Positions 1-34,396 of a stretch of DNA of 34,396 nucleotides are shown here, one piece after another. The notes beneath the pieces were generated by a model. That model saw nothing but the letters and a program-made list of their open reading frames with translations, was not told the DNA's origin and made no database searches. Made by a program: the position numbers and the translations under genes. This stretch comes from Parabacteroides sp. GTDB lineage: Bacteria > Bacteroidota > Bacteroidia > Bacteroidales > Tannerellaceae. The stretch is from the NCBI GenBank assembly GCA_028689545.1, contig JAQVCX010000028.1, forward strand, positions 1 through 34,396, read 5' to 3'. Within the stretch, counting starts at the first letter, position 1. Each line of letters begins with the position of its first letter.

Positions 1-18
1 TTTAAATAGCAAGAACAA

Positions 19-1017
19 ATGAAAGCAAAAAATATAGTATTCCTTGCTGCATTGGCCGCGACCGTCCTAGGCGGTTGCTCGAAGAGCGACGAACTGACGG
101 CAAACAGCAACTTCCCCGCCGACGGCGTGATCCGTGTGGCTACCTCGGTGGGCGATATGCAGACACGTGCGGGGATTACAACGGAGAATATCAGTACCTT
201 CCAGCTCAAGATAGAACATCCCACCCATAGCGACTACAGCTACTGTGCCTATATGGAGGGTAGCAACACCGATGGCTGGGGAAGCTATTCAGCCGTAGAT
301 GGCACAACCGCTTTGCAGATGTTGTGGAGAAACAACACCGACAAGGTGAAGGTAACGGCGGTATCAGATGAGGGAATGCTTTATACCAATGATGATTTTA
401 CTAACGGCCACATCGTAAGTATAGCGGACTACCAGACTGAAAAAAGTTGGTTCATGAGGAGCGATGTGCTCTTTATGGCAACCAAGGAAGTAGACCCTGC
501 AAAAGATCTTACTGCGGACGGCAAGCTCCCGATCACATTCAAACACCTCTTTTCGAAACTCAACCTCACCATCACGCTGGGCACGGAGCTGAATATCACT
601 CCCGGCACTGCCACAAACCCCATCAGCGAACTGAAGGTGAACGGTACTTATACTGGGGCTCTCTTCGCCCCGCTGACGGATGTACTAACTCTTGATAAAT
701 TCATAGGCATTGCCTCCATCCTGCCCCTTGCCGGCGCATACACCCCCGGCAGCACAGCCGATGCCGCCCCCCAGACCAAGGCCGTGGCCCCTTACGAGTG
801 CATCCTTGTTCCGCAAACCGTGGCAACAGGCGTGTTCACCATCAGCTTTACCATCGGAGACAAGCCTTACGAGTGGGTATCGACAAACGAAGTGACGCTC
901 GTAAGTGGCAATCAGTACGCGCTCAACCTCACCGTGGGCAAAGATGCCGTTCAAGTAGGGCAATTCACCGCTAGCGAATGGACAGGCAACACCAATAGCC
1001 CTATTGAAACAGAGTAA
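19..1017 (+). CDS. fimbrillin-type lipoprotein 1
   Basis: Predicted surface lipoprotein of the fimbrillin/Mfa-like superfamily, whose members build Bacteroidales type V pili or act as accessory tip proteins. A signal peptide ends in a lipobox LGGC with the lipidated Cys at residue 20. The body is rich in Thr, Ser and Asn, as expected for a beta-sandwich adhesin. A motif near the C-terminus (Y-x-L-N-L-T-V-G-K-D, then a Trp about 15 residues on) recurs in the next two genes, as does the stretch N-x-x-P-A-D-G after the lipobox in the third gene, so the three are paralogues. The following gene starts 21 bases downstream, so co-transcription is likely. The ATG at 19 immediately precedes the signal peptide. 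Family assignment is by pattern recognition; whether it is a stalk or tip subunit cannot be told. Confidence 0.8.
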   Translation: MKAKNIVFLAALAATVLGGCSKSDELTANSNFPADGVIRVATSVGDMQTRAGITTENISTFQLKIEHPTHSDYSYCAYMEGSNTDGWGSYSAVDGTTALQMLWRNNTDKVKVTAVSDEGMLYTNDDFTNGHIVSIADYQTEKSWFMRSDVLFMATKEVDPAKDLTADGKLPITFKHLFSKLNLTITLGTELNITPGTATNPISELKVNGTYTGALFAPLTDVLTLDKFIGIASILPLAGAYTPGSTADAAPQTKAVAPYECILVPQTVATGVFTISFTIGDKPYEWVSTNEVTLVSGNQYALNLTVGKDAVQVGQFTASEWTGNTNSPIETE

Positions 1018-1038
1018 TTACCGAATTAATATAGATAG

Positions 1039-1956
1039 ATGAAAATGAATAAATACATATACGCAGCCGCCCTACTGGGCGCGATGGCGCTTGCTTCCTG
1101 TCAGAAAGAGGAGGCAGGTCTTGATTTCAACTCCGACCCCGAGGCTGTCAAGATCAATGCTACCGTGGGCAACTCTATTTTCAGCCGCAGCACCCCCATG
1201 GGCGATGCTGCCGCTCAGAAAGTGTTTAATAGTGGTGATAAAATAGGCGTGAGCGCAGATACACAAGCCGCCGTAACCTACACTTCCGACGGTACGACGT
1301 GGACACCCGCAGAGAACACCTACCTCAGGTGGGAGCAGGAGACAATGAGCTTCAGCGCCTACTATCCCGTAACCACAGGCACCGATACGCAAAACTTTAC
1401 CTTGCCCGCTACCCAGAGTACAGTGGACTCGATTGCCGCCGCCGACTATATGACGACTGTTTCGGTAAGCAAGAACAAATCCGAGGGTAACATCTCTTTG
1501 GAGCTAAGCCGTAAAACAGCACGCGTCATCGTGAAAATCGTGGGCTTCAACGACCAGTACGCCGACACGCTGAAGTATGTGAGCGCTGTCTCACTCGTCA
1601 CTTATGCCACCGCCTATCAAGGTGGACATGTTCTAACTGAGGCTACCCCAACGCCTATCACCCCTTACTGCGGTAACGAAACCCCCGTAAAAGGTGGCTG
1701 TGGCGCAGGCACTACCTTCACCGCCCTGGTGCTGCCCGACGCGGCACACTCTGATAAGGAGTTTATCGCCTTGACCGACGGCACAGGCAAGTCCCTCACC
1801 GTGAAAGGCATCCCCGCCCACGAAGCCGGCAAGAGCTACACCTACAACGTGACCGTAGGTAAAGACCAAGTCCAGATTACAGGCGTAACGGTAGCCGATT
1901 GGCAGACGGGTGAACCGATTGCCGGCGATGCTGAAACGGATCCAACCCTTCCTTGA
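1039..1956 (+). CDS. fimbrillin-type lipoprotein 2
   Basis: Second lipoprotein of the cluster, 305 residues. The signal peptide ends in LASC with Cys21. Residues 30-110 contain the typical start of a fimbrillin-like domain (an Arg in a short Ser/Arg stretch, then a G-D-K-I-G-V motif and W-x-P-x-E-N-x-Y-L-R-W), and the end carries the shared Y-N-V-T-V-G-K-D motif plus Trp. It is the most divergent of the three copies. It is flanked by paralogues with gaps of 21 and 40 bases, so it is probably part of one transcript that begins before the window. Role inferred: pilus or surface adhesin component exported by the lipoprotein pathway and processed at an Arg by a gingipain-like protease in known relatives. 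Confidence 0.8.
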   Translation: MKMNKYIYAAALLGAMALASCQKEEAGLDFNSDPEAVKINATVGNSIFSRSTPMGDAAAQKVFNSGDKIGVSADTQAAVTYTSDGTTWTPAENTYLRWEQETMSFSAYYPVTTGTDTQNFTLPATQSTVDSIAAADYMTTVSVSKNKSEGNISLELSRKTARVIVKIVGFNDQYADTLKYVSAVSLVTYATAYQGGHVLTEATPTPITPYCGNETPVKGGCGAGTTFTALVLPDAAHSDKEFIALTDGTGKSLTVKGIPAHEAGKSYTYNVTVGKDQVQITGVTVADWQTGEPIAGDAETDPTLP

Positions 1957-1996
1957 CGCGAACTTTGTAGATAAAACAGTAAAATAATAAACAGAT

Positions 1997-3790
1997 ATGA
2001 TACGAAATATATTTTCCTTATTGGCTGCCGGAGCGATGGTAGCCGGCATGCTGACCTCGTGCAGCAAGGACGATTCCGATGCCCTCATAGGCAATAACAA
2101 CTATCCCGCCGACGGAATGGTGCGCATCAGCACCACGCTGGACGACGCGCAACCCCTGTCGCGCGCCGAGGGCACTACCGCCGCCTATACCGGCACCAAC
2201 CTGTCATTGAGCGTAGACTATGGCGCTACCGACAACTACACCCGCGCCAACATCCTCTGGAACAACACCTCCAGCGCGTGGTCGCAAGACCTCACGGCGG
2301 ATGCCAACCCCATGTTGTGGAAAAACGCCACCGCCGCTGCCAAGATCTATGCCTTTGCCCCACACGTAGCCGGAGCCACGGATCTCACCGCCGTGCCGTT
2401 CAGCGTGAAAGCGGATCAGAGCGCGGCAGGTGCCATCCTCGCGTCGGATCTGGTGGGCTATAAAGATGAGGCCTTCGTGCCGGGCAGCAGCCTGGACAAG
2501 CTCAACGAGCTGAACCTCGCCTTTACCCACCGCTTGAGCAAGCTCACGGTGAACCTCACCTACGGCAACCAATACCCGGAGGGCGCGCGTCCTGGCATCG
2601 AGAAATTGGAAGTGATAAACACCAGCCTCTCTGCCACGTACAACGCCCAGACCCTTACCGCCACCGCCTCGGCTACGACAGGCGAGATTAAAGCGGCTAC
2701 GGTAAAGGCCGATAGCTACGAGGCAATCTTAGTGCCCCAAACGGTAGCCGCCTCCACCAAGCTGGTGCGGGTAACGCTCTCCGACGGCACCAAATTGGCA
2801 TACACCATTCCGGCCGCGCAGCTCTTCGAGGCCAACAAACACTACACCCTCAGCCTGCGCGTCGGTAAGGACAAGCTCGAAGTGGGCAGCGTAACGGTGG
2901 ACGGCTGGGGCGACGGCACACCTATCCCCGGTGGCGAAGCGCTACTACTTCCCCTGGACGTAACAGCCCTCACCGCCGACGACTTGACCGACGCCTTGAT
3001 TGGCTCCTACGTACAAGGCGGTAGGCTGGTGCTGAAAGGCGACTTTGATAGTGACGCTAAGTTCGGCAAGATAGCAACCTACATCCGCAATAAAACAGCC
3101 CCTGTAGTGACTGATTTTGATTTTAGTGCTACGACGGGAATGACTGAACTATATTGGGGTATGGATGGTTCCTCTCTTGTAAAGGTAAATCTACCTGTTA
3201 CAGTGACAGGCATATTCCGAGTATTTGAGGATTGCACCTCCCTGACTACCGTTACCGGAGGTGGGGTTGTGAAAGACGCAGGGAATGCATTCTTGAATTG
3301 TACCGCCCTGAAAACGGTTACCGTTAAGCTGAAAAAATTGCTCACAACATTCGATAATGCAGGCATTGAGACATACGAAAGCGAGGTTACGACAGAGATA
3401 CTCCAGTGCTCATTTCAAGATTGCCTCAGTCTTACCTCCGTGTCTTGTCCGAATGCCGGAAGTTTGGGTAATGATTTGTTTCTCAGATGTAAGAGTCTGA
3501 CGGAAATAAGGCTGACAGCAGAGGCTTTTGTGTATGTATCTTCAGGCTCATACTCATCAACCGGTGAACACTTCGACCCTTTCACCGGCATACTGAACCG
3601 AGACAAGGCGACCCTTTATCTCAATGCCAACCAAGCAAAGAATATAAAGGTAGCAAGTGGAGAGTGTACATGGACACCGGTAGACGAGTACACAGGCGAG
3701 AACATTTCCGGTCTGGAAGTGCCAGTCATCCTCACCGGCTTCAAAGCGGTGATATGCGGAGATCAGCAGGTATATCCGCTAGTACCATAA
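1997..3790 (+). CDS. fimbrillin-type lipoprotein with LRR-like C-terminal domain
   Basis: A 597-residue lipoprotein (lipobox LTSC, Cys22). Residues 23-315 are a fimbrillin-like domain paralogous to the first gene, ending in the shared Y-T-L-S-L-R-V-G-K-D motif and Trp. Residues about 330-597 form a second domain with recurring F-x-x-C-x-S-L-T-x-V units (for example around residues 415, 430 and 475), the pattern of BspA/LRR_5 leucine-rich repeats found in Bacteroidales surface adhesins. Fimbrillin-like fused to LRR suggests a tip adhesin. By eye the DNA of the C-terminal domain (from about 3050) is less GC-rich than the first half, which may mean the ligand-binding domain was exchanged independently. 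Last gene of the cluster; a hairpin follows at once. Confidence 0.78.
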   Translation: MIRNIFSLLAAGAMVAGMLTSCSKDDSDALIGNNNYPADGMVRISTTLDDAQPLSRAEGTTAAYTGTNLSLSVDYGATDNYTRANILWNNTSSAWSQDLTADANPMLWKNATAAAKIYAFAPHVAGATDLTAVPFSVKADQSAAGAILASDLVGYKDEAFVPGSSLDKLNELNLAFTHRLSKLTVNLTYGNQYPEGARPGIEKLEVINTSLSATYNAQTLTATASATTGEIKAATVKADSYEAILVPQTVAASTKLVRVTLSDGTKLAYTIPAAQLFEANKHYTLSLRVGKDKLEVGSVTVDGWGDGTPIPGGEALLLPLDVTALTADDLTDALIGSYVQGGRLVLKGDFDSDAKFGKIATYIRNKTAPVVTDFDFSATTGMTELYWGMDGSSLVKVNLPVTVTGIFRVFEDCTSLTTVTGGGVVKDAGNAFLNCTALKTVTVKLKKLLTTFDNAGIETYESEVTTEILQCSFQDCLSLTSVSCPNAGSLGNDLFLRCKSLTEIRLTAEAFVYVSSGSYSSTGEHFDPFTGILNRDKATLYLNANQAKNIKVASGECTWTPVDEYTGENISGLEVPVILTGFKAVICGDQQVYPLVP

Positions 3791-3802
3791 ACGTTCACAC
3801 CT

Positions 3803-3823
3803 CGGCGGATTCGTGATCCGCCG
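3803..3823. terminator. perfect 8-bp hairpin after the fimbrillin genes
   Basis: Arms CGGCGGAT and ATCCGCCG with a 5-base loop start 12 bases after the stop of the LRR-type lipoprotein gene. No T-run follows, so it may be an mRNA-stabilising 3' hairpin or a dispersed palindrome rather than a true intrinsic terminator. Confidence 0.45.
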
Positions 3824-3868
3824 CTTCCTGTTATGAGGATTTGTAATCTGAGACAATCCAGTAACCCC

Positions 3869-4020
3869 GAGGGTGTGTCAAATCTAATAAACCGGACGCA
3901 GACGACGCGGAATACGCAGACGAACGCAGACTTATTTTATTAATAATTAGCAATATCTGCGTCACTCTGCGTTGTCTGCGTGTTCTGCGTCCGGTAAATA
4001 CAGACTTTTGACACACCCTC
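3869..4020. repeat. 152-bp MITE-like inverted repeat element
   Basis: The ends are a perfect 14-base inverted repeat, GAGGGTGTGTCAAA (3869-3882) and its complement (4007-4020). Inside, both arms contain complementary ACGCAGAC-type motifs (around 3891-3931 and 3958-3993) around an AT-rich centre, so nearly the whole element can fold back on itself. It has no coding capacity that I can see. The terminal GGGTGTGTCAAA is reminiscent of the ends of some transposases' substrates, so it may be a miniature element moved in trans. I see no clear target duplication. The remaining bases of the 3791-4127 gap hold only the hairpin before it and the promoter after it. Confidence 0.6.
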
Positions 4021-4076
4021 TTGGTCGGCACAAGGTGTTTGTGCGGATTTGCTTGGTTGTATTTGCTTCAAAAGCG

Positions 4077-4107
4077 TTGGCTATCTGAGAGAATAAGCGT
4101 AGTTTTG
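4077..4107 (+). promoter_or_regulatory. Bacteroidetes-type promoter for the 58-residue ORF
   Basis: TTG at 4077-4079, 20 bases, then TAGTTTTG at 4100-4107, matching the primary sigma factor consensus of the phylum. Predicted start near 4111, about 16 bases before the ATG at 4128. Its position supports the small gene being real. Confidence 0.6.
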
Positions 4108-4127
4108 CAACTAAAAAGATATAGTAT

Positions 4128-4304
4128 ATGTCAAAGCCGATACGTAATACTCCAATTTTATCCGGAAGAGATGCTGAGCAGTTCTTCGCCGAGATGAATA
4201 ATCTTCCTTCACCTGAAGAAAGAAAAGCGGAACGTGCCCGTATCTCTGCCAGCGCTTCTCGCCTCAGACAAATGATTGCGGCTGCCAAGCCGCTAAGCCG
4301 GTGA
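4128..4304 (+). CDS. small 58-residue protein, possible orphan antitoxin-like
   Basis: An ORF of 58 codons. The N-terminus reads M-S-K-P-I-R-N-T-P-I-L-S-G-R-D-A, followed by a charged, predicted helical C-terminal half with several Arg and Ala. It has a well-formed promoter just upstream, and its codon use resembles neighbouring genes. I recall similar short proteins with a T-P-x-L-x-G-x-D-A core next to acetyltransferase or toxin-like genes in Bacteroides, but no partner is present here; the next gene is rpoN after 141 bases. Function unknown; the antitoxin idea is weak inference. Confidence 0.55.
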   Translation: MSKPIRNTPILSGRDAEQFFAEMNNLPSPEERKAERARISASASRLRQMIAAAKPLSR

Positions 4305-4377
4305 GTAGGATCGCGAATCCGTACGCCTTGTTTAGAACTATTATAGTTTAATAGCTGTACTGTTAAAACTAAAAACT

Positions 4378-4385
4378 TATATTTG
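4378..4385 (+). promoter_or_regulatory. -7 element upstream of rpoN
   Basis: TATATTTG, a perfect TAnnTTTG box, 61 bases before the rpoN ATG. No clear TTG lies at the expected upstream spacing, so only the -7 half is supported. Confidence 0.45.
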
Positions 4386-4445
4386 CATGTTGATAAATAA
4401 GAGGGTGGGCGATCGTCCTGCCCTTATAGCGCAATGATTTAGATT

Positions 4446-5903
4446 ATGTTAAAGCAACAGTTACAACAAAAGTTACAGCAAAAGCTATCCCCTCAGCAGA
4501 TACAGTTGATACGGCTTCTGGAGCTTCCCGCCATCGAGCTGGAAGAACGTGTGAAGCATGAGCTGGAAGAGAACCCTGCCTTGGAGGAGGGAAAAGAGCC
4601 TGTTGATGATTTTGAACGTGCTGAAACAGAGGAGGGGGGAGACGAGATCCCTTCTGTTGATACCGAGACCGACCTCTCTTTGGGTGATTATCTGACGGAA
4701 GACGATATACCGGATTATAAGCTGCGGGAAATGACCGAGCGCACGGAATGGAAAGAGGATGTCCCCTTCTCCGTAAGCCAATCCTTGAATGAGTTTTTGC
4801 TACAGCAGCTCGGGTTGAGGGACTTGCCGGATAAGCAAATGAAAATAGCGGAGTATATTATTGGGAATATCGATGATGACGGCTATTTGCGGCGGGATCT
4901 GTCGGCGATAGCGGACGACTTGATCTTCCAAGCCGGACAAGAGGTGGATGAGAGGGAGATCGAGTCTATCTTGCGTATCATCCAAGATTTTGAGCCTGCC
5001 GGCGTAGGTGCGCGCGACTTGAAAGAATGTCTGCTGATCCAGCTGGATAAGAAGGAGAAGACGTCGGTTACGGACTTGGCGGTCCGTGTACTGGCCGAAT
5101 ATTTCGAGGAGTTCACCCGCAAACATTACGATAAGATCCTGCGGGGCCTCGATATCGACGAGGAGACGTTGAAGAAGGTAATCCACGAGATTACGATGTT
5201 GAACCCGAAACCCGGAAGTAGCTGGGGTGGCTCCATGGAGGTGGCGATGAGCCAGATCATCCCTGATTTCGTGGTGGAAGCGAATAACGGAGAGCTTATC
5301 TTGAGCATGAATAACCGGGGGGTGCCGGATATGCGTATCAATCGGGAGTATGCCGAGATGTTTCAGGATTATACGGCGAATAAGGCGAACCAAACCGCCG
5401 AGAGGCGAGACGCCGTACAGTTCGTGAAGCAAAAGCTGGATTCCGCCCAGTGGTTTATCGACGCTATCAAGCAGCGTAACGAGACGTTGCAGCGCACCAT
5501 GGAGGCGATTATCTATCTGCAACAGAACTTTTTCCTGACAGGCGACGAGGCTACCCTCCGCCCCATGATCTTGAAAGACGTGGCGGAGCGCGCGGGATAT
5601 GACATCTCCACCATCTCCCGGGTAAGCAACAGTAAATATGTGCAAACGAATTTCGGTATCTATTCGTTGAAATACTTTTTCTCCGAGTCTATGCAGACCG
5701 ATAGCGGCGAGGAGATCTCGACCCGTGAGGTGAAAAAGATCATGAAAGAGCATGTGGATGCCGAAGACAAACGAAAACCGCTGACCGATGAGGAGCTGGC
5801 TACGATCCTGAAAGGAAAGGGATATGTGATCGCCCGGCGTACGGTAGCGAAATATAGGGAGCAACTGGGGGTTCCGGTAGCTCGGCTGAGAAAAGAAATA
5901 TAA
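4446..5903 (+). CDS. rpoN: RNA polymerase sigma-54 factor
   Basis: Alternative sigma factor that needs AAA+ activators and recognises -24/-12 promoters. Residues 1-50 are the glutamine- and leucine-rich region I that contacts activators, beginning with repeated K-Q-Q-L-Q-Q-K. An acidic region II follows (about 50-95), then the core-binding domain (about 105-320), the HTH around residues 375-400 with S-T-I-S-R-V-S-N-S-K-Y, and the RpoN box at residues 463-472 (A-R-R-T-V-A-K-Y-R-E), which reads the -24 element. Length (485) is normal. The PAP2-like gene begins 6 bases after the stop, suggesting one transcript. No sigma-54 activator gene is in the window. Confidence 0.97.
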   Translation: MLKQQLQQKLQQKLSPQQIQLIRLLELPAIELEERVKHELEENPALEEGKEPVDDFERAETEEGGDEIPSVDTETDLSLGDYLTEDDIPDYKLREMTERTEWKEDVPFSVSQSLNEFLLQQLGLRDLPDKQMKIAEYIIGNIDDDGYLRRDLSAIADDLIFQAGQEVDEREIESILRIIQDFEPAGVGARDLKECLLIQLDKKEKTSVTDLAVRVLAEYFEEFTRKHYDKILRGLDIDEETLKKVIHEITMLNPKPGSSWGGSMEVAMSQIIPDFVVEANNGELILSMNNRGVPDMRINREYAEMFQDYTANKANQTAERRDAVQFVKQKLDSAQWFIDAIKQRNETLQRTMEAIIYLQQNFFLTGDEATLRPMILKDVAERAGYDISTISRVSNSKYVQTNFGIYSLKYFFSESMQTDSGEEISTREVKKIMKEHVDAEDKRKPLTDEELATILKGKGYVIARRTVAKYREQLGVPVARLRKEI

Positions 5904-5909
5904 AAGCGT

Positions 5910-6530
5910 ATGAAACTATTCTCGAATATAATATCCTTCGTGTTCCATCCGTTGCTTATGGCGACCTATGGGATCGTATTGGCGTTGATGTTTACCTTCC
6001 TCGCCATTTACCCGTTACCCATGAAGCTGCTGATAGCTGGAGGCACCTTTCTTTCGACAGCGATAGTGCCCGGGCTTTTCATCTTGTTACTGGTGAAAAA
6101 TGGCGCGGCTGTCGATATAGAGCTTTCCGACCGGAAGGAGCGGGTGGTTCCTTATCTGATATTCGTCACTTCCATCTTGGTTTGCATCTTTTTCTTGTAT
6201 AAGATGCTGATGCCGTTTTGGTTGCTGGCGATGCTGATCGGGGCTTGCGTAGCCTTGGCGATCGCCTTGTGCATCAATTTCGCCTGGAAGATTAGCGCGC
6301 ATACCATTGGTATCGGCGGGCTATTAGGCGGTATTATGGGGGTGGCGCGTATCCATATGATAAATCCTTATTGGGCCTTTATAGTCGTGCTGATCGTGGC
6401 CGGTTTAGTAGGCACCTCGCGCGTCTTTTTAAAAAGGCATACACCAATGCAGGTATACGCGGGGTTTTGTCTGGGATTTATATGTACCTTTGTAGCCTCA
6501 TTAATGAGTTATATCTATTTATTTATCTAA
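5910..6530 (+). CDS. PAP2-like integral membrane protein
   Basis: A 206-residue polytopic membrane protein with about six hydrophobic helices. Near the C-terminus a [15 protein letters not shown] segment and, about 40 residues later, [16 protein letters not shown] resemble motifs C2 (SGH) and C3 (SRxxxxxHxxxD) of type 2 phosphatidic acid phosphatases. The final acidic residue of C3 is replaced by Gln here and the usual N-terminal C1 (KxxxxxxRP) is not evident, so activity is uncertain. Relatives act on lipid phosphates such as undecaprenyl or lipid A phosphate at the inner membrane. It sits 6 bases after rpoN and 16 before gcvH. Confidence 0.65.
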
Positions 6531-6546
6531 TAAAAACACTGAGATT

Positions 6547-6927
6547 ATGAATTTTCCTGTAGATTTAAAGTACACAAAAGACCATGAGTGGATTCGTGTA
6601 GAAGGTGACGTAGCTTATGTTGGTATTACTGATTACGCTCAAGGCGAGCTAGGTGAGATCGTTTATGTAGACATCACGACTGAGGGTGAGACTGTCGCCC
6701 AAGAAGAGGTGTTCGGTACGATCGAAGCCGTTAAGACTGTTTCCGACCTTTTCATGCCGGTTAGCGGCGAGGTGTTGGAAGTAAACGCCGAATTGGAAGA
6801 CGCTCCCGAATTGGTGAATGAAGACGCTTATGGCAAAGGTTGGTTGATCAAGATTTCCTTTACGGACGCTTCCGAGCTGGAGGAGCTATTATCCTCCGAG
6901 GATTATCAAAAACTAATCGCTAAATAA
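6547..6927 (+). CDS. gcvH: glycine cleavage system H protein
   Basis: Lipoyl carrier protein of the glycine cleavage complex; its lipoamide arm shuttles the aminomethyl group between the P, T and L proteins in the cytoplasm. The lipoylated lysine is Lys63 in [12 protein letters not shown], with the typical downstream [10 protein letters not shown] and the N-terminal Y-T-K-D-H-E-W. Length 126 is normal. It stands 16 bases after the PAP2-like gene and 2 bases before purE, a placement common in Bacteroidales although gcvP and gcvT lie elsewhere. Confidence 0.97.
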
Positions 6928-6929
6928 GG

Positions 6930-7436
6930 ATGACACCTGTTGTAAGTATTATCATGGGTAGTACCTCGGATCTGCCCGTAATGGAGAAGGCGGCAAAGTT
7001 GTTGGATGAGATGGAGATCCCGTTCGAGATGCATGCGCTATCCGCGCACCGTACTCCCGCCGAGGTGGAGGCTTTCGCCAAAGGGGCTAAAGGACGTGGA
7101 ATCAAGGTTATCATCGCCGCTGCCGGAATGGCCGCTCATCTTTGCGGTGTGATCGCCTCCATGACGACGGTTCCCGTGATCGGCGTGCCTATCAACTCTA
7201 CGCTGGACGGTATGGATGCCTTGTTGGCTATCGTACAGATGCCTCCGGGAATCCCCGTGGCCACTGTCGGTATCAATGGCGCATTGAACGCCGGGATCCT
7301 TGCGGTGCAGATGCTTGCCGTTGGCGACGAGCAACTCCAGGAGAAGCTATCCGCTTATAAGGAGGATTTAAAGAAGAAAATCGTGAAGGCTAACGAGGAG
7401 TTGGCCAAGGTTTCTTTTAAATACAAAACGAATTAA
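6930..7436 (+). CDS. purE: N5-carboxyaminoimidazole ribonucleotide mutase
   Basis: Class I PurE, the mutase converting N5-CAIR to CAIR in purine synthesis. Diagnostic elements are G-S-T-S-D-L-P near the N-terminus, the catalytic S-A-H-R-T-P around residue 40, and A-A-A-G-M-A-A-H-L. Length 168 is normal for the class I octameric enzyme. It follows gcvH by 2 bases. A run of inverted heptamer repeats begins directly after the stop codon and fills the space to ispG. Confidence 0.97.
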   Translation: MTPVVSIIMGSTSDLPVMEKAAKLLDEMEIPFEMHALSAHRTPAEVEAFAKGAKGRGIKVIIAAAGMAAHLCGVIASMTTVPVIGVPINSTLDGMDALLAIVQMPPGIPVATVGINGALNAGILAVQMLAVGDEQLQEKLSAYKEDLKKKIVKANEELAKVSFKYKTN

Positions 7437-7566
7437 TTGACAGGTGACAAGTGAAAGTTGACAGTTGAAAGTTGAAAGTTGACAGTTGCGACAAGCGGTA
7501 ACTGTCAACTGTCCACTGTCAACTATCAACTGTCCACTGTCCACTGTCAACTATCAACTGTCAACT
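7437..7566. repeat. heptanucleotide repeat array in inverted halves
   Basis: Seven-base units in a single phase for 130 bp. The left part (7437-7485) has seven units of TTGACAG and variants (GTGACAA, GTGAAAG, TTGAAAG). A 14-base spacer (7486-7499) follows. The right part (7500-7566) has nine units of AACTGTC and variants (CACTGTC, AACTATC) plus four bases. The right unit is a rotation of the reverse complement of the left one, so the halves can pair into a long imperfect hairpin. The array starts directly after the purE stop and ends 5 bases before the ispG ATG, leaving the ispG ribosome-binding region inside or next to the hairpin. Confidence 0.9.
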
Positions 7567-7571
7567 AGAAA

Positions 7572-9407
7572 ATGGCTTACTTTAATTACAACCGCCGTAA
7601 ATCATCTGTTGCTCAAATCGGCGATACACCTATGGGAGGTGAGAATCCTATCCGTATTCAATCCATGGCTAATGTATCGACGATGGATACGGAGGCAGCG
7701 GTAGCTCAAGCGATCCGTATGATCGAGGCCGGAGCCGAGTATGTGCGTTTTACGGCACAGGGGGAACGGGAAGCCCGGAACCTGGGCGAGATTCGTAAAC
7801 AACTGAATGAGCAAGGGTATACGACTCCCCTGGTCGCTGATATCCATTTTAATCCCAGGGCGGCCGATGCCGCCGCCGTAGAGGTGGAAAAGGTACGTAT
7901 CAACCCGGGAAACTATGTAGATAAGGTAAAGACATTCAACCATCTTGAATATACGGATGAGGAATATGCCGCCGAGATCGAGAAGATCCGTGAGCGGTTC
8001 GTCCCTTTCTTGAATATTTGCAAGGCGCACGGTACCGCTATCCGTATCGGCGTGAATCATGGCTCGCTGTCCGATCGTATCATGAGCCGTTATGGGGATA
8101 CGCCCGAGGGGATGGTAGCGAGTTGCATGGAGTTTCTTCGTATTTGCCGGGAGGAGAATTTCCCGGATGTGGTTATTTCGATCAAGGCTTCCAATACCGT
8201 AGTGATGGTAAGGACCGTGCGGCTGTTGGTACGTACGATGGAGGCCGAGCATATGCGTTACCCCTTGCACCTTGGGGTAACGGAGGCGGGTGACGGTGAG
8301 GACGGGCGTATCAAGAGCGCTGTCGGAATCGGTACGCTTCTGTGTGACGGTATCGGCGATACCATCCGGGTCTCCTTGAGCGAGGATCCCGAGGCGGAAA
8401 TGCCGGTAGCCCGTAAATTGGTGGATTATATCAGGGAACGGGAAAATCATCGGCCTATCGAGGCTTCCATGGCTCCCGGTTTCGATACGGTGGCGACAAG
8501 CCGTCGCATGAGCCGTGTGGTGGAGGGTATCGGAGGTACTTTCCCGCCGGTCGTGATCTCCGATCGTAGTAACGGGGATTTTGAGTTTGATTATTTGTCC
8601 TTGCCGGACTATATATATATAGGAAAGGAAGATCCGGATAACTTGCCGGATACTTTCCGTTTATTGGTAGACGCTCATTTCTGGAAAGAGCGTCCGAATG
8701 CTTTTCCTTGCTTCATCGCCTCGGAGGCGGGGGAGTTAAAGGAGTACGATTGTCCGCTTAAGTTTATCCGTCTGGCGTATATGGATCTTACGGATCGTAT
8801 GCTGGAGATCCTGAAAGCGGATCCGACGGTGGTGGTCTTATTGAGTACACATCATCGGAATGGAGTAGGCTCGCAACGTGCGGCCATGCATAAATTGCTG
8901 ATGGCGGGCTGCGACGTGCCGGTTATCTTGCACCGTGATTTCCAGGAGACGGACGTGGAGTTGCTGCAACTGAAATCCGCCGCCGATTTCGGTACGCTTT
9001 TGCTGGATGGTTTCGGGGATGGCTTGATGCTGCACAATGAGGGATGCGAGGCGGTTGTCTCGGATCGCTGTATGTTCGGGATCTTGCAGGCTACAAGAGC
9101 CCGTATCAGCAAGACGGAATATATCTCTTGCCCAAGTTGCGGACGTACCTTATACGACCTGCAAACCACGATCGCCCGTATCAAGGAGGCCACTTCCCAT
9201 TTAAAAGGCTTGAAGATCGGTATCATGGGCTGTATCGTAAACGGCCCCGGCGAGATGGCCGATGCCGACTATGGCTATGTAGGTGCCGGACGCGGACAAA
9301 TCAGCCTGTATAAAGGCAAGGAATGTGTCCTAAGGAACATCCCCGAGGAAGACGCTGTAGAACGTTTAGTTCAGTTAATAAAAGAGAACGGGGATTGGGT
9401 TAATTGA
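7572..9407 (+). CDS. ispG: 4-hydroxy-3-methylbut-2-enyl diphosphate synthase, long form
   Basis: IspG/GcpE, the [4Fe-4S] enzyme that reductively opens MEcPP to HMBPP in the MEP isoprenoid pathway. Length 611 marks the three-domain form found in Bacteroidetes, Chlamydiae and plants, with an insert between the TIM barrel (about 1-270) and the C-terminal cluster domain. Cluster ligands are Cys520 and Cys523 (C-P-S-C-G-R-T) and Cys554 (G-C-I-V-N-G-P-G-E), with Glu561 as fourth ligand. The ATG is 5 bases after the heptamer array. The dut gene follows on its own promoter. Confidence 0.97.
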   Translation: MAYFNYNRRKSSVAQIGDTPMGGENPIRIQSMANVSTMDTEAAVAQAIRMIEAGAEYVRFTAQGEREARNLGEIRKQLNEQGYTTPLVADIHFNPRAADAAAVEVEKVRINPGNYVDKVKTFNHLEYTDEEYAAEIEKIRERFVPFLNICKAHGTAIRIGVNHGSLSDRIMSRYGDTPEGMVASCMEFLRICREENFPDVVISIKASNTVVMVRTVRLLVRTMEAEHMRYPLHLGVTEAGDGEDGRIKSAVGIGTLLCDGIGDTIRVSLSEDPEAEMPVARKLVDYIRERENHRPIEASMAPGFDTVATSRRMSRVVEGIGGTFPPVVISDRSNGDFEFDYLSLPDYIYIGKEDPDNLPDTFRLLVDAHFWKERPNAFPCFIASEAGELKEYDCPLKFIRLAYMDLTDRMLEILKADPTVVVLLSTHHRNGVGSQRAAMHKLLMAGCDVPVILHRDFQETDVELLQLKSAADFGTLLLDGFGDGLMLHNEGCEAVVSDRCMFGILQATRARISKTEYISCPSCGRTLYDLQTTIARIKEATSHLKGLKIGIMGCIVNGPGEMADADYGYVGAGRGQISLYKGKECVLRNIPEEDAVERLVQLIKENGDWVN

Positions 9408-9435
9408 TTGACTATTGACAATTTGTTTATCTTTG
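9404..9435 (+). promoter_or_regulatory. promoter for dut, possibly giving a leaderless mRNA
   Basis: TATCTTTG at 9428-9435 is a perfect -7 box. TTG triplets at 9404 and 9408 give spacings of 21 and 17. The dut ATG is at 9441, only 5 bases after the box, so transcription would start at or within a few bases of the start codon. Confidence 0.55.
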
Positions 9436-9440
9436 CAAGT

Positions 9441-9875
9441 ATGAAAGTAAGAATTATCAATAAATCGCATCATCCGCTGCCGGGTTATGCGACTCCTTTA
9501 TCTGCCGGGATGGATATCCGGGCGAATTTGTCGGAATCGGTTGTGCTGAAACCGTTGGAACGTAAATTAATCCCGACCGGGCTTTATCTCTCGCTGCCGG
9601 AAGGCTATGAGGCCCAGATGCGTCCTCGTAGCGGGTTGGCTTTAAAGCATGGGATAACCCTGCTGAATACGCCGGGTACGATCGATGCCGATTATCGGGG
9701 GGAGATCGGTATCATTCTCGTGAATCTATCTTCCGAGCCTTTTACGATTAACGATGGCGAGCGTATCTGCCAAATGGTGATAGCCGCTCATAGCCAGGTG
9801 GATTGGGAACCCGTGGAGACGTTGGATGATACGGAGCGGGGAGCCGGAGGGTTCGGCCATACCGGAAAAGAATAA
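9441..9875 (+). CDS. dut: dUTP diphosphatase
   Basis: Trimeric dUTPase, which hydrolyses dUTP to dUMP, keeping uracil out of DNA and feeding dTMP synthesis. All five motifs are visible: A-G-M-D-I-R-A (I), R-P-R-S-G-L-A (II), [14 protein letters not shown] (III), R-I-C-Q-M-V (IV) and the C-terminal [10 protein letters not shown] (V). I place the start at 9441 (M-K-V-R-I-I-N-K), giving 144 residues; an in-frame codon at 9408 would add 11 residues but lies upstream of the predicted transcription start. The TPR gene follows after 28 bases. Confidence 0.96.
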
Positions 9876-9903
9876 GAATAATAAGGTTAACAAGAATAAT
9901 AGG

Positions 9904-11625
9904 ATGTTTAAGCAACTGATATATTTCATCTCTTTCCTCTCGTTGGTCGCCGTGCTCCCGGCTGGTGCTACAGGCACGGAGAAGGATCAACGTAAATTCG
10001 ATTACTTCTTTTATGAGGGCTTGAACTTGAAGAACGCCGGGAAATTCGACGCCGCTTATGATGCCTTCAACCATTGCTTGGAGATCGACTCGACGGCGGC
10101 TCCGGTCTTGTATGAGCTTTCTTCTTTTTATGTGCAGCTGAACCGTCCGGAGAAAGCGGTCGAGATGTTGAAAAGAGCCGTGGCCAACAGCAAGGATAAT
10201 TTCACGTATAAAATGGCTTTGGCCTCTATCACCCGAAATCTGGGTATGTATGGCGAGGCTGCCGAGGAGTACGAGGAATTGGTTCGTGATTATCCGGAGA
10301 AGGAGGAACTGAATTATTATCTGGCGGATGCCCTGACACAAGCCGGCGAGATCGGGAAGGCGATCGATGCTTATGACGCGTTGGAATCGGTAATGGGTAT
10401 GAACGAGGCGATCTCCATGCAGAAATACAAACTGTACGTCCAGCTGGAGAAGCCGGAAGAGGCTTTCAAGGAGATCGAGAAGCTAGCGGCTAAATATCCT
10501 ATGGAGGCCCGTTACCAGATCGTATTGGGCGATCTTCATTTGGAAAACGGGGAGATGGATAAGGCCTTGGCTTGCTATCAAAAAGCGAATGAGATCGATC
10601 CGACCGATCCTTATTATATCGTCTCTATGGCCAATTACTACGAGGCGAAAGGGGATAAGGAGGCCGCCGAGCTACAAATCCGCAGCGCTTTGGTAAACGA
10701 GAAGCTGGATGTGGAGACGAAAGTGAATATCCTTTCCCGGTATGTCCTGAAATTGCAACAAACGAAGCAAGGAACCGAGAACGCGAACCATTTGTTTCAA
10801 ACCCTTTTGGAGCAACATCCGGAGGATATCGACTTGAAACTGATGTATGGCGGTCTCTTGATGGCTCAAGGAAAGACAGAGGAGGCGAAATTCCAGTTCC
10901 AGTTGGTAACCGAGATGGAACCGGGTAACGCCGGGGCTTGGCAGCAATTGCTGAATCTGGCCTTGAAAGGCGAGGAAATCCCTGAGGTGATCCGTATTTG
11001 TACGGCTTGCATGGAGCTTTTCCCCGAGTCGCCGGAATATTACTTCTATCTGGGTATCGCTTACTACCAACAACAGAAATATCAAGAAGCCTTGAATACG
11101 TATTATGCGGGCTTGAATATCATTCCGAAGGAGAACCTGCCGCTGAAATCGGATTTCTACGGACAGATCGGTGATATTTATTACCAGATGGGCGGGCAAT
11201 TGGACCAAGCGTATAAAGCGTACGATGAGGCGCTGAAGTACAATGACAAGAACGTGGTCGTACTGAACAACTACAGCTACTTCCTCTCCTTGGAGAAGAA
11301 GGACTTGAAGAAAGCGGAGCGTATGAGCGCGCAATGTATCAAGCTGGAACCGGACAACGCCACGTATCTGGACACCTACGCGTGGATATTCTTCATACAA
11401 GGAAACTATACCTTGGCGAAAATCTATATCGAGAGCGCCTTGGAGAAGGATAAGACAAAGAGCGCCGAGCTGGTGGATCATTATGGGGACATCGTTTTCA
11501 TGAACGGTGATAAGGAGAAAGCGGTGGAACAATGGAAAAAGGCGAAAGAGATGGGCAAGGATTCCGAGATCTTGAACCGTAAGATCGCCGAGCAACAATA
11601 TATAGAAGACGAGAACGCGAAATGA
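9904..11625 (+). CDS. secreted tetratricopeptide-repeat protein
   Basis: A 573-residue protein with a signal peptide (M-F-K-Q-L-I-Y-F-I-S-F-L-S-L..., cleavage probably after A-G-A-T near residue 23) and at least ten TPR-like units through residue 560. Examples are A-L-A-C-Y-Q-K-A-N-E-I-D-P-T and A-Y-K-A-Y-D-E-A-L-K-Y-N. Such proteins are periplasmic or outer-membrane-associated scaffolds. An in-frame start at 9826 would overlap the end of dut and place 26 charged residues before the signal peptide, so I chose 9904. Its last codons overlap the next gene by 4 bases (ATGA), so the two are translationally coupled. Conserved Bacteroidales envelope context; exact partner unknown. Confidence 0.85.
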   Translation: MFKQLIYFISFLSLVAVLPAGATGTEKDQRKFDYFFYEGLNLKNAGKFDAAYDAFNHCLEIDSTAAPVLYELSSFYVQLNRPEKAVEMLKRAVANSKDNFTYKMALASITRNLGMYGEAAEEYEELVRDYPEKEELNYYLADALTQAGEIGKAIDAYDALESVMGMNEAISMQKYKLYVQLEKPEEAFKEIEKLAAKYPMEARYQIVLGDLHLENGEMDKALACYQKANEIDPTDPYYIVSMANYYEAKGDKEAAELQIRSALVNEKLDVETKVNILSRYVLKLQQTKQGTENANHLFQTLLEQHPEDIDLKLMYGGLLMAQGKTEEAKFQFQLVTEMEPGNAGAWQQLLNLALKGEEIPEVIRICTACMELFPESPEYYFYLGIAYYQQQKYQEALNTYYAGLNIIPKENLPLKSDFYGQIGDIYYQMGGQLDQAYKAYDEALKYNDKNVVVLNNYSYFLSLEKKDLKKAERMSAQCIKLEPDNATYLDTYAWIFFIQGNYTLAKIYIESALEKDKTKSAELVDHYGDIVFMNGDKEKAVEQWKKAKEMGKDSEILNRKIAEQQYIEDENAK

Positions 11626-12461
11626 GAAGAGACTATTTCTTGACCTTCCTGCTATGTGGAGGTCTTTTACTTTCGATGTTGACAGGCTGTAAATCGTCCA
11701 AGAAAGTGGGGACGGTGGAATCCGCTAGCGTGAAGGCTCATAATGATTTCTTCCAGTCGGTGGAGGATCGATCTTTCCAGTTCCGTACCTTGACGGCCCG
11801 GCTGAACGTGGATCTGGATATCCCCGGTAAGCAAATGAGCTCTCGGGTGGATATGAAGATGGTCAAGGATAGTGCTTTCCAGCTGTCGGTACAGCCTTTC
11901 TTAGGGATCGAGATCTTTCGTATCGAGCTGAGCCGGGATACGATCAAGGTGGTGGACCGCATGAATAAACGCTATATGATCGAGAATTATTCCAATTTGC
12001 AAGGAGCGACCCCGATCGAGTTCAACTTCTATAATTTGCAGGCTCTTTTCACGAATCACCTGTTTATCCCAGGGGAGCAGGGCGTTTCCCGTAAGCATTA
12101 TAATCGGTTTAAGTTGAGTCAAGAAGGCTTGGTCGCCGAGATCAAGACAAAAGATGCCATGGGGCTATTTTATACCTTTAAGGCGGACGGCGAGGAAAAG
12201 CTTCTCTCTACCTATGTGGCGGATCCTTCCGATCGCTATGCCTTGCAATGGCTGTACGAGGATTTTCATTTGGTGGATCGGCAGCCGTTCCCCCTGTTGA
12301 TGGATGTGCAGGTGCTGAAGAACGGGAATCCCGAGGGTGGGGTGAAGATCCATTACTCCCGTATCCAACTGGACGAGCCGATAAAGTTGGATTTTTCGGT
12401 TCCTTCTAAATATAAACGTATTACCTTTGCGCAAATAATAAAGGGAATAAAGGATTTATAA
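11622..12461 (+). CDS. DUF4292-type lipoprotein
   Basis: A 279-residue predicted lipoprotein. The signal peptide ends in L-T-G-C with Cys23, followed by the polar K-S-S-K-K linker. The body resembles DUF4292 proteins of Bacteroidetes, which are thought to have a LolA/LolB-like incomplete beta-barrel fold that could hold a lipid; that structural role is inference. It overlaps the TPR gene by 4 bases and is followed after 13 bases by the EnvC-like gene. The trio TPR, DUF4292 and EnvC probably serves outer-membrane or cell-wall assembly. Confidence 0.75.
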   Translation: MRRDYFLTFLLCGGLLLSMLTGCKSSKKVGTVESASVKAHNDFFQSVEDRSFQFRTLTARLNVDLDIPGKQMSSRVDMKMVKDSAFQLSVQPFLGIEIFRIELSRDTIKVVDRMNKRYMIENYSNLQGATPIEFNFYNLQALFTNHLFIPGEQGVSRKHYNRFKLSQEGLVAEIKTKDAMGLFYTFKADGEEKLLSTYVADPSDRYALQWLYEDFHLVDRQPFPLLMDVQVLKNGNPEGGVKIHYSRIQLDEPIKLDFSVPSKYKRITFAQIIKGIKDL

Positions 12462-12474
12462 ATCATAAATCAAA

Positions 12475-13821
12475 ATGAGATACGTCTGGATCGTTTTATT
12501 GGCATTATCTTTATCTACCGGGGTTTACGGTCAGAAATCCGCCGCTGTCCGTCAGTTGGAGCAGCAGCGCAAGGAGGCGTTGGCCGATATCGAGGAGACG
12601 AATAAATTATTGCGGGAGACGGCTCAGACGGCTAAAACTTCCCTGAACCGCTTGAATCTACTTTCCAAACAAATCTTTTCCCGTAAGAAAGTCATTAGCT
12701 TATTGAATCAAGAGCTGGATGAGATCGAGAAAGATCTCTTGCGTATCCAAGGCCAGTTGCGCACCTTAAAACGGGAACTGGGCGATAAGCAGACGAATTA
12801 CGGCAAGTCGATGCGAGGGCTTTATAAACGTCATAGCTCGCAAGATAAATTGCTGTTTATCCTATCCGCCGAGAGTTTCTCTCAATCCATGCGGCGTATG
12901 CGGTATTTGCGTGAATACGCGGATTGGCAGAAGCGGCAAGCGAACGATATCTTGGAGAAGCAGGCCGAGATCAGTCGTAAGCAAGCCGAGATGGAGAAGG
13001 CCCGTGCCGGGAAGCGCGCCCTTTTAGGAACCCGTCAGGAAGAAAGCCGGAAACTGGAGGGCGAGGAGGCTTCTCAAAAGGAGGAAGTGCAGTCTCTGAA
13101 TAAGAAACAAAAGAGCCTGAAAGCGGATCTTCAGAAGAAACGCCGGCAGGCGGAGGTATTAGACCGGCAGATAGAGAAACAGATCGCCGAGGAGATCGCC
13201 CGTGCGGAGGCAGAGGCTAAGGCTGCCCGCGAGCGTGCCGAGCGCGCTGAGCGTGAACGGGTGGAGCGTGAGCGCCGTATGCGCGAGAAGGCGGTGGCGA
13301 AGGGTGACCCCGCGCCTCCTAAAGCGAAGGAGGAGCCGATCCGCGAGGAACGTGTGGCGGATACGAAAGGGGGCTATGCGATGACGAAAGCCGAGAAGCA
13401 ATTGTCTGATAACTTCGCGAATAACCGGGGACGTTTGCCGTATCCGGTGGCGGGCAGGCATACGATCGTCGCCACGTTCGGCGAGCAACAGCATCAAGAG
13501 TTGAAATACGTACGTACCAGCAATAGCGGTATCGATATACAGACCTCGCCCGGGGCGGATGCCCGTGCGGTATTCAATGGGGAGGTAACGCGTGTGTTCG
13601 TGGTGCCGGGCTACAATAATTCCGTAATCGTTCGTCATGGTAACTACTTGACGGTTTATAGCAACTTGAGTCAGGTCTATGTAAAAGCGGGCGACCGTGT
13701 CTCTACCCGTCAAGCCATCGGAAGGATCTATTCAGACCCGGAAGACGGCAACTCCACCGTCCTCCACTTCCAGCTGTGGAAGGAAAAGACAAAGCTGAAC
13801 CCCCAGCCGTGGCTGGAATAG
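12475..13821 (+). CDS. EnvC-like murein hydrolase activator, degenerate LytM domain
   Basis: A 448-residue periplasmic protein: signal peptide (1-19), long coiled coil (about 22-275, very rich in Glu, Lys, Gln, Arg), a linker, and a C-terminal LytM/M23 domain (about 330-448). The zinc ligands of active M23 enzymes are missing: the HxGxD position reads N-S-G-I-D, YAHL is Y-S-N-L, and HLHFE is V-L-H-F-Q. This fits EnvC/NlpD-type activators, which switch on amidases at the division septum rather than cutting peptidoglycan. The last 12 codons (K-T-K-L-N-P-Q-P-W-L-E and stop) are repeated downstream of the next gene. Confidence 0.88.
   Translation: MRYVWIVLLALSLSTGVYGQKSAAVRQLEQQRKEALADIEETNKLLRETAQTAKTSLNRLNLLSKQIFSRKKVISLLNQELDEIEKDLLRIQGQLRTLKRELGDKQTNYGKSMRGLYKRHSSQDKLLFILSAESFSQSMRRMRYLREYADWQKRQANDILEKQAEISRKQAEMEKARAGKRALLGTRQEESRKLEGEEASQKEEVQSLNKKQKSLKADLQKKRRQAEVLDRQIEKQIAEEIARAEAEAKAARERAERAERERVERERRMREKAVAKGDPAPPKAKEEPIREERVADTKGGYAMTKAEKQLSDNFANNRGRLPYPVAGRHTIVATFGEQQHQELKYVRTSNSGIDIQTSPGADARAVFNGEVTRVFVVPGYNNSVIVRHGNYLTVYSNLSQVYVKAGDRVSTRQAIGRIYSDPEDGNSTVLHFQLWKEKTKLNPQPWLE
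13784..13820 (+). repeat. envC tail, copy 1 of a 37-bp direct repeat
   Basis: The 3' end of the intact envC-like gene. It matches 14848-14884 at 35 of 37 positions; both differences fall at codon third positions (ACA/ACG and CCC/CCG). Confidence 0.9.
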
Positions 13822-13843
13822 CATTCCTTAAATGATATGTGAT

Positions 13844-14848
13844 ATGAACGAGCAAAATCTTATTATATACAATACCGAGGATGGTAAAGTAAAAGTAGCT
13901 TTGATGGCGAAAGATGGCCAAGTCTGGATGAATCAAAATCAGCTGGCTGATTTGTTTGCCACCTCCATTCCCAATATCAATATCCATATAGCCAATATAT
14001 TGAAAGAGGAAGAGTTACGGGAGGATCAAGTTATTAAGTATTATTTAATAACTGCGGGTGATGGAAAAGAGTATAAGGTTAAGTTCTATTCGTTAGATAT
14101 GATCTTAGCGATCGGATTCCGGGTGCGCGGTAAACGGGGAACCCAGTTTAGGATTTGGGCGAACCAACATCTGAAAGAGTACATGGTGAAAGGCTTTACC
14201 ATGGATGATGAGCGTTTGATGAATCCGGATGGAAGACCTGATTATTTCGATGAGCTATTAGAAAGAATCCGCAGGATACGTTCCTCGGAGAAGCGGTTTT
14301 ACCAAAAGGTGCGCGACCTGTTGAAGCTTAGCAGTGACTATGACGCTACGGACAAGGCGACCCAGATGTTTTTTGCCGAGATTCAAAATAAGCTCCTATA
14401 TGCGGTTACCCATCAAACGGCGGCGGAAATAATCGTGTCGCGTGCGGATGCCTCCTTACCCAATATGGCATTGACCTCATGGAAGGGGGAGGTTGTAAGG
14501 AAAGGTGATATCTTTATCGCTAAGAACTATTTGAAATCGGATGAAATAGATATGTTGAACCGATTGACCGTGTTATTCTTGGATTCTGCCGAACTGCGGG
14601 TGAAAGAACGTAGGGACTTGACGTTAAGTTATTGGCGGGATAATGTGGATCGGTTGCTTGAGTTTCAAGGAAAAGATGTCTTAAAAGGATTAGGGCGAAT
14701 CTCCAACAAGCAAATGGAACAGATTGTTGGAGGGATATATGACTGCTTCGATCAAAAGCGTAAGATTTCGGAGGCCGTTCAAGCGGATAAAGAGGATTGG
14801 GACGACTTGAATGATTACGTCAAGGATCTGGGGGAGAAGAAAAGATAA
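13844..14848 (+). CDS. RhuM-family protein
   Basis: Member of the RhuM ('virulence protein') family, first known from a Salmonella pathogenicity island and widespread on mobile and defence islands; its molecular activity is not established to my knowledge. The N-terminal domain (about 1-125) has the diagnostic D-G-x-V-W-M-N-Q-N-Q-L-A-D-L-F, N-I-N-x-H-I-x-N-I, and M-I-L-A-I-G-F-R-V-R-G-K-R-G-T-Q-F-R-I-W-A. The C-terminal half is helical and similar to Fic/DOC-linked regions. Start 13844 (M-N-E-Q) is preferred; 13832 is also in frame. It sits between two copies of the envC 3' end, so it looks inserted. Confidence 0.85.
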   Translation: MNEQNLIIYNTEDGKVKVALMAKDGQVWMNQNQLADLFATSIPNINIHIANILKEEELREDQVIKYYLITAGDGKEYKVKFYSLDMILAIGFRVRGKRGTQFRIWANQHLKEYMVKGFTMDDERLMNPDGRPDYFDELLERIRRIRSSEKRFYQKVRDLLKLSSDYDATDKATQMFFAEIQNKLLYAVTHQTAAEIIVSRADASLPNMALTSWKGEVVRKGDIFIAKNYLKSDEIDMLNRLTVLFLDSAELRVKERRDLTLSYWRDNVDRLLEFQGKDVLKGLGRISNKQMEQIVGGIYDCFDQKRKISEAVQADKEDWDDLNDYVKDLGEKKR

Positions 14849-14884
14849 AAAGACGAAGCTGAACCCGCAGCCGTGGCTGGAATA
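14848..14884 (+). repeat. envC tail, copy 2 (vestigial 3' end)
   Basis: Encodes K-T-K-L-N-P-Q-P-W-L-E followed by TAA, the same peptide as the end of the EnvC-like protein but with ACG for ACA, CCG for CCC and TAA for TAG. It begins exactly at the last base of the RhuM stop codon and has no start of its own, so it is a remnant. Confidence 0.9.
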
Positions 14885-14905
14885 ATCCCTGCCGGAAGTG
14901 TTAAA

Positions 14906-14994
14906 ATACCGATGGGCATTCTAAGCTCCTTACGATGGGCATCATAAGGTCGCTTGAATGCCCATCGTGACTATCTTACAATGCCTATTGTAAG
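14906..14994. repeat. array of four degenerate 20-bp palindromes
   Basis: Units begin at 14906, 14929, 14953 and 14975, a spacing of 22-24 bases. The two clearest are CTTACGATGGGCATCATAAG (14929-14948) and CTTACAATGCCTATTGTAAG (14975-14994). The first and third are partial matches in opposite senses (GATGGGCATTCTAAG; CTTGAATGCCCATCG) and can pair with each other. The array lies between convergent genes and might act as a bidirectional terminator or transcript-end structure. The remaining bases of 14885-15043 show nothing else. Confidence 0.7.
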
Positions 14995-15043
14995 AAATAT
15001 CGCACAAAACATAGGCAAGTGGGGGGAGACTGGCGAATAACGT

Positions 15044-15868
15044 TTACCTTTCGTTCAAGACGTTGTATAAACCATTCAGGTCGTCGGCACCTACCAAGTC
15101 TACGCCTTCCTGGATGAAGAAGCGTTTGAACACCTCGGTATCCGGGGCACCCCACCAGCGGAACAACTTCCCTTCGGCATGTACCGTGTTGATGAGCTCG
15201 CGCATCTTCTGTAATTGGTCGGCGGGCATCTCGCCTTCGCCATTCCAGGTGAAGAAATCGGCGTAATCATCGCTTACCACCGGGGCGAGGGAGGCGGGGA
15301 TGCCCTGTCCCAAGTCCTTGATCTGTCCGTCGAGGAAGGTGAAGCGGCTGTTTTCTTTCGGCAGGCTGTTCTTGGGGCGGTCGCCGGAAAGGAAGAAGAG
15401 GACGGCGCTTTCCTTATATTCGCCGTTATCGACGGAGCAGAAGTACTCCTTGTAAGGCTCCATCTGTTTCTTTAGGAGCTTGTACATCTCCTCGCCTCGC
15501 GCCTTGCAATCCGCCATCAGGTAGAAAGGGCGGTCGCTGCTGGGATAGACCTTGCCGCCATTCGCTTGTATGCGGGCCACGAGCGGTTTGAGGTAGAGGT
15601 TCTCGAAGGTGATGGCGGGGTTGGGCTCCGGGCGTTCATGGGAGACGTATAGCTCGCCATCGATCAGCCACAAGTCGGCCTCCACGCAATTGTACCGGAA
15701 GGCCAAGGCATCCCGCAACGGGTTCTCTCGCCAATAATCGTTATGGGAGAAGGCGTTGTAATGGATTTTCTTGTTCGCTTGATGGGAGCGAGGCTCCTGC
15801 CCGTCCTGTGCGTAACTCGTTGCTCCAAAGGCAAGCAAAGCGATAAATAAGGATAGAATCTGTTTCAT
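15044..15868 (-). CDS. secreted PI-PLC/GDPD-like phosphodiesterase
   Basis: A 274-residue protein with a signal peptide (1-20, ending T-S-Y-A). Putative catalytic residues in PI-PLC-like/glycerophosphodiesterase arrangement are His42-Asn-Asp44 in A-F-S-H-N-D-Y, Glu63 and Asp65 in V-E-A-D-L-W-L, and His77 in V-S-H-E. The closest recognisable type is the AIM6-like subgroup, seen in many Bacteroidetes and in yeast. Relatives cleave phosphodiester bonds in lipid head groups; the substrate here is unknown. Located in the periplasm or on the surface. It is on the same strand as uxaC but separated by 180 bases with strong hairpins, so it is probably expressed separately. Confidence 0.7.
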   Translation of the reverse strand: MKQILSLFIALLAFGATSYAQDGQEPRSHQANKKIHYNAFSHNDYWRENPLRDALAFRYNCVEADLWLIDGELYVSHERPEPNPAITFENLYLKPLVARIQANGGKVYPSSDRPFYLMADCKARGEEMYKLLKKQMEPYKEYFCSVDNGEYKESAVLFFLSGDRPKNSLPKENSRFTFLDGQIKDLGQGIPASLAPVVSDDYADFFTWNGEGEMPADQLQKMRELINTVHAEGKLFRWWGAPDTEVFKRFFIQEGVDLVGADDLNGLYNVLNER

Positions 15869-15890
15869 ATGCTAATTGTTTTTTGAGTCT

Positions 15891-15926
15891 AGTTGTAGAG
15901 ACGGGGCGTGCCCCGTCTCTACAACT
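15891..15926. repeat. perfect 36-bp palindrome
   Basis: Arms AGTTGTAGAGACGGGGC (15891-15907) and its exact complement (15910-15926) around GT. This GC-rich palindrome, with the GAGACGGGGCGTGCCCCGTCTC core, is one I recognise as a recurring intergenic hairpin in Bacteroidetes genomes. It lies between uxaC and the PLC-like gene. Confidence 0.85.
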
Positions 15927-15945
15927 GGATGTTTGATGGATTGTC

Positions 15946-16047
15946 TTATACGGTCTGCGTGCCGGGTTTTACGCTGGCCGTCTTCTGTTTATCGCCCCAA
16001 AGGACGGTCAGTTCCCCGGAGCGCGAACTTGCGCCCCGGGGAGTTTG
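15946..16047 (-). pseudogene. possible 3' remnant of a lost gene
   Basis: Directly after the uxaC stop and in the same frame, 33 codons stay open to a TAA at 15946. The last 22 residues read E-L-T-V-L-W-G-D-K-Q-K-T-A-S-V-K-P-G-T-Q-T-V, a convincing beta-strand C-terminus like that of secreted glycoside hydrolases. No start codon is available, and the first part overlaps a GC-rich hairpin. I read it as the tail of a deleted gene; chance coding cannot be excluded. Confidence 0.4.
16014..16041 (-). terminator. GC-rich hairpin after uxaC
   Basis: Eleven-base arms (16014-16024 and 16031-16041) with a six-base loop, six bases after the uxaC stop. The only non-Watson-Crick pair is a G-U wobble if the RNA is read from the minus strand, which supports formation in the uxaC transcript. 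No U-run follows, so it may stabilise the 3' end rather than terminate. Confidence 0.5.
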
Positions 16048-17451
16048 TTACCATCCGAAATATTGCTTGGCGTTGTTGTAGCTGATGTCTTCTACCATCT
16101 GCCCGATAAACGGAAGTTCCGAGGCGGGCAATAAGCCTTTCTCAATCTCATTGCCTAGCATATCGCAGAGGATCCGGCGGAAATATTCATGACGGGGATA
16201 GGATAAGATGCTTCGGGAATCGGTCAACATACCGACGAAACGGCTTAAAAGCCCGAGGCTGGAAAGTGCGTTTAACTGATCTTCCATGCCTTTGATTTGA
16301 TCGAGGAACCACCATGCCGCTCCATATTGCATTTTTCCGGGAACACTGCCGTCGTTGAAATTGTAGGCATTGGCTACCATCAACTCGGTGTCGCGAGGGT
16401 TCAGATTGTAAACGATCGTTTTAGTCAAGAGCCCTTCTTGGTCTAGCCTGCTGAAAAAGCGATTCATGGAAGCAGATACCGGCTGATCGTCGATGGCATC
16501 GAAACCCGTGTCCGGACCTAATAGCTTGAACATACGATTATTGTTGTTTCGGTTCGCTCCGATATGGAATTGCTGTACCCAACCGCTTCGGGCATCCATC
16601 GCCGCCAATTCGTATAGCAAAGCCGAACGGTATTTGCGAACTTCCTGCTCGGTGAGCGATTTGCCCATACGAGCCTTGAGGAAGATCACCTCAATTTCTT
16701 GCTCGGTATAAGGTTCGGCGTAGAAAGTATCCAACCCGTGGTCTGATACCCGGCATCCTTGGGTCGCGAAGAAGTCATGCCGTTTTTGTAAAGCCTCCAA
16801 TAAATGCTTGTAGGAGAGAATGGTCTTATCGGCGGCGGCCTCCAGCTTGGACAAGTAGTCGTTGAGCGCCTTGATATGATCGATGGCGAGCACCTTGTCT
16901 GGTCGCCATGCCGGATATACACGGGTATGGCATCCGTTTGAACGTATTTTTTGATGGTACTCCAAGGAGTCGATGGGATCGTCGGTCGTACAAACGATCT
17001 CTACGTTCATCCGTTTCATGATGGCTTGCGCACGATATTCGGGGGTACGTAGCTTATCCGTACAAGTTGCGTAGATTTCCTCGGCGGAAGCCGGATTCAA
17101 GACCTTATGGATTCCGAATATACGGCTAAGCTCCAGATGCGTCCAATGATAAAGCGGATTTCGCATCGTGTAAGGTATCGTCTCCGCCCATTTAAGGAAT
17201 TTCTCGTAAGAGGGTTTATCCCCGGTGATATATTCCTCGGGAATACCGTTCGCTCTCATCGCCCGCCATTTGTAATGATCTCCGCCCAGCCATATCTCCG
17301 TAAGGTCCTCGAATTGATGATTCTCCGCTATTTGCCGGGGATCTAGGTGGCAGTGATAATCAATAATGGGCATCTTCGCCGCATGCTCATGATATAATTC
17401 ACGGGCCGTATCGGTTTGGAGCAAGAAATCTTGATCTAAAAAGTTTTTCAT
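16048..17451 (-). CDS. uxaC: glucuronate isomerase
   Basis: Uronate isomerase interconverting D-glucuronate and D-fructuronate (and galacturonate and tagaturonate), the first cytoplasmic step of hexuronate use. It has the amidohydrolase-like hallmark [11 protein letters not shown] near residue 30, [14 protein letters not shown] around residue 155, and the typical C-terminus N-N-A-K-Q-Y-F-G-W. Length 467 is normal. Its ATG overlaps the eda stop by 4 bases, so the two are coupled. The next enzymes, fructuronate reductase and mannonate dehydratase, are not in the window. Confidence 0.97.
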
Positions 17452-18122
17452 ACTTGGCGATACTTTTGAATGATAGATAAGGCATTATGACATAAATCGG
17501 TAATGGATTGCCAATTGCTTTCCTCGATCGCTTCTTTGGGGAACAGTTTAGAACCCATTCCCACGCAGGTCACGCCGGCCTTGAACCAAGCGGATAGATT
17601 CTCTTCTGTCGGCTCCACGGCGCCGGTCGCCATGATTAGGGTCCAGGGCATGGGGGCCTTCAGGTTCTTGACAAATGAGGGGCCTCCTACATTCCCGGCG
17701 GGGAATATCTTGCAAAGATCGCAACCTACTTCTTGGGCGAAGCCGATCTCGGATACGGAACCGCAGCCCGGGGTGTAAGGGATGAGGCGACGGTTACAGA
17801 TCTTCGCTATCTCCGGGTTGAACAACGGGCCGACTATGAAGTTTGCCCCTAGCTGTATGAATAAGGCGGCTGTGGCCGGGTCTACGATGGAACCTACGCC
17901 CAATACTAATTCCGGGCATTCCTTAGCGGCGTATTTAGCCAGCTCGCCAAATACCTCGTGGGCGAAATCTCCCCGGTTGGTAAACTCGAAGGCTCTGACA
18001 CCTCCCTCATAACAGGCTTTTACAACCTGTTTCGCGATCTCTACATCTTTATTATAATAGACGGGCACCATTCCGGTTTGGATGATAGCCTGTAATGTTT
18101 GTATTTTATTGAATCGAGCCAT
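17448..18122 (-). CDS. eda: KDPG aldolase
   Basis: 2-keto-3-deoxy-6-phosphogluconate aldolase (possibly also acting on 4-hydroxy-2-oxoglutarate), yielding pyruvate and glyceraldehyde 3-phosphate. The Schiff-base lysine is Lys138 in D-L-C-K-I-F-P-A, with Glu46 in A-F-E-F-T-N-R, the phosphate-binding G-V-G-S-I-V-D-P and [11 protein letters not shown]. Length 224 is normal. It sits 37 bases after kdgK and overlaps uxaC by 4 bases, forming a compact uronate operon. The F-E-F-T-N-R in place of the usual I-E-V-T-x-R is common in Bacteroidetes forms. Confidence 0.95.
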
Positions 18123-18159
18123 ATTCGGAAATTAAAAATTGAAGATTGAGCATTGAAAA

Positions 18160-19203
18160 TTAGCGGGAGACACGGCCGGAGGCATCGCCGGACATGAGTT
18201 TCTCCACCTCCTCTACGGTTACTTGGTTGAAGTCTCCGTAAATCGTGTGTTTCAGGCAGGAAGCCGCAACCGCGAAGTCTAAGGCTTTCTGGTCATCGCC
18301 GGGATAGGAGAGTAGGCCGTAAATAAGACCTCCCATAAAAGAATCGCCACCACCTACACGATCTACGATATGGGTGATGTCATACCGGCGGGATTCGTAC
18401 AACCGGTTGTCAGCGTATAGCACTCCACCCCAGGTATTATGATTGGCATTGATGGAGCCTCTCAACGTGATAATAACTTTCCGGGCACGTGGGAAGCGAG
18501 CCGTTAATTGGGTACATACCGATTGGAAAGAGGCGGCGTGTACCTTGCCTTCCGTGGCGGCGGCATCGAAACCTTCCGGCTTGATACCGAAAACCTTCTC
18601 GGCATCTTCCTCGTTTCCTAGGATGATATCGCATCCGGCCACTAGTTCCGGCATAACCTCATGGGCCGTCTTGCCGTATTTCCAGAGATTTTTCCGGTAG
18701 TTGAGGTCGCAAGATACCGTGACGCCTAATCGATTTGCCGCCTGTATCGCCTCCAAACATACGTTGGCGGCACCTTCGGATATGGCGGGTGTGATACCTG
18801 TCCAGTGAAACCAAGAGGCATCCTCGAATACGGCGTCCCAATCGATCATCCCCGGTTGGATCTCGGCGATGGAAGAATGAGCCCGGTCATATACCACCTT
18901 GCTGGCACGAGCGACCGCTCCGGTCTCCAGAAAATAAATGCCTAACCGCTCTCCTCCATAAATGATTCGGGAAGTTCCGATGCCCTGTTTGCGTAATTCC
19001 ATAACGCAAGCACGGGCGATGTCATTTTGTGGCAAACGGGTTACAAACTCAGTCTCGATGCCATAGTTGGCGAGTGAGGCGGCGACATTCGCTTCCCCCC
19101 CGCCAAAAGTGGCGTTGAACTGATTGGCTTGGCAAAAGCGTAAATAATCCGGAGTAGCCAGCCTTAGCATGATTTCTCCGAAAGTTATGACTTTCTTACT
19201 CAT
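18160..19203 (-). CDS. kdgK: 2-dehydro-3-deoxygluconokinase
   Basis: PfkB-family sugar kinase phosphorylating KDG to KDPG, the step before the aldolase encoded downstream. It shows the N-terminal substrate motif F-G-G-G-E-A-N-V-A (residues 34-41), the R-N-L-W-like K-N-L-W-K-Y segment near 171, and the C-terminal PfkB signature D-R-V-G-G-G-D-S-F-M-G-G with the catalytic base Asp287. Length 347 is normal. It is the first gene of the operon, with a -7 box about 25 bases upstream of the ATG. Confidence 0.93.
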   Translation of the reverse strand: MSKKVITFGEIMLRLATPDYLRFCQANQFNATFGGGEANVAASLANYGIETEFVTRLPQNDIARACVMELRKQGIGTSRIIYGGERLGIYFLETGAVARASKVVYDRAHSSIAEIQPGMIDWDAVFEDASWFHWTGITPAISEGAANVCLEAIQAANRLGVTVSCDLNYRKNLWKYGKTAHEVMPELVAGCDIILGNEEDAEKVFGIKPEGFDAAATEGKVHAASFQSVCTQLTARFPRARKVIITLRGSINANHNTWGGVLYADNRLYESRRYDITHIVDRVGGGDSFMGGLIYGLLSYPGDDQKALDFAVAASCLKHTIYGDFNQVTVEEVEKLMSGDASGRVSR

Positions 19204-19227
19204 GGTGTTATCGTATTATGTTTTTCG

Positions 19228-19235
19228 CAAATGTA
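19228..19235 (-). promoter_or_regulatory. -7 element of the kdgK-eda-uxaC operon
   Basis: On the minus strand TACATTTG, a TAnnTTTG match, 24 bases before the kdgK ATG. The upstream TTG element is not clear. No operator repeats were seen in the 83-base gap. Confidence 0.45.
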
Positions 19236-19285
19236 AGGGTTTATTCTGAATAATGTATAGTGTGTGTGCGAAAACATAGGCTTTT

Positions 19286-20854
19286 TTATTCCACCACCCA
19301 CCGCTCAATGTTTCGTGTCTCGGAAGAAAAGTTTACACCGATCTTGAAAACCTTGCGTCCATCGTTGGCGAAAGGCAGGGCGTATCGTTTCTCGTCGATT
19401 TGCCGCAGGGCATCTTCCGCGGAGCCATTCAACTTAAACTCCATGATGTATATGTAACGATCAGTCTGTACAACGAGGTCGATACGACCGTTTGAGGTGT
19501 GATATTCCACCTTGGCGTAAAGCCCGATCAGTCGGAAGACAATGAAAAGTACATTTTGGTAATGCAACTCCGTGTCTCGTTCCGGCTTTTGCCCGGCGAT
19601 CACCTCGTAAGGGGTGTCGGCGAAGAAGCTTTGCAAGCGACGGAAGAAAGCGTCGTAATCACTGGAACGTACCTCCCGGACAAATTACCCGATCTCGAAA
19701 GGCGTTTTCGGAGCACTCACACTCGTGTAGAATGGAAGCAGGTACTTGATGAAGCCTTCCTCCACTTCCCTATTCGGGAAACCTAACCGATAGATCTTGA
19801 ATTCGGAGTCATAATCCTTGATCGTAAGGTAGCCGCTTTGGTAAATGACAGGGACAGGATTGCTAGAGGTTGAGTCGATACTGTTCAGCACATCGGCATC
19901 GGTCTCGGTATTTGCCAGCTCATAGAGGTCGTAATGGGTGTGCTTGAGTAACTCTACTAAATAAGAAGGTGTCCCAGTCTCGAACCAATAATCTTCGGGC
20001 CGCATATATTTAAAGGTATTCAGCAGGCTGAAAGGGTTATAGATACCCGGTACGTTGGCTACGAAATGATAGCCGTCGTAACGCTTTTTCAGCAAGGAGC
20101 GTGTTTCATCATAGGTCAGTTCGAGGGAGGAGGCCAGTTTATGGATATCTCCGTCGAAATAAGTTAGTAACTCTGCTTCCGTAATCCCGCAAATCGCGGC
20201 GTATGGCTCTCGCATAGATATATCGTCCAAGTTATTTAGGTCGCTGAATACGCTCACTTTCCCGAACTTCGTGACACCGGTTAGAAATGCCAGCCGGATA
20301 TATCCGTCCATGGTTTTCAACACACCGTAGAACGCCTTTAATATCGCACGATATGTCTCTTGAAGTTCTGCGTTCTCTAGGGCTTGGAGTAAAGGCTTGT
20401 CGTACTCGTCTACCAGCACGACAACTCTTCGTCCTGTTTTCTCATAAGCTCGGCGTATCACGCCCGTGAAGCGGTCGGCGGGTGTGATCTCCCTGTCATC
20501 CTTCCCCCACCGGTCTTCCCAAAGATTCAAGAAACGCCGTAGTATGCTTTCCAAGGCGCCTGCGTCTGAGTATTTCTCGGCATTCAAATCCAGATGCAGG
20601 ATGGGATACTCCATCCACTCTTTCTCCAGATTCGCGATCGCCAATCCTTCGAATAGCTCCTTCTTCCCTTGGAAATAGGCTTCCAGAGTAGAGAGCAACA
20701 AGCTCTTCCCGAAACGTCGTGGACGGCTGAGGAAGTAGTAACTTCCGGTATTCGCCAATTGATAAACCAAGGCGGTCTTGTCGACGTAGAGATAGCCGTC
20801 CTTGCGAATCTTCTCGAAATTCTGTATACCGATGGGATAAATAGTCTGGTTCAT
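19286..20854 (-). pseudogene. AAA-ATPase/PD-(D/E)XK nuclease gene split by one stop codon
   Basis: Member of the large Bacteroidales family with an N-terminal AAA-like ATPase and C-terminal PDDEXK_9 nuclease domain, copy-rich and suspected of mobile or defence roles. The first part (20854-19685, 389 residues) has Walker A R-P-R-R-F-G-K-S at residues 44-51 and Walker B V-V-V-L-V-D-E-Y-D. After TAA at 19685-19687 the same frame stays open (F-V-R-E-V-R-S-S-D-Y-D-A-F-F...) to 19286, including the nuclease motif G-R-I-D-L-V-V with E-F-K-L. The full frame is 522 codons, the expected family length, so a single substitution (for example CAA or AAA to TAA) broke it. The 116-residue piece from 19636 has an internal Met but no evident promoter. 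Confidence 0.88.
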
Positions 20855-20883
20855 AGTGCCAAGTATTTAATGTGACCTATTGA

Positions 20884-20891
20884 CAAAGATA
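20884..20891 (-). promoter_or_regulatory. -7 element upstream of the broken ATPase/nuclease gene
   Basis: TATCTTTG on the minus strand, 29 bases before the ATG at 20854. No convincing TTG at the expected distance. Confidence 0.4.
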
Positions 20892-20931
20892 CGATAAGTT
20901 TCTTGATTTAGGATATAGAGTCCGGAAAAAC

Positions 20932-21051
20932 AAAAAAGCCGCTAGTCCCAATACGGATGCGGCTTTTTTTGCTCCTCAATGAAACAATCTCACGATTCCC
21001 CCCTTGCAAAGACTTGTTAACCTTAGATCTAAAATACTATGAAAAAAACTC
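20932..21051 (-). ncRNA. small RNA locus, copy A
   Basis: About 120 nt bounded by a promoter (21056-21086) and a strong intrinsic terminator at the left end: arms AAAAAAGCCGC (20932-20942) and GCGGCTTTTTT (20959-20969). Read on the minus strand it begins CATCGAGTTTTTTTCATA, contains AAGGTTAACAAG, and has a small stem AAUC-GUGA-GAUU (20986-20997) closed by a GNRA-type tetraloop. The same ordered blocks occur in copy B at 25318-25397, with the promoter at identical spacing. It contains no ORF of note. This fits the class of promoter-to-terminator Bacteroidales RNAs known from comparative work, but I cannot name the family. It lies 102 bases downstream of the dus gene on the same strand. Confidence 0.65.
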
Positions 21052-21055
21052 GATG

Positions 21056-21086
21056 CAAATATAAGGGGTTTTATAATATGCGTCAA
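21056..21086 (-). promoter_or_regulatory. promoter of small RNA copy A
   Basis: Minus strand: TTGAC (21082-21086), 18 bases, TATATTTG (21056-21063). Both the elements and the 18-base spacing match the promoter of copy B. Confidence 0.7.
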
Positions 21087-21153
21087 TAATATTTGTAACA
21101 TTTTATTGTAATAATGTCGCAAATCAGTTTCAATTTGATATATATCAAGCTTC

Positions 21154-22143
21154 TTATTCTAGGATTCCGTACTTTTGGGGAATATTGTTCATTATTTCGA
21201 ACAATTCGTTAACCGTCTCCGCACGTAGCATGGCGATCCGTGTTTGCTTGAAATCGGTAATACCTTTGAAGAGCGGAGTAGCTGCCAGATGACGGCGAAT
21301 ATGCAAGATTCCCCTATGCTCGTCCAATCGTTCTACGCTTTGCTCCACTTGTTTCTTTAGGATATCCAGATACCAGGAGAAAGGCTCTTGCGGCAATAAT
21401 TCGCCGGTCGTAAGATAGTGTTTTACTTCCCGGAAGATCCAAGGGCGGCCTATGCTGGCTCTGCCGATCATTACGGCATCTACGCCATAGTCCTCGAAAC
21501 GCTGCTTACATATCTCGGCGGAAGTCACGTCGCCATTCCCGATGATAGGGATTTGCATGCGAGGGTTGTTTTTTACCGCACCGATCAAGGTCCAGTCCGC
21601 CTCGCCCGTGTACATTTGCGCCCGTGTACGTCCGTGGATGGAGAGGGCGGCGATACCGCAGTCCTGTAGTTGCTCGGCCAAATCCACGATAACGCGGTTG
21701 TCGGCATCCCACCCCAAACGGGTTTTCACGGTGACGGGGATGTTCACGGCTTTCACCACTTCTCTCGTGATCTCCAGCATCAACGGGATATTGCGTAGCA
21801 TGCCGGCCCCGGCTCCCTTGCCCGCTACTTTCTTTACGGGGCAACCAAAGTTTATATCTAAAATATCCGGACGAGCTTCCTCGCAAATACGTGCGGCCTC
21901 TACCATCGAGGCTACGTCTTTGCCATAAATCTGGATAGCGACCGGACGCTCATCGTCGGAGACATTTAGTTTTTGCTGTGTTTTGTTTATACTGCGGATC
22001 AGCGCGTCGCTCGATACGAACTCCGTATATACCATGTCCGCCCCGAAGCGTTTGCACATCAAACGAAACGAGATATCCGTCACGTCCTCCATCGGCGCCA
22101 AGAATACCGGACGCTCTCCTAAATCTATTGAACCAATCTTCAT
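21154..22143 (-). CDS. dusB: tRNA-dihydrouridine synthase
   Basis: FMN-dependent enzyme reducing uridines in the tRNA D-loop. The catalytic Cys101 is in D-I-N-F-G-C-P-V-K-K-V, preceded by the FMN-binding L-A-P-M-E-D-V-T-D near residue 15 and followed by K-T-R-L-G-W, S-I-H-G-R-T-R and the phosphate-binding I-G-N-G-D-V and G-R-A-S-I-G-R-P-W. Length 329 fits the DusB type; the subgroup letter is less certain than the family. It is divergent from the U32 gene across a 384-base gap with a palindrome array. Confidence 0.93.
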   Translation of the reverse strand: MKIGSIDLGERPVFLAPMEDVTDISFRLMCKRFGADMVYTEFVSSDALIRSINKTQQKLNVSDDERPVAIQIYGKDVASMVEAARICEEARPDILDINFGCPVKKVAGKGAGAGMLRNIPLMLEITREVVKAVNIPVTVKTRLGWDADNRVIVDLAEQLQDCGIAALSIHGRTRAQMYTGEADWTLIGAVKNNPRMQIPIIGNGDVTSAEICKQRFEDYGVDAVMIGRASIGRPWIFREVKHYLTTGELLPQEPFSWYLDILKKQVEQSVERLDEHRGILHIRRHLAATPLFKGITDFKQTRIAMLRAETVNELFEIMNNIPQKYGILE

Positions 22144-22173
22144 ACCTTCTGTTTGCTAACTAAATAGAGAACG

Positions 22174-22181
22174 CAAAAGTA
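22174..22181 (-). promoter_or_regulatory. -7 element of dusB
   Basis: TACTTTTG on the minus strand, 30 bases before the ATG; TAnnTTTG match without an obvious TTG partner. Confidence 0.4.
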
Positions 22182-22301
22182 CTTCTTTTTGGTGAATAAT
22201 CTCGGCTCTGTAACGAATCATATGGGTGAGTACGAGGTGGAGTGATATATTCTTTCGACGTAGATGCTATATCTTGATTGTCAGTCTATTGTATTTACCG
22301 A

Positions 22302-22411
22302 TATTTACATGCTGTTGTAAAAGTATTTACAGTAGCCTGTAAAAGCATTTACATCTAGATGTAAATGCATTTACAATAGCATGTAAAGACACTTACGTCT
22401 GTAGGTAAATG
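22302..22411. repeat. five tandem 22-bp units, each a palindrome
   Basis: Units begin exactly at 22302, 22324, 22346, 22368 and 22390. The consensus is YATTTACA-N6-TGTAAANR: the outer bases are conserved and complementary, the six central bases vary. Unit 3 (catttacatctagatgtaaa, then tg) is palindromic through its centre. A half unit (GTATTTACC) precedes the array. The array is in the dusB/U32 divergent gap, upstream of both promoters, so it could bind a dimeric regulator or form serial hairpins. The rest of 22144-22527 holds only promoter elements. Confidence 0.9.
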
Positions 22412-22493
22412 CCTCCGCTTTTATATAAAGGATCGCCAAGACAAGGCTGATCGTGCTTATGTAGGCTATTCTGTTCTTCTCAAATATTATTCG

Positions 22494-22501
22494 TACCTTT
22501 G
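22494..22501 (+). promoter_or_regulatory. -7 element of the U32 peptidase operon
   Basis: TACCTTTG ends 26 bases before the TTG start codon at 22528; no convincing TTG at -33. Predicted to drive the three-gene run through dprA. Confidence 0.45.
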
Positions 22502-22527
22502 CTACCGTAATATTAAAATATAGAACC

Positions 22528-23787
22528 TTGAAAGAGAAGGATTTTGAAATAATGGCGCCTGTCGGTTCCTACGAATCGTTGATGGCGGCTATACAAGGAG
22601 GGGCCGACTCTATTTATTTCGGTATCGAAGGATTGAACATGCGCTCTCGCTCGTCGAATAATTTCACGACGGAGGACTTGCGTAAGATTGTCGCTATTTG
22701 CGGGGAGCATGGCCTCAAAAGTTATCTGACGGTCAACACGGTCATTTATGGTGAGGATCTTCCGTTGATGCGGGAGATTATAGATGCCGCTAAGGAGGCG
22801 GGTGTCTCCGCCATTATCGCCGCCGATGTGGCCGCTATGAGTTACGCGAATAGTATCGGGCAGGAGGTGCACTTATCCACGCAGTTGAATATCTCGAACG
22901 CGGAGGCGTTGAAGTTTTACGCCCGCTTCGCCGATGTGGTCGTATTGGCCCGCGAATTGAACTTGAAGCAGGTACATGAGATTTACCAGGAGATCGTGGA
23001 GCAGCAGATCAAGGGGCCGAAAGGGGAGTTGATCCGTATAGAGATGTTTGCCCATGGGGCTTTGTGCATGGCCGTGTCCGGTAAGTGTTATTTGAGTTTG
23101 CATGAGATGAACGCTTCCGCCAACCGGGGGGCTTGCATGCAAATCTGCCGTCGGGCCTATACGGTGCATGATAAGGATAGCCAGATCGAGCTGGATGTGG
23201 AGAATCAGTATATCATGTCGCCGAAGGACTTGAAGACGATTCATTTCATGAATAAGATGATGGATGCCGGCGTACGTGTGTTCAAGCTGGAGGGGCGTGC
23301 CCGTGGGCCGGAGTATGTGCGTCTGGTGACCGAATGTTATAAAGAGGCGGTCAAGGCCTATTGCGAAGGTACCTTCGATGAGGAGAAGGTGGCGGTTTGG
23401 GACGAGCGTTTGCGCAGGGTCTTTAACCGTGGCTTCTGGGATGGTTACTATCTGGGACAACGGTTGGGCGAATGGAGCAGTAAATATGGATCCGGCGCTA
23501 CCCGTAAGAAAGTGTACGTGGCACGGGGCATCAAATACTTTAGCGGGATCGGTGTCGCCGAGTTTGAGATGGAGTCCGGTTCCTTGAAGGTGGGCGATGA
23601 GATCTTGGTAACGGGCCCCACGACCGGAGCCGTCATGCAGACCGTGGATGAGATCCGGGTAGACTTGAAGCCGGTGGAGGAGACCGTGAAAGGGGAACGC
23701 TTCTCGATAAAGATGTCCGAGAAGATCCGCCCGTCCGATCGCCTTTATAAGATGGAGAAGGTACAAATCGAAAAAGAATTACAATAA
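22528..23787 (+). CDS. U32 family peptidase-like protein (TrhP/YegQ type)
   Basis: A 419-residue U32-family protein. Despite the name, characterised relatives (TrhP/YegQ, RlhA) are needed for RNA hydroxylation, TrhP for 5-hydroxyuridine at tRNA position 34. It shows the family start M-A-P-V-G-S-Y-E-S-L-M-A-A-I-Q-G-G-A, the F-x-H-G-A-L-C-M-A-V-S-G-K-C-Y-L-S core, and N-R-G-A-C-M-Q-I-C-R-R, whose cysteines may bind an Fe-S cluster. The start is TTG at 22528; the first in-frame ATG (22552) would cut eight residues before the conserved M-A-P-V. The thioesterase ATG overlaps its stop codon region directly. Confidence 0.85.
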   Translation: MKEKDFEIMAPVGSYESLMAAIQGGADSIYFGIEGLNMRSRSSNNFTTEDLRKIVAICGEHGLKSYLTVNTVIYGEDLPLMREIIDAAKEAGVSAIIAADVAAMSYANSIGQEVHLSTQLNISNAEALKFYARFADVVVLARELNLKQVHEIYQEIVEQQIKGPKGELIRIEMFAHGALCMAVSGKCYLSLHEMNASANRGACMQICRRAYTVHDKDSQIELDVENQYIMSPKDLKTIHFMNKMMDAGVRVFKLEGRARGPEYVRLVTECYKEAVKAYCEGTFDEEKVAVWDERLRRVFNRGFWDGYYLGQRLGEWSSKYGSGATRKKVYVARGIKYFSGIGVAEFEMESGSLKVGDEILVTGPTTGAVMQTVDEIRVDLKPVEETVKGERFSIKMSEKIRPSDRLYKMEKVQIEKELQ

Positions 23788-24200
23788 TGAAGGAATATAT
23801 CTTTAAGCTGACAGATAAGGTACGCGATTACGAGTGCGATTTGCAAGGCGTGGTGAATAACTCCAACTACCAGCATTACATGGAGCATACCCGGCATGAG
23901 TTTTTGGAATCGTTGGGCGAGAACTTCGGTGCCATGCATGAGAAGGGGATCGATGCCTTCGTGTCTCGTGTGGATATCCAGTTCAAGAACTCCTTGCGAA
24001 GCGGCGATCGGTACACTTCTTGCCTGAATGTATCTAAGAAAGGGGTGAAACTGGTGTTCGAGCAAGACGTTTACCGCGAATCCGATGGGGCGCTGGCCAC
24101 TAAGGGAATCGTGGAATCTGTTGTCGTGGAGAATGGCAAATTAACAAGAGGAGAATATTTCGACGAGCTACTGAAGCGAATAGAATCAAAACAAGTATAA
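23787..24200 (+). CDS. hotdog-fold acyl-CoA thioesterase
   Basis: A 137-residue single hotdog domain of the 4-hydroxybenzoyl-CoA thioesterase/YbgC group, hydrolysing acyl-CoA thioesters. The N-terminal motif Y-E-C-D-L-Q-G-V-V-N-N-S-N-Y-Q-H-Y-M-E has the catalytic Asp and the V-V-N-N-x-x-Y signature. Its start overlaps the last base of the U32 gene, and dprA begins at the very next base after its stop, so all three are probably co-translated. The substrate is unknown. Confidence 0.85.
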   Translation: MKEYIFKLTDKVRDYECDLQGVVNNSNYQHYMEHTRHEFLESLGENFGAMHEKGIDAFVSRVDIQFKNSLRSGDRYTSCLNVSKKGVKLVFEQDVYRESDGALATKGIVESVVVENGKLTRGEYFDELLKRIESKQV

Positions 24201-25319
24201 ATGACAGACAAACAGATTTACCAAATTGGCCTTACTATGATAAATGGGGTGGGAGATATCCTGGCCCGCCATCTTCTGGAAGCGTTGGGGGATGCGGAGG
24301 CCGTGTTTACGGAAAAGCGCCAAGCGCTAGAGAAGATACCGGGTATCGGCGATACGATTATCGCCGAGATCAAGCAAGCGGATGTGCTCTTACGGGCAGA
24401 GAAAGAGCTTGCTTTTGTCCAAAAGAACGGTATCTCTACCTATTTCTTGAACGATACGAATTATCCGGAGCGTCTACGGGAATGCCCAGACGCTCCGGTT
24501 TTATTTTATTTCAAGGGGAACGCCGATCTAAACGCCGCTCATATTATCAGCGTTGTGGGTACTCGCAGGGCATCCGCTTATGGGCAGGAGGTGACCGAGC
24601 GTTTATTGCGGGATTTGTCCGAGCGTTTCCCGGATCTATTGGTCGTTAGCGGACTTGCGTATGGCATCGATGTTTGCGCGCATCGGAACGCGTTGAAGAA
24701 TGATTTGCCTACCGTGGGCGTATTGGCGCATGGCTTGGATCGTATCTATCCTCCGGTGCATCGCGCTACGGCGGTCGAGATGTTGGAGCGGGGAGGTTTG
24801 CTGACCGACTTCCCGAGCGGTACGAATCCGGATCGGCCGAACTTTATCCGGCGAAACCGAATCGTAGCCGGTCTAGCGGATACCACGATCGTTATTGAAT
24901 CGGCCGAGAAAGGAGGTTCTTTGATCACGGCGGATATCGCTTTCTCGTATGGCCGGGATGTTTATGCCTTTCCGGGCCGGGTTACGGATATCAACTCTAC
25001 GGGATGCAACAACTTGATCCGGCAGAATAAAGGAGGCTTGATCACTTGCGCTGACGATTTAATCATGGCGATGCGTTGGGATGTCGCTCAAAAGGCGGAC
25101 GTGTTACCGGTCCAAACCCAATTATTGTTTCCGGAGAATGAGGAGAGCGAACGGATCTTGTCGTTCTTGGCGGCGCGAAAAGAATCTCATATCAATGAAT
25201 TGTCCGTAGCCTTGAATCTTCCGGTACATCAATTATCTTCTCTGCTTTTTGAGTTGGAATTGGATGGAAAGATAAAATCGATGCCGGGAAGCATCTATAA
25301 ACGAACGAAACCCCTATAA
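24201..25319 (+). CDS. dprA: DNA processing protein DprA
   Basis: DprA loads RecA on incoming single-stranded DNA during natural transformation and is also kept in non-competent bacteria. Layout: an N-terminal HhH segment (I-P-G-I-G-D-T-I-I-A, near residue 48); a Rossmann-like core with V-V-G-T-R-R-A-S-A-Y-G, S-G-L-A-Y-G-I-D-V-C-A-H and R-R-N-R-I-V-A-G-L-A; and a C-terminal winged-helix (DML1-like) domain from about residue 310. Length 372 is normal. It is the last ordinary core gene before the AT-rich accessory region. Confidence 0.96.
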   Translation: MTDKQIYQIGLTMINGVGDILARHLLEALGDAEAVFTEKRQALEKIPGIGDTIIAEIKQADVLLRAEKELAFVQKNGISTYFLNDTNYPERLRECPDAPVLFYFKGNADLNAAHIISVVGTRRASAYGQEVTERLLRDLSERFPDLLVVSGLAYGIDVCAHRNALKNDLPTVGVLAHGLDRIYPPVHRATAVEMLERGGLLTDFPSGTNPDRPNFIRRNRIVAGLADTTIVIESAEKGGSLITADIAFSYGRDVYAFPGRVTDINSTGCNNLIRQNKGGLITCADDLIMAMRWDVAQKADVLPVQTQLLFPENEESERILSFLAARKESHINELSVALNLPVHQLSSLLFELELDGKIKSMPGSIYKRTKPL

Positions 25320-25397
25320 ACAATTAAAGCCTGTCTCACGACAAGCCCTAACCAAACTTTGTTAACCTTAAATCTAATACTATTATGAAAAAACCAC
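25318..25397 (-). ncRNA. small RNA locus, copy B
   Basis: About 80 nt on the minus strand, from a promoter at 25402-25432 to a hairpin with arms 25329-25335 and 25340-25346 and loop GUGA, then UUUAAUUGUUU. It shares with copy A the blocks CATCG-x-G-TTTTTTCATA, TTAGAT-x-TAAGGTTAACAA and the GUGA-capped stem. One stem pair is G-U only in minus-strand RNA, which fixes the transcribed strand. It ends in the stop codon of dprA, so the two transcripts converge. Confidence 0.65.
25329..25346 (-). terminator. hairpin ending small RNA copy B
   Basis: Seven-base stem with GUGA loop and a short, interrupted U-run; moderate strength. It may also serve as the 3' end of dprA mRNA read from the other strand. 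Confidence 0.5.
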
Positions 25398-25401
25398 GAT
25401 G

Positions 25402-25432
25402 CAAAGATAAGCCTGTAAAGCCCATTTGTCAA
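25402..25432 (-). promoter_or_regulatory. promoter of small RNA copy B
   Basis: Minus strand: TTGAC (25428-25432), 18 bases, TATCTTTG (25402-25409), a full consensus match with the same spacing as copy A. Confidence 0.72.
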
Positions 25433-25570
25433 GAGTTTTGAGTATAACTTGTGTTAAACAACATACCTGTTCAATATAAAAAATGTTTCTGAATTTGAAA
25501 CTATACAGAATATGCGCAAAATCTTCTAAAATTAACAGTTGGGATATATCAAACCTAATAATTCAAGAAT

Positions 25571-25806
25571 ATGGACACCAAAGTAATTAAAGTAGGAACA
25601 TCACTCGGATTGATCATACCTAGACTTATGGCTAAGGATTATGATCTCCAATTGAGGTTGAGCTGAAAGATGATATTATTGTCATTAAAAAGAAAAAGTC
25701 AGCTCGGGATGGTTGGGGAGAAGCGTTTGCCCAATATGCGAAGGAAGGCGAAGACAGACAACTTTTACCTGATCATCTGGATTCTGAAGTAGAAACGCTA
25801 TTATGA
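25571..25806 (+). pseudogene. decayed mazE-like antitoxin gene
   Basis: ATG at 25571 opens M-D-T-K-V-I-K-V-G-T-S-L-G-L-I-I-P-R-L, the AbrB/MazE swapped-hairpin DNA-binding start, then runs into TGA after 31 codons. The rest of the antitoxin (E-V-E-L-K-D-D-I-I-V-I-K-K-K-K, then an acidic toxin-binding tail) is in another frame and ends at 25806. The break sits at CAATTGAGG. Complete homologues have about four more residues (typically L-G-D-P) there, so a short deletion, perhaps between CAATTG repeats, caused the frameshift. The stop overlaps the toxin start as ATGA, the usual TA layout. Confidence 0.75.
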
Positions 25807-25913
25807 ATAGATACGAATTGTATGCTGTCAATCTCGATCCTACAATCGGAGCCGAGATTAAAAAAACAAGACCCTGTGTGATCATCTCTCCTAATGAAAT
25901 GAATAAGTATTAG
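25803..25913 (+). pseudogene. truncated mazF-like toxin gene
   Basis: 36 codons: M-N-R-Y-E-L-Y-A-V-N-L-D-P-T-I-G-A-E-I-K-K-T-R-P-C-V-I-I-S-P-N-E-M-N-K-Y then TAG. This is the N-terminal third of a MazF/PemK mRNA interferase, including the conserved L-D-P-T-x-G-x-E-x-x-K-x-R-P. Intact toxins have about 110 residues. The sequence after the stop does not continue the family in any frame I could follow. The pair is therefore a dead toxin-antitoxin module. Confidence 0.78.
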
Positions 25914-26077
25914 ATTTGAATATATGTAGGAAGTCTTTTATACTAAAATTCCACCTTTAGAACGAATTATTTAGGAATAAGCGACTTATGAACCTGTCTT
26001 GAAATTAGGTAATGATTTGGCGATGGTCATGATTTCTGTGGTTTGCTGTGCCTTGCTGTCAAACAATTCTTTATATG

Positions 26078-26108
26078 CAAAATTAGTTATTTCTTTAGAA
26101 ATGAGCAA
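26078..26108 (-). promoter_or_regulatory. orphan promoter-like site in decayed region
   Basis: Minus strand TTG (26106-26108), 20 bases, TAATTTTG (26078-26085), a full match to the phylum consensus. Nothing longer than a 14-codon ORF follows before decayed sequence, so it may be the leftover promoter of a lost gene. Confidence 0.4.
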
Positions 26109-26134
26109 AATCTCAAACTTAAAATAATAAAAAA

Positions 26135-26171
26135 AGAATAGCTTACCACTTATTGTAAACTTGGCTATTCT
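26135..26171 (-). terminator. intrinsic terminator, minus strand
   Basis: Arms AGAATAGC (26135-26142) and GCTATTCT (26164-26171); on the minus strand the stem is followed by a run of Us (complement of the A-run at 26128-26135). It lies 12 bases after the stop of the small minus-strand ORF at 26183. Confidence 0.6.
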
Positions 26172-26182
26172 CTTTTTATCGT

Positions 26183-26416
26183 TTATCGGATTTTATCTAA
26201 GCTCCATATTTCTTTTGTAGTATTAACTATTTTATAAAAGCACCTTTCTATACAACTTTTATTCCAAATTGGATTTTCTTTGTCTGTAACAAATTCTATT
26301 ATCTTCTTCTGTTGATTCCGTAAATTGTCTTTGCCATAAAACTGTAACTTTTGAGAAAATAGGCGGTTTGGAGGAAAAAAAGTCCTACCGCAGAAGATGC
26401 TTACTTCATACTTCAC
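26183..26416 (-). CDS. small unrecognised protein, possibly a gene fragment
   Basis: Up to 77 codons from a GTG at 26416. The second half (from about F-Y-G-K-D-N-L-R-N-Q-Q-K-K-I-I-E-F-V) looks like genuine coding sequence with W-N-K-S-C-I-E-R-C-F-Y, and a terminator follows, so it may be the 3' end of a longer lost gene. The first half overlaps, on the other strand, a plus-strand run (P-T-A-E-D-A-Y-F-I-L-H-E-L-L-R-S-K-D-L, ending at 26475) that also looks coding. I cannot assign either. Confidence 0.35.
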   Translation of the reverse strand: MKYEVSIFCGRTFFPPNRLFSQKLQFYGKDNLRNQQKKIIEFVTDKENPIWNKSCIERCFYKIVNTTKEIWSLDKIR

Positions 26417-26465
26417 GAGTTGTTAAGGTCGAAAGATTTGGATATAAAGAAGACTGAACGAAAAT

Positions 26466-26499
26466 CAGTGCTTTGACACAACTTGATAGCTAAGCACTG
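26466..26499 (-). terminator. hairpin at the end of the helicase operon
   Basis: Arms CAGTGCTT (26466-26473) and AAGCACTG (26492-26499), directly after the helicase stop, with ATTTT following on the minus strand. Plausible weak terminator of the TerB/ATPase/helicase operon. Confidence 0.5.
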
Positions 26500-26500
26500 G

Positions 26501-28654
26501 TTACTTATCGCAGATATTGAGTAGAATATTTCTCGCTAAATCAATATCCAAATATGTACAAGAATATTCAATATCTATCAATTTATCAGATAATAGACTA
26601 TCGTATTTTTGAAATATCTTACATTGACGCGGAAATATTGATACAATCTCAACAATATCAGTCTTAATCTCAGCCTTTTGTTTTAATAACTTGACATCAT
26701 CTGGAGTCAAGTTTAAAATATAAAAACTGCCATAATCACATGGTTTGTTTAGGTGATATTGTGCAAAAAGGGCAATAGTTCTGTTGATTTTTGTTCCAGC
26801 CCATGTGAAGAAGTAGCTTTCATTACCATATTGCAAGAACGATGTATTCTCTATATTGTTGTGTTGAAAAAATAAACGGCTCCGTTCCAAATGCTCTTTA
26901 GCCCCAGTGCGTTCATCAAGATATGGATATATGGCATCAGTCTGGTATATTTCACGCATCTTTTCTACAATAATGCGATCTACCTCGACTCCATTTCCAC
27001 CAAACATTGCCATTCCACCATTTTTGATACATGATACATAAACCTTGGCTGTTGATTCGTCCCAACTTTCAACGAGCCATCGCTTTCCTGAAAGAATGAT
27101 AACTTTACCGACTGGCGGTTTAAATTGTATCATTCCAATGCGTTTGGAGCTATCCTTGTCTATGACGGTTAAATCAATTGGAGAAACAAACGCAGTATAG
27201 AAATCAGGAGCTTTCAATATTTTCTCTCCCAATTTACCTACGACTATCTGACCTGTGGCTAATTGTGAAATTACATTTTTCTTGCCGAGAGCTTTTAGCA
27301 CTTCAAGAAATAGTTCGGAAGTGACATTCTTGAATGCACCATTTTGACAAAGCATTATCCAACCATCCTTTGGATAAAATCCACCAAATTGAGCTATTAC
27401 AGCTAATATTTGCTGAATGAGAGTCGAGAAATGATACTTGCTTATAGAAGGAGACTCATATTGATGCTCACGCATTAATTCAATGATAGCTATATTCTGT
27501 ACAAGACTACTTCTCAAATCATGCAATAGTCCGTCTTCTTTTTTCTCTATTGAGAAGACTCGTAAAATTGATGGTTCGTTTCGCCTTCCGGAGCGTCCTA
27601 ACCTCTGTCTCAGTCCAGAAACAGAAATAGCTGTGCCTATCTGAGCGATTGACTTAACTTTGCCAATATCAACCCCCAATTCCAATGTTGATGTACAAAA
27701 TGCCGTTATCGGATGTTCGCCCCTTTGCAATTCCTGTTCTACTGCCTCCCTTTCCATCTTTGATATACTGCCGTGATGCACTCTGAATTCGTTGGGGACT
27801 CCCTTTTCTTCGCACATATCCGATAACTGTACGGCATACTCTTCAACATCACCACGATTATTTGTGAATATGAGATTATTGCTTCCCCTCAAATTATTAT
27901 ATATATCCTGAGATATAGAGGTAGTTATATTTGTATCTTTTGATGCAACATATTCTTTAACGAGTAACTTGATTTCATGATTGCTTTCTCCTTGCGGTGG
28001 TATAGCACATGGCATTGCTCCGTCATTACGAAGAAAATATTTCACAATATCATAATCCGAAAAAGTCGCGCTCATCGCTATGCGAGGTATATGACGATGT
28101 GTAATTTGCTCTATACGAGACAAAAGAGATTGCAATTGTTTACCTCGTTCCGTACCTATAAATGAATGCAATTCATCTATGACAACATATCGTAGCGATG
28201 AAAAGGCAGCCAATACAAAACGCTCTCGGTTTATCAAAAAAGATTCAAGTGATTCAGGGGTAATTATGACTATACCGTTTGGATTCTTTAGTGACCGACT
28301 TTTTCTGGTAGCATCTACATCACCATGCCAAGGGATTACATCCATTCCCATTCCAGCAGTCATTTCTGACAAGCGGCGATATTGGTCATTGATTAGAGCC
28401 TTTAACGGACTTACATACAGCACTTGATAGCCAAAAGATTTGTCACTTTGCAAAATAGATGTCAAAATAGGCAAAAAAGCAGCTTCGGTTTTTCCTCCTG
28501 CGGTAGAGGCGCTTATAATAACATCGCTATTACCTTCAAGTACAATGGGTATAGCATTCTCTTGAATGTCTTTCAGAGAAATCCAACCTTGCCGCCAAAT
28601 CCATTGGCGAACACGTTCGTCCAGAAGGTTAAAAGAAATAGAATCCCTTGCCAT
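26501..28654 (-). CDS. Lhr/BrxHI-like superfamily 2 helicase
   Basis: A 717-residue DEAD/DEAH-type helicase: motif I A-S-T-A-G-G-K-T (residues 49-56), Ia S-P-L-K-A-L, motif II D-E-L-H (160-163), motif III S-A-T (195-197), and motif VI Q-R-L-G-R-S-G-R-R-N-E (350-359). The D-E-L-H box and G-R-S-G-R-R end place it with Lhr-like helicases; size and its ATPase neighbour match BrxHI of type 2 BREX. A C-terminal region of about 340 residues is unassigned and may bind nucleic acid. It starts 6 bases after the ATPase gene, as last member of the operon. Probable role: DNA or RNA unwinding in an anti-phage or stress system (inference). Confidence 0.88.
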   Translation of the reverse strand: MARDSISFNLLDERVRQWIWRQGWISLKDIQENAIPIVLEGNSDVIISASTAGGKTEAAFLPILTSILQSDKSFGYQVLYVSPLKALINDQYRRLSEMTAGMGMDVIPWHGDVDATRKSRSLKNPNGIVIITPESLESFLINRERFVLAAFSSLRYVVIDELHSFIGTERGKQLQSLLSRIEQITHRHIPRIAMSATFSDYDIVKYFLRNDGAMPCAIPPQGESNHEIKLLVKEYVASKDTNITTSISQDIYNNLRGSNNLIFTNNRGDVEEYAVQLSDMCEEKGVPNEFRVHHGSISKMEREAVEQELQRGEHPITAFCTSTLELGVDIGKVKSIAQIGTAISVSGLRQRLGRSGRRNEPSILRVFSIEKKEDGLLHDLRSSLVQNIAIIELMREHQYESPSISKYHFSTLIQQILAVIAQFGGFYPKDGWIMLCQNGAFKNVTSELFLEVLKALGKKNVISQLATGQIVVGKLGEKILKAPDFYTAFVSPIDLTVIDKDSSKRIGMIQFKPPVGKVIILSGKRWLVESWDESTAKVYVSCIKNGGMAMFGGNGVEVDRIIVEKMREIYQTDAIYPYLDERTGAKEHLERSRLFFQHNNIENTSFLQYGNESYFFTWAGTKINRTIALFAQYHLNKPCDYGSFYILNLTPDDVKLLKQKAEIKTDIVEIVSIFPRQCKIFQKYDSLLSDKLIDIEYSCTYLDIDLARNILLNICDK

Positions 28655-28660
28655 AAAATG

Positions 28661-29983
28661 CTATAATTTGAATGAGGCAAAAGCATCGTCATCTGTAATA
28701 CTTTGCATCTCGCTCTGCTGTGAAATAATTTCTCCGATTTTGGTCTGCTCAACATCTCGTGCAACTTGGATTTTTTCTATCATATCCGACCATTTCAAGC
28801 TAGGATATTGCTCAAGCATCGACAATAAGTCCAAGAATCCTTTAATCGTATTACGAGGTGTACGAAAATAACTGTCACCTATTTTATTGGCGCAATGATT
28901 CAGATATGCCAGCAAAGCATCATCTGGAACTAAATATTTATTCTCATCACCACCAGCAAAAACATTACGCAAATTCATCAATAGTAAGTATAATTCTTCT
29001 TTCGTGAGATTAGCTAGACGCAATACGGTTGAATTGTAATCTGCCAATCCGAATTTTTTGGAAAAACTGTTTTCTGCCAATCGAGATTTCAACGCCTCGT
29101 AGCTATACAAACCTCTATTACCATCTGTCAAAAATTCAGGTGTTCCAGACATAATAAATCCAATATGCGATAATGTACCTTGAAGAGTATTGTTCAATAT
29201 ATTCAGGATTTCCTCATAATTGGCTTTACGAGAAACGCTATTGGAAATTTTATATAGATTTACCATTTCATCCATACAAACTAATAAGCCACTATATCCT
29301 GCTTTTTGCACCAAAATAGAGTAAAGTTTCAGTGTATCGAATAATGAGGCATCGCTAATAAATTCACGTACACCGAGATCACGCAAACTATCAGTTTTTG
29401 TTGTATATTCCGCTTTTAACCAACGAAGAACGCGGTCTTTTAATATATCATCACCTGATTCATACGCCGTCCAGTATTTATTGACTACCTGTGCAAATGT
29501 ATATCCACCAGAATATTCATTTAGATCACTCAACTGCTCATATATGACCGATGCAACATCTTGCTTTCGCTGTTCCGCCTTTTGCATAGCTGACGATATG
29601 AACTTCTCAAGAATATTTGGTAGTGCATTTCCATCCTGTTTGGTGCGAGTAGATATTGATGAGATCAACTCGGATAATAAAATTCGCGCCTGACCGTCCG
29701 TTCCATGCAATCGCTTAGTCGGTGACAAATCGGCATTCATTGTTACCAATCCCTTTTGTAAAGCGATACTTCTGACTAGTGAAAGAAAGAATGTTTTGCC
29801 AGAACCGTATTCTCCTATGACAAAACGAAATGATGTACCACCTTCTGAGATAGTGGAGACATCATTGATAAATGACTTTAATTCTTCACTTCGACCTACT
29901 TGAATATGTTGCAATCCAAGTCGCGGTACAACACCGCTCCTTAAAGATTGGATAATAATTTCGCGTTCCTTTGTTTTTATCAT
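28661..29983 (-). CDS. BrxD-like P-loop ATPase (DUF2791 type)
   Basis: A 440-residue ATP-binding protein. Walker A is G-E-Y-G-S-G-K-T at residues 57-64, preceded by V-G-R-S-E-E-L; Walker B is L-L-V-C-M-D-E-M at 233-240. The opening (I-I-Q-S-L-R-S-G-V-V-P-R-L-G-L-Q-H-I-Q-V-G-R) is typical of the BREX ATP-binding BrxD family, an ORC/Cdc6-like AAA group. Its ATG overlaps the TerB_C gene stop by 4 bases and the helicase follows after 6, so stoichiometric complex formation with both is likely. No BREX methyltransferase or PglZ is present in the window. Confidence 0.85.
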   Translation of the reverse strand: MIKTKEREIIIQSLRSGVVPRLGLQHIQVGRSEELKSFINDVSTISEGGTSFRFVIGEYGSGKTFFLSLVRSIALQKGLVTMNADLSPTKRLHGTDGQARILLSELISSISTRTKQDGNALPNILEKFISSAMQKAEQRKQDVASVIYEQLSDLNEYSGGYTFAQVVNKYWTAYESGDDILKDRVLRWLKAEYTTKTDSLRDLGVREFISDASLFDTLKLYSILVQKAGYSGLLVCMDEMVNLYKISNSVSRKANYEEILNILNNTLQGTLSHIGFIMSGTPEFLTDGNRGLYSYEALKSRLAENSFSKKFGLADYNSTVLRLANLTKEELYLLLMNLRNVFAGGDENKYLVPDDALLAYLNHCANKIGDSYFRTPRNTIKGFLDLLSMLEQYPSLKWSDMIEKIQVARDVEQTKIGEIISQQSEMQSITDDDAFASFKL

Positions 29984-31101
29984 AATAATACATTTTTGTA
30001 ATCTAGTGTAACATATATATTCTCACCATCATCTTCTACAACTGCATCATCAACTTTTTCGTATGCATAATCATTGATTTGCTCTAATACCGCCCCCAAC
30101 ATCAAACCTCGTTTTTTGCATATATCCTCAATTTCAACACGTTTCCAAGTCTCTTGGGTAAAGAGTAGTTTCAGCATATCCATCCACATATTGGACATGT
30201 TGTCGGCTGCTACATCTTTAGATTCAGCAGCCTCTTCTTCTGCAAATATATCTGAAAGTATTTCTCGTGCAACTTTAGTTTGTTGTTCGAGAGTACGAAG
30301 TTTTTTCTGATTTATGGTAACATGTGATGCAACATATTGTTCTGCCGATGAGGATTTGCCATTTATAGTAAACTCGGTAGCATCCGACTTTTTCTCTATC
30401 ACTGCAAAGCCATTGCTATCGGTCAGTAATCTGTGAATCTGAGAGTGAATATTTTCGACATCAATTCCCAATAATGGTAATACTTTTTTTAGGTCATCAA
30501 TGCGTTTGGGGTGAATATCACCGTTGATGCAAGCAAGTCTGATTAGAGCATTTCCCATTAAGGTTCTTTGTTCGCTCGTCAACGTCCCAATGGTGTTTTG
30601 TACTTGCTTGTCAATCGCTTGTTTCTTGAGTGAAAAACGCCATCTGATAGTTGCCATCAAATGAAGATGATTTCCGACAGTGTTATTGTATGACTGCAAG
30701 TATTGTTCAACAAAGATGAAATCTTCATCTGTAACTTTGTCTGCATTCACAATTCGCGATGCTAACTTTATAAACAAATCTGACCTTTCATATTTTGTAG
30801 TTAATTTAGCCGAGTGACATTCCTCGTTTTTATATATCACACAAATGTCGCCAAAGTTAAAACGCTTTTTATCAATTTCATAATCTGGCACAATATCGAA
30901 TCCTATCCGCCTCAGGCCACCAATAATAGCATCCGCATACTCTTTATGAATGCTTTTTTCATCTTTACGTTCATACTCCCATAATGCAAGAATCCAATCA
31001 ATTGATTTGACCAAAAACTTGTCTGACTGCATCTCGTTTTCAATATGAGCAATCAGCGTTTGAATCTTTGATATATCTCTAACATTCACTTCAGTGGGCA
31101 A
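29980..31101 (-). CDS. TerB/TerB_C protein, downstream half of a split gene
   Basis: A 373-residue frame ending in a TerB_C domain: from about residue 305, W-M-D-M-L-K-L-L-F-T-Q-E-T-W-K-R-V-E-I-E-D-I-C, then G-L-M-L-G-A-V-L-E-Q-I-N-D-Y-A-Y-E. A TerB-like helical domain with C-I-N-G-D-I-H-P-K-R-I-D-D-L lies near residues 200-250. The given start is TTG (31101), but the frame is open upstream to the TGA at 31252-31254 that ends the TerB_N frame, with coding-like sequence between (S-I-S-D-P-W-I-I-R-T-V-V-E-N-C). So this is the second half of a formerly 1095-codon protein. It overlaps the ATPase gene by 4 bases. TerB-type domains are linked to metal- and stress-sensing membrane complexes. Confidence 0.82.
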   Translation of the reverse strand: MPTEVNVRDISKIQTLIAHIENEMQSDKFLVKSIDWILALWEYERKDEKSIHKEYADAIIGGLRRIGFDIVPDYEIDKKRFNFGDICVIYKNEECHSAKLTTKYERSDLFIKLASRIVNADKVTDEDFIFVEQYLQSYNNTVGNHLHLMATIRWRFSLKKQAIDKQVQNTIGTLTSEQRTLMGNALIRLACINGDIHPKRIDDLKKVLPLLGIDVENIHSQIHRLLTDSNGFAVIEKKSDATEFTINGKSSSAEQYVASHVTINQKKLRTLEQQTKVAREILSDIFAEEEAAESKDVAADNMSNMWMDMLKLLFTQETWKRVEIEDICKKRGLMLGAVLEQINDYAYEKVDDAVVEDDGENIYVTLDYKNVLL

Positions 31102-31251
31102 TAACGTTATTGCCGTAATGGTTTCCTTACCACCCGAACGTTCCTTGATTCGATTGTATTGTCTAAATTTAGACTCGACACTCCAATAACAATTCTCAAC
31201 GACAGTACGAATTATCCAAGGATCTGATATCGAATTGATTTGATAAGCAAA

Positions 31252-33267
31252 TCATATTCTTTCGGGGTAAAAACAATAGTAGTCGTGCTGATAATCAATA
31301 TACTGATATCGTGTTGATAATTCAAACCTTAGATCTTTATTTTTATATAGTTCATTGAAACGATTGTTGAAAATTTGTTTGGCAACTGAAGCATACTGAG
31401 ATGGAACAAGTCGTTCAAAATTATATATAGCACGAGCTATGTCAAATACATCATCTGATATTATTTTATTGTGAGTTGTAATTTTTTGCGCTATATAGAA
31501 ATCTTGATATACGCGACTATTCTTCAATACATTTTTAGCATCAAATTTATCTACTTCTGCACTAAAGAATTTAACGATAGCACTTCCTATAAAATCACAT
31601 AAATGTTGAGCAATTAATCCAGCTTTATCTTTATTTGATTGTACATCTAAAGTTTTGTACAACTGTATGGCATCAACTAATATATCTCTCCGTTCCGATC
31701 TATTGGTTTGTGGGTCAATGAACATTCGCATCTCACACCCATACAGATAAAACAATAGAATCTCCACTGATACCTCAGATGTGTCTTTTTGATGAGATAA
31801 CCACATTAAATATTCATATCGCCATGCAGGAGACATTCCTTTATACGAACAAAAAATATTTTTGGATGTTTCTGATTCATTAGCTGGCAAATTCGGATTC
31901 ACTACTGAGCCATAAATATATGCACTCTCATATCCTGAATAGAATCTGTTTTCCTCAATGATTTTGTTCGGCAGTAGATAGCATTCGCCGATGTAAAAAT
32001 TGCCGCGTGTCAGTTTGATTCCTTGCACCTCTACAACTTCGTTTGACTTAACCCATCGGCATAATTGTCCACGAGATTTATCATAGAATTGTAATTCACG
32101 TTCGGCCTCTTCTTGATTGCCAGCAATGATAGTTTTTGACAAAGTATTATTAATATATCCTGCGATTACAGGATAATTTTCTGCCAATGCTTCAAGTTGA
32201 CGTTTTAGCAGCTCAGAATTTTTGTGTCTCTTGTAATCATCAGCAATATCGAACATTAAAACAAATGCATAGTTTGAATTATCCTTGATGTCAAGGAAAT
32301 CACCTTCAAAAAATGATGCCTTGAAATGATAATAAAATTGTTCCTGTTCTGGATTCGCATTCTGTAAATCAGCAACAGAGTACACATACATATGTTTCCA
32401 ATAAGGCACTTCGTCCATCATACCAGCATTGGAACCAATGCCATTGATTTCATGATTTACCCTAGTTAGCTCTTTGGATACCTCCTCTTTATCAATTAAT
32501 TTTCTTTCAACGGCACTTTTTTGACTATGGAAATGCTCGCCATAATCCTCATTATCATCTTCATCATTTATATTTTCCCGACTAATTGCATTCTGTAATA
32601 GTCCATACATAATTTGCGATATAGTGTACTGACGGTCTATTTCTAATTTTGCATATTCAGTCATACGTTTTTCTAATAACAAGTTCCAATATTTGTGTGC
32701 TAAATCTGGTAATTCGTAGCGATGTATTGCATTTTTTATGAAATTAATCTCTTCGTCAAGATAACCCATTTGATGCATTATATTGGCTTCTTCTCGTAAT
32801 TTGAGGTTTTCTACCCACTTCCTCTTTTGTAAAGTTTTATTCTCTATAATTTTTGCTTTTTCCATAAGAGGGATCTGAACGTTTTCAGTTTTATTTGAAT
32901 GCAAATGTTCTTCCACAATATTACTTTCATCAGAGTTCGCTGACACCCCACCTCGGACAATCGCATTCTTCAATAGTCCGGATACAATTTGTGATATAAT
33001 GTATTGTTGATCTATTTCTTTATCAGACTCTCCATTATGACAGAGAACATCTACTTCTATGTAACTGTTCGTAATATTATTACTCTGTAGATCTGCTGGT
33101 TGTACATCAATAGATGCGCTTTTATTCAATTTGTCATTATTGGATTGATTTACTGATTCATTATTCGATATGGATTTCCCTTTTGTCAATAATACGATTA
33201 CAGTCAATATAACCACAATAATTAGGACATATGTTCCCAGCCAATATATCAGAAGTATTATAGCCAA
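31252..33267 (-). CDS. membrane-anchored TerB_N protein, upstream half of a split gene
   Basis: A 671-residue frame. Residues 1-29 form one hydrophobic helix (anchor), followed by a low-complexity Asn/Ser-rich linker. Two copies of a repeat follow (E84-E145 and E209-E267). A conserved segment then begins P-Y-W-K-H-M-Y-V-Y-S (near 288), and the TerB_N domain spans about 410-545 with R-G-N-F-Y-I-G-E-C-Y-L-L, V-V-N-P-N-L-P and L-L-F-Y-L-Y-G-C-E-M-R-M-F-I-D. The start is a TTG; no ATG or GTG lies in frame upstream before a stop. The frame ends at a TGA after which the same frame continues into TerB_C. If the stop is real, two polypeptides or no functional product result. Confidence 0.82.
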   Translation of the reverse strand: MAIILLIYWLGTYVLIIVVILTVIVLLTKGKSISNNESVNQSNNDKLNKSASIDVQPADLQSNNITNSYIEVDVLCHNGESDKEIDQQYIISQIVSGLLKNAIVRGGVSANSDESNIVEEHLHSNKTENVQIPLMEKAKIIENKTLQKRKWVENLKLREEANIMHQMGYLDEEINFIKNAIHRYELPDLAHKYWNLLLEKRMTEYAKLEIDRQYTISQIMYGLLQNAISRENINDEDDNEDYGEHFHSQKSAVERKLIDKEEVSKELTRVNHEINGIGSNAGMMDEVPYWKHMYVYSVADLQNANPEQEQFYYHFKASFFEGDFLDIKDNSNYAFVLMFDIADDYKRHKNSELLKRQLEALAENYPVIAGYINNTLSKTIIAGNQEEAERELQFYDKSRGQLCRWVKSNEVVEVQGIKLTRGNFYIGECYLLPNKIIEENRFYSGYESAYIYGSVVNPNLPANESETSKNIFCSYKGMSPAWRYEYLMWLSHQKDTSEVSVEILLFYLYGCEMRMFIDPQTNRSERRDILVDAIQLYKTLDVQSNKDKAGLIAQHLCDFIGSAIVKFFSAEVDKFDAKNVLKNSRVYQDFYIAQKITTHNKIISDDVFDIARAIYNFERLVPSQYASVAKQIFNNRFNELYKNKDLRFELSTRYQYIDYQHDYYCFYPERI

Positions 33268-33320
33268 TATGTAATAGATAATTTTCTGTATTAGTCTTAT
33301 TTACGTATAATCTTAGTTTT

Positions 33321-34265
33321 TTACTCTACAAACAAATCGTCAAGTTTGACTTCACTTTGCACGTTGCCGCTATACATATTCTTCTTAACACCGTATGTCG
33401 TTACAAATGTCTGATGTAGAGCTTTACGTGTTTTCGCTGCCGAGCGAAAACTTTCTGCCCGTTCACGTAAGTGTTCATCATATTGTTTTGTGATCTCAAA
33501 CTCACTTTGTGAGAATTTCATTTCGCAAAGATTGATGGTCTGATCTCGGCGATCAATCAATAAATCAATCTGGGCACCATCACCTTTCCATGCACAGACA
33601 TCGCTTTGTACACCACTTATACCCAACTTTTGTTTGATTTGGCGGATATGATGCAGGCATAACTGTTCAAAGGAGTATCCGCTCCATGCTCTACGTGAGG
33701 GAGAATCTATCATATTTTGCCAATGATTCTCATCCTGTCCGCGATACCCTTTGACATAGCGCAAATGAAACAGCGTAAACAAATCCGTCAGTTGGTATAT
33801 CGTTCCACGCTCAATCTTGCCGAATGCAGAGTATTGACGGATAAAATCGCAATCGCTCAAGTTTCGCAGAGCTTTTGTCAAAGCCCCACCATCTTCGATT
33901 TTTGTTGCAGCCATAATTTCATTCCGAGTCATTCCTGTTACTTTGTTTGCCAGAGTCTCGATAATCTGTCTATGCAAAGTAGCTTCATTGAACAGTGAGC
34001 GGAATAAGAAATCGTATTCCCGCACCAACGGTGCATTCTGTATGAAAAAGAGGTTGTCGACATTCTGGGTAAAGCTCAAATTGCGTTCAAGCATTTGCAG
34101 ATAAAGTGGCGTACCTCCAAGAACCATATAACACTCCGCTATTTGATAACGATTCCAGTTAATGCCACGTGAAAGAAGATATTGTTCCGTTTCATGTAAT
34201 GTAAAAGGAGCAAGATATATACTGCGCGTGGTCCGATTGTATAGTCCTCCTTTGTCGGAAAGCAC
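33321..34265 (-). pseudogene. 5'-truncated ATPase with DUF234-type nuclease domain
   Basis: 314 codons from a GTG at 34265. The sequence starts inside a known family of archaeal-type ATPases (V-L-S-D-K-G-G-L-Y-N-R-T-T-R-S-I-Y-L-A-P-F), just after the sensor strand. The Walker A and B part, normally about 150 residues before this, is missing; the frame closes at a TGA eight codons upstream. The winged-helix region and the C-terminal PD-(D/E)XK-like domain (Q-I-D-L-L-I-D with L-C-E-M-K-F-S) are intact. A promoter-like site precedes it at 34322-34352. Without nucleotide binding it is probably dead, though a free nuclease domain is conceivable. Confidence 0.72.
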
Positions 34266-34321
34266 ATTTTCAGGGAGTGTAATTCAAACTCTGTCTGGTT
34301 TCTATTTCTTTTAAATCTCTG

Positions 34322-34352
34322 CAAATATAATTTTTTCTTTTTGGATTTACAA
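34322..34352 (-). promoter_or_regulatory. promoter upstream of the truncated ATPase
   Basis: Minus strand TTG (34350-34352), 20 bases, TATATTTG (34322-34329). No TAnnTTTG box was seen in the 53 bases before the TerB_N gene, so this could drive the ATPase remnant and the TerB operon together. Confidence 0.5.
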
Positions 34353-34396
34353 ATGCTTCTTAAGGCAGTTGTCGGATGTGTGCAAGGGCGGCGAGG

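What the first reader, a model, noticed from the sequence alone, without database searches (positions are those of the whole stretch)
26501..33267. TerB_N/TerB_C + BrxD-like ATPase + Lhr/BrxHI-like helicase operon: candidate undescribed defence or stress system
Seen: a tight minus-strand operon (4-base overlap, 6-base gap) coding a membrane-anchored TerB_N/TerB/TerB_C protein, a P-loop ATPase and an SF2 helicase, in AT-rich DNA beside a dead toxin-antitoxin pair and a truncated ATPase/nuclease gene. Known: BrxD and BrxHI occur together in type 2 BREX with PglX/Z/W/Y; TerB domains occur in stress-linked complexes. Inferred: BrxD-BrxHI here works with a membrane TerB sensor instead of the Pgl proteins and has no modification enzyme, so it would be a compact system distinct from BREX.
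Basis: partly seen in the sequence, partly recalled or inferred. Interest (0 to 1): 0.78.

Follow-up and report, generated by a model that had tools for sequence, protein, structure and literature searches.

The report
Known Shango phage-defence operon, interrupted
This is a gut-bacterium copy of Shango, a three-gene anti-phage system already described in other bacteria; here its membrane-sensor gene is cut in two by a premature stop, so the copy is probably not working, and the locus is not a new system.

Summary
The three-gene minus-strand operon is Shango (SngA TerB-domain protein, SngB ATPase, SngC helicase), published as an anti-phage system in Pseudomonas and E. coli and present in PADLOC. 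SngB and SngC match the PADLOC Shango models at 2e-168 and 4e-229, far better than BrxD and BrxHI; SngA matches in two pieces. SngA is split by one in-frame TGA at 31252-31254, between TerB_N and TerB; the rest of its ~1095-codon frame aligns in one frame to an intact 1160-residue relative. SngB and SngC are intact and conserved. The block is AT-rich and absent at the matching site of a same-genus genome; 1 of 38 genus genomes, the window's own, has SngB. A PglZ search found only a response-regulator protein elsewhere. Membrane anchoring is common in Shango: 28 of 35 SngA proteins carry an N-terminal hydrophobic segment, against 0 of 35 SngB and 0 of 31 SngC. The freshest lead lies in relatives: three Bacteroidales loci keep only membrane segment plus TerB_C of SngA, and their SngC carries a nuclease-fold-like tail.

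The parts
31252..33267 (-). sngA, 5' part (671 aa): N-terminal membrane segment, ~360-residue variable region, TerB_N; ends at an in-frame TGA (31252-31254)
   Evidence: TerB_N 6e-10; PADLOC SngA 2.7e-9; premature TGA by single-frame alignment to intact L024 SngA and '1 TGA' inside the SngA profile match
29980..31251 (-). sngA, 3' part in the same frame (open from 31251; first listed start TTG 31101): TerB core and TerB_C
28661..29983 (-). sngB: BrxC/BrxD-family AAA+ ATPase, 440 aa, intact
   Evidence: PADLOC SngB 2.3e-168 versus BrxD 2.8e-46; G60, G62, K63, D238, E239 invariant in an alignment of 14
26501..28654 (-). sngC: SF2 Lhr/BrxHI-like helicase, 717 aa, intact
   Evidence: PADLOC SngC 3.5e-229 versus BrxHI 5.3e-110; motifs kept in an alignment with five homologues; Lhr-type structures 5v9x and 7lhl score best in PDB
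33321..34265 (-). 5'-truncated ATPase/nuclease-type gene (PDC-S27, DUF234); neighbour, not part of Shango
   Evidence: PADLOC PDC-S27 5e-129 over profile 156-473 of 474; no match to it among the ORFs of L002-L032, of which only L023-L030 and L032 have long flanks
25571..25913 (+). mazEF-like toxin-antitoxin remnant, both genes broken; neighbour
   Evidence: ORFs; PemK/MazF start 1.1e-9; MazE label recalled
25546..34396 (.). AT-rich, probably acquired block downstream of dprA, to the end of the contig
   Evidence: GC profile; 93.5% identity to a same-genus genome stops at 25545

Best explanation
The locus is a Shango anti-phage operon (sngA-sngB-sngC) of the long-SngA Bacteroidales type, acquired horizontally downstream of dprA and now probably inactive, because sngA carries one premature stop between TerB_N and TerB. 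How an intact copy most likely works (inferred): SngA sits in the inner membrane by its N-terminal helix or helices and carries the infection-sensing TerB_N/TerB modules; its C-terminal TerB_C module, the one part kept in every intact SngA examined, docks on or regulates the SngB AAA+ ring; SngB then loads or fires the SngC Lhr-like helicase on incoming or replicating phage DNA and disrupts it, without nuclease or methylase. Shown here: gene identity, order, the stop, conservation, and the membrane segment as a hydropathy prediction. Inferred: sensing, docking, helicase loading and loss of function. Identity as Shango alone I hold at 0.97; the confidence below is for identity plus impaired state; the mechanism itself I hold at about 0.4.
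For: PADLOC SngA/B/C matches. BrxD equivalog cut-off missed, 155.9 of 350 bits. Conserved gene order in 20 of 20 other phylum loci. Published anti-phage activity of the same gene set. One TGA in an otherwise open ~1095-codon frame, against 72 and 115 stops in the two other frames, and TGA ends four other long ORFs of the window outside the operon. SngB and SngC conserved: pN/pS 0.07 and 0.15 against L024. N-terminal hydrophobic segment in 28 of 35 SngA, 0 of 35 SngB, 0 of 31 SngC. TerB_C region found in every SngA with a complete 3' end that was given to the local profile or to Pfam. TerB fold. BrxD proposed as possible loader of BrxHI in type 2 BREX (PMC12839542, passages).
Against: The stop could be an assembly or sequencing error: the contig comes from a 200-contig genome at 90.5% completeness, and reads cannot be inspected. 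SngA might work as two polypeptides or by read-through. The listings (30 of 34 papers shown; 20 of 35 shown) held no evident mechanism paper on Shango, so sensing and loading rest on analogy. Seven of 35 SngA show no N-terminal membrane segment, and in L061 the TerB_N/TerB_C gene lies on the strand opposite to SngB.
Confidence: 0.68

Rival explanations
1. The operon is an ordinary functional Shango: the stop is an assembly error, or the two SngA parts work as separate proteins.
For: Only one stop in ~1095 codons; sngB and sngC intact; three relatives keep just membrane segment plus TerB_C with intact SngB and SngC, so part of SngA can apparently be dispensed with.
Against: SngA is also broken or shortened, by other lesions, in the close relatives L023 and L025 and in L077, which fits repeated loss; the downstream part here has no membrane segment and no ATG start.
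Confidence: 0.28
2. A new compact BREX-like system distinct from all described ones: BrxD-BrxHI working with a membrane TerB sensor.
For: Domain content as described; SngB and SngC are relatives of BrxD and BrxHI.
Against: The same three-gene system is published as Shango and has its own PADLOC models, which win by hundreds of bits for SngB and SngC.
Confidence: 0.02
3. A piece of a type 2 BREX locus whose Pgl genes lie outside the window.
For: BrxD/BrxHI-like pair; the contig ends about 130 bases past the last gene.
Against: BrxD equivalog cut-off not reached; a TerB protein precedes the pair, as in the relatives; the only PglZ hit in the genome is a response-regulator plus PglZ protein on another contig, beside integrase, receptor, transporter and pyruvate kinase genes. 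PglX and PglW were not searched for.
Confidence: 0.02

Closest known systems
Shango (SngABC), P. aeruginosa and E. coli
   Same: Same three genes in the same order: TerB_N...TerB_C protein, BrxC/D-family ATPase, Lhr/BrxHI-like helicase; a copy on an E. coli plasmid (L057, SngB 55% identical) also has an N-terminal hydrophobic segment on SngA
   Different: Window SngA is of a long type (intact relatives 1159-1162 aa versus 769 aa in L057) with an extra N-terminal region, and is interrupted by a TGA
Type 2 BREX (BrxD-BrxHI pair)
   Same: Homologous ATPase and helicase as a tightly linked pair
   Different: No PglZ near; BrxD and BrxHI models score hundreds of bits lower than the Shango models
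Dpd and Druantia helicases (DpdJ, DruE)
   Same: SngC groups with them and BrxHI in a defence helicase clade (PMC12278908, passages)
   Different: Partner genes differ (recalled); bit scores 103 and 63 versus 761
TerB-domain stress/tellurite proteins
   Same: TerB fold in the intact relative (2ou3, 2h5n)
   Different: Here TerB lies in a membrane-linked multidomain protein beside an ATPase and a helicase; nothing here speaks for tellurite

Membership tests
Shango | SngA: TerB_N ... TerB_C protein upstream | tested here: met
   SngA 2.7e-9 and 1e-28 on the two parts; interrupted by TGA
Shango | SngB ATPase | tested here: met
   2.3e-168
Shango | SngC helicase | tested here: met
   3.5e-229
Shango | Operon order A-B-C with overlaps or short gaps | tested here: met
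   same order in relatives; exception L061
Shango | Protects against phages | not testable with these tools
   Published for PA14 Shango; this allele untested and probably broken
Type 2 BREX | BrxD at equivalog level | tested here: not met
   155.9 bits against cut-off 350
Type 2 BREX | PglZ in the locus | tested here: not met
   The single genome-wide hit is on contig C14 with a response-regulator domain; genome 90.5% complete and the contig ends close to the operon
Type 2 BREX | PglX methylase and PglW | not tested
   Not searched for in the genome
Dpd | DpdJ/DpdF at equivalog level | tested here: not met
   NCBIfam DpdJ 25.7 of 800 bits, DpdF 43.9 of 550

The most novel reading that the evidence does not exclude
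In the relatives, not in the window, there is a 'mini-Shango' that I have not seen described: in three Bacteroidales loci (L028, L029, L030) SngA is cut down to a membrane segment, a charged linker and TerB_C (182-194 aa), SngB is ordinary, and SngC has a ~130-residue tail whose predicted fold resembles PD-(D/E)XK/RAP-type domains but lacks the usual acidic-x-lysine strand motif. This would make membrane-tethered TerB_C the irreducible docking unit of Shango and TerB_N/TerB an exchangeable sensor, which fits the other N-terminal modules seen (a peptidoglycan-binding domain in L064, Sel1 repeats in L040) and the repeated damage to SngA.
Probability: 0.4. Interest if true: 0.5.

Novelty: already known. 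Interest (0 to 1): 0.2.

Why it matters
It removes a false candidate for a new defence system and places the locus in Shango, whose mechanism looks open. The comparison gives testable points about Shango that I did not see stated in the passages I read: SngA is usually membrane-anchored, TerB_C is its invariant part, the sensor part is exchangeable, SngA is seen damaged in several copies, and a reduced natural variant exists in three loci.

Tried and rejected
A BREX locus in the same genome: a PglZ search found only a response-regulator plus PglZ protein; that this is PorX is recalled. A conserved partnership with the PDC-S27 gene: no match to P0005 among the ORFs of L002-L032 (L002-L022 are only about 4 kb long). 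Phage-borne Shango: no match in 50,697 phage records at E 1e-20; 7 loci in IMG/VR contigs. Recoding of TGA: TGA ends four other long ORFs of the window. DusB is 58-61% identical to the seven Alistipes, Rikenellaceae and Bacteroidales/Bacteroidia genomes and 32-37% to the three others among the 10 searched, and the order samples of G000 and of the Bacteroidales genome G401 contain the same SngB places, so the order Bacteroidales is inferred. Fold search with the whole SngA model: Foldseek gave no match at E 0.001 and large unrelated helical proteins among the top rows; only the TerB core stood out (2h5n E 0.057, probability 1.00); other parts are barely tested there. No solved structure matched the SngB alignment at E 0.001. 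Pfam found nothing in the two SngC tails searched, L029 and L030. Literature searches on the TerB/BrxD combination and on TerB_N/TerB_C gave nothing on mechanism in what was listed: no paper, 20 of 71 listed, 15 of 39 listed, three papers; these were read as listings, except the papers whose passages are cited. That sngA breaks more often than sngB cannot be judged, since the loci were collected by an SngB match.

Full report
What is there. The window is a whole contig (G000:C122, 34,396 bases) of a 200-contig genome. GC is 45-61% per kilobase up to 25 kb and 32-39% beyond, and blastn to the best same-genus genome (93.5% identity over 22475-25545) ends at 25545; that genome (G1101) has no SngB match. 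So 25546-34396 is probably an acquired block behind dprA. It holds a mazEF-like remnant, a minus-strand operon, and a 5'-truncated PDC-S27 gene.

Identity of the operon. PADLOC models give SngB 2.3e-168 (BrxD 2.8e-46) and SngC 3.5e-229 (BrxHI 5.3e-110); the two ORFs upstream match SngA at 2.7e-9 and 1e-28. NCBIfam BrxD is far below its cut-off (155.9 of 350 bits). This is Shango. Johnson et al. 2023 (PMC10250203; passages seen) describe it as TerB-like protein, ATPase and helicase, cloned from PA14 into PAO1, with a 10-100-fold plating reduction for many but not all phages, and say it had recently been identified in E. coli; that earlier paper I know only through this citation and by recall. 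SngC's grouping with BrxHI, DruE and DpdJ is in PMC12278908 (two passages). PMC12839542 (passages) treats BrxD-BrxHI as a linked dyad with BrxD as possible helicase loader; its text had no hit for Shango or TerB.

The break. tblastn of the intact 1160-aa SngA of L024 covers window 33000-29983 in one frame at 58% identity with a single stop inside; the SngA profile search of the genome also reports '1 TGA'. The frame from 33267 to 29982 has that one stop before its end, against 72 and 115 stops in the other two frames. TGA ends four other long ORFs of the window. The lesion lies between TerB_N and the TerB core. No ATG is found at the homologous start; the first listed start is TTG at 33267. 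Intact copies exist in relatives (L024, L026, L027). Protein identity to L024 is 50% (SngA N part), 72% (C part), 90% (SngB) and 80% (SngC), with pN/pS 0.42, 0.22, 0.07 and 0.15; synonymous sites are near saturation. Between the intact L024 and L026 dN/dS is 0.20 for SngA and 0.08 for SngB, so SngA evolves faster even when intact.

Relatives. SngB at E <= 1e-80: 20 of 395 genomes of the phylum sample and 5 of 393 of the order sample, own genome counted in both; 4 of 295 in a second, overlapping order sample centred on G401. In the genus 1 of 38 (E <= 1e-60), the own genome. Plasmids: 681 of 72,556 records at E 1e-30, of which Klebsiella 449 and Salmonella 144. Phages: none of 50,697. Genome contigs gave 10 loci and viral contigs 7. 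In the phylum sample 20 of 20 other loci (19 genomes) have a TerB_C-bearing protein directly upstream of SngB and SngC on its other side. Against a universal order: in L061 the TerB_N/TerB_C gene lies on the opposite strand.

How it works. Shown: gene content, order, stop, conservation. Inferred: SngA as membrane-linked sensor, TerB_C as contact to SngB, SngB as loader or switch of SngC, SngC acting on phage DNA. I put the mechanism near 0.4. The window copy is probably inactive (about 0.7), unless the stop is an assembly error or a split SngA works.

Verdict. Observation confirmed; interpretation right on defence and wrong on novelty. The system is known; interest 0.2. The reduced form in three relatives is the one lead that I would follow.

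Noticed in passing
L028:7408-7992, L029:7444-7992, L030:7441-7992: SngA reduced to membrane segment plus TerB_C (182-194 aa) with intact SngB and a SngC bearing a ~130-residue tail of PD-(D/E)XK-like predicted fold without the usual motif.
   Followed up: partly
L023:4515-8004; L025:2342-3809; L077:3630-5982; L072:4066-5982: sngA broken, shortened or joined to another start by different lesions while sngB and sngC are single long ORFs.
   Followed up: partly
L064:2643-5990; L040:2192-5554: SngA with N-terminal peptidoglycan-binding domain (Azospirillum plasmid) or Sel1 repeats ahead of TerB_N.
   Followed up: no
window 25308-25536: 229-base stretch at and behind the end of dprA that recurs about 11 kb further on at 80% identity in the same-genus genome (L099:14514-14742); possibly a small mobile or intergenic repeat.
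   Followed up: no
window 33321-34265: PDC-S27 candidate defence gene lacking its first ~155 profile positions, with ~130 bases left to the contig end.
   Followed up: partly
L024:2462-4462: AAA/STAND-like ATPase with a weak, below-cut-off HEPN_Swt1 match directly upstream of Shango in an Alistipes genome.
   Followed up: no
L061:2421-4729: TerB_N/TerB_C protein encoded on the strand opposite to SngB, so the SngA-SngB operon order is not universal.
   Followed up: no
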